DNA of 64,000 nt from Mycobacterium syngnathidarum (GTDB taxonomy: Bacteria; Actinomycetota; Actinomycetes; Mycobacteriales; Mycobacteriaceae), in contig NZ_MLCL01000032.1 in the NCBI RefSeq assembly GCF_001942625.1, positions 97,465 through 161,464 on the forward strand. Direction: 5' to 3'. Position 1 is the first letter of the stretch, and every line of letters begins with the position of its first letter. Below, one piece after another: positions 1 to 64,000 of this stretch. The translations under genes and the position numbers were made by a program. The notes below the pieces were generated by a model, which did no database searches, had not been told where the DNA came from, and saw nothing but the letters and a program-made list of their open reading frames with translations.

Positions 1-2
1 GA

Positions 3-926
3 CTGATGATCGCCGGCAGCCGGTCGACGACCGGTTGGTTGGTGGGAACGTGCGCGCTGGCGTACTCGAAGTCCGTCGAGAACATGGAGCTCGGCCACAA
101 CATCTCCCATGGCCAGTGGGATTGGATGAACGATCCCGAAATCCACTCCAACACGTGGGAGTGGGACATGGTCGGACATTCCGCGCAGTGGCGGTACTCG
201 CACAACTATCGGCATCACGTCTACAGCAATGTCCTCGGCATGGACGAGGACATCGGCTACCGCCTGCATCGGGTCACCACCGACCAGCCGTGGCGCTGGG
301 TCCACCTGGCGACTCCGGTACGAAACCTGGTGCTGGCAGCGATGTTCGAGTGGGGCATCGCCCTGCATGGCCTGCACTCCGAGCGGCTGCGGCACGAGAC
401 GCCAGAGGGCCTGGCCGTGGAGAAGCGGAACTTTCGCGACAAGATCGTTCGGCAGCTCGCCAAGGATTATGTGTTCCTGCCCGCCCTGAGCCTGCGCAGG
501 TGGCGTCGGACCCTGGCGGCCAACGTCACCGCGAATGTGCTCCGGAACCTATGGGTGTACGTGAACATCATCTGTGGGCACATCCCCGACGGCGCCGAGA
601 CATTCGACCCGGCGGTGGTCGAAGACGAGACCAAAGGCGAGTGGTATCTCCGGCAAATGCTCGGGACGGCAAACTTCAACGCGGGCCCGCTGCTGGCGAT
701 CTCGGGCGGTCACCTGTGCTACCAGATCGAGCATCATCTGTTCCCCGACCTGCCGAGCAACCGCCTCCCCGAGGTCAGCGTTCGCGTACGGGAACTGTGC
801 GAGAAGTACGACCTGCCTTACAACACGGCATCGCTTCCGCGCCAGTACTTCCGGACGCAACGGATCATCCACGGGTTGGCGTTCCCCGACTGGCTGCTGA
901 GCATCGGCCGGCGACGCCGCAATTAG
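3..926 (+). CDS. Fatty acid desaturase, C-terminal part (cut by window start)
   Basis: Membrane di-iron fatty acid desaturase that would introduce a double bond into an acyl chain. The reading frame is open from the first base, so the N-terminus lies outside the window. All three histidine clusters of the family are visible: GHNISHGQW, HNYRHH and, near the C-terminus, QIEHHLFPDLPSN. The last form (QxxHH) is typical of the DesA3/front-end-like class. The seen part is about 307 residues, so perhaps 100 residues are missing if it resembles mycobacterial DesA3. It ends just before a convergent MarR gene. Substrate position and exact paralogue cannot be told from the fragment. Confidence 0.9.
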   Translation: MMIAGSRSTTGWLVGTCALAYSKSVENMELGHNISHGQWDWMNDPEIHSNTWEWDMVGHSAQWRYSHNYRHHVYSNVLGMDEDIGYRLHRVTTDQPWRWVHLATPVRNLVLAAMFEWGIALHGLHSERLRHETPEGLAVEKRNFRDKIVRQLAKDYVFLPALSLRRWRRTLAANVTANVLRNLWVYVNIICGHIPDGAETFDPAVVEDETKGEWYLRQMLGTANFNAGPLLAISGGHLCYQIEHHLFPDLPSNRLPEVSVRVRELCEKYDLPYNTASLPRQYFRTQRIIHGLAFPDWLLSIGRRRRN

Positions 927-951
927 GCCCGGCCGCCCCCACCGGGAGACG

Positions 952-1404
952 TCATGGGTCGATGTGGTCGGAGTGCGGTGTGTGACCCGTTCCCTGCTCG
1001 ATCACCCGGCGCAGCAGGGCGCGCAGCTGCTCCTGTTCCTGATCACTGAGGACACCGAACACCCGATCATGGGCGGCGACCGCATCGGCCACCACCGCCG
1101 ATGCCACCGCGCGGCCTTCATCGGTCAGGAAGACCTGCAGGATCCGACCGTGCTGGGGATCCTGCTTGCGCTCGATCAACCCACGCTTCTCCAGCGCGGT
1201 GAGCGCCAGTTGCACACCTTGCGGGGTGATCAGCAGACGACGGGCCAGCTCCGCACCGGACAGACCGGGTTGGTTGCTCAACTGACGCAGCACACCGATC
1301 TGGGCAGTGGTGACACCGTGCTCTTTCACCGATTCGTTGACTTCGGTGAGCGAGAAGTAGAAGGCCTGCTTGAGCCACCACAGGGTGTTCTCGTTCAGAT
1401 CCAT
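952..1404 (-). CDS. MarR-family transcriptional regulator
   Basis: Winged-helix repressor of the MarR family, 150 residues. The central helix-turn-helix and wing read from about residue 35 to 105 (TAQIGVLRQL, LSGAELARRL, LTALEKRGLIERKQD). The start chosen is the ATG giving MDLNEN because it follows a good ribosome site (GGAGACGAGG); a longer frame to 1464 adds an arginine-rich stretch with no family match. It lies convergent to the desaturase and in the same direction as the amidohydrolase upstream, about 75 bases away, so it may control either the desaturase or the catabolic genes. The target is not known. Confidence 0.88.
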   Translation of the reverse strand: MDLNENTLWWLKQAFYFSLTEVNESVKEHGVTTAQIGVLRQLSNQPGLSGAELARRLLITPQGVQLALTALEKRGLIERKQDPQHGRILQVFLTDEGRAVASAVVADAVAAHDRVFGVLSDQEQEQLRALLRRVIEQGTGHTPHSDHIDP

Positions 1405-1480
1405 CCTCGTCTCCTGCCACACGCGCCGACTCGACGCTAGCGCACCGCGGCCGGTTCGCGGCACTCACCTGGCCCGCAGG

Positions 1481-2740
1481 TCACGGGCCTTTGTAGACCA
1501 CTCCGTCCTTCATCACGAACCGGACATCGAGCATCGTCGCGATGTCGGTGCTCGGATCACCCGCGACGGCGATGACGTCGGCCAGATATCCAGGGGTGAG
1601 CTGACCCAGCTCGTCAGCCGCGTCCACGAGATCCGCCGACACCGTCGTCGGGGCCTGCAAGGCCTGCATCGGGGTCATGCCGCGTTCGACGAGCGCGCAC
1701 AACTCCTTGGCGTTGTCGCCGTGTGGAACCGCGGGCGCATCGGTGCCGCACGCGATGCGTACGCCGGCCGCAATGGCCTTGGGCAGCATGGCTTTCGCCC
1801 GGGGGAACACCTCGAGTGCCTTCTTGCGCAGCTCGGGCGCGATGCGGTCGATGGCCATCGCGTCGGTCAGATACGTGGTGGATACCAGGAAGGTGCCGTG
1901 GTCGGCCATCATCTGGATCGTCTCGTCGCTGGCCAGGAAGCCGTGTTCGATGCAGTCGATGCCGGCCCGGATGCATGCCTGGACGGCGGTGTCCCCGACC
2001 GCGTGCGCGGCCACCTTGACCCCGGCGCGGTGCGCCTCGTCGGCGATGGCAGCGAACTCGGCATCGGAGTATTGCTGGGCACCGGGCGCGGTGCTGTGCG
2101 ACATCACACCACCGGAGGCCGACACCTTGATGAGCTTGGCGCCGTGGCGAATCTGATAGCGCACACACGCGATGACGTCCGGCACTCCGTTGGCGATGCC
2201 CTCGGCGATCGACAGCGGCATGATCCCGGGGGCCAGCCGTTGGAAGACCGTGGGGTCGAGATGTCCGCCGTACGGCGTGACTGCGTGTCCCGCCGGGTAG
2301 ATGCGGGGGCCGATATGCCAGCCCTGGTCGATGGCCCGCTGCAGCGCGACGTCGAGCAGGTAGCCGCCGGTCTTGACCATCAGGCCAAGGTTGCGGACGG
2401 TGGTGAACCCAGCCTCCAGCGTGGTGCGCGCGTTCACCGCGCCGCGCAGCGTGCGGTAGGCGGGATCGTCCTGCACGCCGTGCATCGGCGTCGGTAGTCC
2501 ACCCGGGTTTCCCGGCCCGCCGATCAGCAGGTTGAGCTCCATGTCCATCAACCCGGGCAGCAGGGTGGCGTCACCCAGGTCGATGACCGTGGCCGAATCC
2601 GGCAGTGGCCCTTCGGGATTGATGGCCGTGATCCGGTTTCCCTCGATGACGAGAACGGCCGGAGACCGGACCTCGCCGGCGGTCACGTCCACCCAACGGG
2701 CGGCACGCAGGACCGTAGTGGGGTTCGCTACCGGCGTCAC
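1481..2740 (-). CDS. Amidohydrolase-family protein (imidazolonepropionase-like) with altered HxH motif
   Basis: A TIM-barrel amidohydrolase of about 419 residues. Visible family landmarks are the N-terminal beta-sandwich leading to LLPGLMD, the lysine of KLIKVSASGG that would carry the carbamate, histidines in VAAHAVGD and CIEHGFL, and the catalytic aspartate in CGTDAP. The normal metal-binding HxH after PGLxD is absent: the sequence reads PGLMDMELNLL, so Glu and Asn occupy the two His positions. The GTG start at 2740 overlaps the stop of the upstream small gene (GTGA), which indicates translational coupling with the Rieske operon. The substrate is unknown; hydrolysis of an imide, lactam or ester in a ring-degradation route is an inference from context only. 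Confidence 0.82.
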   Translation of the reverse strand: MTPVANPTTVLRAARWVDVTAGEVRSPAVLVIEGNRITAINPEGPLPDSATVIDLGDATLLPGLMDMELNLLIGGPGNPGGLPTPMHGVQDDPAYRTLRGAVNARTTLEAGFTTVRNLGLMVKTGGYLLDVALQRAIDQGWHIGPRIYPAGHAVTPYGGHLDPTVFQRLAPGIMPLSIAEGIANGVPDVIACVRYQIRHGAKLIKVSASGGVMSHSTAPGAQQYSDAEFAAIADEAHRAGVKVAAHAVGDTAVQACIRAGIDCIEHGFLASDETIQMMADHGTFLVSTTYLTDAMAIDRIAPELRKKALEVFPRAKAMLPKAIAAGVRIACGTDAPAVPHGDNAKELCALVERGMTPMQALQAPTTVSADLVDAADELGQLTPGYLADVIAVAGDPSTDIATMLDVRFVMKDGVVYKGP

Positions 2741-3066
2741 GGCACCGGCTCGGCGACGCAGTCCAGCGACGTGGCACCGGAATCGGGTACCCGCGGCTGC
2801 TTCCAGCACTCGACCGGGAAGGACACCGTCACCATCGAATACAGCAGGTGCATCAGGTTGAGGACATCCTCGGGCATGTCATCGAGGCTGAATTTGTCGC
2901 AGAAGCTGATCGCTTCCTCGGCCCGCGGCGTGATCGCGTCGTAGAACGCCTGCATCTCGGTCATGGTGGAACCCAACCGCTTGGCGTAGCGCTGCGGCTC
3001 ACTGGACAGGCACCAGTCCGAAAACCGTTCCAGATCGGCGAATTCGGCCGGGAGTTTGATGCTCAT
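2737..3066 (-). CDS. Small conserved-type protein coupled to Rieske oxygenase
   Basis: Soluble 109-residue protein that I do not recognise. It is acidic and helical-looking, with no signal peptide, membrane segment or metal motif. Its ATG lies four bases after the stop of the Rieske gene and its stop overlaps the GTG start of the amidohydrolase, so the three genes form one tight operon. It is too short and lacks the fold signature of a normal ring-hydroxylating dioxygenase beta subunit. A role as an accessory or assembly partner of the oxygenase is inference from position. Confidence 0.72.
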   Translation of the reverse strand: MSIKLPAEFADLERFSDWCLSSEPQRYAKRLGSTMTEMQAFYDAITPRAEEAISFCDKFSLDDMPEDVLNLMHLLYSMVTVSFPVECWKQPRVPDSGATSLDCVAEPVP

Positions 3067-3070
3067 CAGT

Positions 3071-4336
3071 TCACACTCCTGCGGTGTTGCGCTGGTAGTC
3101 CTCGATCCAGGATGCGGTCTCCTTGTGCAGGTGCCGCAGCAGGATCTCCTGATCGCAGAGCAGGAACTCGTCGACCACTCGAGTCTCGATGGAGGTCTGC
3201 GTCGCTTCCAGCGTGTTGGCATCCTGCAGGCCGTACTCCTTGAAGGACACGGCGGCCAGTTCCTGGGCCAACCGCTCCCGTGGGGTGCGCGGCTGCGGAA
3301 AATACAGCGTGCACTCAAACGTGTGGGTGTTGAACGAGGTCGGCCAGTAGTGATACGTCAGATACCAGCCCTGGCCCCAGAACAACATGACGAAGTTGGG
3401 GAACAGTTGGAAGGAGTCCAACCCCCACGGATCGCACTTGGCGGGGTTGAGGCCGGCCGGCATCTCGCCGAGGTCCGGTTTGTCCCACGGGCCGAAAAGC
3501 CCGCTCTGACAGATGTCTTCCATGGGCTTGCGCATCTCGTCGGGCATTTCCCAGGCCCGCACCCCGGAAGTGCTCACCAATCGGTGCGGTCCTTCGATCC
3601 GGTAGTGCGGTGCCTCGAATCCCGACTCGGCGGCGGCCTTCGAATAGGCGGTCGGTGACTGGTTCGCGTGCAGGATGGGTGCGTGGTAGAACTCCTGGAA
3701 GGCATCCATGTAGAGCTTCCAATTCGCTTTCACCTCAGAGCGATAGGTGAATCGCGAGGTCATCTTGTCGAACGGGTAGCCCTCCAGGCCGGTGATCATC
3801 GGGCCGAGGAACTCGCGCAGTGACTGCTCGGGTGTTTTGGCGAAGTTGACGAAGATGAACCCTTCCCACACCTCGCAGTGCACCGGCACCAGGCCGTAGC
3901 GGCTCTTGTCGAGGTCGAAGAACTCGGCTTCCTGTTGAACGAAGGTCAGCTCGCCGTCCAGGTCGTAGCGCCAAGCGTGGTATTTGCAGGTGAACTGCCG
4001 GCATACCCCGCTGGTCTCCTCCAGCGGCATGTCGTCCCACACCAGCTTGTTGCCCCGGTGGCGACAGACGTTGTGGAAGGCCTTGACCTCGCCCGACTTG
4101 CCGCGGACCACGATGATGGAGGTGTTGGCGGCCTTCATCTCCCGGGTGAAGTAGCTGCCTTTACGCGGAAGCTGTTCCACCCGGCCCACATTCAGCCAGG
4201 CACGCTTGAAGATCGCCTTGCGTTCCAGTTCATAGATCTCGGGACTGATCGAGTCTTCATACGACACCGGGCCGGTGCCCAACTCGGGGTAGTGCTGAGT
4301 CCAGCTGCCTTCAGCCGGCTTGGGAAACCGAGCCAT
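3071..4336 (-). CDS. Rieske non-heme iron oxygenase, alpha subunit
   Basis: Ring-hydroxylating or demethylating oxygenase terminal component, 421 residues. The N-terminal Rieske domain (about residues 45-160) has the 2Fe-2S ligands CRH and CKYH. The C-terminal catalytic domain carries the mononuclear iron motif DAFQEFYHAPILH with the expected Asp and two His. It needs an electron-transfer partner (ferredoxin and reductase), and none is encoded nearby. It heads an operon with a small protein and an amidohydrolase, and is divergent from an aldehyde dehydrogenase and a second amidohydrolase. The set suggests breakdown of an aromatic or alicyclic compound, but the substrate cannot be named. Confidence 0.93.
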   Translation of the reverse strand: MARFPKPAEGSWTQHYPELGTGPVSYEDSISPEIYELERKAIFKRAWLNVGRVEQLPRKGSYFTREMKAANTSIIVVRGKSGEVKAFHNVCRHRGNKLVWDDMPLEETSGVCRQFTCKYHAWRYDLDGELTFVQQEAEFFDLDKSRYGLVPVHCEVWEGFIFVNFAKTPEQSLREFLGPMITGLEGYPFDKMTSRFTYRSEVKANWKLYMDAFQEFYHAPILHANQSPTAYSKAAAESGFEAPHYRIEGPHRLVSTSGVRAWEMPDEMRKPMEDICQSGLFGPWDKPDLGEMPAGLNPAKCDPWGLDSFQLFPNFVMLFWGQGWYLTYHYWPTSFNTHTFECTLYFPQPRTPRERLAQELAAVSFKEYGLQDANTLEATQTSIETRVVDEFLLCDQEILLRHLHKETASWIEDYQRNTAGV

Positions 4337-4481
4337 GCCCGCTCCTCTGCGATGTGATTCGGCCGGCGGTGCACACGATGGGCTGCGGCTGCCGGCCAGG
4401 GCTTCAAATCGACCGTAGACGCCGGTTCCGTCAATGACAAGTAGTTGATACTCTGGGCTGGACTGAGGCGGGAGGATCCGA
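4337..4481. promoter_or_regulatory. Divergent promoter region, Rieske operon / aldehyde dehydrogenase
   Basis: The 145-base gap between two divergent starts must hold both promoters. On the plus strand GATACT at 4447-4452 is a plausible -10 element, and GGAGGATCCGA at 4471-4481 is the ribosome site for the aldehyde dehydrogenase. I see no clear operator palindrome. Confidence 0.4.
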
Positions 4482-5942
4482 ATGGATCAGCATCTTGGGG
4501 AGTTCCTCGGAGTCGAGGCGGACTGGTCGTCCAGTGGCGACCCTGCCGAAACGATCGAGGTCATCTCACCGCACACCGAGCAGCCCATCGCTCGAGTGGT
4601 GGCGAGCCGGCCGGCCGATGTGGATGCCGCGGTCTCGGCCGCGCGCACGGCGATCGACCAGGGCCCGTGGCCCCGGCTCGACCCGGCCGAGCGCATCGCG
4701 GCGGTACGTCGTCTCGCCGAGCTGTACACACAGCGACGAAGCGAGATGGCGCAGTTGATCTCGGCGCAGATCGGCGCGCCGATCAGTTTCGCCGAGCGCG
4801 CACAGGTCGGGTTGCCGACGATGATGATGTCGGCGTTCTGTGATCTCGCCGAAAACTACCCGTGGCACGAGGCCCGGCGCGGCTTCTTCGGTTCGGACGT
4901 CCGTATCAGCAAGAGTCCGGTCGGTGTCGTCGCAGCCGTCGTGCCCTGGAACATGCCGCAGTTCCTGATCGTCACCAAGCTGGTGCCCGCGCTGCTGGCA
5001 GGCTGTGCGGTGGTACTCAAACCGGCGCCGGAATCACCGTTGGACGCACTGTTTCTGGCGGAGATACTCAAGGAGGTCGGCCTGCCGGACGGCGTCGTCA
5101 CCGTCGTACCGGGGGATGCCGGCGCCGGCGCGCACCTGGTGGGCCACCCCGGCGTCGACAAGGTCTCCTTCACCGGCTCCAGCGCTGCAGGCCGGGCTGT
5201 GGCCGCCGCGGCGGCAGCCAACCTGACCAAGGTGAGCCTGGAGCTGGGCGGCAAGTCGGCGGCGATCGTGCTCGACGACGCCGACCCGGAAACCGTTGCG
5301 GCCGGGGTCCGTTCGGCCAGCCTGTCCAACAGCGGGCAGATCTGCAATGCACTGACCCGGATCCTGGTACCGGCTTCGCGTGAGCACGAGTTCGTGGACG
5401 CGTTGGCGGCCCGGATGGGTGCGATCGTCGTCGGGGATCCCGCCGACCCGGCGACCGAGCTGGGACCGCTCGTGTCGCGGCGGCAGCAGCAGCGCGTCCG
5501 CGACTACATCGATCTCGGCCGGCGTGAGGGGGCCAGGCTGGTCTGTGGGGGGACGGAGATGCCCGACGGCCTCGACACCGGCTGGTACGTGCGGCCGACC
5601 CTGTTTGCCAGGGCTGACAACGCGATGCGCATCGCTCGTGAGGAGATCTTCGGACCGGTACTCACCGTGATCAGCTATCGCGATGAGGACGACGCCATCG
5701 CGATCGCCAACGACTCCGACTACGGGCTGGCCGGCTCGGTATGGACGGCGGACACCGACCGCGGGATAAGCGTCGCCGAACGTGTACAAACCGGCACTTT
5801 CGGGGTAAACCAGGGGTACACAATGGATCCGTTTGCACCGTTCGGCGGCATCAAGGACAGCGGATATGGCCGGGAACTCGGCCGCGAAGGACTCGACGGC
5901 TACCTCGAGACCAAATCCATTGCCGTCGCAACCGCACGTTGA
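4482..5942 (+). CDS. Aldehyde dehydrogenase family protein
   Basis: NAD(P)-dependent aldehyde dehydrogenase, 486 residues, the usual family length. Seen are the NAD-binding FTGSSAAG loop, the general-base glutamate in LELGGKSA, the nucleophilic cysteine in NSGQICNA and the C-terminal EEIFGPVL and PFGGIKDSGYGRE motifs. The start is fixed by GGAGGATCCGA directly upstream. The next gene, an amidohydrolase, starts 10 bases after its stop, so the two are co-transcribed. It probably oxidises an aldehyde made in the neighbouring oxygenase route; which aldehyde is unknown. Confidence 0.95.
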   Translation: MDQHLGEFLGVEADWSSSGDPAETIEVISPHTEQPIARVVASRPADVDAAVSAARTAIDQGPWPRLDPAERIAAVRRLAELYTQRRSEMAQLISAQIGAPISFAERAQVGLPTMMMSAFCDLAENYPWHEARRGFFGSDVRISKSPVGVVAAVVPWNMPQFLIVTKLVPALLAGCAVVLKPAPESPLDALFLAEILKEVGLPDGVVTVVPGDAGAGAHLVGHPGVDKVSFTGSSAAGRAVAAAAAANLTKVSLELGGKSAAIVLDDADPETVAAGVRSASLSNSGQICNALTRILVPASREHEFVDALAARMGAIVVGDPADPATELGPLVSRRQQQRVRDYIDLGRREGARLVCGGTEMPDGLDTGWYVRPTLFARADNAMRIAREEIFGPVLTVISYRDEDDAIAIANDSDYGLAGSVWTADTDRGISVAERVQTGTFGVNQGYTMDPFAPFGGIKDSGYGRELGREGLDGYLETKSIAVATAR

Positions 5943-5952
5943 GGGGACCAAC

Positions 5953-7095
5953 ATGACAGTCACAACCTCGCCCAGGATTCCCGCCGCCGAACGCATCGCG
6001 GTGCGTTGCGTCGACTCCGATGTGCACCCGGTGCCCCGTCGGGGGGTGCTGGGGCAGTACATCCCGGAACCATGGCGCAGCAGATACTTCGGCAGTCACG
6101 ACGTCGGGGAGTTGATCTACTACGACGCGCCGGATTACGCCCACGCCTACGCCATGCGCACCGATACTTTCCCCACCGACGGCGAGTTCGCCGGCAGCGA
6201 TCCTGATCTGGCCTTCCGGCAACTGATCATGGAGGCCGGCGCCGACATCGCGGTCCTGGAGCCCGCGGCGTACTCGGCCCACATTCCCGAGGCCAACCAC
6301 GCGATGAACTGTGCACTGAACGACTGGCAGGCCAATCACTGGCTGGACAGTCACAACAACTGGCATGAGCGGTGGCGCGGTTCCATCTGCCTGGCCGTTG
6401 AAGCACCGGAACTCGGGGCACAGGAGGTCGAACGGTGGGCCGGCCATCCCTTCATGGCACAGATTCTGATCAAGGCCGAGCCGCGCCCGTCATGGGGTGA
6501 TCCGAAGTACGACCCGATCTGGGCCGCGGCCACCAAGCACGACATCACGGTGAGCTGTCACCTGTCCCGGGGTGAATACGACGAGCTGCCATTGCCGCCG
6601 GTCGGCTTGCCCAGCTACAACCACGATTTCATGGTCACGTACTCGCTGTTGGCGGCCAATCAGGTGATGAGCCTGATCTTCGACGGGGTCTTCGACCGGT
6701 TTCCGACACTGCGCATTGTGTTCGTCGAGCACGCCTTCACCTGGATCCTGCCGCTGATGTGGCGCATGGACGCCATCTACGAAGCCCGCAAGTCCTGGAT
6801 GGACATCAAGCGCAAACCATCCGAGTACGTCAAGGACCACATCAAGTTCACCACCCAGCCGCTGGACTATCCCGAGGACAAGACCGAACTGTCGCGGGCC
6901 TTCGAGTGGATGGAGTGCGACAAGATCCTGCTGTTCTCGTCGGATTACCCGCACTGGACCTTTGACGATCCCCGTTGGCTGGTCAAGCATCTGCCCGAGC
7001 ATGCCCGCGAGAATGTGATGTTCCGCAACGGGATTCAGACCTACAAGCTGCCCGAGACGGTTCCTGTGCTCGAAGGGCAGGTCCGGGTTTTCTAG
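5953..7095 (+). CDS. Amidohydrolase 2 family metal-dependent hydrolase (ACMSD-like)
   Basis: TIM-barrel hydrolase or decarboxylase of 380 residues, related to aminocarboxymuconate-semialdehyde decarboxylase. The N-terminal metal site is a DxH (DSDVHPVP), a barrel histidine is in VSCHLSRG, another in FVEHAF, and the catalytic aspartate is in SSDYPHW. The ATG follows GAGGGGACCAAC, 10 bases after the aldehyde dehydrogenase stop. Members of this family work on ring-cleavage products and on aromatic carboxylates. The link to the divergent Rieske oxygenase is by position. Confidence 0.9.
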   Translation: MTVTTSPRIPAAERIAVRCVDSDVHPVPRRGVLGQYIPEPWRSRYFGSHDVGELIYYDAPDYAHAYAMRTDTFPTDGEFAGSDPDLAFRQLIMEAGADIAVLEPAAYSAHIPEANHAMNCALNDWQANHWLDSHNNWHERWRGSICLAVEAPELGAQEVERWAGHPFMAQILIKAEPRPSWGDPKYDPIWAAATKHDITVSCHLSRGEYDELPLPPVGLPSYNHDFMVTYSLLAANQVMSLIFDGVFDRFPTLRIVFVEHAFTWILPLMWRMDAIYEARKSWMDIKRKPSEYVKDHIKFTTQPLDYPEDKTELSRAFEWMECDKILLFSSDYPHWTFDDPRWLVKHLPEHARENVMFRNGIQTYKLPETVPVLEGQVRVF

Positions 7096-7100
7096 GGCAC

Positions 7101-8135
7101 TCAGGCGAACTGAGCCGCTACCGGGGGCAGGTCGAGCGTCGATCGTATGCCCGGACGCGCGGCACATACCGCGGCGACGACGTTCACCGCACGGTTGGCG
7201 GTGTATCCCGGTGTGGTCTCGGCCATCCGTTCCAGGGGTATCGGCATCCGCAGGGTCACCTCCAGCGGGGCGTCGCCGGCCACTGACACATGCCAGCCGG
7301 TTTCCCGAACCTCTCAGGCCGGCTCGAGGTCGGCGGCGCAGTACCAGGTGGCGCGGAAGGTGAGCAGCTCCTGCCCGTCACGCATTCCGGCGACGGTGAT
7401 ACGTTGTGCGGCAACGGTTCCAGCTTTGAGGGTGCCCGCGGCGATGTGAACTTCCTGTGGGGTGGCGGCCAATTCGCCACGGGCGGTCACCTGCTGCAGC
7501 GGCAGCCCGACCGCGTCGGCCAGCAGGAGCAGTGAGGGCCCGAAACTGGCCGCCAGATAGTCGGCGCGGAACTGGTCGAACGGTGCCAGGTCACGGCCGA
7601 ACCCCATGACGTCGAACAACAACTCGGGGGAGTGGCGCTTGGACAGGTCGGCGTTTTCCTCGATGACGAGGCCATCGAGTCGTCGTTGGGTCGAGGTGAG
7701 AACCAGCGGGAGCGCCTCGGAGATGAAGCCGGGACTGCTGCCGGTGCTGTGTACCGACGCACCTCCGGCCCGGCAGGCGGTTTCCACCCGGTCCCGTAGC
7801 TGCGGGTCCATGCTCGCGGGGTGATGGAACTGACCGCAGGTTGCCACCACGTTGATGCCCGACTCCAGCAGTCGGCACACATCGTCGACGTCGAAAGTGC
7901 GCGGCATGTAGAGCACGCAGTCCGGAGACAGTGCCAGCACGTCCTCGATGCGGCCGGTGGCCCGCACACCGATCGGTGTCACGCCGCACAACTCACCAGC
8001 GTCGCGCCCGATCTTGTCCGCGCCGTAGACATGAACCCCGGCCAGGGTCATCGCGGGATGGTTGATGACCTCTCGCAGGGCCTTGAGACCGATGTTCCCG
8101 GTGGCCCACTGCACCACCTTCAGGTCAGCGCTCAT
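7101..8135 (-). pseudogene. DapB-N-domain (dihydrodipicolinate reductase-like) protein interrupted by in-frame TGA
   Basis: Rossmann-fold protein of the group annotated in mycobacteria as dihydrodipicolinate reductase N-terminus domain proteins. The nucleotide-binding start reads VVQWATGNIGLKAL. The frame stops at a TGA (7314-7316) after 273 codons, at LEPA. Exactly the same frame then stays open for a further 70 codons, from EVRETGWHV to LDLPPVAAQFA, ending at 7101. From memory, intact relatives are about 345 residues, matching the 344 codons obtained if TGA is read as a sense codon such as TGG. The ATG overlaps the stop of the molybdopterin oxidoreductase gene, so the two are coupled. Options are a true nonsense mutation, a sequencing error, or a truncated but working protein. 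Confidence 0.82.
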
Positions 8136-10162
8136 CGGGCGGGGTGCAGACTCACGGGCACACCGGAATAGCGCACCATGCCGGTCACCAAGTCGACGTC
8201 GTCCCTGTCGGTCAGTTCGTTCACATTTGCCTCCACATGGCCATGCGGCACCGAGACTGCGCCGCGTCGGATCCCTGGGTCGAGTTTCGCCCGTCCGGTC
8301 ATCTCACCGTGGGCGTTACGCACCGTCACGGCCGCGCCGTCGGCGACGCCGGCGGCGGCCCCGTCATCGGGGTTGATCAGCACATCGGCGGCATCGCCGA
8401 GAAAGTCCAACTGCGCGTTGAGCCGTCGCATCTGCCGACGCGGGATCAGAACCAGTGCGGCCGTATCTTTCAGGTCCGCCAACCGGTCGACGAGAATCTG
8501 CGGCGCCACTCGCCATCCGCCCATGCGCTCGATGTGCCGTTCCACCCAGGGCGCGGGCAGTTCGTGGCCGGCATCCATCCAGCCGGTCGCAGTCAGCTCT
8601 TCGAAGTCGCAGCGGGCCGCTGCCGTCAGCCCGGCGAGCACTGTGTCGTCGGGCTGACGGGGATCGGCGATCTCGTGGCCGAGTCGTCGCCCGAGTTCGG
8701 CCAGAAACCACCACATCGATCGGCGGTCACCGACGGCGGGCACCACAGCCGGCGTGTGCTGGGCGGACACCCGCGAACTGAGCGCATCCCAGATCGTGAT
8801 GTCCGGGCGTTCCAGCTGATCCTTGGTCGGCAACACGTGGGTCGACATCGCCACCGTTTCGTTGGCGATGATCTCGGTGGTGGCCAGCACCTCGAGCTTG
8901 GCCAGCGCCGGTCTGAGCGCCGTGCTGTTCGGGAACGAGGTGAGCAGGCTGCCGCCGAGGTTGATCAGCGCGCGGATGTTTCCCGCCTCGATCTCGTCGG
9001 GCAATGTTGCACAGGGCCATTCGTTCATGAACGACTGCGTCTCGGGCCGGCTGCGCGGGCCCGGGCCGAACGATCCGTCCGCCGCAGAGATGGGCAGTTC
9101 GAACGTCTCGAGCTGATAGGAGAAGCCGGGATGGAACCAGAATCCGCCGGGCCGGTTCATCGAGCCGGTCAGGATCATCAGGACCCAGGCGAGCCATTGG
9201 GTGACGTTGGCCTTGTCCGCGGTCATGGTGACCCCGGTGCCCGTTTCGATAGCGATCCTTCGTGAAGCCAGCACCGCGTCCCGGAAACCCCGCAGCTGCT
9301 CGGGCGCGAGGTCGGACAATTCGGCGGTGCGCTCGAGCGTGAACGGTTCGACGGCAGCGGTCAACCGATCGCAGTCTTGCACCGGCACATCGGGATCGAC
9401 TCCGCGCAACAGGATTTCGCGCACCAGATAGGCCAGCACCGCATGGTCGGTGCCGGGGCGCGGCGCCAGGTGGCCGGTTGCCAGCCGTGCGGTCTCGGTG
9501 CGGCGTGGATCGATGACCCACACCTGGCCGCGGTCGGCGATCCCGCGGACCGTGCCGGTCGGATTGGGTACGGCGATGGCATGGCCGTGCGAGATCACCG
9601 GATTCGTGCCGATGAAGACCATGAAGTCGACGTTGTCATAGTCGGGCCGGCCGGACAGGCCGACGAATCCGCCCACCAGATCCGAGATCAGCGGCTTGGC
9701 GGTGCCGTCGATCGTCAAGGGGCTGAACCTGGCCGGGGTGCCGATGGCCGCATGTAACGCTTCTGCCACTCGGGTGCCGGTGGCGTCCATGCCCACGCCC
9801 GTTCCGAAGAAGATGCCCACCGACGCGGGCCCGTGTCGGTCGATGATGCCTTTGAGGCGGGTCCCGAGATCGTCGAGACACCTTGTCCAGGAGGTGTCCT
9901 GCAGTCTGCCGTCGATGCGCAACTGCGGCCGCTCGATTCGGTCGGGATGGTGGTGCATCTGCGGTAACGCGCGGCCTTTCGGGCAGGCATAGCCCTTCGA
10001 CAACGGGTGGTCCCGATCGCCGCGAACCCGGGTCACGGTGTCGCCCTCGACCTCGACGAGGATCCCGCAAACCGAGGTGCAGATGCGGCAGAAGCTCTTG
10101 ACGGTCCGCACCGCGCCGCGCGTGGTGGTCGCCGACGGGCCGGGTCCTGTGGTCCAGGTCAC
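8132..10162 (-). CDS. Molybdopterin-dependent oxidoreductase (formate dehydrogenase / DMSO reductase family)
   Basis: A bis-MGD oxidoreductase of 676 residues. The N-terminal 4Fe-4S site reads CRICTSVC followed by a fourth cysteine in YACPKG. The rest covers the catalytic MopB domain and a C-terminal MGD-binding domain (ALVLIPRRQMRRLNAQ, and VPHGHVEANVN near the end). There is no Tat signal, so it should act in the cytoplasm. I chose the GTG at 10162 because a near-consensus promoter places transcription start on that very codon; the frame continues to 10228 without a better site. It is coupled to the DapB-like gene downstream and divergent from a TetR gene. The substrate is unknown. Confidence 0.9.
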   Translation of the reverse strand: MTWTTGPGPSATTTRGAVRTVKSFCRICTSVCGILVEVEGDTVTRVRGDRDHPLSKGYACPKGRALPQMHHHPDRIERPQLRIDGRLQDTSWTRCLDDLGTRLKGIIDRHGPASVGIFFGTGVGMDATGTRVAEALHAAIGTPARFSPLTIDGTAKPLISDLVGGFVGLSGRPDYDNVDFMVFIGTNPVISHGHAIAVPNPTGTVRGIADRGQVWVIDPRRTETARLATGHLAPRPGTDHAVLAYLVREILLRGVDPDVPVQDCDRLTAAVEPFTLERTAELSDLAPEQLRGFRDAVLASRRIAIETGTGVTMTADKANVTQWLAWVLMILTGSMNRPGGFWFHPGFSYQLETFELPISAADGSFGPGPRSRPETQSFMNEWPCATLPDEIEAGNIRALINLGGSLLTSFPNSTALRPALAKLEVLATTEIIANETVAMSTHVLPTKDQLERPDITIWDALSSRVSAQHTPAVVPAVGDRRSMWWFLAELGRRLGHEIADPRQPDDTVLAGLTAAARCDFEELTATGWMDAGHELPAPWVERHIERMGGWRVAPQILVDRLADLKDTAALVLIPRRQMRRLNAQLDFLGDAADVLINPDDGAAAGVADGAAVTVRNAHGEMTGRAKLDPGIRRGAVSVPHGHVEANVNELTDRDDVDLVTGMVRYSGVPVSLHPAR

Positions 10163-10169
10163 CGAACGG

Positions 10170-10206
10170 AATGTAGTCAGTGGCAACAATGCTGTCAATG
10201 GCAACA
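10170..10206 (-). promoter_or_regulatory. Promoter of oxidoreductase gene with tandem operator repeats
   Basis: On the minus strand a -35 TTGACA (10193-10198), a 17-base spacer and a -10 TACATT (10170-10175) stand seven bases before the GTG at 10162, which predicts a leaderless mRNA. Two direct copies of GTCArTGGCAACA (10176-10188 and 10194-10206), 18 bases apart, cover the spacer and -35. They are good candidates for the binding site of the TetR protein encoded divergently. On the plus strand TAGGGT at 10214-10219 could be the -10 for that TetR gene, whose ATG follows eight bases later. Confidence 0.7.
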
Positions 10207-10226
10207 TTCTTGCTAGGGTGCGTGGC

Positions 10227-10847
10227 ATGTCGACCGGGCGCTACCACCACGGCGATCTCAGGGCGGCCTTGCTTGCGCAGGCCGGCCAGACGCTGCGCGT
10301 GTCCGGTGTCGACGGTCTGTCGCTGCGCGAACTGGCGCGCGCGGTCGGGGTCAGCCACGGTGCACCCCGCAGGCACTTCGACGACAAGGCGGCACTGCTG
10401 GAGGCGCTTGTCGCCGACGGGTTTCATCGGCTGCACCGGGCGCTGGAAGACGCGGTACAGCCCGGTCATTCGGTGGGCGCCGGGCTGGAAAAGATTGCCA
10501 CCACCTACATTCGATTCGCCACCGACAATCCGGCGCTGCTCGAACTGATGGCGAGCAGTCGCTACCTCGCCGAGGCTCCCGATGCCCTGACCGAGGCGCG
10601 TGATGCCGCGTTCGCCCCGGTGCGAACGCTTGTCGAGCGGGGGCAGGGCGCCGGGGAACTGGCGGCCGGCGACGTGCGTCGGGTGGGCACTTTGATATTT
10701 GCCACCGTGCACGGGCTGGCCACCATGGCCACCAATCGGATGATCGACCCACTCGACCACGACCTGATCGTCGACGCGGTCAACTCGCTGCTCACCGGAC
10801 TGGGTTCGGTGCAGTGGCGGGCCGATCGGCGGGCTACCGAACCCTAG
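10227..10847 (+). CDS. TetR-family transcriptional regulator (divergent from molybdopterin oxidoreductase)
   Basis: A 206-residue TetR repressor. The N-terminal helix-turn-helix spans roughly residues 10-55 ([21 protein letters not shown]), followed by an all-helical ligand domain. It is divergent from the molybdopterin oxidoreductase with only 64 bases between the start codons, a gap filled by two direct repeats that overlap the oxidoreductase promoter. That arrangement suggests it represses the oxidoreductase operon and itself. Its stop overlaps that of the next, convergent TetR gene by four bases. Confidence 0.9.
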
Positions 10848-11446
10848 GGCAACTTGATCGCCGACACGTACATGTCGACGATCGGGCGGTACAGGTCGAC
10901 GTCGTCGAGTTCGCTGCCCAGCACCACCGAGTCGCTGGTGGCGATGAGGACCTGAGCGAACGTGGGCGCCGGAATCCGCAACGTTGCGCCCCAGCGTTCC
11001 ATCCCGGTGGCGATGAACTTGCCCAGTGCCTCGACGACTTCGGCGCGCTTGGTGGTCACTCGTTCCCGCGCATCGGGGTTGCGGAGTAGATAGAGCGTGA
11101 ACTCGTGCCCCAACGCGGCATGTTCGGCACCGCGGTCCCGGCTGAGTTGGCGCCAGCGCTTGGCGATTTCGTCCAGCTCCGCTTCGCCGATCTGCGTCGC
11201 GCTCGACATCACCTCAGAGAAGTTCTCGAAATAGCGCCGCCAGTAGCGGTCGCTGACGGCCAGGAACAGGTCTTCCTTGGTGGTGAAGTGCTTGTAGATG
11301 GCGCCCTTCGTGTAGCCGGCGGCACGGGCGATGTCATCGAGAGTGGCTGGCGCAAAGCCTTTTTCGGCGAACACCTCCTCGGCGGCATCGAGCAGCACCG
11401 AGCGGGTGTGCTCGAGTCTGCGTTCCCGGGTCCAGCGTTCCGCCAT
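10844..11446 (-). CDS. TetR-family transcriptional regulator (divergent from AveC-like operon)
   Basis: A 200-residue TetR repressor. The helix-turn-helix is clear near residues 15-60 ([20 protein letters not shown], then [10 protein letters not shown]). It is divergent from the AveC-like/MoxR/VWA operon, with a 123-base gap that holds a promoter and a CCCGTG/CACGGG inverted repeat. It is thus the likely regulator of that operon. The ligand is unknown. Confidence 0.9.
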
Positions 11447-11479
11447 GGCAGAAGTCTGCCACAGATTCTGAGTGACCTA

Positions 11480-11516
11480 TTGGAATCTCAGATACCCGTG
11501 AGTATATTTGCACGGG
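11480..11516 (+). promoter_or_regulatory. Promoter and operator of the AveC-like operon
   Basis: TTGGAA (11480-11485), a 17-base spacer and TATATT (11503-11508) form a good sigma-A type promoter pointing at the AveC-like gene. CCCGTG (11495-11500) and CACGGG (11511-11516) form an inverted repeat that brackets the -10. This is where a TetR repressor, such as the one encoded divergently, could block transcription. Confidence 0.6.
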
Positions 11517-11569
11517 TTGGGCGGCTCGCACCGCCGACTGCCTCCACGATCGTCAAGGGGAAACCGATC

Positions 11570-12739
11570 ATGAGTGATCTGTCCAAGAAGTCCGTCGTCA
11601 CCGAACCGGTCAGCGGGATCGCTGACCTAGAAAAGCCAGGTCCGTCGTCATCGAACGCGTTCAAGATCTGGGCGACCGTCGGCACCGTCTTCCTGGCATA
11701 CACGCTGTACGTGTTCATCCGCTGGGTTACCGGACCGTACTTCGAGCCGGTGTCGGGCGGCCCGACCGAGCCGCCGCTGTACATGAAGATCCCGCTGATC
11801 GCCAACGCCGTCGTGCTCTGGGTGGGTCTGCCAGTTGCCCTGTGGTTCTTCATTATTCGCCCGTGGGTTCGCGAACGTCGGATCACCCTCGACGGCATGC
11901 TGTTGGTGTCGATGGGCCTGATGATGTTCCAGGATCCGATGCTCAACTACTACAGCACCTGGTGCACGTACAACGCGTGGCTGTTCAACCAGGGCTCATG
12001 GGCGCCGCACATCCCGGGCTGGGTGGCCCACGAGGAACCCGGGCATACCGTGCCCGAGCCGCTGCTGACCAACGTCCCCGGTTATGCCTACGGTGTGCTG
12101 CTGCTGACGATCGTCGGATGCGCCATCATGCGCAAGATCAAGAACCGGTGGCCCGGTATCAGCACCCTGCGCCTCATCCTGGTCACCTACGGCATCGCGA
12201 TTGTCTTCGATTTCGTGATGGAAGCCCTGGTCATGCTGCCGATCGGGTTCTACTCCTACCCCGGCGCCATCCAATCGCTGTCGTTCAATGCCGGCACCTA
12301 CTACCAGTGGCCGATCTACGAGGGATTCATGTGGGGCGGTGTCCAGGCGGCGCTGTGCTGCCTGCGCTTCTTCACCGATGATCGCGGTCGCACGGTCGTC
12401 GAACGCGGAATCGACCAGATCCGTGGGGGTTTCGTCAAGCAACAGTTCATCCGTTTCCTGGCGATCTTCGGCGGGGTCAGCGCATGCTTCTTCCTGTTCT
12501 ACAACGTCCCGGCGACCTGGCTCGGCATGCACGGCGATGCGTGGCCCGAGGATGTACAGAAGCGCTCCTACTTCAACCCCGGCATCTGTGGCGAGGGCAC
12601 CGACCGGCCATGCCCCAACCCAGAGCTGCCGTTGCCGACGAACCGTTCGGGCTACATCAACCACGAGGGTCAACTGGTGCTCCCGGAAGGGGCGACGATC
12701 CCGCCCGCCGTGCCGATCGTTCAGGGCGAAACGCGATGA
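11570..12739 (+). CDS. AveC-family (spirocyclase-like) integral membrane protein
   Basis: A 389-residue membrane protein that I match to the AveC family, named after the spirocyclase of avermectin biosynthesis; mycobacterial members have no established role. I count about seven hydrophobic segments, the first near residue 35 (TVFLAYTLYVFIRW) and the last near residue 310 (FGGVSACFFLFYN). Conserved-looking loops are rich in Trp, Tyr, Asn and Pro (FQDPMLNYYSTWCTYNAW). The ATG follows AAGGGGAAACC. Its stop overlaps the ATG of the MoxR-type ATPase gene (ATGA). The family call is from memory of sequence, not a search. Confidence 0.78.
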   Translation: MSDLSKKSVVTEPVSGIADLEKPGPSSSNAFKIWATVGTVFLAYTLYVFIRWVTGPYFEPVSGGPTEPPLYMKIPLIANAVVLWVGLPVALWFFIIRPWVRERRITLDGMLLVSMGLMMFQDPMLNYYSTWCTYNAWLFNQGSWAPHIPGWVAHEEPGHTVPEPLLTNVPGYAYGVLLLTIVGCAIMRKIKNRWPGISTLRLILVTYGIAIVFDFVMEALVMLPIGFYSYPGAIQSLSFNAGTYYQWPIYEGFMWGGVQAALCCLRFFTDDRGRTVVERGIDQIRGGFVKQQFIRFLAIFGGVSACFFLFYNVPATWLGMHGDAWPEDVQKRSYFNPGICGEGTDRPCPNPELPLPTNRSGYINHEGQLVLPEGATIPPAVPIVQGETR

Positions 12740-13557
12740 CTGTCAGTAAGTTTCGTCCGGTCACCGCACCGGAGTCCCCGCCGCCGTTCTACCGTCCCTC
12801 CGGGAAGGAGGTCGAAACCTTCCGGGCGGCCGCCCGCCGTGGCGCGCCGGTGCTGCTCAAGGGCCCTACCGGATGTGGCAAAACGCGCTTCGTCGAGGCG
12901 ATGGCCCACGATCTCGGCCGTGAGCTCATCACCGTCGCCGGTCACGAGGACATGACGTCGGCGGATCTGGTGGGCCGCTTCCTGCTCAAGGGCGGTGAAA
13001 CCGTCTGGGTAGACGGGCCGTTGACCAGAGCGGTGCGCGACGGCGCCATCTGCTATCTCGACGAGATCGTGGAGGCGCGTCAGGACACCACGGTGGTCAT
13101 CCATCCGCTCGCCGACCACCGGCGCGAATTACCGATCGACCGTCTCGGCACCACCTTGCCCGCGGCCCCGGGATTTCAGCTGGTGATCTCCTACAACCCC
13201 GGTTACCAGAGCATCCTCAAGAGCCTCAAAGATTCGACCCGGCAACGCTTCGTCGCGATCAGCCTCGACTTCCCGGCTGCCGAGATCGAGACCGAGATCG
13301 TGGCGGCGGAGGCCGGGATCGACGCCTCCACCGCTGCATCGCTGGTGGTGCTGGGCAACGCCGTCCGGGATCTCGACGGCTCGGCACTGAGCGAGGTCGC
13401 CTCGACCCGCATGCTGATCCTCGCCGGCGGCCTCGTCGCCGAAGGACTGAGCTTGCGCGACGCCGTTCAGTCCGCCGTCGTGGAGGTGCTCTCCGACGAT
13501 CCCGATGTGATTCGGGGCCTCGGCGAACTCGCCGACGCGGTCCTGCCCCCACCGTGA
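12736..13557 (+). CDS. MoxR/CbbQ/NorQ-type AAA+ ATPase
   Basis: An AAA+ ATPase of 273 residues of the CbbQ/NirQ/NorQ group. Walker A is GPTGCGKT (about residues 37-44), Walker B is ICYLDEI (about 105-111), and the FxVISYNPGYQ region is the sensor 1 stretch typical of this group. In known systems these ATPases work with a VWA partner to remodel or activate a metal enzyme or large complex (CbbQ-CbbO on Rubisco, NorQ-NorD on nitric oxide reductase). Here the gene is coupled on both sides, to the AveC-like protein (ATGA overlap) and to the VWA gene (GTGA overlap). Confidence 0.93.
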   Translation: MTVSKFRPVTAPESPPPFYRPSGKEVETFRAAARRGAPVLLKGPTGCGKTRFVEAMAHDLGRELITVAGHEDMTSADLVGRFLLKGGETVWVDGPLTRAVRDGAICYLDEIVEARQDTTVVIHPLADHRRELPIDRLGTTLPAAPGFQLVISYNPGYQSILKSLKDSTRQRFVAISLDFPAAEIETEIVAAEAGIDASTAASLVVLGNAVRDLDGSALSEVASTRMLILAGGLVAEGLSLRDAVQSAVVEVLSDDPDVIRGLGELADAVLPPP

Positions 13558-15230
13558 GCACCGGCCCGCAGCCGCACCACTTCCGTTTTCTGGCCGGATA
13601 TCTCGCGGGGCGACCCGTCGATGTTGCGGTGGCCCGCGCAGGCGAGCCCGCCTACACCGACGGGCGGGTCGTCTTCGTGTCGGCAGGCGCACATCCCGAC
13701 AAGCAGCGCCGCGAAGTGCTGGTCCAGAGCGCGCTTCTCGGAGCCGGAAGCCTCGACGGCCGGTACGTCAAGCGCCTGCGGGCCCGGCCTTCGCCGGCCG
13801 GCCGCTACCTGATGCTCGAAGGGCACCGGGTCTTGACCGAACTCGGTTCGACGATTCCCTTGGCGGCGGCGGTCTGCCCCGGCACAGTTCCGCAATCGGA
13901 CAGTTCCGAGCAGTCGTTGCAGATCGCCCTGGGCAAGTCCAAGCTCGACCCACCACCGGATTGGTTCGGAACGATCAAACCGGGCACCCTGATCCGCACC
14001 CGCGCCGAATCAGGCTCGCAGGCCACTGCTTCCGACCTCCGGATGAACTTCGAGCAGACGTCGGAGCTGGATGACGACGACGGCGACGACGGGCCGGCAG
14101 AGAAGAGCTGGATCCTCAAACTGTTCGAGGTTCCCATCGGAACGCAGGCGCCCGCGAAATTCCTGCGCACGCTGTTCGGTAGCGCCCGTTCCTCCGGAAG
14201 CGAGGGGGCGGGCGGCGAACTGGGAGTCGCCTCGATCCGGCGGACGTCACGTGTCGGCATGAATGCTCGTCCGGTTCCGACCCCGATTCACTTCACCGGC
14301 GCCGAGAAGCCGGGTGCGGCAATCGCGGTGGGTGGTGCCAGGTACCCGGAATGGGACGTTTTCGGTGACCGGTATCGGGAGAACTGGTGCCGCGTAATCG
14401 ATTTCCCCGTCACGGCAGCGGTGGATGTTTCAGCTGCCGGTGTGACGCGCGACGTCGTACTGCGACGCAGACTGGCTCGAGTGGGCCTCGGTCCCAAAGT
14501 GTTGCGTGCCCGCGCCGACGGCGACGACGTGGACACAGAGGCCTTGATCGACCTGTTCGTCGACCTCCGGTCAGGGTATTCACCGCCCGAGCATGTGTAC
14601 ACCAAGCGCCGCAAGCTTGCCCGCAACCTCGGTGTGCTCGTCCTCGTCGACGCTTCAGGATCGGCGACCGACGCCGACGGAGAGGGCCTTGCCGTACACG
14701 ATCACCAGCGCCGCGCGGCCGCCACGCTCGCCATGACACTCGAAGAGCTCGGCGACCGCGTCGCGATCTACGGGTTTCGTTCCCAGGGCCGGCACGCCGT
14801 GCACCTACCTGCCGTCAAGACCTTCGGGCAACGATTCGGTGCCGGCGCGCGGGCCCGGCTGAGCCGGCTGCAGCCGTTCGGCTACACGCGGCTCGGGGCA
14901 GGAATCCGGGGCGCCGGCGAGATCCTCAAAAGCCAAGCGGGAACGCCTCATCGGTTGCTGGTCGTGCTCTCCGACGGCTACCCATATGACGACGGCTACG
15001 AGGGTCGCTACGCGCAGGCGGACGCTGCCAAGGCACTCGAGGAATTACGTGCGGACGGGGTGGCCTGCCTGTGTCTGTCCATCGGGGCGACAGGCGACGC
15101 CGATTCGCTCGATCGGGTGTTCGGCGCCGCCAGCCATGCCAGCGCCGCGACGCTGGGCGAGCTGAGCCCGCGGATGGATGAGTTGTTCATGTCGGCCCTG
15201 CGAGAGCTGGCTGCACCCAGGCGGCGGTGA
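13554..15230 (+). CDS. VWA-domain protein, CbbO/NorD-like
   Basis: A 558-residue protein with a C-terminal von Willebrand A domain (about residues 360-545). Its MIDAS motif is DASGS, followed by conserved GFRSQGRHAV and VLSDGYPYDDGYEG segments. The N-terminal half is acidic and variable, with an Asp-rich stretch near residue 165. CbbO and NorD proteins have this layout and act as adaptors between the AAA+ ring and its substrate. The GTG start overlaps the ATPase stop. With the AveC-like protein as the only other member of the operon, that membrane protein is the obvious candidate client. Confidence 0.88.
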   Translation: MSTGPQPHHFRFLAGYLAGRPVDVAVARAGEPAYTDGRVVFVSAGAHPDKQRREVLVQSALLGAGSLDGRYVKRLRARPSPAGRYLMLEGHRVLTELGSTIPLAAAVCPGTVPQSDSSEQSLQIALGKSKLDPPPDWFGTIKPGTLIRTRAESGSQATASDLRMNFEQTSELDDDDGDDGPAEKSWILKLFEVPIGTQAPAKFLRTLFGSARSSGSEGAGGELGVASIRRTSRVGMNARPVPTPIHFTGAEKPGAAIAVGGARYPEWDVFGDRYRENWCRVIDFPVTAAVDVSAAGVTRDVVLRRRLARVGLGPKVLRARADGDDVDTEALIDLFVDLRSGYSPPEHVYTKRRKLARNLGVLVLVDASGSATDADGEGLAVHDHQRRAAATLAMTLEELGDRVAIYGFRSQGRHAVHLPAVKTFGQRFGAGARARLSRLQPFGYTRLGAGIRGAGEILKSQAGTPHRLLVVLSDGYPYDDGYEGRYAQADAAKALEELRADGVACLCLSIGATGDADSLDRVFGAASHASAATLGELSPRMDELFMSALRELAAPRRR

Positions 15231-15241
15231 AGAATCCCGGA

Positions 15242-16477
15242 TCAGCGGATGTCCGCGGTGTTCTGGGCTCTGACCCGGGCCCAGTTCAGGAATTCGGAGA
15301 CAGCATCGGCCGTGTAGTGGCCGCGCGGTGATCCGAAGATGTCGAAGGCGTGCTGGGCATGGGGGATCTCGGCGTAGATCACCGGGGAGTTCGACACCTC
15401 ACGCAAAGCTTTGACGAATTCACGACCTTCACGCACCGGGATCAGTGAGTCGTTGACCCCGTGCAACACGAAGAACGGTGGAGCATCGGGGTGTACCAAC
15501 GTGATCGGTGACGCGTCCTTGTACACCTGGCCATTGGTGGCCAGCGGCAGTTTGACGATCAGCCGTTCCAGGATCTCGACGAATTCCTTGCGTCCGGCCC
15601 CGGTGGTGCTGAACCAGTCATAGCGCCCGTAGACGGGCACTGCGGCCGCCACCGAGGTATCGGCGTCCTCGAAACCCGGCTGCCACTTGGCGTCATTGGG
15701 GGTCAGCGCCGCCAGCGCGGTCAGATGCCCGCCGGCCGATCCGCCGGTGATGCACACCGCGTCGGGATCACCGCCGTACTCGGCGATGTTGGCCTTCACC
15801 CAGGCCAGCGCCTGCTTGACGTCGATGATGTGGTTGGGCCACGGGTGGCGCGGGCTGATCCGGTAGCCGATCGACACACAGATCCACCCCTGCTCGGCCA
15901 GGTGGCTCATCAGTGGATACGACTGAGGCCGGCGCATACCGATCATCCAGGCTCCGCCAGGCACCTGCAGCAGAACCGGCGCCTTGCCGTCGCGGGGGAG
16001 GTCCGGGCGCATCCAGATGTCGGCGAGGTTGGCCCGATGCGGGCCGTAGTGCACGGTTTTGCGGACGTAGCGACGCCGGCTCATCGACGTGGAGTACACC
16101 TCGCCGCGGCGCAGGGGACGCAGTGCCGACGGGTACTCGTCGGCGAGAGCCTCGCGTACCGGGTCTTCGAAGTAGGGCCGCGATTGCACATTGCGACGGT
16201 GCACCAGTACCAGCAGCGCCCAGGAAATCACTTTGAGCAGCAGGGAGATTCGGCCGCTCGTAGAGCGATAGTCACCACGAACGGCGCGGCGCAGCGCGTC
16301 GAGGGCCGAACCGGTGATCAACAGTGGCGCGTTTTCCGAGGTCGGCCAGCCGAAAACGAAGGCCAGCACGGTGCTGTAGCCCCGGCGTCCGATCGGTTTC
16401 ACTGCGTTGGCAGCATTGAGCAGCTCAGCACCGGCAAGGAGCAGCCGGCTTCTTGGTCGACGATGGCGGTCAGCCAT
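15242..16477 (-). CDS. lipO: LipO-like alpha/beta hydrolase (esterase/lipase)
   Basis: Alpha/beta hydrolase of 411 residues of the hormone-sensitive-lipase type. The nucleophile elbow is GGSAGG, and the later Asp and His of the triad are plausible in HGVNDSLIPV and PHAQHAF. The oxyanion motif, usually HGGG, reads PGGAW here, so its first His is missing. The first 100 residues contain a hydrophobic stretch (SLLLKVISWALLVLVH) and may touch the membrane. The start overlaps the end of the acyl-CoA synthetase gene. Together with that gene and the acyltransferase upstream, the order matches lipO-fadD12-Rv1428c of M. tuberculosis. Confidence 0.85.
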   Translation of the reverse strand: MADRHRRPRSRLLLAGAELLNAANAVKPIGRRGYSTVLAFVFGWPTSENAPLLITGSALDALRRAVRGDYRSTSGRISLLLKVISWALLVLVHRRNVQSRPYFEDPVREALADEYPSALRPLRRGEVYSTSMSRRRYVRKTVHYGPHRANLADIWMRPDLPRDGKAPVLLQVPGGAWMIGMRRPQSYPLMSHLAEQGWICVSIGYRISPRHPWPNHIIDVKQALAWVKANIAEYGGDPDAVCITGGSAGGHLTALAALTPNDAKWQPGFEDADTSVAAAVPVYGRYDWFSTTGAGRKEFVEILERLIVKLPLATNGQVYKDASPITLVHPDAPPFFVLHGVNDSLIPVREGREFVKALREVSNSPVIYAEIPHAQHAFDIFGSPRGHYTADAVSEFLNWARVRAQNTADIR

Positions 16478-18116
16478 TCACCTTCTCCTGGAGTTGGCGA
16501 CGGTCGATCTTGCCGGTGCTGTTGCGCGGCAACTCATCGAGCACGGTGATCTCCCGCGGCACTTTGTAATTGGCGAGGTTCTCCCGAACGTGCGCCTTGA
16601 GCACGTCGGGGGTGGTTGTGCCGGCGAGCACCACGAACGCGGCGAGACGCTGCCCGTACTGCGCGTCGTCGACGCCGATCACGGCGGCTTCCGCGACATC
16701 GGGATGGCCGGCCAACACCTTCTCCACCTCGATCGGGTATACGTTCTCACCGCCGGAGACGATCATCTCGTCGTCCCGGCCCACCACGAACAACCGCCCG
16801 GCCTCGTCCAGGTAGCCCACATCTCCCGAGGACATGAAGCCCTCGTGGAAGTCCTTGTTGCTGCCCGAGGTGTAGCCGTCGAACTGGGTCGAGTTGCGCA
16901 CGTAGATGGTGCCCACCTCGGTGGTGGGCACCTGGCGGAACTCGCTGTCGAGGATGCGAATCTCGGTGCCCTCGGCGGGTTTCCCCGCGGTGTCGGGCGC
17001 GGCGCGCAGATCGGCCGGGGTCGCCGTGGCGATCATGCCGGCCTCGGTGGCGTTGTAATTGTTGTAGATGATGTCGCCGAAGCGATCCATGAAGGCGGTG
17101 ACGACGTCGGGTCGCATGCGCGATCCGGAGGCCGCGGCGAACCGCAACGTGCGCCCGTCGTAGCGGTCCAGCACGTTCTCGGGCAGTTCCATGATCCGGT
17201 CGAACATCACCGGCACCACGCACAGTCCTTTGGCCCGGTGGCGGTCCACGAGCTCGAGCGTGGCCTCGGGGTCGAACTTGCGCCGGGTGACGATGGTGCA
17301 CGCCATGGACGCCGCGAAGGCCAGCTGGGAGAAGCCCCAGGCGTGGAACATCGGCGCCACGATCACCACCCGCTCCTCCGTGTGCCACGGGGTGCGGTCC
17401 AGGATCGACTTCAGCACCTCGGGGCCACCGCCGGAATGCTTGGCGCCCTTGGGGGTTCCGGTGGTGCCCGAGGTCAGCAAGATGACTTTGCTCTTCTCAC
17501 CGCCCCGGTGTGGCTCCTGGCCGCGGTGCTGCTCGACGAGCTTGGCCACGGTGACATCGTGGATGTTGGTGTCGGTCCAGGCCACGATCCGCGCGGCGTC
17601 GGGCCGGTCCGCGAGTGCCTGATCGAGAGTGCCGCTGAACTCTTCGTCGTAGATGACCGCACTGGTCTTGCCGTCGGTTTCACGTACCAAGACCTCGGCC
17701 AGCGCCGGTGCCGCGAACGAGGTGTTGAGCAGCAGCACATCGGCGCCGATGCGGTTCGCGGCGATCAGCGACAGCACGAAGCCGCGGTGGTTGCGGGCCA
17801 TGATGCCGAGCACTTTCGGCGTGCCACCGGGCAGCGTCTGCAGGCCGGCGGCCAGCGCGTCGGCCTGCTGGTCCACCTGTTGCCAGGTCAGTGTGCCGAG
17901 TTCATCGACCAGGCCGGGCCGGTTCGGGCAGCGCTGCGCGGAGGCCGCGAAACCCGAAGTGACGCTCATGTTCTCGCGCGCCATGGCGGTGGCGATGCGC
18001 AGGTACTTGTCCGGGCGCATCGCTGTGATGATCCCGGCCCGGCGCATGGTGGTGACCAGGCCGACGGTGTCGTTGACGCGGTCCAGTGGTCCGGTCAGGA
18101 GATCGAGCGGATTCAC
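16470..18116 (-). CDS. fadD12: Acyl-CoA synthetase, FadD12-like
   Basis: AMP-forming acyl-CoA synthetase, 548 residues. The AMP-binding P-loop reads LLTSGTTGTPKG, the adenylate site includes YNNYNATEAG, and the C-terminal hinge and catalytic lysine segment reads GRDDEMIVSGGENVYP with a final STGKIDRRQLQE. It should activate a fatty or steroid-derived acid to its CoA thioester. It sits between an acyltransferase gene (six bases upstream) and the lipO-like gene (eight-base overlap), in an operon preceded by a KstR-type box. Confidence 0.93.
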   Translation of the reverse strand: MNPLDLLTGPLDRVNDTVGLVTTMRRAGIITAMRPDKYLRIATAMARENMSVTSGFAASAQRCPNRPGLVDELGTLTWQQVDQQADALAAGLQTLPGGTPKVLGIMARNHRGFVLSLIAANRIGADVLLLNTSFAAPALAEVLVRETDGKTSAVIYDEEFSGTLDQALADRPDAARIVAWTDTNIHDVTVAKLVEQHRGQEPHRGGEKSKVILLTSGTTGTPKGAKHSGGGPEVLKSILDRTPWHTEERVVIVAPMFHAWGFSQLAFAASMACTIVTRRKFDPEATLELVDRHRAKGLCVVPVMFDRIMELPENVLDRYDGRTLRFAAASGSRMRPDVVTAFMDRFGDIIYNNYNATEAGMIATATPADLRAAPDTAGKPAEGTEIRILDSEFRQVPTTEVGTIYVRNSTQFDGYTSGSNKDFHEGFMSSGDVGYLDEAGRLFVVGRDDEMIVSGGENVYPIEVEKVLAGHPDVAEAAVIGVDDAQYGQRLAAFVVLAGTTTPDVLKAHVRENLANYKVPREITVLDELPRNSTGKIDRRQLQEKVNG

Positions 18117-18122
18117 CGGTGC

Positions 18123-18932
18123 TCAGCCGATCACCGGGAAGCGGCGTTCTTCGGCCAGCTCGTCCAGGGCGCGTTGCATGACACGGCGGACGTGCGCGTC
18201 GACCTCGTCGATATCCGGGTTCTCGCCGAACTCGGCGAGGATGTCGATCGGCTCGAGCGTCTTCATCACGATCTTGGCCGGCAACGGCACGTTGAGCGGC
18301 AGCACCGCCGACAGGCCGAACGGGAATCCGAATGACACCGGCACGATCTTGGTGCGGGCCAGCCGCGCGATCGGACCGAGCGCCTTGGCCACGCCGGTGC
18401 CGCGGGACAGGAACAGGTGCGTCTCCTGGCCGCCGATCCCGACCATCGGCACGATCGGCACGCCGGCGTTGATGGCCGCCTTCACATACCCGGTGCGTCC
18501 GGCGAAGTCGATCTTGTTGGCCGACAAAGTCGGCCGGTACACGTCGTAGTCGCCACCCGGGAACACCACGACCACACCGCCCGAGCGCAGCGCCTCGTCG
18601 GCGTTCTCGTGGCTGGCCCGGATGAAGCCGGTCTTCTTGAAGAACGCCGCTGTCGGCCCAACCATGAGCATGTCGTGGCTGAGGGTGTACACCGGGCGCG
18701 TGTAGCCGAACTTCTCGTAGAAGCCGGTCGCGAACACCGGGATGTCCAGCGGGAACAAGCCGCCAGAGTGGTTCGACACCACCAGAGCGCCGCCGTTGGG
18801 AAAGCTGTCCAGCCCGCGTACTTCGGCGCGGTGATAACCCTTGATCAGCGGCCGTAAGAAGCCCATGACCTTCTCGGTCAGGCCCGGATCCCACTTGGTG
18901 ATTTCGGACGGGTCGATGTCGGTCGCAGCCAC
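18123..18932 (-). CDS. PlsC-like acyltransferase (Rv1428c-type)
   Basis: A 269-residue acyltransferase of the lysophospholipid/glycerol-phosphate group. The catalytic stretch is NHSGGLFPLDIPVF (about residues 54-67), a variant of the NHxxxxD motif with more residues before the Asp. The PGGDYDVYRP segment is the usual substrate-binding block II. First gene of the acyltransferase-fadD12-lipO operon; its ATG lies about 20 bases downstream of a KstR-type operator. It probably moves acyl groups between CoA and a lipid acceptor at the membrane. Confidence 0.85.
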   Translation of the reverse strand: MAATDIDPSEITKWDPGLTEKVMGFLRPLIKGYHRAEVRGLDSFPNGGALVVSNHSGGLFPLDIPVFATGFYEKFGYTRPVYTLSHDMLMVGPTAAFFKKTGFIRASHENADEALRSGGVVVVFPGGDYDVYRPTLSANKIDFAGRTGYVKAAINAGVPIVPMVGIGGQETHLFLSRGTGVAKALGPIARLARTKIVPVSFGFPFGLSAVLPLNVPLPAKIVMKTLEPIDILAEFGENPDIDEVDAHVRRVMQRALDELAEERRFPVIG

Positions 18933-18952
18933 AGGGTCCCCCTGATGTGAAT

Positions 18953-18966
18953 TGGAACGTGTTCTA
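18953..18966 (-). promoter_or_regulatory. KstR-type operator
   Basis: TGGAACGTGTTCTA fits TnnAACnnGTTnnA, the site described for the TetR cholesterol-catabolism repressor KstR, at every fixed position. It lies 21 bases upstream of the acyltransferase ATG. It predicts that the acyltransferase-fadD12-lipO operon is controlled with sterol catabolism. Confidence 0.65.
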
Positions 18967-19148
18967 GTTTTGCTAGTGTACCCAGGTCGAGGCGGAAAAA
19001 CCCATTTGCTTTGCGGGCCCCGCCACCTACCGTCGAGTAGCCGCAGTCCATCCTCTCAAAACCAGAGGTCAACCGGCATGGCTATGATCCGGCCGGCTGA
19101 TCGGCCGACTTGACCTGAACCATTGTTGAGGCAGCATGATCGACGGTC

Positions 19149-19988
19149 ATGGGATTTGATCTCGCCGGCTACCTGGACAGAATCGATTATCAAGGTTCGG
19201 CGTCAGCCGATCTGGACACACTGCGCGATGTCGTCGCCGCCCACGGTCGCTCGATCCCGTTCGAGAACTTGGATCCGCTCCTGGGTATCCCGGTAGCCGA
19301 TCTCAGCGCGGACGTATTGACCGACAAGCTCGTCACCCGCCGCCGCGGCGGCTACTGCTACGAGCACAACGGACTACTCGGTTACGCCCTCGACGAACTG
19401 GGCTACGGCGTCGACCGGCTGGCCGGACGGGTGGTCTGGATGAAGGAGCCCGACGCCCCGTTGCCCGCGCTCACCCACAATGTGCTGGCGGTGACGGTGC
19501 CCGGGGAGGCCGGACGCTTCCTGGTCGACGTCGGCTTCGGTGGGCAGACGCTGTCGTCGCCGATCCGGCTGCAGACCGGTGCGGTGCAGCAGACCCGCCA
19601 CGAGCCCTACCGGCTGATCGAACTGGCCAGTCGCGGAGCGCCGGAGTATGAGTTGGCCGCGCAGGTGCGCGGGCAGTGGCAGCCGCTGTACCGCTTCACG
19701 ACCGTGCCGCAGCCGCGGATCGACCTGGAGGTCGGAAGCTGGTATGTGTCAACGCATCCGGGCGGGATCTTCGTCGTGGGACTGACCGCTGCACTGGTCA
19801 CCGACGACGCGAGGGCCAACCTGCGGGGCCGCAACCTGGCGATCCACCGTCACGATGGCACCGAGAAGATCCGATTCGACACGGCCGCACAGGTTCTCGA
19901 CGCGCTCACCGAGCGGTTCGGTGTCAACCTGTCAGATCTCGGCGGCGTTGACGTCGAGGCCCGGGTGGCGCAGGTGCTCGACAGCTGA
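19149..19988 (+). CDS. nat: Arylamine N-acetyltransferase
   Basis: Cytoplasmic NAT enzyme, 279 residues, the family length. It transfers acetyl or propionyl groups from CoA to arylamines and hydrazines such as isoniazid. The catalytic triad is seen as Cys in RRGGYCYEHN (about residue 70), His in LTHNVLA and Asp in LVDVGFGG. In M. tuberculosis nat sits in the sterol ring-degradation operon; here it stands alone next to the KstR-marked lipid operon. The ATG at 19149 gives the normal N-terminus. Confidence 0.95.
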   Translation: MGFDLAGYLDRIDYQGSASADLDTLRDVVAAHGRSIPFENLDPLLGIPVADLSADVLTDKLVTRRRGGYCYEHNGLLGYALDELGYGVDRLAGRVVWMKEPDAPLPALTHNVLAVTVPGEAGRFLVDVGFGGQTLSSPIRLQTGAVQQTRHEPYRLIELASRGAPEYELAAQVRGQWQPLYRFTTVPQPRIDLEVGSWYVSTHPGGIFVVGLTAALVTDDARANLRGRNLAIHRHDGTEKIRFDTAAQVLDALTERFGVNLSDLGGVDVEARVAQVLDS

Positions 19989-20051
19989 GCACGCTCGGGT
20001 AACCACAGCAGGAAATGTCATGGTCCCGCGGTCGGTGGCCGACCATACTCG

Positions 20052-20975
20052 GTGAACGTGGAGGACCAACCGAATGGACGTGACCGGCTGCGGGAGTTGC
20101 TCGATGCCGTCGTCGACGACGAGAACGCGGGCGTCGGCGACATGGCACGCAGCAGCTTCGCCTCGGAGTTCCACTTCTCCCGGGAAGTGCGCAGGCTCAC
20201 CGGGGAGCCACCGGCGGCGCTGCGCCGACGGGTCATGCTCGAGCGGGCGGCCTGGCGGTTGCAGCAGGGGTCCGGGGTGGCCGAGGTGGCCGATTCCGAG
20301 GGATGGTCGTCGGCCGAGGTGTTCTCCCGCGCGTTCCGTCGTGCGTTCGGCGTGCCGCCGTCGCGCGCCGGCGATGTCGGTTTCCGGCTGACTGCTCCCA
20401 ATGGTGTCCACTTCCATCCGCCGCAGTCGCTGTGGTGCGATTCCGGCTCGGGCGAGGAGGCCGGCCCGGATATCGCCCAGTTCATGCTCGTACACGACAT
20501 CGCCGATACCGAGTACCTCATCGATGCCGCGGCTGGTCTTTCTGAACGGCAATGGGCCGAGGAGGTTTCGCCGGGTCAGGTGGTGCTGGACTGGGACGGG
20601 CCAGAACCGAGTGTCGCCGCGGTGCTCGGCGCAATCGTGTGGACCAAAGAGGTCTGGTTGGCGACCATCGAAGGCAGGGACTTCCCGTCACGCGATACCA
20701 CCCGTACCGCGACAGCCGAGCAACTCGCCGCGCACCACCACGTCATCGGAAAACGCTGGACCACAGTGATATCGGAGTATTCGGCGGCAGGCAGGCTCGG
20801 CGACACCGTGATCGACGCACTGTGTGATCCGCCGGAATCCTTTCAGCTGTACGGGATCGTCGCGCACGTACTGACGTACTCCGCGCACCGGCGGGCACTG
20901 GTGCGCGGCATGCTGGCACGCCACGGCGTGGCACCCGACCGGGGTGACCCATTGGAATGGATGAGGAAGGACTGA
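20052..20975 (+). CDS. AraC-type DNA-binding domain fused to DinB-like domain
   Basis: A 307-residue fusion. The N-terminal 110 residues read as an AraC helix-turn-helix pair (ERAAWRLQQG, then WSSAEVFSRAFRRAFGVPPS). The C-terminal part, from about residue 155, looks like a DinB/mycothiol-dependent four-helix domain (QFMLVHDIADTEYLIDAA, then a His-rich AAHHHVIGKRW). The next gene, a DHFR-like reductase, begins three bases after its stop, so the two form an operon. The DinB domain could sense a thiol or metal ligand, but that is inference. Confidence 0.85.
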   Translation: MNVEDQPNGRDRLRELLDAVVDDENAGVGDMARSSFASEFHFSREVRRLTGEPPAALRRRVMLERAAWRLQQGSGVAEVADSEGWSSAEVFSRAFRRAFGVPPSRAGDVGFRLTAPNGVHFHPPQSLWCDSGSGEEAGPDIAQFMLVHDIADTEYLIDAAAGLSERQWAEEVSPGQVVLDWDGPEPSVAAVLGAIVWTKEVWLATIEGRDFPSRDTTRTATAEQLAAHHHVIGKRWTTVISEYSAAGRLGDTVIDALCDPPESFQLYGIVAHVLTYSAHRRALVRGMLARHGVAPDRGDPLEWMRKD

Positions 20976-20978
20976 CCG

Positions 20979-21509
20979 GTGAAGACCGTGTACTACACCG
21001 CATCGAGCCTGGACGGTTTCATCGTCGACGCCGAGGACAGCCTGGATTGGCTGATCTCGCGAAACATCGACCAACAGGGTCCGTTCGGCTATGACGGGTT
21101 CATCAAAACCATCGGTGCCCTGGTGATGGGGTCGTCGACTTACGAGTGGATTGTGAAGAACCAGCCCGACGAGTGGATGTACGAGCAGCCGACATGGGTG
21201 CTGACCCACCGCCAGGAGATCATCGTCGCCGGGCATCCGGTCCAGGTGTACGCGGGCGATGTCGGCGAGCTGCACACCCGATTGGCGACGGCCGCGGCAG
21301 GCAAGGATGTCTGGGTTGTCGGCGGGGGAGACGTTGCCGCCCAGTTCGTCACGGCCGGATTGATCGACGAGATGATCGTCAGCTATGCGCCGTGCACATT
21401 GGGGGCGGGAGCGCCGGTGCTGCCGGTCCGCTCCGAGTGGGTGCTGGCCGAAACTGCGGCCAACGGTGAGTTTGTCTGTGCGCGGTGGGTCAGGGCGCCG
21501 GCCGACTGA
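20979..21509 (+). CDS. Dihydrofolate reductase-family (RibD C-terminal domain) protein
   Basis: A 176-residue protein of the RibD_C/DHFR-like family. It starts KTVYYTASSLDGFIVD and has the nucleotide-binding VVGGGDVAAQF loop near residue 110. Members reduce pterin- or flavin-like substrates with NADPH, but most have no assigned substrate. It is directly downstream of the AraC-DinB gene and convergent with a TetR gene, with a 20-base overlap of the two 3' ends. Confidence 0.88.
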   Translation: MKTVYYTASSLDGFIVDAEDSLDWLISRNIDQQGPFGYDGFIKTIGALVMGSSTYEWIVKNQPDEWMYEQPTWVLTHRQEIIVAGHPVQVYAGDVGELHTRLATAAAGKDVWVVGGGDVAAQFVTAGLIDEMIVSYAPCTLGAGAPVLPVRSEWVLAETAANGEFVCARWVRAPAD

Positions 21510-22137
21510 CCCCGGGGAGACCGTTGCGCCGGACGAATTCCCTTGACTTGATCAGGAATTCGAGTTGCCGAGCGACGTCGTGCAGCGGGTCGACCGACCT
21601 CGACGACCGGCACAGCACCACGGCGCCCTCCAGCGCGGCGATGCACATCACCGCCAGGGACGACGCGTCGGATTCGTCGAAACCGTCGGCAACGAAATCG
21701 GCAGTCAATGCCGCGCGCCAGCGGTCGAAGATGGCGCCGGCCGCCGCGGTGAGGTCGGGTTCTTCGTCCGGGGCGGCGATTGCCACCGCCACCACCGGGC
21801 AACCGGCGGTGAAATCGCTTCCGGTGAGCACGTGTTCCCAGAATTCGACGAATCGTTGCACGAGATTCCATGCGCTGTCGGAGGTTTCGGCACCGATGAC
21901 GTCGCCGATAGTGTCCGCGGCGTATTGCAGCGCCTCCATCAGGATCTGGCGGCGGCCGCCGGGGAAGTGGTGGTACACCGAACCGCGGGGTGCGGCGCTA
22001 CGGGCCAGGACTTCGTCGATCGTGACGCCTGCGGCGCCCCGCTCGCGCAACACCTCTACCGCGCTGCCGAGCATGCGGGCGCGCGTCGAGCCGCGCTTGT
22101 TCCGCGGCTTCGTGGCGGTGTCAGGCGACCCGGTCAT
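21490..22137 (-). CDS. TetR-family transcriptional regulator
   Basis: A 215-residue TetR regulator of the LmrA/YxaF-like type. The helix-turn-helix is VTIDEVLARSAAPRGSVYHHF, and the C-terminal domain contains the SDFTAGCPVVAVA segment typical of that subgroup. I start it at the ATG giving MTGSPDTATK; the open frame runs to 22248 but adds unrelated sequence. No divergent gene is firmly identified, so its target is not clear. A striking AT-rich palindrome lies about 265 bases upstream. Confidence 0.88.
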   Translation of the reverse strand: MTGSPDTATKPRNKRGSTRARMLGSAVEVLRERGAAGVTIDEVLARSAAPRGSVYHHFPGGRRQILMEALQYAADTIGDVIGAETSDSAWNLVQRFVEFWEHVLTGSDFTAGCPVVAVAIAAPDEEPDLTAAAGAIFDRWRAALTADFVADGFDESDASSLAVMCIAALEGAVVLCRSSRSVDPLHDVARQLEFLIKSREFVRRNGLPGVSRPAP

Positions 22138-22288
22138 GCAGGAATTGCGAGGAACAGCGAAGGAGCATCCGCGGGGTGAGGGTGCGCACCGGGGTATGCG
22201 GTGTGCGGACCCGACCGGTGAACCGGTGACCGGCGAGGTTGAGCTCAACGACCCACATCGCGCACCGCCCTTCTATGCGATCCACCAT
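22121..22288 (-). CDS. Possible small ORF, unrecognised
   Basis: A 55-codon open frame (MVDRIEGRCA... to ...LHDRVA) just upstream of and overlapping the TetR gene start. Its frame keeps high third-position GC in its second half, but there is no clear ribosome site and I know no relative. It could be a leader peptide, the tail of a lost gene, or chance. Confidence 0.2.
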   Translation of the reverse strand: MVDRIEGRCAMWVVELNLAGHRFTGRVRTPHTPVRTLTPRMLLRCSSQFLHDRVA

Positions 22289-22401
22289 AGAAATGATGGA
22301 ATCCTCGCATGATGTCGAGTATCCAACGAACATCCTTGTGGACAAAAGACTAGCAGGTGAACGCCTTCTGAACAGGTCGCGCCCGGCGCCGGAGGGCTGC
22401 G

Positions 22402-22431
22402 GCAAAATTATGATCATTTGCATAATTTTGC
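22402..22431. promoter_or_regulatory. AT-rich perfect inverted repeat (orphan operator candidate)
   Basis: GCAAAATTATG (22402-22412) and CATAATTTTGC (22421-22431) are perfect complements around an 8-base spacer. The composition is far from the genome average, as expected of a regulator site or structured element. No gene start is near enough to assign it. Confidence 0.55.
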
Positions 22432-22545
22432 TGGTCGGCGTTGGCTCCCCGCGACCCGTGGCGTCTCGATGGGGATTAAACCAAGGTGTGCAGTCCTTCG
22501 TCGAACGCCGGGCCGCCAGCTTCCAGGGCCGCTGAGTTACTCGGC

Positions 22546-22605
22546 GCGAGCAGACACAAAATCGCACTGAGAGGTGCTCGGTAATGCGATTCTCTGTCTG
22601 CTCGC
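22546..22605. terminator. Long hairpin of the GCGAGC...GCTCGC type
   Basis: A left arm beginning GCGAGCAGACACAAAATCGC (22546-22565) pairs with 22585-22605 with about two mismatches. It lies immediately past the stop of the small protein gene at 22614 (minus strand). There is no T-run, as is common for mycobacterial terminators. It resembles the hairpins at 39.4, 45.3 and 52.8 kb. Confidence 0.65.
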
Positions 22606-22613
22606 CGAGGAAA

Positions 22614-22835
22614 TCAGCCGGCGGACTCCAGCGCGACCAGGGCCGCGGCCACCGCGAAGAACTTGTTGGACCCGAGCTGGCGCACGGTCTTGATGTTGAA
22701 CGCCGCGGCGAGGTGCTCGGCATCGGCATCGGTGACGCCGGCCAGGGCCGCCGGAGAGGCGTCCAGGATCTCCTTGAGCGACTTGTCCTCGTAGGCCTTG
22801 TCGAGCGACTTGGCCAGATCAACCGAAACTGCCAC
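22614..22835 (-). CDS. Small conserved-type mycobacterial protein
   Basis: A 73-residue soluble helical protein without known function. The GTG start at 22835 follows a strong ribosome site (GAGGAGGCACC). The C-terminal half (DADAEHLAAAFNIKTVRQLG) resembles a helix-hairpin-helix-like or SAM-like small fold, but this is only an impression. It lies downstream of the aldehyde dehydrogenase on the same strand, separated by a terminator hairpin, and is followed by another hairpin, so it probably has its own promoter. Confidence 0.75.
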   Translation of the reverse strand: MAVSVDLAKSLDKAYEDKSLKEILDASPAALAGVTDADAEHLAAAFNIKTVRQLGSNKFFAVAAALVALESAG

Positions 22836-22913
22836 GGTGCCTCCTCGTTGTTGGGCTGCCCACCGTAGTTGCCCACCCTGAACGTGGGCTGTCGGTGCAA
22901 CCTCGCCCACACG

Positions 22914-22949
22914 AAAGGCGCCTTGAAACCGCAGTCCCAGGGCGCCTTT
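22914..22949 (-). terminator. Hairpin terminator of aldehyde dehydrogenase gene
   Basis: AAAGGCGCC (22914-22922) and GGCGCCTTT (22941-22949) are perfect inverted repeats with an 18-base loop, 18 bases past the aldehyde dehydrogenase stop. On the minus strand the stem ends in three T residues. Confidence 0.75.
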
Positions 22950-22966
22950 ACGAGTTTCGAAGAGTT

Positions 22967-24451
22967 TTACTCCGGGGTGTAGCCGAACGGCAGCAGCACG
23001 CTCTTGGCCTGGGTGTAGGCGTCGATGCCCTCCGGGCCGTTCTCGCGGCCGATGCCTGAGTTCTTGTAGCCGCCGAACGGGGCTCCCGGATCGAAGGCGT
23101 ACATGTTCACCGCGTAGGTGCCGGTACGGATCTTCGAGGCGATCTCGATGGCCTTCGGGAAGTCGGTGGTGTACACGCTGCCCGCCAGACCGTACGGCGA
23201 GTCGTTCGCGATGCGCACCGCGTCGTCCTCGTCGTCGAACGGGATCACCACGAGCACCGGCCCGAAGATCTCCTCCTGCGCGATGGTCATCGAGTTGTCG
23301 ACGTCGGCGAACACCGTCGGCTGCACGAACCAGCCCGAATCCAGGCCCTCGGGACGTCCACCGCCGGCGACGATGCGCGCACCCTCCTCGACACCCTTCT
23401 TGATGTAGCCCTCGACGCGGTCTCGCTGCTTCTCCGAGATCAGCGGGCCGATCATCGAGGCCGGATCGTCGGGCAGGCCGACCGGCATTGAACTGACAGC
23501 TTCCGCAAGTTTTCCTACGATCTCGTCGTACCGCGACCGCGGCGCCAGGATGCGGGTCTGCCCGACACAGGCCTGGCCACAGTTCATCAGGCCGGAGAAC
23601 ACCAGCATCGGCAGCGTGGAGTCCACATCGGCGTCTTCGAGGACGATCGCCGCGGACTTGCCGCCGAGTTCCAGCGTGCAGGGCTTGAGCTTCTCGGCGG
23701 CGATCTTGCCGATCTCCTTGCCGACACCGCTGGAGCCGGTGAAGGTGAACTTGTCCAGCTCGGGGTTGGAGGTCAGCGCGCGGCCCGTCTCGGGGCCACC
23801 CGGCACCACCGAGAGAACGCCTTCGGGCAGGCCGGCCTCGGCCAACACCTCGGCGAACAAGTTGGTGGTCAGCGGCGTCTCACCGGCCGGCTTGAGCACC
23901 ACGGTGCAGCCGGCAAGCAGGGCCGGGCCCAGCTTGTTGCAGGCCAGGAAGAACGGCACGTTCCAGGCGATGACGGCGCCCACGACGCCGATCGGCTCCT
24001 TGACGACCAGGGTCTGGCCGTAGATGCCGTCGCGGATGCCCTTCCAGTCGTACTTGTCGGCCGCGCCGGCGTAGTACTGCAGGCTCGACACGCCCGCGCC
24101 GAACTGCATCATGTCGACGATGGTCGGAGGCTGGCCGGTCTCCAGCTTCAGCAGGTGCTTGAACTCCTCGGCCCGCTCGTTGATGAGCTCGACGGCCTTG
24201 GCCAGCACGGCCTGGCGCTCCTCGGGCGACATGTGGGGCCACGGGCCCTCGTCGAAGGCTTTGCGGGCCGCAGCGCACGCGGCGTTGACGTCGGCTTCGG
24301 CGGCGAGCGGGACCTGGCCGACCTTCTCGCCGGTCGCGGGGGAGAAGACCTCGATGACCTCGGAGGTCGAGGGCTCCACCCAGTGGCCGCCGATGAACAG
24401 TTTGTCGAATTCCGTCCTTATGGCGGCTGCGCTTTGTGTCATGGCCGTCAC
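22967..24451 (-). CDS. Aldehyde dehydrogenase (Rv0223c-like)
   Basis: NAD-dependent aldehyde dehydrogenase, 494 residues. The FTGSSGVGKEI loop, the glutamate in LELGGKSA, the cysteine in NCGQACVGQTR and the C-terminal PFGGYKNSGIGRENG are all present. By order it matches Rv0223c, next to the Rv0224c methyltransferase and Rv0225 glycosyltransferase. A near-KstR site (one mismatch) lies 25 bases upstream of its start, so it may belong to sterol or lipid degradation. Confidence 0.93.
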   Translation of the reverse strand: MTAMTQSAAAIRTEFDKLFIGGHWVEPSTSEVIEVFSPATGEKVGQVPLAAEADVNAACAAARKAFDEGPWPHMSPEERQAVLAKAVELINERAEEFKHLLKLETGQPPTIVDMMQFGAGVSSLQYYAGAADKYDWKGIRDGIYGQTLVVKEPIGVVGAVIAWNVPFFLACNKLGPALLAGCTVVLKPAGETPLTTNLFAEVLAEAGLPEGVLSVVPGGPETGRALTSNPELDKFTFTGSSGVGKEIGKIAAEKLKPCTLELGGKSAAIVLEDADVDSTLPMLVFSGLMNCGQACVGQTRILAPRSRYDEIVGKLAEAVSSMPVGLPDDPASMIGPLISEKQRDRVEGYIKKGVEEGARIVAGGGRPEGLDSGWFVQPTVFADVDNSMTIAQEEIFGPVLVVIPFDDEDDAVRIANDSPYGLAGSVYTTDFPKAIEIASKIRTGTYAVNMYAFDPGAPFGGYKNSGIGRENGPEGIDAYTQAKSVLLPFGYTPE

Positions 24452-24475
24452 ATTACCTAGATTTCCCAGAAAAAC

Positions 24476-24489
24476 GAGAACCTGTTCCA
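24476..24489 (-). promoter_or_regulatory. KstR-like site, one mismatch
   Basis: GAGAACCTGTTCCA matches TnnAACnnGTTnnA except for the first base. It stands just upstream of the aldehyde dehydrogenase start and after the methyltransferase stop. Weaker than the box at 18953. Confidence 0.4.
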
Positions 24490-24499
24490 GTTGACGGTT

Positions 24500-25273
24500 T
24501 CAGGACGGTCGTAGTACCAGCACCAGATTGCTCACCAGGAACTCCCGCAACCCCGGCACCGCCGTCATCCACCAGGCCCATCGTGGGTGGTAGCGCGGAA
24601 AAGCCGCGATCAGCGCGCCGGTGGCGGCGGCCCACTGCAGACCGTCGGCGGCCGACACCGCGAACAACGACGAGCCGTAGTCGTTCTTCGGTCGGTGGCC
24701 GTGTTTGCGGGTGTAGCGCTCGGCCGCCTGGGCTCCGCCCAGATAGTGCGTCAGCCCCATTTCATGGCCGCCGAACGGACCCAGCCACACCGTGTAGGAC
24801 AACACCGCCAGCCCACCCGGCTTCGTGACCCGCAACATCTCGTTGCCCAACCGCCACGGGTGCGGCACATGCTCGGCGACATTGGAGGAGAGGCAGATGT
24901 CGACGCTGTCGTCGGCGAACGGCAGTGCCATCCCGGAGGCCCGCACGAACGTGCCTTCTGTCGTGTCCGCAGCTGGTCCCGCGTGCATTTCGCGCGGATC
25001 CGGCTCCACTCCGATGTAGCGCAGGCCGGCGTGATCGAACGCCGACGCGAAGTAGCCGGGCCCGCCGCCGACGTCGAGCACGGTGCGGCCGGCAGGGGAT
25101 TCACCGGTGGCGCCCGTCCACAAGTCCGTGGTCATCGCGACGGTATCGGTGGCCAGCGCGCCGTAGAACCGGGCGGGTTGGCTCTGCTCGAACCGGAATT
25201 GCGCGAGTAGCCGCACCGACCGGTTCAAGGTGGCCCGGCGGGCGAAGCGCGCCGAGATGTCGCTGGGCTGCAC
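24500..25273 (-). CDS. SAM-dependent methyltransferase (Rv0224c-like)
   Basis: Class I methyltransferase of 257 residues. Motif I is LDVGGGPGYF (about residues 67-76), followed by the acidic residue in YIGVEPD that binds the ribose; motif IV-like text is DICLSSNVAEHVPHP. The start is a GTG at 25273, 33 bases from the divergent glycosyltransferase, so both share a short promoter region. The acceptor is unknown; the order with the glycosyltransferase and the two membrane proteins points to envelope glycolipid synthesis. Confidence 0.9.
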   Translation of the reverse strand: MQPSDISARFARRATLNRSVRLLAQFRFEQSQPARFYGALATDTVAMTTDLWTGATGESPAGRTVLDVGGGPGYFASAFDHAGLRYIGVEPDPREMHAGPAADTTEGTFVRASGMALPFADDSVDICLSSNVAEHVPHPWRLGNEMLRVTKPGGLAVLSYTVWLGPFGGHEMGLTHYLGGAQAAERYTRKHGHRPKNDYGSSLFAVSAADGLQWAAATGALIAAFPRYHPRWAWWMTAVPGLREFLVSNLVLVLRPS

Positions 25274-25306
25274 CCGCTCAACCTACTGACCGGTACCCTC
25301 AACACG

Positions 25307-26476
25307 ATGTCTGCCCGTCCCGACCCACGCTTGCGGAGCGTCCTGCTGCTCTGCTGGCGCGATACGGGGCATCCGCAGGGCGGCGGCAGCGAGGCATATC
25401 TGCAACGGATCGGTGCGTGCCTGGCCGATGACGGCGTCGACGTCACGCTGCGCACCGCGCGGTACCCGGGCGCGGCGCGGCGCGAGGTGGTCGACGGCGT
25501 CAAGATCAACAGAGCCGGCGGTCCCTACAGCGTCTACATCTGGGCCGGGTTGGCCATGGTGGCCGCCCGCGTCGGCCTCGGGCCGCTGCGCAGGGTTCGG
25601 CCCGACGTCGTCGTCGACACCCAGAACGGGCTGCCCTTCCTGGCTCGGCTCGCGTTCGGCCGGCGGGTCGCGGTGCTCGTGCATCACTGTCACCGCGAAC
25701 TGTGGCCGGTGGCCGGCCCGATGAAGGGCCGGATCGGCTGGTTCGTCGAGTCGAAACTCTCGCCGCGACTGCACCGTCGCAACCAGTACGTCACCGTGTC
25801 ACTGCCCTCGGCCCGCGACCTGAATGAACTCGGGGTCGATTCCGGCCGGATCGCAGTGGTGCGCAACGGCCTTGACGAGGCCCCGGGCCCCACGCTGGAA
25901 CTGCCCCGCTCGACCAGCCCGCGGCTGGTGGTGTTGTCGCGGCTGGTGCCGCACAAGCAGATCGAAGATGCGTTGGAAGCGGTCGCCGCACTGCGTGCGG
26001 AAGTGCCCGGGCTGCACCTGGACATTCTCGGCGGTGGTTGGTGGCAGCGGCGGCTGGTCGAGCACGCCGAACTGCTCGGCATCTCCGATTCGGTGACGTT
26101 CCACGGTCATGTCGACGAAGAAACCAAACACCGTGTGCTGCAGCAGAGTTGGGTCCATGTCCTGCCCTCGCGCAAAGAAGGCTGGGGGCTCGCTGTCACC
26201 GAGGCCGCCCAACACGGGGTGCCGACCATCGGCTACCGCGCCTCCGGCGGGCTGACCGACTCGATCGTCGACGGGGTCACCGGTCTGCTGGTCGAGGACC
26301 GTGAGGGCCTGGTCGCGGGGATCCGCCAGCTGCTGAGCGATCCGGTGATGCGAGTGCAGCTGGGGAGCAAGGCGCAGACCCGCAGCGACGAGTTCTCTTG
26401 GCGGCTCAGCGCGGATGCGATGCGCACCGTGCTGGGGTCCGTATACGAGCGGCAGTACGTCAGTGGGTTGGTCTAG
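25307..26476 (+). CDS. GT4-family glycosyltransferase (Rv0225-like)
   Basis: GT-B fold glycosyltransferase, 389 residues. The N-terminal HPQGGGSEAYLQ loop and the C-terminal donor-site E-x7-E (SRKEGWGLAVTEAAQHG) are those of GT4 enzymes that use nucleotide-activated sugars with retention. No signal peptide or membrane anchor is visible, so it acts on the cytoplasmic side. It is divergent from the methyltransferase and is followed by a large inverted repeat before convergent membrane protein genes. Confidence 0.92.
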   Translation: MSARPDPRLRSVLLLCWRDTGHPQGGGSEAYLQRIGACLADDGVDVTLRTARYPGAARREVVDGVKINRAGGPYSVYIWAGLAMVAARVGLGPLRRVRPDVVVDTQNGLPFLARLAFGRRVAVLVHHCHRELWPVAGPMKGRIGWFVESKLSPRLHRRNQYVTVSLPSARDLNELGVDSGRIAVVRNGLDEAPGPTLELPRSTSPRLVVLSRLVPHKQIEDALEAVAALRAEVPGLHLDILGGGWWQRRLVEHAELLGISDSVTFHGHVDEETKHRVLQQSWVHVLPSRKEGWGLAVTEAAQHGVPTIGYRASGGLTDSIVDGVTGLLVEDREGLVAGIRQLLSDPVMRVQLGSKAQTRSDEFSWRLSADAMRTVLGSVYERQYVSGLV

Positions 26477-26541
26477 TCCGCCAGGGGTCGAGCGGGCGCC
26501 GCTGGTCACGCGAATCGCAGTTTTCGACGTGATGTCGATGT

Positions 26542-26636
26542 GCCCGGCTGTCAGCGACTTTCCAGCGACAATTGCCACACGGGCATCGCTGGCCTCATCA
26601 AACCCATTGTCGCTGAAAAGTCGCGCGCAGCCGGGC
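26542..26636. terminator. Large imperfect inverted repeat between convergent genes
   Basis: A left arm of about 31 bases (26542-26572, starting GCCCGGCTGTCAGCGACTTT) pairs with 26606-26636 with only a few mismatches, around a 33-base loop. It sits between the glycosyltransferase stop and the convergent membrane protein stop and probably ends transcription from both sides. The sequence differs from the GCGAGC-type hairpins. Confidence 0.6.
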
Positions 26637-26703
26637 AACTAGGCACCTGCTTCCGCGCCGCGACACGCAGAACCGCCACGCACGACACCCCGATCCGCCG
26701 AGG

Positions 26704-28413
26704 CTAACCGCGCCGGCCTGATCGTCCATGTGCTCGCCAGAAGCTCACAGCCATCCCGAGCGCCCCGCCGGCCAGCACTCCCAGCCACACCCCATGCGCG
26801 GCGATCATCACGCCTCGGTGAGGCGAGGCCGGGTGATCGCCGCCAATCCGGTACACGGCGACGTCGCCATCCCGGTAGGCCACCGGAAGGTCCAATTCGG
26901 CCGGCACACCGTTGGTTTCGACCACCAACCAGCCGACACCGGCGTCGGCCATGGTTGGGCGGTCGGCGCCCGAGCGCAGTAGATCCTGAACCGCGCGAGC
27001 CCGCCTCCCCTCCCCGGGCACCAGCTGACCGCCGATCACCAGATCGCCGGTCGACAGCACCTCGGCGCGCAGCCACCGGGGCAGCGGATCGAGTACCGGC
27101 GCGGTACCCGACCAGTAGAACAACCGCATGCTGTCCGGTGGCAGCACCACCACCGGCCGGGGATCGGCGTTGATCGTCGCTGTCGCGGCGGCCCACCCGG
27201 TCGGATACTGCACTGCGCGCATCTGATTGCCCACGCCCCAGGCCAAGTCGGGCAGTACCGCGATCAGCGCAGCACAGCCCACCGCAGCCGAAGCGGCCGA
27301 TGGCACCCGCAGCCGGCGCAACGTGTCGGGTGCGGCAGCGGCAGCCAGCACGTAGCCTGGCATCGCCAGGGCCACCCACTTCTGCCCGTCACGCACCACG
27401 CCGAGGCCGGGCGCGGTCCGGATGGTCGCTTCGACAAATGCGAGCCCAGGGGTGGTGGCCATGGCCGCCGGGATCACCACCGCCACCGCGGCCAGGAGCA
27501 GCAGCGGGGCCGCCGTGCGGTTACGCAGCACGACCGGCAGGCCGAGCGCCACGATGATGATCAGCACCGCCGTCGCGACCAATGCGAAAAGCGTTGTGCG
27601 TGAGTCGGGTACCGCATCGCCATTCCAGATACCGGCCAAGCCGGCCAGGCTGCCCAGGGTGCTAAGACCCGGCTCGGCCCTGGCCGCGAATGCGTGGACC
27701 CCGGCCGCCGACGCCGGGGATGACACCGTGCCCCCGACGGCCGCGGCCACCAGCCACGGCATCGCGGCAAGTGCGGCCGCCCCTAATGCCAGGGCACCGA
27801 CCCGCAGTCGCCCCCATCCGGTGCCGGGGACGGCGAGGCAGACCAGCGCGATGGTGGCGGCCAGCATCAGGCCTGTCGGCGTCAAGCCGGCCAGGGCGAT
27901 CCAGAACATCAGACCCCACACCGCCCCGAGGCGCGAACCGTTTTGTCCTCCTCGCGTGCGGGGGTCCGCCCGCAGCCGCAGCACACCCGCCGCCACCCAG
28001 GGCAGGCAGCCGTAGCCGACCAGCAGGCTCCAGTGACCCTGCAACAACCGTTCGGCCACATATGGATTCCAGACGGCCAGCGTTGCCGCGAGAAACTGGC
28101 CGGGCAAACCGCAGCCCAGCACGGCCGAGGCGAGCCGGGCCGCACCCCAGCCCGCCAGCCACAACCCCGCCACCAACAGGACCTTGACCACGATCCCGCC
28201 GTCGATGACGGCCGAGGTCACCGCGACAAAGAAATCCTGCGGCAGTGCCCGGGGTGCGGCCTCGGTCAGCCCGAGCGCCGCGTCCGACAGGTACGACCGC
28301 GGGGTCGAGACGGCGTCGCGCAAAAGCAGGTAACCGGGCCCCAGTAGGGGCCCGGTTACCAGTAAGGACAGCGCCAGCGCATAGGCCGGCAGCAGGGCGG
28401 AGCGCAGGCGCAG
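26704..28413 (-). CDS. Polytopic membrane protein (Rv0226c-like), start uncertain
   Basis: Integral membrane protein of about 569 residues with some twelve hydrophobic segments, beginning LRSALLPAYALALSLLVTG. By position it corresponds to Rv0226c, an envelope membrane protein of unknown function next to the DUF3068 gene. The frame contains no ATG, GTG or TTG between a codon at 28647, deep inside the upstream gene, and a TTG beyond the first membrane segment. I placed the start at a CTG near the overlap with the upstream stop. A rare start codon or a small sequence error is likely. Confidence 0.75.
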   Translation of the reverse strand: MRLRSALLPAYALALSLLVTGPLLGPGYLLLRDAVSTPRSYLSDAALGLTEAAPRALPQDFFVAVTSAVIDGGIVVKVLLVAGLWLAGWGAARLASAVLGCGLPGQFLAATLAVWNPYVAERLLQGHWSLLVGYGCLPWVAAGVLRLRADPRTRGGQNGSRLGAVWGLMFWIALAGLTPTGLMLAATIALVCLAVPGTGWGRLRVGALALGAAALAAMPWLVAAAVGGTVSSPASAAGVHAFAARAEPGLSTLGSLAGLAGIWNGDAVPDSRTTLFALVATAVLIIIVALGLPVVLRNRTAAPLLLLAAVAVVIPAAMATTPGLAFVEATIRTAPGLGVVRDGQKWVALAMPGYVLAAAAAPDTLRRLRVPSAASAAVGCAALIAVLPDLAWGVGNQMRAVQYPTGWAAATATINADPRPVVVLPPDSMRLFYWSGTAPVLDPLPRWLRAEVLSTGDLVIGGQLVPGEGRRARAVQDLLRSGADRPTMADAGVGWLVVETNGVPAELDLPVAYRDGDVAVYRIGGDHPASPHRGVMIAAHGVWLGVLAGGALGMAVSFWRAHGRSGRRG

Positions 28414-28415
28414 AT

Positions 28416-29606
28416 CTACCGGTCCGGTGGTAGGTCGGACGGCCGTTGTGCGGGCAGCTTCTCGGTCTTGGCCTCCGCACCCGGCACCTGGAAGCCCTGG
28501 GTGTTGAAGAATCCGTGATCGGCGGTGTCGAGGCCGGGATCGATCAGGGTCGACTCGGCGCGCAGCGCGAACGAACCGACGACGGCGCCACCGACCAGCG
28601 CCAGCAGGCCCAGTGCGGCGAACGTGATCGGCAGGACCCGGGTCCACAGGGACACCCGGTCACGCTCATCCTGAGCGGCCGCGACCTGGGACTCGACCGT
28701 TTCCTCGTTGTAGGTGACCTTGTAGTCGACGTAGGTCACCTCGGGCTTGAGCGCGTCCCGCGCGTAGTACTGGTAGCCGTGATCCTGCGCCTTGACGATG
28801 GTGCCGGACACCGGATCGACCCAGAAGGTGCGCTGCGCGGCGTAGAAGCGGTCCATCGTGATCCGCTCGTCGGGTTCACCGGGCACTCCCCACATCGCGG
28901 CCGTGGCGGTAACCGAACTGTCTGCGTCGTCCTCGTACAGCGACGAGTACTTCACCGGCTCGGCCAGCTTGCCGTCGGAGTCGTAGCCGACATTCTGGAT
29001 GAACCGGTAGGTGGTGAGCCCGTTGACGTCTTCTTCACCGTCATAGTTGGCGTCGAACGCCTTCTGCGCGATCGGGTCGAAGAACGGGTAGGTCTTCTTC
29101 TCGGTGTCGAACGGGAACCGGTAGGTCAGGCCCTCGTGCGGCAGCGCGACGTTGGTCGGCGGCTTCTCGTCCTCGATGGCCCGCGGCTTCTGCAGTGCCC
29201 CGCCCGGGTTGTTGTCGCTCGACACGGCCAGCGCGGAGCTCCGGTTCATGGTGACGGTGTCCACCATCGCCAACAACAGGCCGGAGTCCTTCTGCCGGTC
29301 CGTGCGTCGCAGCGTGCTGCCCACCTGCAGCGTCACGACCTCGGCGTTGGACGGTGATTCCACGCTGACCTGCTGTTGAAGCGCGACCGGCACGTTGCGG
29401 TCGACGGAGAACTTCTCGGCCACCAGCGATTCCGGATCAAAAGCGGTCGCGGTGCCATCGCTGACCAGGCTGGTATCCAGGTTGAGCGGGATCTTGGCGA
29501 TCTTGCCCTTGGTGTAGGTGGTCAGCAACAGTGCGGCGATGAGTAGGGCTGCACCCAGCCCCATCAGTCCGCATGCTGCGATACGCAGCGCCACTGCGCG
29601 GTTCAA
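28416..29606 (-). CDS. DUF3068 (PorA-family) membrane-anchored protein (Rv0227c-like)
   Basis: A 396-residue protein with an N-terminal membrane anchor (CGLMGLGAALLIAALLL), a large extracytoplasmic beta-rich domain of about 300 residues, and a second membrane segment near residue 335 (VLPITFAALGLLALVGGAVV). This is the DUF3068 layout; the family name PorA-like comes from database convention and does not prove a pore. It is first in a two-gene unit with the polytopic membrane protein. Matches Rv0227c by order. Confidence 0.88.
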   Translation of the reverse strand: MNRAVALRIAACGLMGLGAALLIAALLLTTYTKGKIAKIPLNLDTSLVSDGTATAFDPESLVAEKFSVDRNVPVALQQQVSVESPSNAEVVTLQVGSTLRRTDRQKDSGLLLAMVDTVTMNRSSALAVSSDNNPGGALQKPRAIEDEKPPTNVALPHEGLTYRFPFDTEKKTYPFFDPIAQKAFDANYDGEEDVNGLTTYRFIQNVGYDSDGKLAEPVKYSSLYEDDADSSVTATAAMWGVPGEPDERITMDRFYAAQRTFWVDPVSGTIVKAQDHGYQYYARDALKPEVTYVDYKVTYNEETVESQVAAAQDERDRVSLWTRVLPITFAALGLLALVGGAVVGSFALRAESTLIDPGLDTADHGFFNTQGFQVPGAEAKTEKLPAQRPSDLPPDR

Positions 29607-29761
29607 ACCGGGCCTCCTTCAGTGTGGGCCAACTCGTCGTGAGGCAAACCCGTTCGACCCTAACAGCACTATTTAAGGCCATTACTTACTCCGGTGGCAC
29701 TCCGCGGGTGCATTAACCCGCAGTTTTGGCGGGGTTGCCACAGCGCGGCACACTGGTCGCC

Positions 29762-30961
29762 GTGGCGACGGCAGCATCGGACGTCCAGAACGGTCCGGAG
29801 CAGGTCGGCGGAACGCGCAGCTTCCTGCCGGCCGTCGAAGGCATGCGCGCCTGCGCGGCCATGGGTGTGGTGCTCACCCACGTGGCTTTCCAGACCGGGC
29901 ACACCACCGGGGTGACCGGCCGATTCTTCGGCCGGTTCGACCTCGCGGTCGCGGTGTTCTTCGCGCTCTCGGGCTTCCTGCTCTGGCGGGGCCATGCCGC
30001 GGCCGCCCGGGGCCTGCGTCCTCGCCCCCGCACCGGTCACTACCTGCGCTCCCGCATCGTGCGCATCATGCCCGGTTATCTGGTGGCGGTCGTGGTGATC
30101 ATCCTGCTGCTGCCCGAGGCCAAGGCCGACGTGACGGTGTGGCTGGCGAACCTGACCCTGACCCAGATCTATGTGCCGCTGACGCTCACTGCGGGGCTCA
30201 CGCAGATGTGGAGCCTTTCGGTCGAGGTCAGTTTCTATCTGGCCTTGCCGGTGCTGGCGCTCTTGGCGCGGCGGCTGCCCGTGCGGGCCCGCATCGGCGT
30301 CATCATCGCCGTGGCGGCACTGAGTTTGTTGTGGGTGCGCATTCCGTTCGACGGCACTACCGGACTCAATCCGTGGAACTGGCCGCCGGCCTTCTTCTCG
30401 TGGTTCGCCGCGGGCATGGTGCTCGCCGAACTCACGGTGAGCCCATTCGGATGGGTGCACCGGCTGGCTCGGCGCCGCATCCTGATGGGTGTGATCGCCG
30501 CGGTGGCATTCGCGATCGCGGCCTCGCCGCTGGCCGGTCTGGAAGGGCTACGCCCGGGCTCGGTCGGCCAGGTGACGCTGAAGACCGCGATGGGTGCGAT
30601 CGTCGCGGGCGCGCTGCTGGCCCCGCTGGTCCTCGACCATCCCGACACCGGCCACCGGATTCTGGGCAACAAGGTGATGGTGACGCTGGGCCGTTGGTCC
30701 TACGGATTGTTCGTCTGGCATCTGGCCGCGTTGGCCATGGTGTTCCCGATGATCGGCGAGTTCTTGTTCAACGGGCAGATGCTCGTGGTGCTGATCCTGA
30801 CGCTGGTGTTCGGCTTCGCGCTGGCCGCGGTGAGCTATGCGCTGGTCGAATCCCCGTGCCGGGAGGCGTTGCGGCGGTGGGAGTACCGCAACGAGCGTCC
30901 GGTGCCGCCGCTGGACAGTTCGATCACCGACGAGCCGGAGCCTGCCCCAGCCGCGCGATGA
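29762..30961 (+). CDS. Acyltransferase 3 family membrane protein (Rv0228-like)
   Basis: Membrane O-acyltransferase of 399 residues with about ten hydrophobic segments. The family start motif RSFLPAVEGMRACAAMGVVLTH contains the Arg and His expected for the active site, and VAVFFALSGFLLWR follows. Members add acetyl or other acyl groups to surface sugars or lipids. I chose the GTG at 29762; a TTG 36 bases upstream is also in frame. The 3' end overlaps the convergent acyl-CoA synthetase gene by 38 bases. Confidence 0.88.
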   Translation: MATAASDVQNGPEQVGGTRSFLPAVEGMRACAAMGVVLTHVAFQTGHTTGVTGRFFGRFDLAVAVFFALSGFLLWRGHAAAARGLRPRPRTGHYLRSRIVRIMPGYLVAVVVIILLLPEAKADVTVWLANLTLTQIYVPLTLTAGLTQMWSLSVEVSFYLALPVLALLARRLPVRARIGVIIAVAALSLLWVRIPFDGTTGLNPWNWPPAFFSWFAAGMVLAELTVSPFGWVHRLARRRILMGVIAAVAFAIAASPLAGLEGLRPGSVGQVTLKTAMGAIVAGALLAPLVLDHPDTGHRILGNKVMVTLGRWSYGLFVWHLAALAMVFPMIGEFLFNGQMLVVLILTLVFGFALAAVSYALVESPCREALRRWEYRNERPVPPLDSSITDEPEPAPAAR

Positions 30962-32408
30962 CCTCGTCGCGCACCGCGGTGCGGCGCGCCTTGCCGGCGT
31001 CGTCACGCAGCGGCGTGTCGGCGAACTCCACCCAGCTGGGCACCTTGTAGCCGGACAGGCGCTCGTGCAGAAAGTCCTGGACGGCCGCGGCGTCGAGGCC
31101 GGACCCGTCACACGTCTGCACCAAGGCGTATGGCACCTGACCCAGATCCTCGTGCGGTACACCGACCACCAGACAGGACAACACGTCCGGATGGTCGGCC
31201 AGCGCGGCTTCGATCTCGGCCGGGTAGACGTTCTTCCCGCCCACGGTGAACATGTCGACGCGCCGGTCGTTGAGGTAGAAGAACCGCTCGTCCCCGTCGT
31301 CGACGTAATACCCGAGATCTCCGAGGGAGTCCCAGCCGTCGCGACTCTTGGCCGTGCTGCCCACATAACGGTAAGTGGGCGCACTGCCGGGACCGGGCCG
31401 CATGTAGATCTCACCGGTCACGCCAGGGGGACATTCGGCTCCGTCGTCGTCGAGCACCTTCATCTCACCGGCCACCACCACGCCGACCGAACCCGGATGT
31501 CGCAGCCACTGCTCACCGGAGATGAAGGTCAGGGCCTGCAGTTCGGTACCGCCGTAGAGCTCCCACAGCGCATCTGGGCCGACCAGGTCGATCCACGCCT
31601 GTTTGACCGCGGGCGGGCAGGGTGCGCCGACGTGCCAGAAGCGTCGAATGCTGGACAGGTCATAGGCTTTCGGGTCGGCCCGGTAGACCGGCAGCAGGCG
31701 CTGCATGATGGTCGGCACCGTGGTCAGGAACGTCACGCGGTGTTCGGTGACCAGCCGCAGGAACTCCACCGGGTCGAAACGGGGCATCAACACCAGGTGG
31801 TGGCCTTGCAGCAGGGCGATGGCGAAGGTGGTGAAACCGGTGTTGTGGCTCATCGGCACCGACATCAGCGTGACGTCTCCGGGCTGGGCGCCCAGCGGAA
31901 CGCCGATCAGGGCGGGCACCCGGCTGTCGCCGCCCGCCTCGATCAGCTTCGGGCGGCCGGTGCTGCCGCCCGAGGCCATCGACTTCCACGTCGGCGAGAC
32001 CGCCTCGGGCAGTGGCGCGTCGGACAGTCCGGCGTCAGGGGTGAAACCGGCTGGAACCCAGGGTGTTTCACCGGCGTCGCGGCCGACCACCAGGGCCCGG
32101 GGACGTAACGCCAGGATCCCGGCGAACTCGGCGTCCGGCAACCGGGGTGACAACGGCTGCGGCACCGCGCCAAGCTTCCACGTGGCCAGGACCGCCTGCA
32201 CCCATTCGATCGAATTGGGCAAATTGATGGTGATGTAATCACCTTGCCGCACACCGCGTTCGGCGTAGGCACGGGCCAGTCGATTGGCGGAGCGCTCCAG
32301 TTCGGCCCGGGTGAGCGTGACGTCCCCGCAGGTTACCGCGGGCCGGTCGGGATCAGCCGCGACCAGTTGGCTGACGGCGGTCGGGATGGTCGGGAAGGCG
32401 TCGGTCAT
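30924..32408 (-). CDS. Acyl-CoA synthetase / AMP-dependent ligase
   Basis: AMP-forming ligase, 494 residues. The P-loop is a variant (MASGGSTGRPKLI) found in bile-acid-CoA-ligase-like members; other landmarks are ELYGGTEL and the C-terminal NDRRVDMFTVGGKNVYP and AGKARRTAVRDE. The substrate should be a carboxylic acid, possibly a polycyclic or branched one given the P-loop type. The start lies one base from the php stop, so the two are co-transcribed. Confidence 0.9.
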   Translation of the reverse strand: MTDAFPTIPTAVSQLVAADPDRPAVTCGDVTLTRAELERSANRLARAYAERGVRQGDYITINLPNSIEWVQAVLATWKLGAVPQPLSPRLPDAEFAGILALRPRALVVGRDAGETPWVPAGFTPDAGLSDAPLPEAVSPTWKSMASGGSTGRPKLIEAGGDSRVPALIGVPLGAQPGDVTLMSVPMSHNTGFTTFAIALLQGHHLVLMPRFDPVEFLRLVTEHRVTFLTTVPTIMQRLLPVYRADPKAYDLSSIRRFWHVGAPCPPAVKQAWIDLVGPDALWELYGGTELQALTFISGEQWLRHPGSVGVVVAGEMKVLDDDGAECPPGVTGEIYMRPGPGSAPTYRYVGSTAKSRDGWDSLGDLGYYVDDGDERFFYLNDRRVDMFTVGGKNVYPAEIEAALADHPDVLSCLVVGVPHEDLGQVPYALVQTCDGSGLDAAAVQDFLHERLSGYKVPSWVEFADTPLRDDAGKARRTAVRDEVIARLGQAPARR

Positions 32409-32409
32409 C

Positions 32410-33381
32410 TCAGTACCCGCCCTTGCGCTCGAAGATTCGTCGCGGATTGTCCACCAGCATCGTGGTGATCTGCTGCTCGGTCACCCCGCGCTCACGCAAG
32501 GCGGGCAGCACGTCGTTGTGGATGTGCAGGTAATGGCTGTTCGGAAGGGCCTGCGCGGTGAGCTCGTCAGGCAACGCGTCGAAGTAGCACCAGGTGTCGT
32601 GCGAGAGCACCATCTTTCCGGCGTGGCCGCGCGCGCACATGGTTGCGACGGTCGCGACCCGTTCCTCGAACGGGAGAAAGACGTCGACGCCGAAGCGGTC
32701 CATGCCGATGTAGGAACCGTTGGCGATCAACTCCTCGAGGTAGCCGATGTCGGTGGTGTCGCCGCAGTGGCCGATGATCACCCGGGACAGGTCCACGCCT
32801 TCCTCGGCGAAGATGCGCTGCTGTTCGAGGCCGCGCCGGCTGGCCGCGTGGGTGTGGGTGGAGATCGGCACCCCGGTCTGCCGGTGGGCCTGGGCGACGG
32901 CCCGCAGGACTCGCTCGACGCCCGGGGTGACGCCGGGTTCGTCGGTGGCGCACTTGAGGATTGCGGCTTTGATGCCGGTGTCGGCGATGCCGTGATCGAT
33001 GTCGCGGACGAACATCTCGGTCATGGGGTCCGGATGTCCGTTTTTGGGCGCGTTGAAGTGGAAGGTCAGCGGCAGATCGTTATAGGTGTAGAAGCCGGTG
33101 GCGGCGACGATGTTGAGCTCAGTGGCCGCGGCGATCCGGGCGATGCGCGGAATGTAGCGGCCCAGTCCGACCACGGTGAGGTCGACGATGGTGTCGATGC
33201 CGCGGGACTTGAGTTCGGTGAGCCGTGCGATCGCATCGGCCTCCCGGCTGGCCTCGTCACCCCAGGACTCGGGGTAGTTCTGGGCCATCTCGCTGCTCAT
33301 GATGAAGACGTGCTCGTGCATGAGCGTGACGCCGAGGTCGGCGATATCGATGGCTCCGTGGGCGGTGTTGACTGTCGGCAC
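32410..33381 (-). CDS. php: Phosphotriesterase-like lactonase
   Basis: Binuclear-metal TIM-barrel enzyme, 323 residues, matching Php (Rv0230c) in order and length. Metal ligands are visible: HxH in LMHEHVF, the carbamylated lysine in AAILKCATDE, histidines in ISTHTHA and IIGHCGD, and the Asp in LSHDTWC. Members of the phosphotriesterase-like lactonase group hydrolyse lactones, with weak activity on organophosphates. The GTG at 33381 gives the normal N-terminus. It is upstream of an acyl-CoA synthetase and downstream of a PPOX gene. Confidence 0.94.
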   Translation of the reverse strand: MPTVNTAHGAIDIADLGVTLMHEHVFIMSSEMAQNYPESWGDEASREADAIARLTELKSRGIDTIVDLTVVGLGRYIPRIARIAAATELNIVAATGFYTYNDLPLTFHFNAPKNGHPDPMTEMFVRDIDHGIADTGIKAAILKCATDEPGVTPGVERVLRAVAQAHRQTGVPISTHTHAASRRGLEQQRIFAEEGVDLSRVIIGHCGDTTDIGYLEELIANGSYIGMDRFGVDVFLPFEERVATVATMCARGHAGKMVLSHDTWCYFDALPDELTAQALPNSHYLHIHNDVLPALRERGVTEQQITTMLVDNPRRIFERKGGY

Positions 33382-33400
33382 GAGCCCGATGCTAGGTCGA

Positions 33401-33817
33401 TCAGCCCGTCGCGCGTGGGGATTCGGTCCAGTCGCGGGCGGTGGTGCCCGCGCCGTCGAGTCCCCAGCTGATGATGCGGCGCGGTGCGATGCGGATGATG
33501 TCGCCGGACAGTCCACCGTCGGTGCTGCCGGCTCCCCGTAATGGCGTTGCCGAACCTCGGATTTCGACTCCACGAGCGTCCGGTGGTTGTATCGACAGCA
33601 CGGTATCGACGATGAACGCCACCTGCGGGTTGCGAACGACGTTGCGCCACTTCTGCGTCGAGGCGAGGGCGTGGCCGACGATGTCGATGCCGTCCCCGTC
33701 GGGACTCAGATGGACCCCGACGGGGCGGATTTGCGGATCGCCCGTGCGGCCCACGGTGCACAGCCGTCCGATCGGTTGCTCGCGAAGGAAGGCCAGTTCG
33801 GCAGGGGTGAACGTCAT
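33401..33817 (-). CDS. PPOX-class F420-dependent oxidoreductase
   Basis: A small split-barrel protein of 138 residues of the pyridoxamine-phosphate-oxidase-like F420/FMN group. The start FTPAELAFLREQPIGRLCTVG and the central ASTQKWRNVVRNPQVAFIVD are typical. Mycobacteria use many such enzymes with F420 for redox chemistry on unknown substrates. It lies between a MarR gene (five bases downstream of that stop) and php, all on one strand, so it is likely under MarR control. Confidence 0.88.
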   Translation of the reverse strand: MTFTPAELAFLREQPIGRLCTVGRTGDPQIRPVGVHLSPDGDGIDIVGHALASTQKWRNVVRNPQVAFIVDTVLSIQPPDARGVEIRGSATPLRGAGSTDGGLSGDIIRIAPRRIISWGLDGAGTTARDWTESPRATG

Positions 33818-33822
33818 CGGGT

Positions 33823-34290
33823 CTACTTCCTGTGCTCTTCCAGATACTGGTGCAGCCGGGTGAATACCCCTTCGATGCAGTCGAGTTCGCCGGGCCGGAT
33901 GTGGTCGAAGAACAACTCGCGGACCGATTCGCTGTGCAACGGCGCTGCCTGCCGCAATGTGTCCATGCCGGTGGCGGTGAGCACGGCCCGGTGGCCCCGG
34001 CCATCCTCGGGGGCAGGCTCCCGCAGAACCAGTCCTCGCTTGGTCATCGAGGTGATCTGGTAGGTGATGCGACTGCGGGAGAACACCATCTTGTCGGCGA
34101 GTTCGCTCATCCGTAACCGGTGGTGGGGGGCTTCTGACAGCAGCATCAGCAGGTGGTAGTCCATCAGGGTCAAGCCAGTGGTCTCACGCAACCGTTCATC
34201 GAGTTTGGTCTCCAGTCGCAGGCTGGCCTCGATGTAGGGCCGCCAGGCGCGTTGCTGCGCGGCGGACAGTATGTCGGCGATCTCCCTCAC
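33823..34290 (-). CDS. MarR-family transcriptional regulator
   Basis: A 155-residue MarR protein. The winged helix lies around residues 45-115 (LRMSELADKMVFSRSRITYQI, MTKRGLVLREP). It is divergent from an isochorismatase-like gene with a 115-base AT-rich gap holding inverted repeats, and heads the PPOX-php-fadD run. It may regulate both directions. Confidence 0.92.
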   Translation of the reverse strand: MREIADILSAAQQRAWRPYIEASLRLETKLDERLRETTGLTLMDYHLLMLLSEAPHHRLRMSELADKMVFSRSRITYQITSMTKRGLVLREPAPEDGRGHRAVLTATGMDTLRQAAPLHSESVRELFFDHIRPGELDCIEGVFTRLHQYLEEHRK

Positions 34291-34405
34291 CCCTCTCGAT
34301 CAGTGATTCGAATTTTAATCGATGCTCCGCCACATCTTGAAATAAAGCAGAAACATGCCTAGTTTCAGATAGTACAAATTTGAATTACTACACCAGGAGG
34401 ATGCC
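34291..34405. promoter_or_regulatory. Divergent promoter with MarR-type inverted repeats
   Basis: The gap is markedly AT-rich. GATTCGAATTTTAATC (34305-34320) has GATT/AATC arms, and TAGTA/TACTA (34370-34374, 34386-34390) frame CAAATTTGAAT. Both are plausible MarR sites. CAGGAGGATGCC just before 34406 is the ribosome site of the plus-strand gene. Confidence 0.5.
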
Positions 34406-35083
34406 ATGACCACCAATTTCGGACTAATCGACCCCGACGATGCCGTGATGCTGCTGATCGACCATCAGTCCGGGTTGTTTCAGGTCGTCAACGACCAGGC
34501 GCATGACCAGGTCCGACGCAACGCGGTAGCGCTGGCCACGCTTGCGAAGATCGCCGGCATCCCCGTCATCGCCACGGCTTCGGTGCCCCAGGGGCCCAAC
34601 GGCCCGTTGATCCCAGAGATCCACGAGATCGTTTCCGATGCCACCTACGTGCCGCGCAACGGCGAGATCAACGCGTGGGACGCTCCGGCATTTCGCGAGA
34701 CCGTCGCCGCTACCGGACGCAAGACACTCATCGTGGCCGCGGTGATCACCTCGGTCTGCCTCGTCGAGCCCGCGTTGAGCGCGCTCGCCGACGGATATCG
34801 GGTGTTCGCGGTGATCGACGTTTCCGGCACCTATTCGCAGGTGTCGCAACAGACCGCGATGGCGCGACTGGTGCAGGCCGGTGCCGTGCCGATCGATACC
34901 GCGGCAGTGGCCAGTGAGGTGCAGCGGACCTGGAACCGGCCCGATGCCGCCGAGTTCGCCGAACTGTACTCCGGGGTCATGACCAATTACCGGTTGCTCA
35001 TCGAGTCCTACAGCCGGGCCCAGGCCGAGGCCACCGGCGGTGACGGTGCCGACGCCGAGCGGAAACTGGCCGCCGGGGTCTGA
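34406..35083 (+). CDS. Isochorismatase-family cysteine hydrolase
   Basis: A 225-residue hydrolase of the isochorismatase/nicotinamidase fold. The catalytic Asp is in LLIDHQSGLF and the nucleophilic Cys in VITSVCLVEPALSA. The fold hydrolyses amides or vinyl ethers; the best-known relatives of this length with such sequence are ycaC-like hydrolases of unknown substrate. A strong ribosome site precedes it. It is divergent from the MarR gene, its probable regulator. Confidence 0.9.
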   Translation: MTTNFGLIDPDDAVMLLIDHQSGLFQVVNDQAHDQVRRNAVALATLAKIAGIPVIATASVPQGPNGPLIPEIHEIVSDATYVPRNGEINAWDAPAFRETVAATGRKTLIVAAVITSVCLVEPALSALADGYRVFAVIDVSGTYSQVSQQTAMARLVQAGAVPIDTAAVASEVQRTWNRPDAAEFAELYSGVMTNYRLLIESYSRAQAEATGGDGADAERKLAAGV

Positions 35084-35159
35084 CGGGTCTCACTTCAACG
35101 AGACTGGTGGCACCGCCGGCATCCGGTTCGCCTACGACAAGAAAAGGAGTAACGACGAC

Positions 35160-35774
35160 ATGACACATCGAATCGACTGGGACGACGCTTATCGCCAGCA
35201 GCAGACCCCGCCTTGGAGCATCGGTGCACCGCAACCGGAATATGCCGCGATCATCGACGCCGACGGCGCCGTAGTTGGTGAAGTCCTCGACGCCGGCTGC
35301 GGCCACGCCGAGCTCGCGCTGGCCTTGGCGGCACGGGGCCATACCGTCGTTGGCATCGACCTGAGCCCGACGGCGATTGCGGCCGCCGCTGCGGCTGCCG
35401 CGGACCGCGGCCTGGCCAACGCAACGTTCGTGGCTGCTGACATCTCGACGCTCACCGGGTACGACGGGCGGTTCGGCACGATCTTCGACAGCGGCCTACT
35501 GCACGCCCTTCCGGACGAATTGCGCGACGGCTACCTACGCTCGATGTACCACGCGGCCGCCCCCGGCGCGCATTTCTACATCCTGGCCTTCGGCACCGGG
35601 GCGTTCAGCGATCACGACGGGCCCGGCCCCACGCCGTTCACCGAAGACCAACTACGGGAAGAGGTTTCGCGGTACTGGCAGGTCGACGAGATCCGCCCGG
35701 CCCAGTTGCACGCCGCCCTGCCCGAAGGCCGTGCACAGATGCCGGGCTTCCTGGTCACCGCCAGAAAGGTTTAG
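35160..35774 (+). CDS. Class I SAM-dependent methyltransferase
   Basis: A 204-residue methyltransferase of the thiopurine/YeaE-like small type. Motif I is VLDAGCGHAELAL, with VVGIDLSPTAI and DSGLLHALPDELRDGY after it. The early WDDAYRQQQTPPWSIGAPQP is typical of methyltransferases acting on small toxic thiols, halides or metalloids. The ATG at 35160 is preceded by AAAAGGAGTAACG. The 3' end overlaps the convergent GNAT gene by four bases. Confidence 0.88.
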   Translation: MTHRIDWDDAYRQQQTPPWSIGAPQPEYAAIIDADGAVVGEVLDAGCGHAELALALAARGHTVVGIDLSPTAIAAAAAAAADRGLANATFVAADISTLTGYDGRFGTIFDSGLLHALPDELRDGYLRSMYHAAAPGAHFYILAFGTGAFSDHDGPGPTPFTEDQLREEVSRYWQVDEIRPAQLHAALPEGRAQMPGFLVTARKV

Positions 35775-36088
35775 CTGGCCGCCTCGACCGCCGCCATCAC
35801 CTCGGGGGTGGCGGGGTCGAGGACGTCATCGAAGTCGTGGTGCTTCTGTACGTACTTCGCGACGTACGGGCAGACCGCGACAAGGCGCTTGCCGGCTGCG
35901 CGGGCATCGGTCAGTGCGGCCGAGACCAACTCGCCGGCCAGGCCGCGGCCACTGAACTCGTCGTCGACCTCGGTGTGATGAAAGATGCGCTGATTGCCGG
36001 AGTCGACATAGGCAGCCAGACCGGCATGCTTGCCGTCGACGGTGAGCTCGTAATGGCGGGCTTCGGGTACGTTGCGGACTTCAGCCAT
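35771..36088 (-). CDS. Small GNAT-family N-acetyltransferase (YjdJ-like)
   Basis: A 105-residue GNAT of the short YjdJ/Gcn5-like group. The acetyl-CoA loop reads DEFSGRGLAGELV, and the C-terminal CPYVAKYVQKH is the usual end motif. The acceptor is unknown. Convergent with the methyltransferase gene; its start is 35 bases from the divergent MFS gene. Confidence 0.88.
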   Translation of the reverse strand: MAEVRNVPEARHYELTVDGKHAGLAAYVDSGNQRIFHHTEVDDEFSGRGLAGELVSAALTDARAAGKRLVAVCPYVAKYVQKHHDFDDVLDPATPEVMAAVEAAS

Positions 36089-36122
36089 GTCTCCACTATG
36101 CCGCAGTGGCACTGGCACGATC

Positions 36123-37715
36123 ATGCAGATGGCCGCCACCACCACGTCGACCTGGGCGCCGTTGGCGTCGCCGATCTACCGCGCGCTGTGGATCGCGCAG
36201 TTCGTCTCCAACCTGGGCACCTGGATGCAGACCGTGGGAGCCCAGTGGATGCTGGTCGGGGATCCGCGCGCCCCGGTGCTGGTACCACTGGTGCAGACCG
36301 CCACCACGCTGCCGGTGATGCTGCTGGCCCTACCGTCCGGCGTGCTCGCCGACCTCGTCGACCGGCGCAGGTTGCTGCTCGCCACCCAGGGGGCCATGGC
36401 GGCCGGGGTGGCGGCGCTCGCGACTTTGACGGGCGCCGGGCTGGCCACCCCTACGGTGCTGCTGACCCTGTTGTTCCTGATCGGCTGCGGGCAGGCGCTG
36501 ACCGCGCCTGCCTGGCAGGCGATCCAGCCGGATCTGGTTCCCCGCGAACAGATTCCGGCTGCGGCCGCGCTGGGCAGCATGAGTATGAACGGCGCCCGGG
36601 CGATCGGTCCGGCGATTGCCGGGGCGCTGGTTTCCCTGTCGGGCCCGACGCTGGTGTTCGCGCTCAACGCGGTCTCGTTCGCCGGCATCGTCGTCGTCCT
36701 GTTGGTCTGGCGCCGCCCCGCCATCCAGCACGTGCTGCCCGCCGAGCGACCGCTGGCCGCCCTCGGCGCGGGTGGCCGGTTCATCCGCAGGTCGCCGATC
36801 ATCAGGCGAATTCTGCTCAGAGCGGTGTTGTTCATCGCGCCGGGCAGTGCCCTGTGGGGCCTGCTCGCGGTCATCGCGGAGAGACAGTTGGGGTTGTCCT
36901 CGTCCGGCTACGGCCTGCTGCTGGGGGCGCTCGGGGTCGGAGCCGTGCTCGGCGCGCTGGTCCTGGGTCGCTTGCAGTTCGCCTTCGGTCTCAACACGTT
37001 GTTGATCGTCGCCGCGTTCGGATTCGCCGGCGCCACTGCGGTTCTGGCGCTGGTCCACAATTTCGGCATCGTTCTGGCCGCGCTTGTCCTCGGCGGCACG
37101 TCCTGGCTGTTGGCGCTGTCCACGCTCAACGCCTCGATGCAGCTGAGCCTGCCTGCCTGGGTTCGGGCCCGCGGGCTGTCGGTGTATCAGTTGACGTTCA
37201 TGGGTGGTCAGGCCATCGGCTCGCTGGTGTGGGGGCTGGTTGCCGGCGCGACGTCCACTGTCACGTCGCTGCTGATCAGTGCCGGGTTGCTGGTGTTCTG
37301 CGCGGTGTCGGCGTGGTGGTGGCCGTTGCACGCGCGGACCGGCGATCTCGACATGACCCCGTCGGCGCACTGGCCCGAACCTGCCCTGGTGTTCGAACCA
37401 GAGCCGCCCGACGGTCCGGTCCTGGTGCTGACCTCCTATCGGGTGGCACCCGAGCAGGAGCGCGAGTTCTTCGCTGCCATGGGCGCTTTGGGCCGGTCCC
37501 GCCAGCGCACCGGGGCCACGCAATGGCGGTTGTTTCGCGCCGTGGAACGCGAACGCGTTTTCGTCGAGGCGTTCGTGGTGCGGTCATGGGACGAGCACCT
37601 GCGCCAGCACCGCACCAGGCTGACGGGCAACGACCTGCTCATCGAGCAGGCGGTTGAGCGCTGGGTTGAGGGTGAGCCCGTCTCGCACCATCTGATCGCA
37701 GTGAAGACTCCTTGA
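36123..37715 (+). CDS. MFS transporter (MFS_3/DitE/EntS-type) with C-terminal soluble domain
   Basis: Major facilitator of 530 residues with about eleven to twelve membrane segments in the first 420, then a C-terminal soluble region of about 105 residues (VLTSYRVAPEQEREFFAAM to the end). That tail looks like an antibiotic-biosynthesis-monooxygenase-type ferredoxin-like fold. This combination is known in the MFS_3 family. The first segments read LWIAQFVSNLGTWMQTVGAQWML. The exported substrate is unknown. The next gene is a TetR regulator with its own promoter overlapping this stop. Confidence 0.9.
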   Translation: MQMAATTTSTWAPLASPIYRALWIAQFVSNLGTWMQTVGAQWMLVGDPRAPVLVPLVQTATTLPVMLLALPSGVLADLVDRRRLLLATQGAMAAGVAALATLTGAGLATPTVLLTLLFLIGCGQALTAPAWQAIQPDLVPREQIPAAAALGSMSMNGARAIGPAIAGALVSLSGPTLVFALNAVSFAGIVVVLLVWRRPAIQHVLPAERPLAALGAGGRFIRRSPIIRRILLRAVLFIAPGSALWGLLAVIAERQLGLSSSGYGLLLGALGVGAVLGALVLGRLQFAFGLNTLLIVAAFGFAGATAVLALVHNFGIVLAALVLGGTSWLLALSTLNASMQLSLPAWVRARGLSVYQLTFMGGQAIGSLVWGLVAGATSTVTSLLISAGLLVFCAVSAWWWPLHARTGDLDMTPSAHWPEPALVFEPEPPDGPVLVLTSYRVAPEQEREFFAAMGALGRSRQRTGATQWRLFRAVERERVFVEAFVVRSWDEHLRQHRTRLTGNDLLIEQAVERWVEGEPVSHHLIAVKTP

Positions 37716-37754
37716 CTGTGAGGCCCATCACAGTAGTATGACCAGTGGTCATAC
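37712..37754 (+). promoter_or_regulatory. Promoter and perfect palindromic operator of the TetR-R2lox operon
   Basis: TTGACT (37712-37717) and TAGTAT (37734-37739), 16 bases apart, form a promoter. GTATGACCA-G-TGGTCATAC (37736-37754) is a perfect 19-base palindrome overlapping the -10 and start region. It is almost certainly the operator of the TetR protein encoded 16 bases further on. Confidence 0.75.
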
Positions 37755-37769
37755 AGGCTGGAGAGTCAG

Positions 37770-38450
37770 ATGCCGACGGTCACCTGGGCACGTTTGGATC
37801 CCGCTCGCAGAGCCGCGGTGGTCGAGGCCGCCGAGGCGGAGTTCGGGGCACGCGGGTACTCCCGTGGCAGCCTCAACGTCATCGCGCGACGTGCGGGCGT
37901 GGCGAAAGGCAGCCTGTTCCAATACTTCGCGGACAAACGTGACCTCTACGCGTTCATCGCCGACATCGGCAGCCAGCGGGTGCGCGGGTACATGGAGGAG
38001 CGGATCCGCACCCGCGACCCGAATCGACCGTTCTTCGAATTTCTCACCGACCTGCTCGACGATTGGGTGGCCTACTTCGCCGACCACCCGCAAGACCGTT
38101 CGTTGCATGCGGCGGCCAGCTTCGAGGTGGACACCGATGCCAGGGTCAGCGTGCGAACCGTGATCCACCGCCACTATCTGGAGGTGCTGCAGCCTCTCGT
38201 GCGGGACGCTCAGGCCCGGGGAGACCTCCGAGCCGACGCCGACGCCGGCGCGTTGCTGTCGCTGTTGTTGATGATCTTTCCGCACCTCGCGCTCGCGCCG
38301 TATGTGCGTGGGATGGATCCGATTCTGGGCCTGGACGAGCCCAGCCCCGAGCAGCCGGCACTGGCCGTGCGCAGACTCATCGCAGTATTGCGGGCCGCGT
38401 TCACGGTACCCAATTCCCCGGCGACCACCCGAGCAGCCCACCAGACCTGA
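37770..38450 (+). CDS. TetR-family regulator of R2lox operon (Rv0232-like)
   Basis: A 226-residue TetR protein. The helix-turn-helix is [20 protein letters not shown]. It directly precedes the R2lox gene by 14 bases, the arrangement of Rv0232-Rv0233. A perfect palindrome sits at its own promoter, so autorepression of the two-gene operon is very likely. The inducer is unknown. Confidence 0.92.
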
Positions 38451-38464
38451 GGAGGTCAATTCCC

Positions 38465-39406
38465 ATGTCACACACAAAGTTCGGCTCGCTGGCCAAAGGC
38501 GGTCTCAACTGGGACAGTGTGCCGTTGCGTCTGTTCGCCGGGGGAAACGCCAAGTTCTGGAATCCGGCCGACATCGACTTCTCCCGCGACCGGGCGGACT
38601 GGGAGGCGCTGACGGCCCGGGAACGTGAGTACGCCACCCGGCTGTGCGCGCAGTTCATCGCCGGGGAGGAAGCGGTGACCAAGGACATCCAGCCGTTCAT
38701 GAGCGCGATGCGGGCCGAGGGCCGCCTGGGCGACGAGATGTACCTGACGCAGTTCGCGTTCGAGGAGGCCAAGCACACGCAGGTGTTCCGCATGTGGCTC
38801 GACGCCGTCGGGATAACCGATGATCTGCACAATTACTTCGACGAGCTTTCGGCCTACCGACAGGTGTTCTACCAGGAGCTGCCGGCATCACTCGACGCGT
38901 TGTACGCCGACCCGTCGCCGGCCGCCCAGGTTCGCGCCTCCGTCACCTACAACCACATCGTCGAAGGCATGCTCGCGCTCACGGGTTACTACGCCTGGCA
39001 CAAGATCTGCGTCGACCGGGGGATCCTGCCCGGGATGCAGGAACTGGTCCGCCGGATCGGGGACGACGAGCGTCGCCACATGGCGTGGGGAACGTTCACC
39101 TGTCGTCGCCACGTCGCCGCCGACGATGCCAACTGGACAGTCTTCGAGGACCGGATGAACGAGCTCATCCCGCTGGCGTTGCGTCTCACCGAGGAGGGCT
39201 TCGCCCTCTACGCCCCGGACATTCCATTCGGCCTCGTGCAAGACGAGTTCATGCAGTACTCCGCCGACAAGGGCATGCGCCGATTCGGCACCATCAGCAG
39301 CGCCAGAGGCCGGCCGCTCGAAGAGATCGACCTCGACTACTCACCGCTGACGCTGGAGGACACATTCGCCGACGAGGATGCACGCGCATTGGCGGCGACC
39401 GCATAG
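38465..39406 (+). CDS. R2-like ligand-binding oxidase (R2lox, Rv0233-like)
   Basis: Ferritin-like Mn/Fe oxidase of 313 residues, often misannotated as ribonucleotide reductase subunit NrdB. All residues known from M. tuberculosis R2lox fall at the same numbers: metal ligands Glu68, Glu101, His104, Glu167, Glu202 and His205, and the Val71-Tyr162 pair that forms the ether cross-link ([25 protein letters not shown]). The protein binds a long-chain fatty acid near the metal site; its reaction in the cell is not established. It is co-transcribed with the TetR upstream. Confidence 0.95.
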
Positions 39407-39409
39407 ACC

Positions 39410-39459
39410 GCGAGCGTGCGGTGTCGGCGAACCCCTCAGCCGCCGACACCGCACGCCGT
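39410..39459. terminator. Perfect hairpin after R2lox
   Basis: GCGTGCGGTGTCGGCG (39414-39429) and CGCCGACACCGCACGC (39441-39456) pair perfectly around an 11-base loop, eight bases past the R2lox stop. The preceding GCGAGCGTGCG is shared with the hairpin at 52841. Confidence 0.75.
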
Positions 39460-39657
39460 GCGCACCACATAGTGCGCAACCACGCGAACACAGCTAAGCC
39501 GCACGCTCAGCCCGCCAACTGACTGCTTCGTTAGTTACTGCATCCAGTCGGGCGCAATCCAGGTCCGCAACCCGCGATCCCCCCCACAGCAAAGTGTTTC
39601 CAGGACTGCGCCACGCGTGCCGGTACCGTAAGTACCGCATACCTGTGTTGTCAACAG
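39460..39657. other. Gap between R2lox and aftD 3' ends
   Basis: About 200 bases between two convergent genes. In M. tuberculosis this spot holds gabD1 and Rv0235c; nothing like them remains here. I see no open frame with good codon use, only a short GGTACCGTAAGTACC partial palindrome near 39619. Confidence 0.5.
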
Positions 39658-42600
39658 CTACGCGGAATCCTCCGGTTTCCTGCGGTGCAAGCCCAGGTCA
39701 GGCGTGACCGCGGACGCCGCGACGAACACCACCGACAACAGTGCGAGCAGCTGTACCCAGGGCGAGTGCCCGACGTAGCCGTCGACCGACCGCCACGGAT
39801 GCTGGCTCAGCGCCGCCCCGGCCAGGATCAGGCCGCCCGCAGACACGGTCACGGTCAGCTTCTCGCGCCAGCGCTCTCGACCGCGCAGCAGGTAGCCCAG
39901 TCCCAGCGCGCCACCGGCGACCAGCAATCCCGGCAGGCCCGAAATCGCCGTGCCCACCACGAGCACCGCAGCCCCGGCCGCCGCAGGCGGCGGTTGCCAC
40001 GGCCGCACCGGCTCCAGGTCCGGACTGCGGCGACGAGCGGGCCACAACGCGAGCAGAGCCAGTAGCGGAAGCAGAGCGAGCCCGCCGATCAACCCGATGC
40101 GGTACGGACGGTTCGAGGGGAACGACAGCGTCACGGTATCGGCGTCGCCGGCCGGGACCACCCAGCCCTGCTGCCAACCGTTGACCTTCACCGGGGTCAG
40201 CACGGCTCCGTCGGCCTTGCGGGCGATCCAACCCGGGTTCACGCTTTCGGGCACCACCAGCACCCGGGCGTGGGCACCGGCCGGCACCCGGGCCTCACGA
40301 TGGTCCGGTGACCACACCGGCGTCGCGACGGGAGACGTTGTCGCCGCGCGTAGTTGGGTGGCCGCAGGCGTGTTCAGCACGACGCCGTCGACCACGAACG
40401 CCGAGCCAGGACTGACCAGCAGTTCTTGTTGACCGGCCGGCAGCGCGATCGGGCCGGTCCGACACGGGTGGGCCGGAATCGGATCGCCGTCGAGCAGGGC
40501 TCCCACGGTGGTGCGCACCGAGGTTTGGACGAACTGGCCGGCCACGCCGATGATCGGACCTTGACCGCATGGAAGTGACACCGTCCGTTTGCGATTGGCG
40601 GCCGAGTCGGCTGCGGCGACGGGCTTGCCGCGAACGTCGAGCACCGTCAGTTCGGCCAGCCCGGGGGGCTTGAGCTGATCGAAGCCGAGCGAGGTGCGGT
40701 CGATGATGTCGTTCCACCCGAGCAACGACACCGTGATGGTGTCCGTCACCCGGGGTTTGAGTTTCGCCGTCTGTACGTCGCCGTTGCCCGCCAGCTTGTG
40801 CACCTGGGGGCCGTCGCCGAGGTCGATCGAAACCAGCGTCGGGTGCGCGGGCGGTTGGTGGGCGCCGGGGTCGATCCGCAGGGCGCCGACTTTCGTCGGA
40901 GCGGGCAACTTCAGCGTCAGTGTGGGCGGCGCCTTGAACTGGACGACGCGTTGCGGCGCGGTCCAGGACGTGCGGGGGTCACCGTCGGTGGCTGCGTAGG
41001 AAGAACCGAGCACATCGATCGGGTCGGCGTCACCGGAGGCGCGGGTGGTTCCGGGCTGGGCGACCAGATCGGCCAGCTGGGGACCCTGGCGCGCCCGGAT
41101 CCACACCGTCGGCTCGACATCGGTGTGGGTGGGCACCGTCAGCGTGCGACTCAGGTTCACCGGCTCTTCGGAGGCCAACGCCAACGCCGCCGCACACCGC
41201 ACCCCGACCGGACTGTCCACGCAACCCGACCGGCCCAGCAGTTCGGTGCCCAGATCCCATTGGGCGACAACAGAATCGGCCGGGGGTGCGGGAACCTCTA
41301 CGGTGTGGCGCAGGTTGATGGGATGGGCGAATCCCGACGCGTCGTACTGGGTCACCGACAGGTCGGTGATGCCGAACTGCACACCGGCGGATCCGTCGTC
41401 GGTGGCGACGGCGGTGATCCGCACCCACGGAGACTCGCCCACCGGCAGCGGCACGGTCAACTGCTGACCGGCGGTGTCGAAACGCAGGCTGCTGGTGCCG
41501 GTCGCGGTGGCCACCTCGATGCGGCGTACCTGCGCCCCGACGGCGGTGGCGCTGGGGGTGATGGTCAGTGTGGCGTTGGTGACGGGGTGATCGAAATCGA
41601 CCTGAAGCCACTGCCCGACGGCGGCCTGCAGGGCGTTGGACACCCATGAGGTCGAACCGTCGTTGTCGATGGCCGCGGCCGGGCCGGTGGCCGGCGCCAC
41701 GTTGGGCAGTGCGGTGGAGTCCGCGGCCGAACTCGACACCGAGATCCGTCCGCCGTTCCACTTGCCGTACACCGGCGCGGCCCCTTCGGCCGGGTAGTCC
41801 GGCACCCGGTTGTGGGTGTGACGCGCATCGTCGGGGGTGCGGATCGCCGAGGCATGGTCGTCGACGCGGCCGTAGTCGATCTCTCGCGCGGTGGGGGTGT
41901 CGGTGACGATCACGCCGGCCGCTCCGCGCGGTTGGACCGCCAGACCGGCGCGCTCGGCGTCGGCGGACAGCAGCATCGGACCCAGCGGAGGCATTCCGTC
42001 CAGACGGCGTCGCTCATCCAGGCGCAGCAGCGCCTCGGGGGCACCGGCCACCCGCGTCATCGCGTCGGCGTCGACGAGATACGGCGCGCCCGGGTTGGTC
42101 CCGCCGGTGCCGACCTGGTAGATCTCGACGGCGGGGTACCGCGGTCGCAATCCGCTGTCTGCGACGAAGCCCTCCAGCGTCCCCGGACCCACCGGTGCGC
42201 CGAACTCTGCCACCTTCGTCAGCCCGGGGGAGCCCTCGATCGACCGGTGTACCAGCACCGGGCGGGCCGACCGGGACACGTCGGGATCAAGGTCGTTGCG
42301 CACCACCACATAGGAAATGCCTTGGCGGGCAAGGCTGTCGGCCAGTCCCGCGGAGGGCCGGCCGGCGGCGAACAACCGCTGCACCGAATCCAGGGCGCGG
42401 ATCGTCTCCGGCGGGGTCAGCGGGATCGAATCCCGTACACCCCACGGGCTGGACCCGAGCACCTGCAACGGCTCGTCGTGACTGTTGCCCCACGTCTGGG
42501 TGGCGAACGGTGCGCCCGGCGCCACCAGCACCCGGCCCCGCTCGGTGTTGTGTGCATCCAGCCAGTCCGCCGTGTCGTGCCAGTACTGCGGGATCGCGGT

Positions 42601-43911
42601 GAACGTTCCGGCCGGGGCGATACGGCCGGTCCAGGCGAGCGAGGTTCCGGCGACCAGGGCGGCGAGCACCACGATCGCCACCGCGATCCGCTTGTCACGT
42701 TCGGGCCGGGAGAACGCCTGCATCCACACTGCCCGGGGTGCGCTGCCCGGCAACGGAATCCGGCCCAACAGGTGCGCCAGGCCCAGCGCCAGCGGAAGTC
42801 GCAGAACCGGATCGAGCTTGGCCAGGTTGCGCAGCGGCGTGCCAGTGCCGTCGAGGAAGTCCTCGACGGCTGCGCCCAGCGGCGATCCCAGTCCCCCGGA
42901 ATAGCCCAGGGCCAGCAACACCACGCCGATCAACAGCATGGTGATCAGCCGGCCTCGCGCGGGCATCGAGCGCAAGGCGAGGCCCGCCAAACCGGCGGCG
43001 GCCACCAAGGTGGTCGCCAGCACCGCGACCGTGCTCGTCACGAGCGAGGCCGCCGCGGTGGCCGTCGATGCCACGAACGGCGTCCAGGTGTGGGTACCGC
43101 GCAACATCTCGGTCAGCGACATCCACTGTGTGGTGACACCCGAGGATTCGATGAAGTCCAGGAACGGAGGGCTGATCCGACCCAGCAGCACCAGCGCCAC
43201 GACCCACCAGGCGACCGCCAGCGCCGTGCAGCCGAACCACCACGCGGTGAACCGCCACCACAACCGGTTCGGCCGGTGACAGGCCCACCAGATGATCGCG
43301 GCCAGGCAGCCGGTCAACGTCGCGAAGGCGTTGACCGCACCCATCAGCGCCACCGCGCCCGCCGACCGGGCCGCCATCAGCCGCAGGTTGCGGTCGCCAC
43401 GGAACGCCAGGATGACCGGCAACAGCACCCACGGCGCCAGCATGATCGGCAGGGTTTCCGACGAGATCGCCCCGAGCGTGGTCAGCACCCGCGGTGACAG
43501 CGTGAACGCGAGCGCACCGAGAACGCGCGAACCGGTGCTGCCGATGCCCAATGCCTCGGCGACCCGCAACACTCCCCAGAAACCGACCGTCAGCAACAGC
43601 GCCCACCACAGCCTTTGGGTCACCCACCCGGGAACGCCGAGCAGGTCACCGGCCAGGAAGAAGGCGCCGTGGGGAAACAGGTATCCGTAGGCCTGGTTCT
43701 GTGCCTGCCCGAACGGCAGATCGCTGTTCCACAGATTGAACGCACGCGCCAGGAAGCGCAGCGGATTGGCGGTCAGGTCGAGCTTTGTGTCGGGCGATAT
43801 CTCTCCGGGCGACTGGGCGAAAGTCAGGAGCAGAGTCGCGGCGGCGACCACCCACAACCAGCGCCGCGAAAGTGGCGGGTCAAGCGCCCGCCGCGTTAGC
43901 GGCACATCCAA
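39658..43911 (-). CDS. aftD: Alpha-(1->3)-arabinofuranosyltransferase AftD
   Basis: Very large membrane glycosyltransferase, 1417 residues, matching AftD (Rv0236c). It transfers arabinofuranose from decaprenyl-phospho-arabinose to arabinan in arabinogalactan and lipoarabinomannan. The N-terminal GT-C part has about eleven to thirteen membrane segments, with the catalytic acidic loop ISPDTKLDL after the first. The periplasmic part includes discoidin-type carbohydrate-binding repeats (AIDNDGSTSWVSN near residue 735, and TDGDPRTSWTAPQ near 980). Two or three more segments close the C-terminus. The start is a TTG one base after the DUF2613 stop; a GTG six bases on is an alternative. Confidence 0.96.
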   Translation of the reverse strand: MDVPLTRRALDPPLSRRWLWVVAAATLLLTFAQSPGEISPDTKLDLTANPLRFLARAFNLWNSDLPFGQAQNQAYGYLFPHGAFFLAGDLLGVPGWVTQRLWWALLLTVGFWGVLRVAEALGIGSTGSRVLGALAFTLSPRVLTTLGAISSETLPIMLAPWVLLPVILAFRGDRNLRLMAARSAGAVALMGAVNAFATLTGCLAAIIWWACHRPNRLWWRFTAWWFGCTALAVAWWVVALVLLGRISPPFLDFIESSGVTTQWMSLTEMLRGTHTWTPFVASTATAAASLVTSTVAVLATTLVAAAGLAGLALRSMPARGRLITMLLIGVVLLALGYSGGLGSPLGAAVEDFLDGTGTPLRNLAKLDPVLRLPLALGLAHLLGRIPLPGSAPRAVWMQAFSRPERDKRIAVAIVVLAALVAGTSLAWTGRIAPAGTFTAIPQYWHDTADWLDAHNTERGRVLVAPGAPFATQTWGNSHDEPLQVLGSSPWGVRDSIPLTPPETIRALDSVQRLFAAGRPSAGLADSLARQGISYVVVRNDLDPDVSRSARPVLVHRSIEGSPGLTKVAEFGAPVGPGTLEGFVADSGLRPRYPAVEIYQVGTGGTNPGAPYLVDADAMTRVAGAPEALLRLDERRRLDGMPPLGPMLLSADAERAGLAVQPRGAAGVIVTDTPTAREIDYGRVDDHASAIRTPDDARHTHNRVPDYPAEGAAPVYGKWNGGRISVSSSAADSTALPNVAPATGPAAAIDNDGSTSWVSNALQAAVGQWLQVDFDHPVTNATLTITPSATAVGAQVRRIEVATATGTSSLRFDTAGQQLTVPLPVGESPWVRITAVATDDGSAGVQFGITDLSVTQYDASGFAHPINLRHTVEVPAPPADSVVAQWDLGTELLGRSGCVDSPVGVRCAAALALASEEPVNLSRTLTVPTHTDVEPTVWIRARQGPQLADLVAQPGTTRASGDADPIDVLGSSYAATDGDPRTSWTAPQRVVQFKAPPTLTLKLPAPTKVGALRIDPGAHQPPAHPTLVSIDLGDGPQVHKLAGNGDVQTAKLKPRVTDTITVSLLGWNDIIDRTSLGFDQLKPPGLAELTVLDVRGKPVAAADSAANRKRTVSLPCGQGPIIGVAGQFVQTSVRTTVGALLDGDPIPAHPCRTGPIALPAGQQELLVSPGSAFVVDGVVLNTPAATQLRAATTSPVATPVWSPDHREARVPAGAHARVLVVPESVNPGWIARKADGAVLTPVKVNGWQQGWVVPAGDADTVTLSFPSNRPYRIGLIGGLALLPLLALLALWPARRRSPDLEPVRPWQPPPAAAGAAVLVVGTAISGLPGLLVAGGALGLGYLLRGRERWREKLTVTVSAGGLILAGAALSQHPWRSVDGYVGHSPWVQLLALLSVVFVAASAVTPDLGLHRRKPEDSA

Positions 43912-43912
43912 G

Positions 43913-44086
43913 CTAAGACCGGTCGCCGTACTCGACCCGGTTGAGCACCGATGACGCCGGGTCGCCCGCTTGCAGCGGAGGCTTCGTGTCCTGCTGCACC
44001 ATTAGCGTCACACCGAAGACTGCAGCCGCTCCCAACAGCAGGCCGACGACGACGCTGGCCGCTGAGGGGATGACGAACCGGTTCAC
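43913..44086 (-). CDS. DUF2613 small membrane protein (Rv0236A-like)
   Basis: A 57-residue protein that begins VNRFVIPSAASVVVGLLLGA (GTG start) and ends VEYGDRS. One membrane segment (about residues 9-30) is followed by a short extracytoplasmic tail. It matches Rv0236A, which always lies directly upstream of aftD. The stop is one base from the aftD start, so the two are translationally coupled. AftD structures are known with an acyl carrier protein partner, but this peptide's role is not established. Confidence 0.9.
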   Translation of the reverse strand: MNRFVIPSAASVVVGLLLGAAAVFGVTLMVQQDTKPPLQAGDPASSVLNRVEYGDRS

Positions 44087-44189
44087 CCGGCCAACCTAGC
44101 ATGGCGACACACCGAATCCGTGTGAGGCGGACCTGGCTCGACACGCAGAGAATCGATTACTGCTTATTCAGCGGCTAAGGTCGGAGCCC

Positions 44190-45329
44190 ATGGCTTCACC
44201 GCGTCTCGTCGCAACCTTCGCAGCGTTGTCCGGGCTGTTGCTGGCCTGCTCCCCGAGCACCCCGGCGCCAGAGTCTCAATCTCCGGACACGAAGCCGCTG
44301 TCCACTCACGCACCGATGCCGGCGGCACCGGTCTGCGACCTGGCTGCCCTGTCGCCCCGCGACAAGCTGGCCCAGCTGTTGACCGTCGGCGTCACAGACG
44401 CGGCCGACGCCCGTTCCGTGGTCTCCGAGCAGCACGTCGGCGGGATCATGATCGGCAGCTGGACCGACCTGTCGATGCTCAACGACGGTTCCCTGCCCGA
44501 CATCTCGGCGGCCGGCCCGTTGCCGCTGGCGGTCACCGTGGACGAGGAGGGCGGCCGGGTGTCGCGGCTGGCCTCGCTGATCGGTGAGCAGCCGTCGGCG
44601 CGGGTGCTGGCCCAGACCAAATCCGTCGACGAGGTGTACGGCATCGCACTCGAGCGCGGCAAGAAGATGCGCGGCCTCGGCATCACCGTCGACTTCGCGC
44701 CCGTCGTCGACGTCACCTCCGACCCCGACGACACCGTCGTCGGAGACCGGTCCTTCGGCGACGATCCGGCCAAGGTGACCGAATATGCCGGTGCCTACGC
44801 TCGCGGACTGCGCGACGCCGGGGTGCTGCCGGTGCTCAAGCACTTCCCCGGCCACGGCCATGGCTCGGGCGACTCGCACACCGCCGGGGTGGTCACCACA
44901 CCACCGCTGGCCGAGCTGCAGAACAACGACCTCGTGCCTTACCGGACCCTGACCACACAGGCCCCGGTCGCGGTGATGGTCGGACACCTGGAGGTACCCG
45001 GCCTGACCGGATCCGATCCGGCCAGCCTCAGCCCCGCGGCGTATGACCTGCTGCGCTCGGGCAACTACGGCGGTCCGGGCTTCAACGGCGTCATCTACAC
45101 CGACGACCTGTCCAGCATGGCCGCGATCAATCAGCGCTACGGCGTGGCCGCGGCAGTGCTCAAGGCATTGCAGGCCGGGGCCGACAACGCGCTGTGGATC
45201 ACCACCGACGAAGTGCCCGCAGTCCTGGATGGCTTGGAGAAGGCACTGGCCGACGGCCAGCTGAACCAGGCCGCGGTGGATGCTGCGGTGCAACGCAATG
45301 CCGACGCCAAGGGCGGCGTGCGCTGCTGA
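44190..45329 (+). CDS. lpqI: Lipoprotein LpqI, GH3 beta-N-acetylglucosaminidase
   Basis: Secreted lipoprotein of 379 residues matching LpqI (Rv0237), which takes part in cell-wall muropeptide recycling. The signal peptide ends in a lipobox LLLAC with Cys20. The GH3 landmarks are KHFPGHGHGSGDSHT, holding the Asp-His pair, and the nucleophile Asp in GVIYTDDLSSMAA. A TAAGGT at 44176-44181 sits eight bases before the ATG and could drive a leaderless mRNA. A long hairpin follows the stop. Confidence 0.95.
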   Translation: MASPRLVATFAALSGLLLACSPSTPAPESQSPDTKPLSTHAPMPAAPVCDLAALSPRDKLAQLLTVGVTDAADARSVVSEQHVGGIMIGSWTDLSMLNDGSLPDISAAGPLPLAVTVDEEGGRVSRLASLIGEQPSARVLAQTKSVDEVYGIALERGKKMRGLGITVDFAPVVDVTSDPDDTVVGDRSFGDDPAKVTEYAGAYARGLRDAGVLPVLKHFPGHGHGSGDSHTAGVVTTPPLAELQNNDLVPYRTLTTQAPVAVMVGHLEVPGLTGSDPASLSPAAYDLLRSGNYGGPGFNGVIYTDDLSSMAAINQRYGVAAAVLKALQAGADNALWITTDEVPAVLDGLEKALADGQLNQAAVDAAVQRNADAKGGVRC

Positions 45330-45339
45330 TTTCTGTCCA

Positions 45340-45397
45340 CGAGCAGATGCATATGTCCCGCCGTCACCGGCGTGTCGGGGACATATATGTCTGCTCG
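45340..45397. terminator. Long hairpin after lpqI
   Basis: CGAGCAGATGCATATGTCCC (45340-45359) pairs with GGGACATATATGTCTGCTCG (45378-45397) with three mismatches. It lies 10 bases after the lpqI stop. Same general class as the hairpins at 22546 and 52841. Confidence 0.7.
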
Positions 45398-45419
45398 CGG
45401 TGACGCTTATCCTGTTCGG

Positions 45420-46043
45420 ATGGCAGGTGGAACGAAGCGGCTGCCCAGGGCCGTGCGTGAACAGCAGATGCTCGACGCTGCTGTGCAGATTTTCTCGGTC
45501 AACGGCTATCACGAGACCTCGATGGACGCGATCGCCGCGGAGGCCGAGATCTCCAAGCCGATGCTGTACCTCTACTACGGCTCCAAGGAGGAGTTGTTCG
45601 GCGCCTGCCTGGACCGGGAGCTGACGCGCTTCGTGGATGTGGTGCGCGGGGAGATCGACTTCACGCAGAGCCCCAAGGACCTGCTGCGCAGCGCCGTGCT
45701 GGCATTCCTGACCTACATCGATGCCAACCGGGCGTCGTGGATGGTGCTCTACACCCAGGCCACCAGCTCGCAGGCGTTTGCGCACACCGTCCGCGAGGGC
45801 CGCGACCGCATCATCGACCTGGTGGCCCGGCTGCTCAGCACCGGTACGCGTAACCCGCAGCCCGACAGCGACTTCGAGATGATGGCGGTGGCGCTGGTGG
45901 GTGCCGGCGAGGCGATCGCCAGCCGGGTCAGCACGGGCGATGCCGACGTCAACGAGGCCGCCGAGTTGATGATCAATCTGTTCTGGCGCGGCTTGAAGGG
46001 CACGCCGTCGGACGCCGGAACACAGTCGGTCCCCGCTGGCTAG
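45420..46043 (+). CDS. TetR-family regulator (Rv0238-like)
   Basis: A 207-residue TetR protein. The helix-turn-helix spans residues 15-60 (FSVNGYHETSMDAIAAEAEISK, PMLYLYYGSKEELF). The order lpqI-TetR matches Rv0237-Rv0238. TATCCT at 45408-45413 lies seven bases before the ATG and suggests a leaderless transcript. The stop overlaps that of the convergent methyltransferase gene. Confidence 0.9.
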   Translation: MAGGTKRLPRAVREQQMLDAAVQIFSVNGYHETSMDAIAAEAEISKPMLYLYYGSKEELFGACLDRELTRFVDVVRGEIDFTQSPKDLLRSAVLAFLTYIDANRASWMVLYTQATSSQAFAHTVREGRDRIIDLVARLLSTGTRNPQPDSDFEMMAVALVGAGEAIASRVSTGDADVNEAAELMINLFWRGLKGTPSDAGTQSVPAG

Positions 46044-47182
46044 ACGGCCACGCCCTCCACGAGGCTGAACGGGGACGCCGTCTGGACCACTCGGGTCAGC
46101 AGGAACCCGGCTTGTTCGTAGAGACGGCGGTACTCGGCTTCGTTACGCTCGCGGGCCGCGATGCCGATCAGCATCTCCATGTCGATCCACTTGCCCAGGT
46201 ACTCGCGGTCGTGTTCGGGGATGACCGACTCGACGAGCAGCAGTGTGGTCCCCGGGGTGGCGGCCGCGCGCACATTGCGCAGAATCTTCACCGCCTCGTC
46301 GTCGGGCCAGTCGTGAATGATGTTCTTCAGCAGGTAGGCGTCGGCGCCTTCGGGCACGTTGTCGAAGAACGAACCGGCAAGTACTTGCACCCGCTCGGCC
46401 ACGCCGTACCTGCCGAGCAGTTCCGGTGCGCCTTCGACCACCTGCGGTAGGTCATAGAGCAGCCCCCGAGCCCCGGGTGTGGCGGTCAGGACGGCGGCCA
46501 GCATCCGGCCGTGCCCACCCCCGACATCGGCGATGGTGCTGAATCGAGTGAAGTCATAGGCCGCCGTGACCGGAGCGATCGCGAGTTCGGAGACGCTGGT
46601 CATGGCGTCGTTGAAGATCGCCGAGAGTTCCGGCTCGGACCCGATGTAGTCGAATGCGGCCCGGCCACGGAGCTTGGGGATGACGGCCTCACCGGTGCGG
46701 ACCGCGTCGGCGAGGTGGCTCCAGTGCTCGCGGTGCTGCGGTGATCCGACGAACTTCGCCATGCCCGCGACCGAGACCGGCGCATCTTTGCGCAGGGTGT
46801 CGCCGAGGGCGTTGAGCGCATAGCGCCCGTCGCGGGTGCGGCGGAAAATCCCTTCGCTGACAAGGGCTCTCATCAATCGGTTCAGCGTATCGGCGTTGGC
46901 CCCGACACGTCGGGCAAGCTCCTCGGGGCGCAACGGACCGCCGGCGAGCGCATCGGCAACTCCGAGCTGCGCGGCGGCCGAGATGCCCTGGGCGATCCAG
47001 GCACCGAGGATTATCTCCAGCATCGCCGCCGGCGGTGGTGCCGCACGTCGATACAGCTGATGCAGATGATGGCGGACGCGTTCGACCACTCGAACCACTC
47101 GGGCGGGCGGCACCTTGGTGGGACTCACCGGATGACTGTAGGCCAGGGTGGTTGAGGCGTGGGTCACTATGGCGGACAGCAA
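46040..47182 (-). CDS. O-methyltransferase, plant-type (Methyltransf_2) fold
   Basis: SAM-dependent O-methyltransferase, up to 380 residues. The N-terminal dimerisation helices and winged-helix (LGVADALAGGPLRPEELARRVG) precede motif I IADVGGGHGRML, and the catalytic-base region reads LKNIIHDWPDDEAVKIL with the usual His-Asp. It methylates a hydroxyl on a polyketide or aromatic. The outer start at 47182 is a TTG; a GTG at 47128 is equally possible. Divergent from the jet operon by about 77 bases. Confidence 0.9.
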   Translation of the reverse strand: MLSAIVTHASTTLAYSHPVSPTKVPPARVVRVVERVRHHLHQLYRRAAPPPAAMLEIILGAWIAQGISAAAQLGVADALAGGPLRPEELARRVGANADTLNRLMRALVSEGIFRRTRDGRYALNALGDTLRKDAPVSVAGMAKFVGSPQHREHWSHLADAVRTGEAVIPKLRGRAAFDYIGSEPELSAIFNDAMTSVSELAIAPVTAAYDFTRFSTIADVGGGHGRMLAAVLTATPGARGLLYDLPQVVEGAPELLGRYGVAERVQVLAGSFFDNVPEGADAYLLKNIIHDWPDDEAVKILRNVRAAATPGTTLLLVESVIPEHDREYLGKWIDMEMLIGIAARERNEAEYRRLYEQAGFLLTRVVQTASPFSLVEGVAV

Positions 47183-47259
47183 ACCGAGCGGGCGTCGGGG
47201 CCTGTCGCGTCAGCCGCCTAAAGTGGTGCCAATGTTCAACGCGACGGAAGCGCCCGGCC

Positions 47260-48726
47260 ATGCCTGAACCGGGTGTGAGCGGCCCCTCGCTGGACCAGCT
47301 CTATCAGCTCAATCGCGAGGTCGCCGATTCGCGTTCGGCGCGGCTGCTGGCGACGAACAACCTGGCCACGTACCTCACCCTGATGGAACGCCACCTGGAC
47401 CGCGGTGCCAAGCTCACCGAGATCGAGCTCGTGGTCCGGCTGGAACGTGATCTGGCCGACCTGGGCTCGGAATCGGAGCAGTCCGCCCTGGCGCTGATCA
47501 AATACTGGGCCAGTCAGGGCTGGCTGCACCGGATCACCGAGCAGTCCGGCGCCACCGAACGCAACGTCTGCTACCTCACCTACGAGGCGCGAGCCGTTCT
47601 GGATTTCGCCCGCCGCATGCGTCGCGAGGACACCATCGCCACCGGCGGCTCGATCACCGGCATCGCGGCCGGGTTGCGCCGGGTGGCCGGTCAGGTCAGC
47701 AACGATCCCGAACGTATCCGGGCTGACATCGAAGCCGAGATCGCCAAGCTGCGTGACGAATTGGATGCCCTGGACCAGGGACAGCGTCCCGAACCCGACC
47801 TGGTCGACGTGGAGGACGAGGCCCGCGCCATCGCCCTGCAGATGGAACAGATCATCTCTGACATCGGCCAGTACGGCAGCATGCTCAACCGCATCACCAC
47901 ACGCCTGCTGGACGCCTCCGCCGACACCGATCTGGGCTACCGCGAGCGCCAGCGTCAGTTGTTCGACGATTACGAGTCGCTGTTCGCGTCCCGCGAGAGC
48001 GCGTCGTACACCGCTTTCACCCGGATGATTCAGGACCCGGAACAGCGCGCGGCGCTGGTGGCAGACATCGACGCGGTCACCCGGGAGCTCCCGCACCTGG
48101 ATCCGGGCCTACGGGAGGTGATGACCGGATTCTTCGGCCTGGTATCGGCGCAGACGGCCGAAGTCGGCCGGACCAGGCAACGCTGCGCGCGCCGCATCAA
48201 GCGCTTCGTCGCCTCCGGAACCCTCGAGCACAGCCGCGGCGTCACCCGCCAGCTCAACGACGCCTTGGCCAGTGCGCATGACCTGCTCAGTGTCTCCCTG
48301 GCGGACAGCCGCATCGGTGTCGAGGTGCCGTTGGTCCGCACCGACTTCAATTCGATCGGCGCCGTGGCATTCAAGATCCGTGACGCGATCCCGCCGTCGC
48401 AGGCCGAGCCCTCGGAAGGTGAGGTGAATCTGTCGGCGTTCTCGGCGCTGGCCTCGCAGGTGGATGCCGCCGAGCTGGCTTCACTGATCAACGGCGCGGT
48501 GCAACGCGGCCCGTTGTCGTTGCCCGATGCGATCGAGATGCTGGATTCGGCCTACCTCGGGCACGTGATCGTGCTGTGGTCCTGGGCGCTCAAGCAACAA
48601 TCCACCGACGGGGCCGAATCCGTCCGGGTGCGGTTCCGCTCATTGGAGGGCACCGACCGCGAAATCGAGATCCCCCGACTGGTTTTCACCGAGCCGATCC
48701 CTACCGTCAGCGAGAGCCTGCTATGA
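47260..48726 (+). CDS. jetA: JetA / MksF-type kleisin of SMC plasmid-restriction complex (DUF3375)
   Basis: A 488-residue cytoplasmic protein of the DUF3375 family, the kleisin-like subunit of Wadjet/MksBEF complexes. The N-terminal winged-helix region ([20 protein letters not shown], then [12 protein letters not shown]) is followed by a long charged helical middle (about residues 150-340) that bridges the SMC heads. First gene of the operon; its stop overlaps the JetB start by four bases (ATGA). I chose the ATG at 47260 although the frame extends upstream through the divergent promoter region. In mycobacteria the same genes are known as ept, from plasmid-transformation mutants of M. smegmatis. 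Confidence 0.9.
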
Positions 48727-49478
48727 CCGACACCCCCGACCTGTCGCCCGTCAAAGATGGGGTGATCGATTTCGATGCCCTGCCCAGCATCGACGCCGTC
48801 GAGCGGACCACCGACCAGCGTCGCGCACCGCGCTTCGACGGGGATGTCAGCGAACTACCCGACCGCGCCTGCTGGGCCCTGCAGCACCTGCTGTCGCGGC
48901 GCTACGTCAGCAAGGACAATCACTCCGAGCTGTGGGCCTGGGTCACCCGCTACCGCACCGAGCTCACCGTGCGGTTGTCGGAACTCGATATGCGACTGTG
49001 TATCTCGGATGACCACGACATCGCCTACGTCGAGCAGGCCGACTACGAGTCGCAGTGGCGGCGCCGGCTGCTGCGACGCGAGACCCTCAACACCTACGAC
49101 TCGATCCTGGCCCTGCACCTGGCCAAGCTCATGCGCGCCGCGGCCCGCGACGAGAACGTGTTGATCAGCCGTGACGAGATCCACGAGCTGTTCGCCGGGG
49201 TGAACAACGACACCGACCGCGACACCGCCTCGTTCGACAAACGGATCGACAACGCGATCGAGCGGCTCACCGACATCGAGATGCTGGCACGCAACCGCGA
49301 GGACGAGGACAGTTTCACCATCAGCCCGGTGGTCAATGCGATCATGACGGCCTCGATGATCACCGAATTGCAGCAGCAGTTCGAGCAGCTCAAGCGGGCC
49401 GCCAACGGCACTCTCGACGATTCCGGCGACACCGACCTTTCCGAACGGCTCTCCGACGATGTGGACGCTCATGGCTGA
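48723..49478 (+). CDS. jetB: JetB / MksE-type KITE subunit (DUF4194)
   Basis: A 251-residue protein of the DUF4194 family, the KITE-like partner that dimerises on the JetA kleisin. Two winged-helix regions are suggested, near residues 55-130 ([17 protein letters not shown]) and 150-220 ([33 protein letters not shown]). The ATG overlaps the JetA stop, and the JetC ATG lies eight bases inside its 3' end, so the three proteins are made in coupled fashion. Confidence 0.9.
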
Positions 49479-52400
49479 ACCGACCAACCAGTTCTCTCTG
49501 TCGCGCCTGCAGGTCATCAACTGGGGCGTGTTCGACGGCTATCACTCGATCCCGTTCAGCCCGCACGGGACACTGATCACCGGGTCCTCGGGGAGCGGTA
49601 AATCCTCACTGCTGGATGCGATTTCGCTGGCCTTCCTGCCGTCGCACCGCCGTAACTTCAACGCCTCCGGCGACACCACCGCGGCGGGTTCGGGCACCGG
49701 CAAGCGCACGGTCGACAAGTACGTGCGCGGCGCCTGGGGTGAGCGGCGCGAGGGCACCAACCGCCAGATCATGTACCTGCGGGGGACGGGCCCGGCCTGG
49801 TCGGCGGTCGCGGTCACCTACAGCGACCGCACTGGGCGCTCGGTCACCGGGTTGGTGCTCAAATGGCTTGCTGCCGAGAAAAATTCGGATCCGGGCAGCC
49901 GCTACTACTTGATCGACGACGATCGGGACATCTTCGGGCTGTGTAACCGGTGGGCGGCCAACGGGTATGACGCTGCGGTGTTCCGCGACGACGGCTGGAC
50001 CGGGGGCCGCAGTGAGAGCCAGTACCTGGCCCAGCTGTATTCCAGTATCGGCATCCGTGCCTCCGACGCTGCCCAACAGCTGCTCGGTAAGGCGAAATCA
50101 CTCAAAAGCGTGGGCGGCCTGGAGCAATTCGTCCGAGAGTTCATGCTCGACGAGCCGGCCAGCCTCAGCGGCGTGGAGGAAGCGCTCGAACAGATCAACC
50201 CGCTGGTCGAGGCCCGCGGCCTGCTCGACGTGGCCCGGCGTAAACGCAACACCCTCGGCAACATCGCCGCGGTACAGGCGCGTTACGCCGACGAGGCGGC
50301 CAAGTTCGGGGTGATCGACACCATCGACAACGCGATGATCCGCGATTACATCGACCATGTGCGGCTGGCCCAGGCCGGTCCGGAGATAGCCAACCTCGAC
50401 GATCAGATCACCCAACTCGGCGCCCAGCGAGACGAGTTCGGTACCCAGCAGCGCCAGCTCAAGAACGAGCACAATTCGCTGATGGCTCAAATCAACACCG
50501 TCACCGTGGATCTGGTGCCGTTGCAGCAACGCCTCACCGAGGCCGAGCGGATCAGCGAGGAGGTGTCGCGCCGACGCAGCACCTATGAGGACAAGGTCAC
50601 CTCGCTGGGGCTGACCCCGCCGGACGACGGCGAGGAATTCTGGTCGCTCCGCGAAACTTTGATGGAGGAAGCCGACCGGCTGCACCGCGAACTGTTCACG
50701 GGCAATCAGCCCTATGTCGAGGCCTCGGCCAAGGAAGTCCGCGCCCGTGAGGCACGCGAGAATGTGGAGGCCGAGCTGGAACGCGTGCAGCGACTGGGCT
50801 CCCCGCTGCCGCGGACCGAATATGAGATGCGGGCCCGTATCGCCAGGGCGCTCGACATCTCCGAGCGTGATCTGGTGTATGTCGCCGAGCTGATGGAGCT
50901 CAAGCCAGATGAGTCCCGGTGGCGGCTGGCCGTCGAGAAAGTGTTGCGCGGGGCCGGTTTACGTCTGCTGGTGCCCGATGCCCATATGGAGCGGGCGCTG
51001 CGCTTCGTCAACGAGAACGACATGCGCGGCCGGATCCAGCTGCAGCATGTCCAGCATGGTTCGCAGTTGCGGACCCCGCCTCCGGGCACGCTGGCCACCA
51101 AACTCCAGTTGGCCGACCCGACGCATGACAGCGCCGTGGAGGCGCTCAACGTGATCGCAAGCACCGGCGATTACGTGTGTGTCGACGGTCCGGGGGAGTT
51201 CACCGAACAGTCCCGCGCGGTCACCGATCAGGGCCTGCGCAAAGACAGTGGCAGGCTTTCGATCAAGGACGACCGGTCGAGGCTGCGGCCCTCCGACTAC
51301 ATCTTCCTCGGCGGGACGGCGGCCAAAATCGAAGCGCTGCAAGATGATCTGACGGCCGCGCAGGATCTGTACCAGGTGGCGCGCACTGCGCGTGAGCGGC
51401 TGGACGACCACCGCGGACAGTTGCAATCACGGGAACGGGCCTGCCGAGCGCTGTGCGACCAGTACATGCAGTGGAGCGACATCGACACCGATTCGGTCGA
51501 TGAGATGCTCGAGCGGCTGCAGGACGAACACAATCTGCTGGTCTCGGACAATCCGGATGCCGAACGGCTGCAACAGCGAGCCGACGAATGTTGGGAGCGA
51601 GTCGAGAAGGTCATCCAGCAGATCGGCTCGCTCAACGAACGTGAGACCGCACTGGATCGCAGGCGAACCGCGTTGCTGGAGCTGAGCGAGGTGCTGACCG
51701 AGCGGCTCGGCTCGAACGAGTTTCCGTCGCATGCCCGCGACACGATCGACGGATATGCCACCGACATCGCTCTGACCCTGGAATTGCTCGAACCGGAGCC
51801 GTACCGAAACGAACTGATCCGCGTCATCAGCCGAGAGCGGGATCGGTTGCGGGCGGACCGGAACCGCTCGCACGACGAGTTGGCCGGGATCATGGCCGCA
51901 TACGACAGCTCGTTCCCCGATGCGATCCCCAACGACAGCGATGTGTTCGACGAGCGGGTGCACGACTATGTGGCGCTGTGCCGCCGGATCGACGAGCGTG
52001 AGCTACCCGACGCCTACGAGCGGATGCAGCGGCTGATCACCGAGCAGGCTCCGGGCGCGATCCTGAACTTGCACATGATCGCCGACAACGAGGCCCGTCG
52101 GATCACCGAGCAGATCGCCCGGGTGAACACGGGCTTGGGTGCGGTGGAGTTCAACCGGGGCACCCGGCTCACCCTGCATGCTGGCACCCGGCACCTGGCG
52201 GCCGTCGACGAACTGAACGAGAAGGCCCAGCGGATCTCGGCGCGCGTCTCCCTGGTCAGCTTCGGCGACGAGACTGCGATGTTCGAGCAGTACACCGACA
52301 TTCTTCAACTCCGGAAGTTGTTGGCCGGCAACACCCCCGAGGACCGGCAGTGGACCCGTGACGCGCTGGATGTGCGCAACCGGTTCGTGCTGTACTGCGA

Positions 52401-52833
52401 AGAGCGCGACGCCGAGACCGGCGAGGTGATCCGCACCTACAGCAACTCCGGTGACAACTCCGGCGGTGAGCAGGAGAAGTTGATGGCGTTCTGCCTGGCG
52501 GGGGCGTTGAGCTTCAACCTGGCCAGCCCGGACAGCAACGACACCCGGCCGCTGTTCGCCCAGTTGATGCTGGACGAGGCGTTCTCCAAGTCGGATCCGC
52601 AGTTCGCCCAGCAGGCGTTGTCGGCGTTCCGCAAGTTCGGCTTCCAGTTGGTGATCGTCTCGACCGTGCAGAACAGCACGACGATCCAGCCCTACATCGA
52701 CAACGTGGTGATGGTGTCCAAATCCGACGCCTCGGCGCCCAACGCCCGGCCGGTCGCTTCGGTCACCTCGGCGTCGATCTCGGAATTCGCTGACCTGCGA
52801 CGCACTTCGGGCGACGCGGTACCCAGCGCCTGA
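49471..52833 (+). CDS. jetC: JetC / MksB-type SMC ATPase (EptC-like)
   Basis: SMC-like ATPase of 1120 residues. Walker A is GSSGSGKS (residues 38-45); long coiled-coil arms (about 250-490 and 640-870) flank a hinge region; the ABC signature SGGEQEK lies near residue 996 and Walker B LMLDEAFS near 1033. This is the MksB/JetC type, which senses and extrudes small circular DNA in Wadjet systems. The M. smegmatis homologue EptC is known to restrict plasmid maintenance. A hairpin terminator follows the stop, and no jetD/mksG gene is found next to it. All ATPase residues are intact, so it should be active. Confidence 0.93.
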
Positions 52834-52840
52834 TGTAGCG

Positions 52841-52897
52841 GCGAGCGTGCGTACAGATCGCGTTATCGCGTCAGATCGCGATCTGTACGCACACTCG
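52841..52897. terminator. Long hairpin between jetC and htdX
   Basis: GCGAGCGTGCGTACAGATCG and the following CG (52841-52862) pair with 52877-52897, with a single mismatch over 21 bases. It lies between convergent stops and should terminate both. Confidence 0.8.
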
Positions 52898-52902
52898 GTG
52901 GG

Positions 52903-53727
52903 TCAGAGCCCGGTGACCGTCGCGGTCAGGTGCGGGTAGCCCTTCTTCAGGTTGCGCAGGGTCAGTTCCCAGCCGTTGGTGTCGCGCTCGACGTAGAGAC
53001 CGGCTTTCGCAGGCAGCACGACGGGCTTGGCGAACCGCACCGAATACTTGACCGCCTCGGGGAGCTGCCCCTCGATGTTGGTCAAGACAGCTGCGGCACT
53101 GTACATCCCGTGCGCGATCACGGTGGGGAAGCCGAACAGCTTGGCGGCGATCCCGTTGGTGTGGATGGGGTTGTGGTCCCCACCGATCGACGCGTAGTTC
53201 CGGATCTGGCCCGCGGTGATGTTCAGGATCGCGTTGGGCGGCGGCAGCTTCGGCTGCTTCTCCGGTTCCGGTTTGGGCTCACCCGACAGGCTGGTCTTCT
53301 GCTGGTGCAGGAACGTCGTCACCTGATGCCACGCCACATCGTTGCCCACCTTGAGGTCGGTGACGATGTCGACCAGCAGGCCTTTGCGGTGTTCACGCAG
53401 GTTCTCCGCGTGCACGGCCGCGTTCACGGTATCGGTCACCTTGACCGGCTTGTACTGCGTGATGTGGTTTTCGATGTGCACCGAACCCATTGCGGCGAAC
53501 GGAAAATCGAATCCGGTGACCAACGACATCACCGTCGGGAAGGTCAGTGCGAACGGGTAGGTCAGCGGCAGGGTGTCGCCGAAGCGCAACCCGGTCACCT
53601 GTGCATAGGCGGCTACGTTGGCCGGGTCGATGGGCAGTTCGTCGACCGTGATGGTGTGCGCCGGCAGGGTGTCGTCGCGCGGGATGAACGGCAGGGCGCC
53701 GACGACGGCGCGCAGCATGTTGTTCAC
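52903..53727 (-). CDS. htdX: (R)-3-hydroxyacyl-ACP/CoA dehydratase HtdX (MaoC-like)
   Basis: Double hot-dog MaoC dehydratase of 274 residues, matching HtdX (Rv0241c). The hydratase motif is GDHNPIHTN with the catalytic Asp and His, followed by FPTVIAHGMYSAA. It hydrates or dehydrates acyl-CoA/ACP substrates in fatty acid metabolism. The GTG start at 53727 is four bases past the fabG4 stop, so fabG4-htdX is an operon. An ATG nine bases in is an alternative start. Confidence 0.94.
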   Translation of the reverse strand: MNNMLRAVVGALPFIPRDDTLPAHTITVDELPIDPANVAAYAQVTGLRFGDTLPLTYPFALTFPTVMSLVTGFDFPFAAMGSVHIENHITQYKPVKVTDTVNAAVHAENLREHRKGLLVDIVTDLKVGNDVAWHQVTTFLHQQKTSLSGEPKPEPEKQPKLPPPNAILNITAGQIRNYASIGGDHNPIHTNGIAAKLFGFPTVIAHGMYSAAAVLTNIEGQLPEAVKYSVRFAKPVVLPAKAGLYVERDTNGWELTLRNLKKGYPHLTATVTGL

Positions 53728-53731
53728 GTGC

Positions 53732-55084
53732 TCACGCCCCCAGCATGGCCTGGCCGCAGACCCGGATGGTGTTGCCGGTCACCGCATTCGAGGCGGGGCT
53801 GGCGAAGTAGGCGATCAGCTCGGCCACGTCCACCGGCTTGCCGCCCTGGAACAGCGAGTTGAGCCGGCGGCCGACCTCACGGGTGGCCAGTGGGATGGCG
53901 TCGGTCATCTTGGTCTCGATGAAGCCGGGGGCCACGGCGTTGATCGTGATGCCCTTTTCGCCCAGCACCGGGGCCAGCGCGTCGGTGAGCCCGATCATCC
54001 CGGCCTTGGTGGCGGCGTAGTTGGTCTGGCCGCGGTTACCGGCGATGCCGGCCATCGAGGACAGCCCGATCACCCGGCCGCCCTCGCCGAGTGCACCGGC
54101 TTCCACCAGGCCCTCGGTGAGGCGCTGCGGGGCAAGCAGGTTCACCGCGATCACCGAATCCCACCGGCTCTCGTCCATGTTGGCCAGCAGCTTGTCGCGG
54201 GTGATGCCGGCGTTGTTGACCAGCACGTCCACCTTGCCGCCGTGCTGCGCGGTGACATGGGCGACGATCTGCTCGACTGCGTCGTCGGCGGTGACATCCA
54301 GCGTCAATGCGCTGCCACCGACCTTCTCGGCGACCTTGCCCAGGTCCTCGGCGGCCTGGGGAACGTCTACCGCCACCACGGTCGCGCCGTCACGCGCGAA
54401 CACCTCGGCGATGGTCGCGCCGATGCCGCGGGCCGCACCGGTCACCACGGCCACCTTGCCGGCCAGCGGCTTGTCCCAATCGGCCGGCGGGGTGGAATCG
54501 GCGGCGCCGACCCGGTACACCTGTCCGTCGACGTAGGCCGACTTGGCCGAGAGGATGAAGCGCAGCGTGGACTCCAGGCCAGTGGCGCCCGGCTTGGCGT
54601 CGGCGGCCAGGTACACCAGCGATGCGGTGGCACCGCGCTGCAGCTCCTTACCCAGCGAGCGGGTGAAGCCTTCGAGGGCGCGCTGCGCGATCTGGGCGTG
54701 GACGCTGTCCGCCTCATCCGGGGTGGTGCCGATGACGACCACCCGCGCGCAGGAGGCCAGGTTGCGCAGCACCGGGGTGAAGAACTGGTAGAGCTCTTTG
54801 AGCCCGGAGGCGTCGGCGATACCGGTGGCATCGAGCACGACGCCGCCGAACGAATCGGCCCAGCGGCCGCCGATGTTGTTGGACACCACGTCGTAGTCGC
54901 CGGCCAGTGCGGCGCGCATGGGCTCGACGACGCGGCCTTCCCCGCCGATCAGCAAGGAACCGTTCAAGGGCGGCTGGCCGGGGCGATACCGGCGCAATGT
55001 TTCGGGCTGCGGCACGCCCAGCTGCTTGGCCAGGAACGATCCCGGCCCGGAGTTGACGACTTGGGAGAACAGGTCGGAAGCCAC
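53732..55084 (-). CDS. fabG4: 3-oxoacyl-ACP reductase FabG4 (high-molecular-weight FabG)
   Basis: NADH-dependent ketoacyl reductase of 450 residues with the long FabG4 form: an N-terminal flavodoxin-like domain (about 1-200) and a C-terminal ketoreductase domain. The latter has the Rossmann loop [10 protein letters not shown] and the catalytic Ser, Tyr and Lys in [20 protein letters not shown]. Matches Rv0242c. It acts with htdX downstream and the divergent thiolase FadA2 in making or breaking acyl chains. A palindrome in the shared promoter region suggests joint control. Confidence 0.95.
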
Positions 55085-55129
55085 TTCAGCTGCCTTTCGC
55101 TTCGCAGTACTGCGTTGTCTACACCGAAC

Positions 55130-55143
55130 TTACTCCAGAGTAA
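55130..55143. promoter_or_regulatory. Palindromic operator between fabG4 and fadA2
   Basis: TTACTC-CA-GAGTAA is a perfect inverted repeat with a two-base centre, in the divergent gap, 46 bases from the fabG4 start. It is a likely binding site for a repressor that controls both genes. Confidence 0.6.
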
Positions 55144-55193
55144 GAACAGTGGGTAATATGGCCCCGGACAACCCGACAGTGGAGGGCAAACAG

Positions 55194-56495
55194 ATGGCCA
55201 ACAACACGACCCGGCGACGCGTTGCCGTATTGGGTGGCAACAGGATTCCGTTCGCGCGGTCCGACGGCGCGTATGCCAACGCCTCCAACCAGGACATGTT
55301 CACCGCCGCCTTGGACGGGCTGATCGACCGTTTCGATCTGGCCGGTGAACGTCTCGGCGCGGTGATCGGCGGCGCGGTGCTCAAGCACAGCCGTGATTTC
55401 AACCTCATGCGCGAATGCGTGCTGGGCAGCTCGTTGTCGCCCTACACGCCTGCCTACGACATCCAGCAGGCCTGCGGCACCGGTCTGCAGGCCGCGACCG
55501 CGGCCGCGAACGCCATCGCGCTGGGGCAATACGACTCCGCGGCGGCAGGTGGCGTGGACACCGCCTCCGACGCCCCGATCGCGTTCGGCAACGACCTGCG
55601 CCAGGTGCTGTTGGGCTTGCGCCGGGCGAAGTCCAACCTGGACCGGCTCAAGCTGGTCGGCAAGCTGCCGGCCGCGCTCGGCGTGGAGATCCCGGTCAAC
55701 AGCGAGCCCCGCACCGGCATGTCGATGGGCGAGCATGCCGCGGTGACCGCCAAGAAGATGGGCGTCAAGCGCGTCGACCAGGACGAACTGGCCGCCGCCA
55801 GTCACCGCAACATGGCCGCCGCCTACGACAGCGGATTCTTCGACGATCTGGTCACGCCGTTCCTTGGCCTGTATCGCGACAACAACCTGCGGGCGGACTC
55901 CACGCCCGAGAAGCTGGCCAAGCTCAAGCCGGTGTTCGGCGTCAAGGCCGGCGACGCGACCATGACCGCGGGCAACTCGACCCCGCTGACCGACGGTGCC
56001 TCGGTGGCGCTGCTGGCCAGTGAGGAGTGGGCTCAGGCGCACGGTCACGAGCCGCTGGCCTACTTCGTCGACTCGGAGACCGCCGGCGTCGACTACGTCA
56101 ACGGGCCCGACGGCCTGCTGATGGCGCCCACCTACGCGGTGCCCCGGCTGCTCGCCCGCAACGGACTGACACTGCAGGATTTCGACTTCTACGAGATCCA
56201 CGAGGCGTTCGCGTCGGTGGTGCTGGCCACGCTGGCGGCCTGGGACTCCGACGAGTACTGCAAGGAGCGCCTCGGCTTGAGTACGGCACTGGGAAGGCTC
56301 GATAAATCCAAGCTCAACGTCAACGGGTCGTCGTTGGCGGCGGGCCATCCGTTCGCGGCCACCGGCGGCCGGATCGTGGCGCAGCTCGCCAAGCAACTGA
56401 GCGAGAAGAAGAAGGAAACCGGTCAGCCGGTGCGCGGACTGATCTCGATCTGCGCCGCCGGTGGGCAGGGCGTCGCCGCGATTCTGGAAGCCTGA
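55194..56495 (+). CDS. fadA2: Acetyl-CoA acetyltransferase FadA2 (thiolase)
   Basis: Thiolase of 433 residues, matching FadA2 (Rv0243). Active-site residues are the acylated Cys in QQACGTGLQAA, the His of YEIHEAFA and the Cys of SICAAGGQGVA. It cleaves or forms 3-ketoacyl-CoA. I chose the ATG at 55194 because GGAGGGCAAACAG precedes it; an ATG at 55158 adds 12 residues and is also possible. Divergent from fabG4-htdX and followed by a strong hairpin. Confidence 0.94.
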   Translation: MANNTTRRRVAVLGGNRIPFARSDGAYANASNQDMFTAALDGLIDRFDLAGERLGAVIGGAVLKHSRDFNLMRECVLGSSLSPYTPAYDIQQACGTGLQAATAAANAIALGQYDSAAAGGVDTASDAPIAFGNDLRQVLLGLRRAKSNLDRLKLVGKLPAALGVEIPVNSEPRTGMSMGEHAAVTAKKMGVKRVDQDELAAASHRNMAAAYDSGFFDDLVTPFLGLYRDNNLRADSTPEKLAKLKPVFGVKAGDATMTAGNSTPLTDGASVALLASEEWAQAHGHEPLAYFVDSETAGVDYVNGPDGLLMAPTYAVPRLLARNGLTLQDFDFYEIHEAFASVVLATLAAWDSDEYCKERLGLSTALGRLDKSKLNVNGSSLAAGHPFAATGGRIVAQLAKQLSEKKKETGQPVRGLISICAAGGQGVAAILEA

Positions 56496-56597
56496 TGCGG
56501 GCGTGACCTCCACAAACGCCGGCCGGAAAAACATTCGAAAAGTTTGTTTTCTCCGGTGTGTAACGGCCACGGCATAGAGGTCGATACACGGGTAGCT

Positions 56598-56637
56598 CCG
56601 TGTTGCCGTCTGACCCCCCGACCCGACGGCAACACGG
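56598..56637 (+). terminator. Terminator of fadA2
   Basis: CCGTGTTGCCGTC (56598-56610) and GACGGCAACACGG (56625-56637) pair perfectly around a C-rich 14-base loop, about 100 bases past the fadA2 stop. Confidence 0.75.
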
Positions 56638-56718
56638 GGCACCTAGCTTCTTATTCTCGGCAAAATCGGCCGTACTTTTCTCTGGTTTGAGGGGTACCCG
56701 AGGCGTACGATCGAGCCT

Positions 56719-56830
56719 ACGACGGGTTCGGGAGTGACTGATCCAAAGAGTCGGTACAGGGGTGAAAAACCGGCTGCGTGAGACAAATTGAGACGCCCCC
56801 AAGTGTCCTCCCGAACCCGCCCTATTTTCT
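56719..56830 (+). ncRNA. Structured small RNA candidate at the F6 (ncRv10243) locus
   Basis: Between fadA2 and the next gene. CGGGTTCGGGAG (56723-56734) and CTCCCGAACCCG (56808-56819) are perfect complements closing a 73-base interior. That interior holds smaller pairs: GACT/AGTC (56736, 56749), CGGT/ACCG (56752, 56769) and GCGT/ACGC (56776, 56793). A GGGG (56759) could pair with the CCCC at 56797. A promoter fits just upstream: TGGTTT (56683-56688), 17 bases, TACGAT (56706-56711). CCCTATTTTC follows the closing stem and could end transcription. In M. tuberculosis the sRNA F6 lies directly downstream of fadA2. The ends given are estimates. Confidence 0.65.
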
Positions 56831-56884
56831 GAAGTCCCTTCCCCTTCTGGTCCCCTGCGACTGTTCTCCGCATAGCGTGGTGCC

Positions 56885-57796
56885 ATGCAGATCAGCCTCA
56901 TCGCCTCCCTCAGTGACACCGGCAGCCGCTCCCCGGTCGACGCCACCGTAGAGAACCTTGCGCAACTGCGCGACGAGGGGTTCCGGCGGGTGTGGATGAC
57001 GCAGATGCCCTATGAACCCGACCTGCTGACCGTGCTCGCGGTGGCTTTCCGTGAGGTCGACGGGATCGAGGTCGGCACGGGGGTCATCCCCATTCAGAAT
57101 CAACACCCGATGCTGCTGGCCCAGCGCGCGCTCACGCTCAGCCTGATCAGCGGCGGCCGGTTTCTGCTCGGGCTCGGCATGACGCACGCCGCGGTGACCG
57201 AGGGTATGTGGGGCATTCCGTGGGACAAGCCCGTCCGCCGCCTGCGTGAGTATCTCGACGGGCTGCAGCCGCTGCTGGCCGGCGAGCCCGCCGACGCTCC
57301 GGGCGAGACGGTCACCACGCGCGGCGCACTGCAGATCCCCGGCGCGCCGGCACCCGATGTGTACATCGCCGCCCTGGGACCGCAACTGCTCAAGCTCGCG
57401 GGTCGCCGCACCGCGGGCACCGTCACCTGGATGACGGGGCCGACCACGCTGGCCGAGCATGTTGCCCCGACACTGCGGGAGGCAGCCGGGGACCGCCGGG
57501 TGCGGGTGGTCGCGGCACTCCCGGTGAGCGTCACCGATGACGTCGATGGCGCCCGCGCTCAGGCCGCCAAGCAGTTCGCGATGTACGGGCACTTGCCGTC
57601 CTATCGGGCCATGCTCGACCGGGAGGGCTATGCGGGCCCCGAGGACGCGGCCATCATCGGCGATGAAAACACTGTGGCGGAACGCATCCGGGCGCTCGGA
57701 ACCGTCGGTGTCGACGAATATGTCGGGGTGGTGTTCGACGCTTCCCCGGAAACCCGGGCCCGCACAAGGGCTCTGCTGCGCTCCCTCGACAGCTGA
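56885..57796 (+). CDS. LLM-class flavin/F420-dependent oxidoreductase
   Basis: Luciferase-like monooxygenase fold, 303 residues. The barrel start MQISLIASLSDT, the cofactor-region GVIPIQNQHPMLLAQRALTL and GGRFLLGLGMTHA are typical of the F420-linked mycobacterial branch. Substrate unknown. It begins about 55 bases after the structured RNA candidate and could be preceded by it as a leader if transcription reads through. The next gene, a histidine kinase, starts 69 bases later. Confidence 0.9.
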   Translation: MQISLIASLSDTGSRSPVDATVENLAQLRDEGFRRVWMTQMPYEPDLLTVLAVAFREVDGIEVGTGVIPIQNQHPMLLAQRALTLSLISGGRFLLGLGMTHAAVTEGMWGIPWDKPVRRLREYLDGLQPLLAGEPADAPGETVTTRGALQIPGAPAPDVYIAALGPQLLKLAGRRTAGTVTWMTGPTTLAEHVAPTLREAAGDRRVRVVAALPVSVTDDVDGARAQAAKQFAMYGHLPSYRAMLDREGYAGPEDAAIIGDENTVAERIRALGTVGVDEYVGVVFDASPETRARTRALLRSLDS

Positions 57797-57865
57797 CGGT
57801 GTGGCCAGCCACACCCCATATTGGCTGGACTGCACCATGGTCCGGTGCCAACCTGTCCGGCAACG

Positions 57866-59161
57866 ATGATGACCGTGACGACCACCGCAAGCACATCCAC
57901 CTCTGCATCCGATGACCGGCGCCGAACACTGCTGACCCCGTTCACCGCGGCGGCCTGCCGTGGCTATCTCTATTTCCTGCTGGTGAGCGTCCTTGCTCTC
58001 GTCGGTGTCGTCTACCTGTTCGTGACCGGCCTGACTTCTGGGCTGTTGCTCGTCACCCTGGTCGGCATACCCTTGGTGGCTCTCGTGGTGCTGTCGGGTC
58101 GATGGTGGAACGCGCTGTACCGGTCGCTGGCCCGGCTGGTCGGGGTCACGATCGACCCATCGGCGCCCTTTGTACGGCAGGCCAGTTGGGCTCACACCGT
58201 GGCGGCTGCGCTGACGGACGGCGTCGGCTGGCGCAGCCTGGGTTTCCTTCTGCTGCAGAGCGTCGTGATGACACCCGTCGGCTATGGGGTGGTGGTCGGG
58301 GTCGTGGCATCGGCGGTCCTGGTGGTCTCCCCGATGATCTGGGTGATCACCGGTGAAGCGATCGTCAGCCTCGGCGAACCCGTGGACTCGCTCGGCACCT
58401 ACCTCCTGCTGTCGGCGGGTGGACTGCTCGGCCTGTATCTGTTGGCGTGGATCATGATCGAAATCGGGCGTGCCCATGTCTGGCTGGCTGAAACATTGCT
58501 GGCCCCGACCGATCGCGAGCGCCGGGTCGGCGAGCTCGAGCGGGCCCGTGCCGATGTCGTAGACGATTCGGCAGCCACGTTGCGCCGGGTCGAGCGCGAT
58601 CTGCACGACGGAACCCAGGCCAGGCTCATCGCTGTGGCGATGACGCTGGCCCGCGCCGAGGAGAAGATGGCCGACCCGGACAAGGCTGATCGGGCCCGGC
58701 AACTGGTCTCCGACGCTTTGGCGAACACCAGGGACACCCTCGCCGAACTGCGTGATCTGGTCCGCGGGATCCGTCCGCCTGCATTGGATCTCGGTCTGGT
58801 GCCGGCTGTGCAGACATTGGCGGCGCGAAACCCCGTCCCCGTCGAGCTGGTCGACGACCTCGCCGTACGCCCATCGATCGGTGTCGAGACGCTGGCGTAC
58901 TTCTGTGTGGCCGAGTTGCTCGCCAACGTGTCTCGGCATTCCGGCGCGACGCGAGCCACGGTGCGGCTGTCCAGCGATGCTCACGGATTGCGGATCACTG
59001 TGACGGACAACGGGTCCGGTGGCGTCCAACCCGCCAACGGCTCAGGATTGACAGGATTGACAGATCGCCTGCGCATGGTGGACGGCCACCTCGACATCGA
59101 CAGTCCTCTCGGCGGCCCCACCACGGTCAGTGCCGTCGTACCGTCAGGGCCGCTGCAGTGA
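57866..59161 (+). CDS. Sensor histidine kinase (NarL/LiaS-type, HisKA_3)
   Basis: Membrane histidine kinase of 431 residues. Four or so hydrophobic segments (about residues 33-75, 105-140, 165-200) form a sensor domain of the DUF/PF13796 kind with no large outside loop. The dimerisation helix carries the phospho-accepting His in RDLHDGTQAR, and the HATPase domain ends with VTDNGSGG and GLTGLTDRLRMVDG. The ATG at 57866 is used. Its stop overlaps the response regulator's GTG start. Confidence 0.92.
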   Translation: MMTVTTTASTSTSASDDRRRTLLTPFTAAACRGYLYFLLVSVLALVGVVYLFVTGLTSGLLLVTLVGIPLVALVVLSGRWWNALYRSLARLVGVTIDPSAPFVRQASWAHTVAAALTDGVGWRSLGFLLLQSVVMTPVGYGVVVGVVASAVLVVSPMIWVITGEAIVSLGEPVDSLGTYLLLSAGGLLGLYLLAWIMIEIGRAHVWLAETLLAPTDRERRVGELERARADVVDDSAATLRRVERDLHDGTQARLIAVAMTLARAEEKMADPDKADRARQLVSDALANTRDTLAELRDLVRGIRPPALDLGLVPAVQTLAARNPVPVELVDDLAVRPSIGVETLAYFCVAELLANVSRHSGATRATVRLSSDAHGLRITVTDNGSGGVQPANGSGLTGLTDRLRMVDGHLDIDSPLGGPTTVSAVVPSGPLQ

Positions 59162-59805
59162 CCCGGCTGGCGATCGCCGAGGACAACGCGATCCTGCGGG
59201 ACGGCCTGTCCCAACTGCTCGTCGAACGTGGGCACGAAGTCGTGGCCAAGGTGGGCACGGCCGATGAGATACGCGAGATCGCCGAGACACTGCGGCCTGA
59301 AGTGTTCGTCGTCGACATCCGCATGCCGCCGACCTTCACCGACGAAGGGCTGATCGCGGCGGTCTCGTTGCGGCGTTCCCATCCGGACGTCGGTGTGCTC
59401 GTGTTCTCGCAGTGGGTCGAGACCCGTTATGCCGCTGAGTTGCTGGCGGGGAACCCGGAAGGGGTGGGCTATCTGCTGAAGGACCGCGTGGCCGACATCG
59501 GCGAGTTCGACGCCGCGGTGCGGCGCGTGGCTGCCGGGGGCACGGCCCTCGATCCGGAGGTGGTGCGCCAGCTGATGGGGACCCGGCGCAGCGGCGATGC
59601 GTTGGCTCGGCTGACTTCCCGCGAACGCGAGGTTCTTGCCTTGATGGCCGAGGGGCACTCGAACAGTGCCATGGCCGCACATCTTTCGATATCTGAACGT
59701 GCCGTAGAGAAACACATCGGCGGCATCTTCACCAAGCTCGACCTGGCGCCGTCGACGGCGCACCACCGGCGCGTGCTCGCTGTCGTCACCTACTTGAACT
59801 CCTAG
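59158..59805 (+). CDS. LuxR/NarL-type response regulator
   Basis: A 215-residue response regulator paired with the kinase. The receiver has the phospho-acceptor Asp in [10 protein letters not shown] and the conserved Lys in YLLKDRV. The C-terminal LuxR helix-turn-helix reads [18 protein letters not shown] and [13 protein letters not shown]. It is convergent with the mmpL gene, with a four-base stop overlap. Target genes are not evident in the window. Confidence 0.94.
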
Positions 59806-62684
59806 GGCTCGGCGTCCGGTTCGAGCAGACGGCGCACCGAGGTGCGCGATCCGTACGGGCGCAACATGCGGCTGGCCGGGCGGGGTCGCACGATCTGCGG
59901 CCACCAGAACCACCGGCCCAGCAGTGCGGCGATCGACGGTGTCATGAACGATCGGACGATCAAGGTGTCGAAGAGCAGACCGAGGCCGATGGTGGTGCCG
60001 ATCTGACCGAGCACGATGAGATCGCTGAAAATGAACGACGACATCGTCGCCGCGAACACCAGACCGGCCGCTGTCACCACCTTGCCGGTACCGGCCATGG
60101 CGCGGATGATGCCGGTCTTGAGCCCTGCCCCGATCTCTTCCTGGAATCGGGATATCAACAGCAGGTTGTAGTCAGCACCCACCGCCAGCAGCAGGATGAT
60201 CGCCAGCGCCAGCACGATCCAGTACAGCTGGATGCCGAAGATGTACTGCCACACCAGGACTGACAGACCGAACGACGCACCCAGAGAAAGGACCACCGTG
60301 CCGACGATGACGATCGCGGCGATCAGGCTGCGGGTGATGAACATCATGATGAGCAGGATGAGCGACATGGCCGCCAGCGCGGCGATGATCAGGTCGTACT
60401 TGGCGCCGTCTTGAATGTCCTTGTAGGCGGACGCGGTTCCGGCCACGTAGATCTTTGCGTCCGACAGGGGAGTGGCCTTGATGGCGTCGAATGCGGAGTC
60501 TTTGAGGGCGTCGATGTGTGAGATGCCCTCTGGGGTGGCGGGAGTGCCCTCATGCGTGATGATCATGCGGGCGGCCTTGCCGTCGGGTGAGAGGAACAGC
60601 TTCAAGCCGCGCTTGAAGTCAGGGTTGTCGAATGCTTCTGGGGGCAGGTAGAACGAGTCGTCGTTCTTGGCCGTGTCGAACGCCTGCCCCATCGCGGTTG
60701 CGTTCTCGAGGGCTTCCTGGGACTGTGCGTTGGTTCCGGCCGTGGTCGCGTAATTGGACAGGGTCAGATCGCGGTTTCGTTCCTGGATGGCGATCTGCGG
60801 CGGCAGGAGCGCAACGAGTTGCGGTTGCAGTGCATCGAGTTTGTCGAGGCTCGCGGTGATCTGTCCGAACTGATCGCTGAGCTTGTCGATTCCGTCGAGC
60901 GCGTCGAACACCGACCGCAGCGCCGCGCACATCGGAATGTCGAAACAGTGTGGCTCCCAGTAGAAGTAGTTGCGCAGCGGCCGGAACTGGTCGTCGAAGT
61001 TGGCGATCTTGTCCCGCAGATCGTTCACGATCGCGACGGTGTCGTGGAAGGCCTGGGTCTGCTCGTGGGTGGCGGCAGCACTGGCCTGCTGCAGTGCGAC
61101 CTACCGTTTGAGGATGTTGATCGTGTTGGACAGCTCATTGGCCTGCTTGAGCAGATCGGCCGCGCGGTCCTGCTGGTAGCCCAGATTCATGATCTGGCTG
61201 GCGCTTTGTGCACTGATCTGAAAGGGGATCGAGCTGTGCTTGATCGGTGTGCCCAACGGCCGCGTGATCGACTGCACCAGTGCAATGCCGCGAGTGTGCA
61301 GAACGGCTTTGGCGACGCGTTCGAGGACCAGCATGTCCGCGGGGTTGCGCATGTCATGGTCGGTTTCGATCATCAGCAGCTCGGGGTTGAGCCGGGCCTC
61401 CGAGAAATGGCGGGTGGCAGCGGTGTAACCGACGTTGGCCGGGGCCGACTCCGGGAGGTAGGGCCGCCCGTCGTAGCTGGTCTTGTAGCCAGGTAGGGCG
61501 AGTAGGCCGACGAGTGCGATCAGACACGACACCACCAGGATGGGGCCGGGCCACCGCACGATCGCCGTACCGATGCGTCGCCAACCGCGGGCCTGCAGCT
61601 TGCGTTTCGGCTCCAGTAATCCGAACCGGCTGAAAATGGTCAACACGGCAGGCCCGATGGTCAGCGCTGCCGCCAGCGTCACGAGCACGCCGATGGCGGC
61701 CGGCACGCCCAGGGTTTGGAAGTAGGGCAGCCGAGTGAAGTGCAGGCAGGCCACCGCGCCGGCGATGGTCAGCCCCGAGCCGACGATGACGTGCACCGTC
61801 CCGCGGAACATGTCGTAATACGCGGTCTCGCGGTCCATTCCGCGAGTTCGTGCCTCGTGGTACCGGCCGATGATGAAGATGCCGTAGTCGGTGCCCGCGG
61901 CGATCGCCAACAACGTCAGCAGATTTGTCGAATACGTGGACAGTCCGATGATCCCGGAATGCGCCAGCGCGGCCACGACACCGCGTGCCGCGGCCAGTTC
62001 GATCAGGACGGTCGCCAGCACGATCAGCATCGTCACGATCGAGCGGTAGACCACCAAAAGCATCACGGCGATGACCAAAAAGGTTATGCCGGTGACCCTT
62101 TCGGTTCCTTTACTGCCGACTTCGAAGTTGTCGGTGATCAGCGGTGCGGCGCCGGTGACGTAGGCCTTGACCCCGGGAGGCGGTGGCACGCCGGCCACGA
62201 CGTCGCGGATGGCGTCGACGGACTGGTTCGACAATGCCTCGCCCTGATTGCCGGCCAGGTACACCTGCACCAGGGCGGCCTTGCCGTCCTTGCTCTGCGA
62301 GCCGCCCGCCGTGAGCGGATCCCCCCAGAAGTCCTGAATGTGCTCGACGTGTTCGGTGTCCGCGGCCAGCCGTTTCACCAGGGTGTCGTAGAAGCGGTGG
62401 GCGGCGTCACCGAGAGGCTGTTCGCCTTCGAGTACGACCATTGCCGCGCTGTCGGAATCGAACTCGTCGAAGACCTGGCCGATGTGTCGCATCGCCACGG
62501 TCGACGGCGCGTCCGGTGCGTTGAGACCGACCGAGCGCGCGGCGCCGACGATTTCCAACTGCGGCACAAGGATGTTCGTCAGCGCAGCTACCGCAACCCA
62601 CACCAGCACGATTGGTACGGCGAGCAGGCGAATGGTCCGCGCGGCCCTGGAACGTTCGATGTGTTCGGTGCCGTGGGCGCTCAT
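59802..62684 (-). pseudogene. MmpL-family RND transporter interrupted by in-frame TAG
   Basis: RND lipid/siderophore transporter of the MmpL family. Read through, the frame is 960 codons, the normal MmpL length, with two blocks of membrane segments and the [14 protein letters not shown] and [15 protein letters not shown] motifs. A TAG at 61101-61103 stops it after 527 codons, at NTINILKR. The same frame continues with [13 protein letters not shown] to the end at 59802, so a single CAG-to-TAG change would explain it. The first half keeps only half of the membrane core. The ATG overlaps the mmpS stop (ATGA). True mutation, suppression or sequencing error are all open. Confidence 0.85.
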
Positions 62685-63127
62685 GCGGACTTGTCCAAGC
62701 ACGCGATGTAGCCGTTCACGTTGTCGGTGGATCTTTCGTCCTTGACCACACCGTTGACGGTGATGCGGCAGCCGATGGTGTCGCCGTCGCCTTGCGCCCG
62801 CAGATCGGCGAAAAGTGTCGGATCGTCGGTGACCAGCGTCTGCGACCAGGGCAGCGGGACGTCCTCGGCGCGCTGCGGCTGTGCGTCGATGTCCAGATAG
62901 TTGATGGTCGCAATCGAACCGGGCGATCCGAACACTTCGAAGAGAACCCGCTTCGGGTTGTATCCAGTGTTTTCCAGGGCGTCGGCGCTCGGGCGGGACA
63001 CCTCGTTGTCGGAGCCGAAGATGCCGTGCAATCGACTGACGGTGAAGGCGACGACCGCCACCACGAGTACGGCCACGATCACCGTCCAGCGCCGCTTTAC
63101 CAGGCGTCCTACCGAGATCCCCTGCAT
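62681..63127 (-). CDS. MmpS-family membrane protein
   Basis: Accessory protein of an MmpS/MmpL transporter, 148 residues. It has an N-terminal membrane segment ([18 protein letters not shown]) and an outside domain ending in two cysteines ([21 protein letters not shown]). The partner MmpL follows with a four-base overlap but is broken. The ATG at 63127 gives the usual family length. Confidence 0.92.
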
Positions 63128-63200
63128 CTCAGAGCCTTTCGACAACGGCGCCAGCGCGCCGGGAGGCGAGAGTCTTTTGGCCGTTCCAAGCACCTGAACG

Positions 63201-63214
63201 GTACCGTACGGTAC
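63201..63214. promoter_or_regulatory. Perfect palindromic operator between mmpS and TetR gene
   Basis: GTACCGTACGGTAC is its own reverse complement, within the divergent gap, and TACAGT (63212-63217) overlaps its end. It is a strong candidate site for the TetR protein to the right acting on both directions. Confidence 0.65.
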
Positions 63215-63274
63215 AGTCGTGGGCCGGGCAAGACCTGTGGACTGATGGGCTTGCCGAGAAGGAAGGATTTCCGC

Positions 63275-63877
63275 GTGGCTTCCGCTTCGACACACGGTGG
63301 TTCGGCGCCGGCTTCCGCGTCGCAGTGGACCGAACGCGAAGGCGAGCTCCTGGCGGTGACCCTGCGGCTGTTGCAGCAGTACGGATACGACCGCTTGACG
63401 GTGGAAGCCGTTGCGACGGAGGCGAAGTCCAGCAAGGCCACCATCTACCGGCGCTGGCCGTCCAAGACCGAACTCGTCCTGGCGGCGTTCATCGAGGGCA
63501 CCCGGGTTCAGCTGGTCGCCCCCCGGACCGGCTCATTGCGTTCCGACCTGTTGAGCATCGGTGCGTCGGTGTGCGCACAGGCTCGCGAGCACGGCAGCAC
63601 GATGAGTGCGATCATGTCCGAGATCGCGCACAGCCCAGAACTGAGCACCGCCCTGCAGAACCAGTTCGTGCTGCAGCGCAAGAATCTGATGGCCGAGGTT
63701 CTGGCCGACGCGGTGGCCCGCGGCGAGATCGCCGCGGAGGCCATTCACGACGAGCTCTGGGACGTCATGCCGGGTTATCTGGTGTTCCGCTCCCTGATCC
63801 CGGGACGTCCGCCGACAGAGGAGACGGTTCGTGCCCTCGTGGACGACGTGTTGATGCCGAGCCTCACCCGGTTCTAG
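63275..63877 (+). CDS. TetR-family regulator of mmpS-mmpL operon
   Basis: A 200-residue TetR protein. The helix-turn-helix is RLTVEAVATEAKSSKATIYRRW. It is divergent from mmpS with a perfect palindrome in the gap, so it probably represses the transporter and itself. I chose the GTG at 63275, preceded by GAAGGAAGG; the ATG at 63245 is an alternative. Confidence 0.9.
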   Translation: MASASTHGGSAPASASQWTEREGELLAVTLRLLQQYGYDRLTVEAVATEAKSSKATIYRRWPSKTELVLAAFIEGTRVQLVAPRTGSLRSDLLSIGASVCAQAREHGSTMSAIMSEIAHSPELSTALQNQFVLQRKNLMAEVLADAVARGEIAAEAIHDELWDVMPGYLVFRSLIPGRPPTEETVRALVDDVLMPSLTRF

Positions 63878-63888
63878 GAGTCTGCTGA

Positions 63889-64000
63889 ATTATTTCGGCG
63901 TGGTGGCCGGGTTTGTGGCGATGTTCTCGAGATGATGGGCGGGTGCAGGGGCGTTCTGATGATCAGCGTGAGTTGTTGGATGCGGAGTCGGTAGCGGGGC
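63889..64000 (+). mobile_element. Possible insertion sequence left end with transposase start (cut by window end)
   Basis: From 63943 a GTG opens a frame reading VQGRSDDQRELLDAESVAG up to the window end. This resembles from memory the N-terminus of IS1182-type mycobacterial transposases. The base composition just before it (CTGCTGAATTATTTC at about 63891) differs from the flanking gene and could be the terminal repeat. The other end and any target duplication lie outside. Confidence 0.45.

What the first reader, a model, noticed from the sequence alone, without database searches (positions are those of the whole stretch)
11570..15230. AveC-family membrane protein coupled to a CbbQ/NorQ ATPase and CbbO/NorD VWA protein
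Three genes with four-base start/stop overlaps encode an AveC-like seven-segment membrane protein, a MoxR-type AAA+ ATPase and a VWA adaptor. ATPase/VWA pairs of this type are known to activate a specific client enzyme encoded with them (Rubisco, nitric oxide reductase). The only client candidate in this operon is the AveC-like protein. That would make it a chaperone-activated membrane enzyme, perhaps metal dependent, of unknown reaction. I know of no described system of this composition.
Basis: partly seen in the sequence, partly recalled or inferred. Interest (0 to 1): 0.75.

Follow-up and report, generated by a model that had tools for sequence, protein, structure and literature searches.

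The report
Membrane protein with its own chaperone
A mycobacterial membrane protein related to an enzyme of avermectin synthesis is encoded together with a two-part ATP-driven machine like the one that matures nitric oxide reductase, and this machine carries an extra domain seen almost only next to such membrane proteins, which suggests a new kind of protein that needs a dedicated activator.

Summary
Window 11570-15230 encodes an AveC-like 7-TM protein (PF17198, 322 bits), a NorQ-type AAA+ ATPase and a NorD-type VWA protein, with ATGA and GTGA overlaps. A divergent TetR gene and a conserved palindrome-like site complete the module. The trio sits together in 65 of 80 related loci.

New here: the VWA protein's N-terminal domain (NTD) is not detectably NorD's. 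In 150 Mycobacteriales-order genomes it occurs in 12, all with AveC. In 396 Actinomycetota genomes it occurs in the same 11 that have AveC over the cut-off. 20 of 21 places lie within 3.5 kb of an AveC gene, across divergent AveC subfamilies. The eight NorQ/NorD-like pairs examined without it do not adjoin AveC. The site occurs only before AveC (86 of 86 in loci, 21 of 21 in whole genomes).

Best reading: a NorQD-like remodeller re-targeted to AveC-like membrane proteins. That AveC is the client is inferred; metal insertion is untested. Against strict dependence: of 12 genomes whose AveC lacks an adjacent NTD, 3 have none at all, and 20 of 42 AveC places are unlinked. New variant of a known kind.

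The parts
10844..11446 (-). TetR-family regulator, divergent from the operon (200 aa)
   Evidence: TetR_N 70.4 bits; relatives beside most related AveC genes at about 74-94% identity
11490..11508 (+). Conserved palindrome-like site AGATACCCGTGAGTATATT in the TetR/AveC intergenic region, probable operator
   Evidence: 1 match in the window, 0.00 expected; 86 of 86 sites in 81 sequences begin 46-130 bp before an AveC profile match; 21 of 21 sites in 18 whole genomes are in front of AveC (places compared by coordinates). Binding by this TetR is inferred.
11570..12739 (+). AveC-like 7-TM membrane protein (389 aa), proposed client
   Evidence: PF17198 321.9 bits; AF2 model with TM helices 30-54, 70-102, 107-126, 165-193, 199-222, 249-267, 288-319; K+R 4/4/6 in loops of one side against 0/0/0 in those of the other
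12377..12382 (+). D270-D271 in the presumed cytoplasmic loop 3 of AveC, proposed docking acid for the VWA MIDAS
   Evidence: Both D in 32 of 32 NTD-linked rows, D271 less constant in three other groups (24 rows, 10 of them of unknown gene context); the role is inferred from NorB D220/E222 (PMC9976466 passages)
12736..13557 (+). NorQ-type MoxR AAA+ ATPase (273 aa)
   Evidence: AAA_5 + CbbQ_C; best PDB sequence NorQ 9qhd, 330.8 bits; 60% identical to Roseibium NorQ; Walker A GPTGCGKT, Walker B, SYNP, STRQR and ASTR present
12973..13002 (+). Helix-2-insert motif GRFLLKGGET (NorD-finger contact motif GRXLL/IXXXXT of NorQ)
   Evidence: motif as given in PMC13036017 section 8
13554..15230 (+). NorD-type VWA adaptor (558 aa)
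13554..14003 (+). N-terminal domain (NTD) of the VWA protein, residues 1-150, the AveC-associated domain
   Evidence: Ordered in the model at about 6-150; its profile (with part of the linker) found in 12 of 150 and 11 of 396 genomes, all AveC+; no match to NorD N-terminal regions of two proteins
14004..14342 (+). Low-confidence linker, residues 151-263, in the position of the NorD linker
   Evidence: pLDDT under 50 for 151-263
14649..14975 (+). MIDAS motif: DASGS (366-370), T445, D474
   Evidence: D366, S368, S370, T445, D474 invariant in 37 aligned rows

Best explanation
TetR-AveC-NorQ-NorD is a self-contained module in which a NorQ/NorD-type AAA+/VWA machine has been re-targeted from nitric oxide reductase to an AveC-like seven-helix membrane protein. 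Proposed working: the TetR protein sits on the palindrome at 11490-11508 until a small, probably hydrophobic compound releases it. AveC, the ATPase and the adaptor are then made together. The adaptor plugs the ATPase ring with its VWA finger and holds AveC by two points, its special N-terminal domain and its MIDAS metal, the latter probably on the acidic pair D270-D271 at the cytoplasmic end of helix 6. ATP hydrolysis twists the VWA domain, stretches the linker and opens or reshapes AveC, so that it becomes active on the outer face of the membrane. Shown: gene order, families, motifs, fold of the VWA part, the tie between NTD and AveC, and the tie between the site and AveC. Inferred: AveC as client, topology, docking sites, TetR binding, the nature of activation (conformational or cofactor insertion), ligand and reaction.
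For: Trio in 65 of 80 loci, AveC-NTD adjacency in 66 of 80. NTD in 12 of 150 genomes, all AveC+, and in 11 of 396 genomes, the same 11 that have AveC over the cut-off (nine of these 11 are also in the first sample). 20 of 21 NTD places within 3.5 kb of an AveC; the exception sits beside an ATPase open frame of only 114 aa. The tie holds for AveC proteins only 22-40% identical to the window's: a P450/aldehyde dehydrogenase operon type, a Nocardia trio and further actinobacteria. The eight NorQ/NorD-like pairs examined without the NTD do not adjoin AveC. Gene order equals norB-norQ-norD. NorQ and NorD functional motifs are present and the VWA part is modelled like NorD. Site only before AveC. 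No close NorB in 18 AveC+ genomes.
Against: No physical or functional datum. The AveC-NTD adjacency is missing in 14 of 80 loci. 13 of those 14 genomes were searched: 10 have an NTD somewhere and 3 have none; one of the ten holds only an ATPase beside AveC (L032) and another is a probably mixed MAG (L039). Type B AveC, the copies on L081 and L082 and several actinobacterial paralogues are unlinked; 20 of 42 AveC places are not within 4 kb of an NTD. So the family as a whole does not need the pair. Distance correlations between AveC and its neighbours are only moderate within A-type loci (r 0.38-0.58, 65 loci). Related genomes are not independent samples.
Confidence: 0.6

Rival explanations
1. 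The pair matures another enzyme of the surrounding catabolic genes, above all the mononuclear iron of the Rieske oxygenase encoded at 3074-4336, or a P450 in the second locus type. AveC would be a separate pathway step or a carrier.
For: A Rieske gene lies in 57 of 80 loci; NTD and Rieske together in 49. The second locus type holds P450, SDR and aldehyde dehydrogenase genes.
Against: NTD without Rieske in 17 of 80 loci and Rieske without NTD in 8 (loci cut by contig ends included); no hit to that Rieske protein in L058, L083, L093, L094, L116 or L120. AveC is the neighbour that the NTD loci of different types share. The site marks only AveC.
Confidence: 0.15
2. AveC, the ring and the adaptor form one membrane machine (for lipid or envelope remodelling, or transport), with AveC as anchor or receptor and not as a client enzyme.
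Confidence: 0.15
3. The pair is an ordinary NorQD serving a nitric oxide reductase encoded elsewhere, and its place beside AveC is historical.
For: NorQ identity of 57-60% and source annotations naming NorD.
Against: 13 of 18 AveC+ genomes have no NorB match at E <= 1e-5; the other 5 show 28-30% identity in frames of 795-815 aa. The N-terminal domain is not detectably that of NorD.
Confidence: 0.05

Closest known systems
[quoted passage not shown]
   Different: Client position taken by an AveC-like protein; N-terminal domain of the adaptor not detectably related; no haem-copper gene in the operon; a local TetR regulator
CbbQ/CbbO Rubisco activase
   Same: CbbQ_C family ATPase; CbbQ in PDB at 288.8 bits
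   Different: Lower score than NorQ (330.8 bits); no Rubisco family among the profiled neighbours
AveC of avermectin biosynthesis (PF17198 founding member)
   Same: PF17198 over its full length
   Different: To my recollection the avermectin cluster has no MoxR/VWA genes; AveC acts there in spiroketalisation and dehydration (PMC13303154, passages); no direct comparison with AveC was run here
Other MoxR/VWA pairs (RavA-ViaA and the like)
   Same: General AAA+/VWA pairing
   Different: Not compared here; titles and abstract starts seen in a search listing only; that they are not NorQ/CbbQ-type is recalled

Membership tests
AveC-like (PF17198) | Full-length match above the curated cut-off | tested here: met
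   321.9 bits against 26.6, model 1-234 of 234
AveC-like (PF17198) | Spiroketal cyclisation or dehydration activity | not testable with these tools
   No biochemical data; family name only
NorQ/CbbQ-type MoxR ATPase | AAA_5 plus CbbQ_C domains with Walker A/B, sensor 1, arginine finger and sensor 2 | tested here: met
   (motif labels for SYNP, STRQR and ASTR are by analogy)
NorQ/CbbQ-type MoxR ATPase | H2i motif GRXLL/IXXXXT contacting the NorD finger | tested here: met
   GRFLLKGGET, residues 80-89
NorD-type VWA adaptor | VWA domain with intact MIDAS (DxSxS-T-D) | tested here: met
   D366, S368, S370, T445, D474, invariant in 37 rows
NorD-type VWA adaptor | NorD-like VWA fold with finger | tested here: met
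NorD proper (NOR-linked) | NorD N-terminal domain | tested here: inconclusive
   No profile match in either NorD locus and hhalign probability 0.1% against residues 1-340 of two NorD proteins; two sequences make a weak test, and distant kinship is not excluded
NorD proper (NOR-linked) | Encoded with norB/norC | tested here: not met
   Operon and profiled neighbours hold none; the window's own genome is not held
CbbO | Encoded with Rubisco | tested here: not met
   No Rubisco family in the operon or among the profiled neighbours; the rest of the window was not profiled
Lycopene cyclase (PF18916) as AveC relative | Profile-profile similarity | tested here: inconclusive
   E 0.04, probability 1.3%, TM5-TM6 register
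Insig (PF07281) as AveC relative | Shared fold | tested here: inconclusive

The most novel reading that the evidence does not exclude
AveC-like proteins of this clade are a new class of chaperone-dependent, possibly metal-containing membrane enzymes working on the outer face of the membrane. Their adaptor's N-terminal domain is a dedicated AveC-docking module, so that NorQD-type machines can be re-aimed at new membrane clients by exchanging one domain.
Probability: 0.3. Interest if true: 0.8.

Novelty: new variant of a known kind. Interest (0 to 1): 0.62.

Why it matters
Few clients of MoxR/VWA machines are known, and how such a machine picks its client is open (general knowledge, recalled). 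Here the ATPase stays close to NorQ (57-60% identity) while the N-terminal domain of the adaptor is different and tracks another membrane protein. That gives a natural experiment on client choice. It also offers a testable idea on AveC itself: PMC13303154 (passages) says that structural work was held up by trouble with heterologous expression. A missing maturation factor is one possible cause, although the avermectin cluster is not known to me to hold this pair (recalled).

Tried and rejected
AveC as a lycopene-cyclase relative: the C-terminal half looked alike by eye (TM5 acid, GxYxY, PxYE). hhalign placed it in that register but without significance; one search had used some wrong strands and is void. 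AveC profile against PDB sequences: no match at E <= 1. Foldseek against the PDB: none at E <= 0.001. A close cNOR NorB as the true client: not found in 18 genomes. Rieske oxygenase as client: weighed and kept as a rival. A type C AveC on plasmids: no match. On plasmids the VWA protein matched 256 records, none over 80% of its length, and all 30 listed rows begin at residue 229 or later, that is after the NTD. The INSIG family search did not complete, so Insig kinship was not tested by sequence; a paper search for MvINS gave nothing on point in its listing of 8 of 171. The second TetR gene (10038-10847) was not tested: its query had wrong coordinates (8 aa) and one search failed for stop codons. 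Co-evolution by distance correlation: r 0.82-0.85 between AveC and its partners over 77 loci, but 0.38-0.58 within 65 A-type loci and no species control, so it is not used as evidence. Literature searches for a description of the AveC-MoxR-VWA combination (open-licence PubMed Central only) listed none by title or abstract start; most of the listed papers were not opened.
Full report
OBSERVATION. The window is a 64 kb piece with 64-70% GC, by its best relatives a Mycolicibacterium chromosome near M. senegalense (AveC 92-93% identical in L001). Its own genome is not held. The three genes are as described, with ATGA and GTGA overlaps. Pfam gives AveC_like 321.9 bits, AAA_5 plus CbbQ_C, and VWA. 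No NCBIfam model reaches its cut-off on the three proteins; the ATPase's best is GvpN at 79.7 against 266.8 bits.

CONSERVATION OF THE MODULE. The genome scan found 162 relatives of AveC and kept the best 80. In 65 of these 80 loci AveC, ATPase and NTD adjoin on one strand; 66 of 80 have the AveC-NTD pair; 17 of 80 have more than one AveC, 10 of the 17 as TetR-AveC-TetR-AveC-ATPase-VWA. Hosts of the module include Mycobacteriaceae, Gordonia (L058), Nocardia (L073) and Actinomadura (L065).

THE AVEC-LINKED DOMAIN. Alignments of the VWA proteins showed that the C-terminal halves resemble NorD while the first part does not. A profile of the first part found no match in the two NorD loci, and hhalign against two NorD N-terminal regions gave probability 0.1%; with two sequences this is a weak test. 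A profile of this part (A6, 16 rows) was run against whole genomes without regard to AveC. Order sample: NTD in 12 of 150 genomes, 19 places. AveC occurs in 15 of 150 at E <= 0.001 and in 14 over the cut-off; all 12 NTD genomes are among the 14, and the two others are G040 (short type B AveC only) and G066 (27.1 bits, partial). Phylum sample: NTD in 11 of 396 genomes, AveC in 12 at E <= 0.001 and in 11 over the cut-off, the same 11. Nine of these 11 are also in the order sample, and genomes are related, so the Fisher value of 5e-16 for the order sample overstates the independence. Of 21 distinct NTD places 20 lie within 3.5 kb of an AveC. The exception, G092:C22, has an ATPase open frame of 114 aa and no AveC in the 20 kb fetched. 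In the opposite direction 22 of 42 AveC places are within 4 kb of an NTD; the 42 include three weak matches of 24-27 bits. Of 30 CbbQ_C places of at least 70 bits in the order sample 18 lie within 4 kb of an AveC; five weaker places were left out of that count. Eight NorQ/NorD-like pairs that lack the NTD (L123 and L124 nor operons, L125, L126, L129, L131, the first pair of L121, the second of L047) do not adjoin AveC; in L121 and L047 an AveC lies about 7 and 5 kb away.

SEVERAL AVEC SUBFAMILIES. Besides the window type (A), the NTD pair occurs with a type C AveC (22-25% identical to the window's) in an operon VWA-ATPase-Peripla_BP_6-AveC-SDR-P450-aldehyde dehydrogenase (L094); with a divergent AveC in Nocardia in the order AveC-ATPase-VWA (L093); and with AveC of two further actinobacteria (L116, L120), where the VWA gene follows AveC after 0.1-0.25 kb. 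In L116 the ATPase comes 1 kb after the VWA gene; in the genome of L120 the next ATPase match of this kind lies about 14 kb off (L122). In a tree of 63 AveC rows the C/Nocardia clade is linked in 9 of 9 rows, and the clade of A plus the two actinobacteria in 23 of 32; type B rows and L082 are unlinked, and the gene context of 10 database proteins is unknown. Several long branches make deep placements unsure. Either the tie is old and was lost often, or it arose at least twice.

REGULATION. The TetR-AveC gap holds a palindrome-like site whose core is invariant in 18 of 18 gaps aligned, chosen from the 81 available. The pattern AGATACYNNNNRGTATMTT occurs once in the window, 0.00 expected. In the window and 80 loci (1.55 Mb) all 86 exact sites lie within 250 bp before an AveC; 86 of 98 A-type AveC genes have one, and 10 of the other 12 have a site with one mismatch. 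In 18 whole genomes there are 21 sites in 17 genomes and none for the reversed control pattern. By coordinates all 21 are in front of AveC: 13 against places against loci. AveC genes without an adjacent pair also carry the site (for instance L041, L045, L046, L049, L066, L078). That this TetR binds it is inferred.

DOCKING CANDIDATE. In NorB the acidic residues D220 and E222, at the cytoplasmic end of a helix that bears iron ligands, are needed for iron insertion (PMC9976466, passages). In AveC the pair D270-D271 at the presumed cytoplasmic end of helix 6 is constant in the 32 linked rows. D271 is less constant in 24 other rows: 5 of type B, 8 actinobacterial unlinked rows, and 11 mostly Proteobacterial rows of which only L082's context was seen. 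Seven A-type rows without adjacent NTD were in no group. D270 alone is common in the other rows too. Helix 6 begins at the conserved Q246-P248-Y250-E251 stretch. The parallel is suggestive only.

AGAINST. 14 of 80 loci lack the AveC-NTD adjacency. Among these, L032 and L071 keep an ATPase or part of one. The genomes of 13 of the 14 were searched (not that of L071): 10 carry an NTD somewhere, L032's among them, and 3 carry none (G535, G541, G542). So of the 12 other than L032's, 9 have it elsewhere and 3 do not; drafts may be incomplete, and G536 (L039) is probably a mixed MAG. The one Proteobacterial locus seen (L082) and a Mycobacterium plasmid copy (L081) have no such genes within about 9 kb. 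Thus the pair cannot be needed by every AveC-like protein.

SURROUNDINGS. Upstream, 955-7092 holds MarR, amidohydrolase, a small protein, a Rieske oxygenase, aldehyde dehydrogenase and a second amidohydrolase-like gene (the amidohydrolase names are by eye). A Rieske gene is present in 57 of 80 loci. It suggests a catabolic neighbourhood, but it is neither constant nor marked by the site.

LITERATURE. PMC13036017 (abstract, passages, sections 8 and 9) gives the NorQD twisting model: finger in the pore, C-terminus on the post-sensor loop, N-domain and linker as levers. PMC9976466, PMC13303154, PMC5819568 and PMC13108547 were seen in passages only. No listed paper describes this combination by title or abstract start.

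VERDICT. A real, conserved and unusually specific module. It should work like NorQD on sequence and fold grounds; it is not NorD proper in its gene company, and its N-domain is not detectably NorD's. Client identity is likely but unproved, and metal dependence is open.

Noticed in passing
window 955-7092: Rieske oxygenase cluster (MarR, amidohydrolase-like, small protein, Rieske alpha subunit, aldehyde dehydrogenase, second amidohydrolase-like gene) upstream of the module; a Rieske gene is in 57 of 80 related loci.
   Followed up: partly
window 7314-10847: A block with a 2,4-diaminopentanoate-dehydrogenase-like gene, a molybdopterin oxidoreductase and (by eye) a TetR gene sits between the Rieske cluster and the module; the first two were matched at over 90% identity only in L004 among the 80 loci.
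   Followed up: no
L127 (G092:C22): Orphan VWA gene with the AveC-type N-terminal domain beside an ATPase open frame of 114 aa, no AveC within the 20 kb fetched; looks like a decayed copy.
   Followed up: partly
L094:3267-13260: Second AveC locus type: VWA, ATPase, a periplasmic-binding-protein-like gene, AveC, SDR, P450, aldehyde dehydrogenase, thiolase.
   Followed up: partly
L083:18649-19362, L090:4163-4864: Short AveC-like proteins of about 260 aa (type B) about 6 kb from the type C AveC, without their own ATPase/VWA pair.
   Followed up: partly
L115-L119 (G206): One unnamed actinobacterial genome of 3.5 Mb with six AveC-like genes, only one beside the VWA protein.
   Followed up: no
L126 (G026:C98): NorQ/NorD-like pair without the AveC-type domain in a genome without any PF17198 match; its neighbours were not identified.
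   Followed up: no
L039: MAG labelled Gammaproteobacteria holds a mycobacterial-type AveC (70% identical); its assembly also holds five CbbQ_C matches and two AveC-type NTDs and is probably mixed.
   Followed up: no
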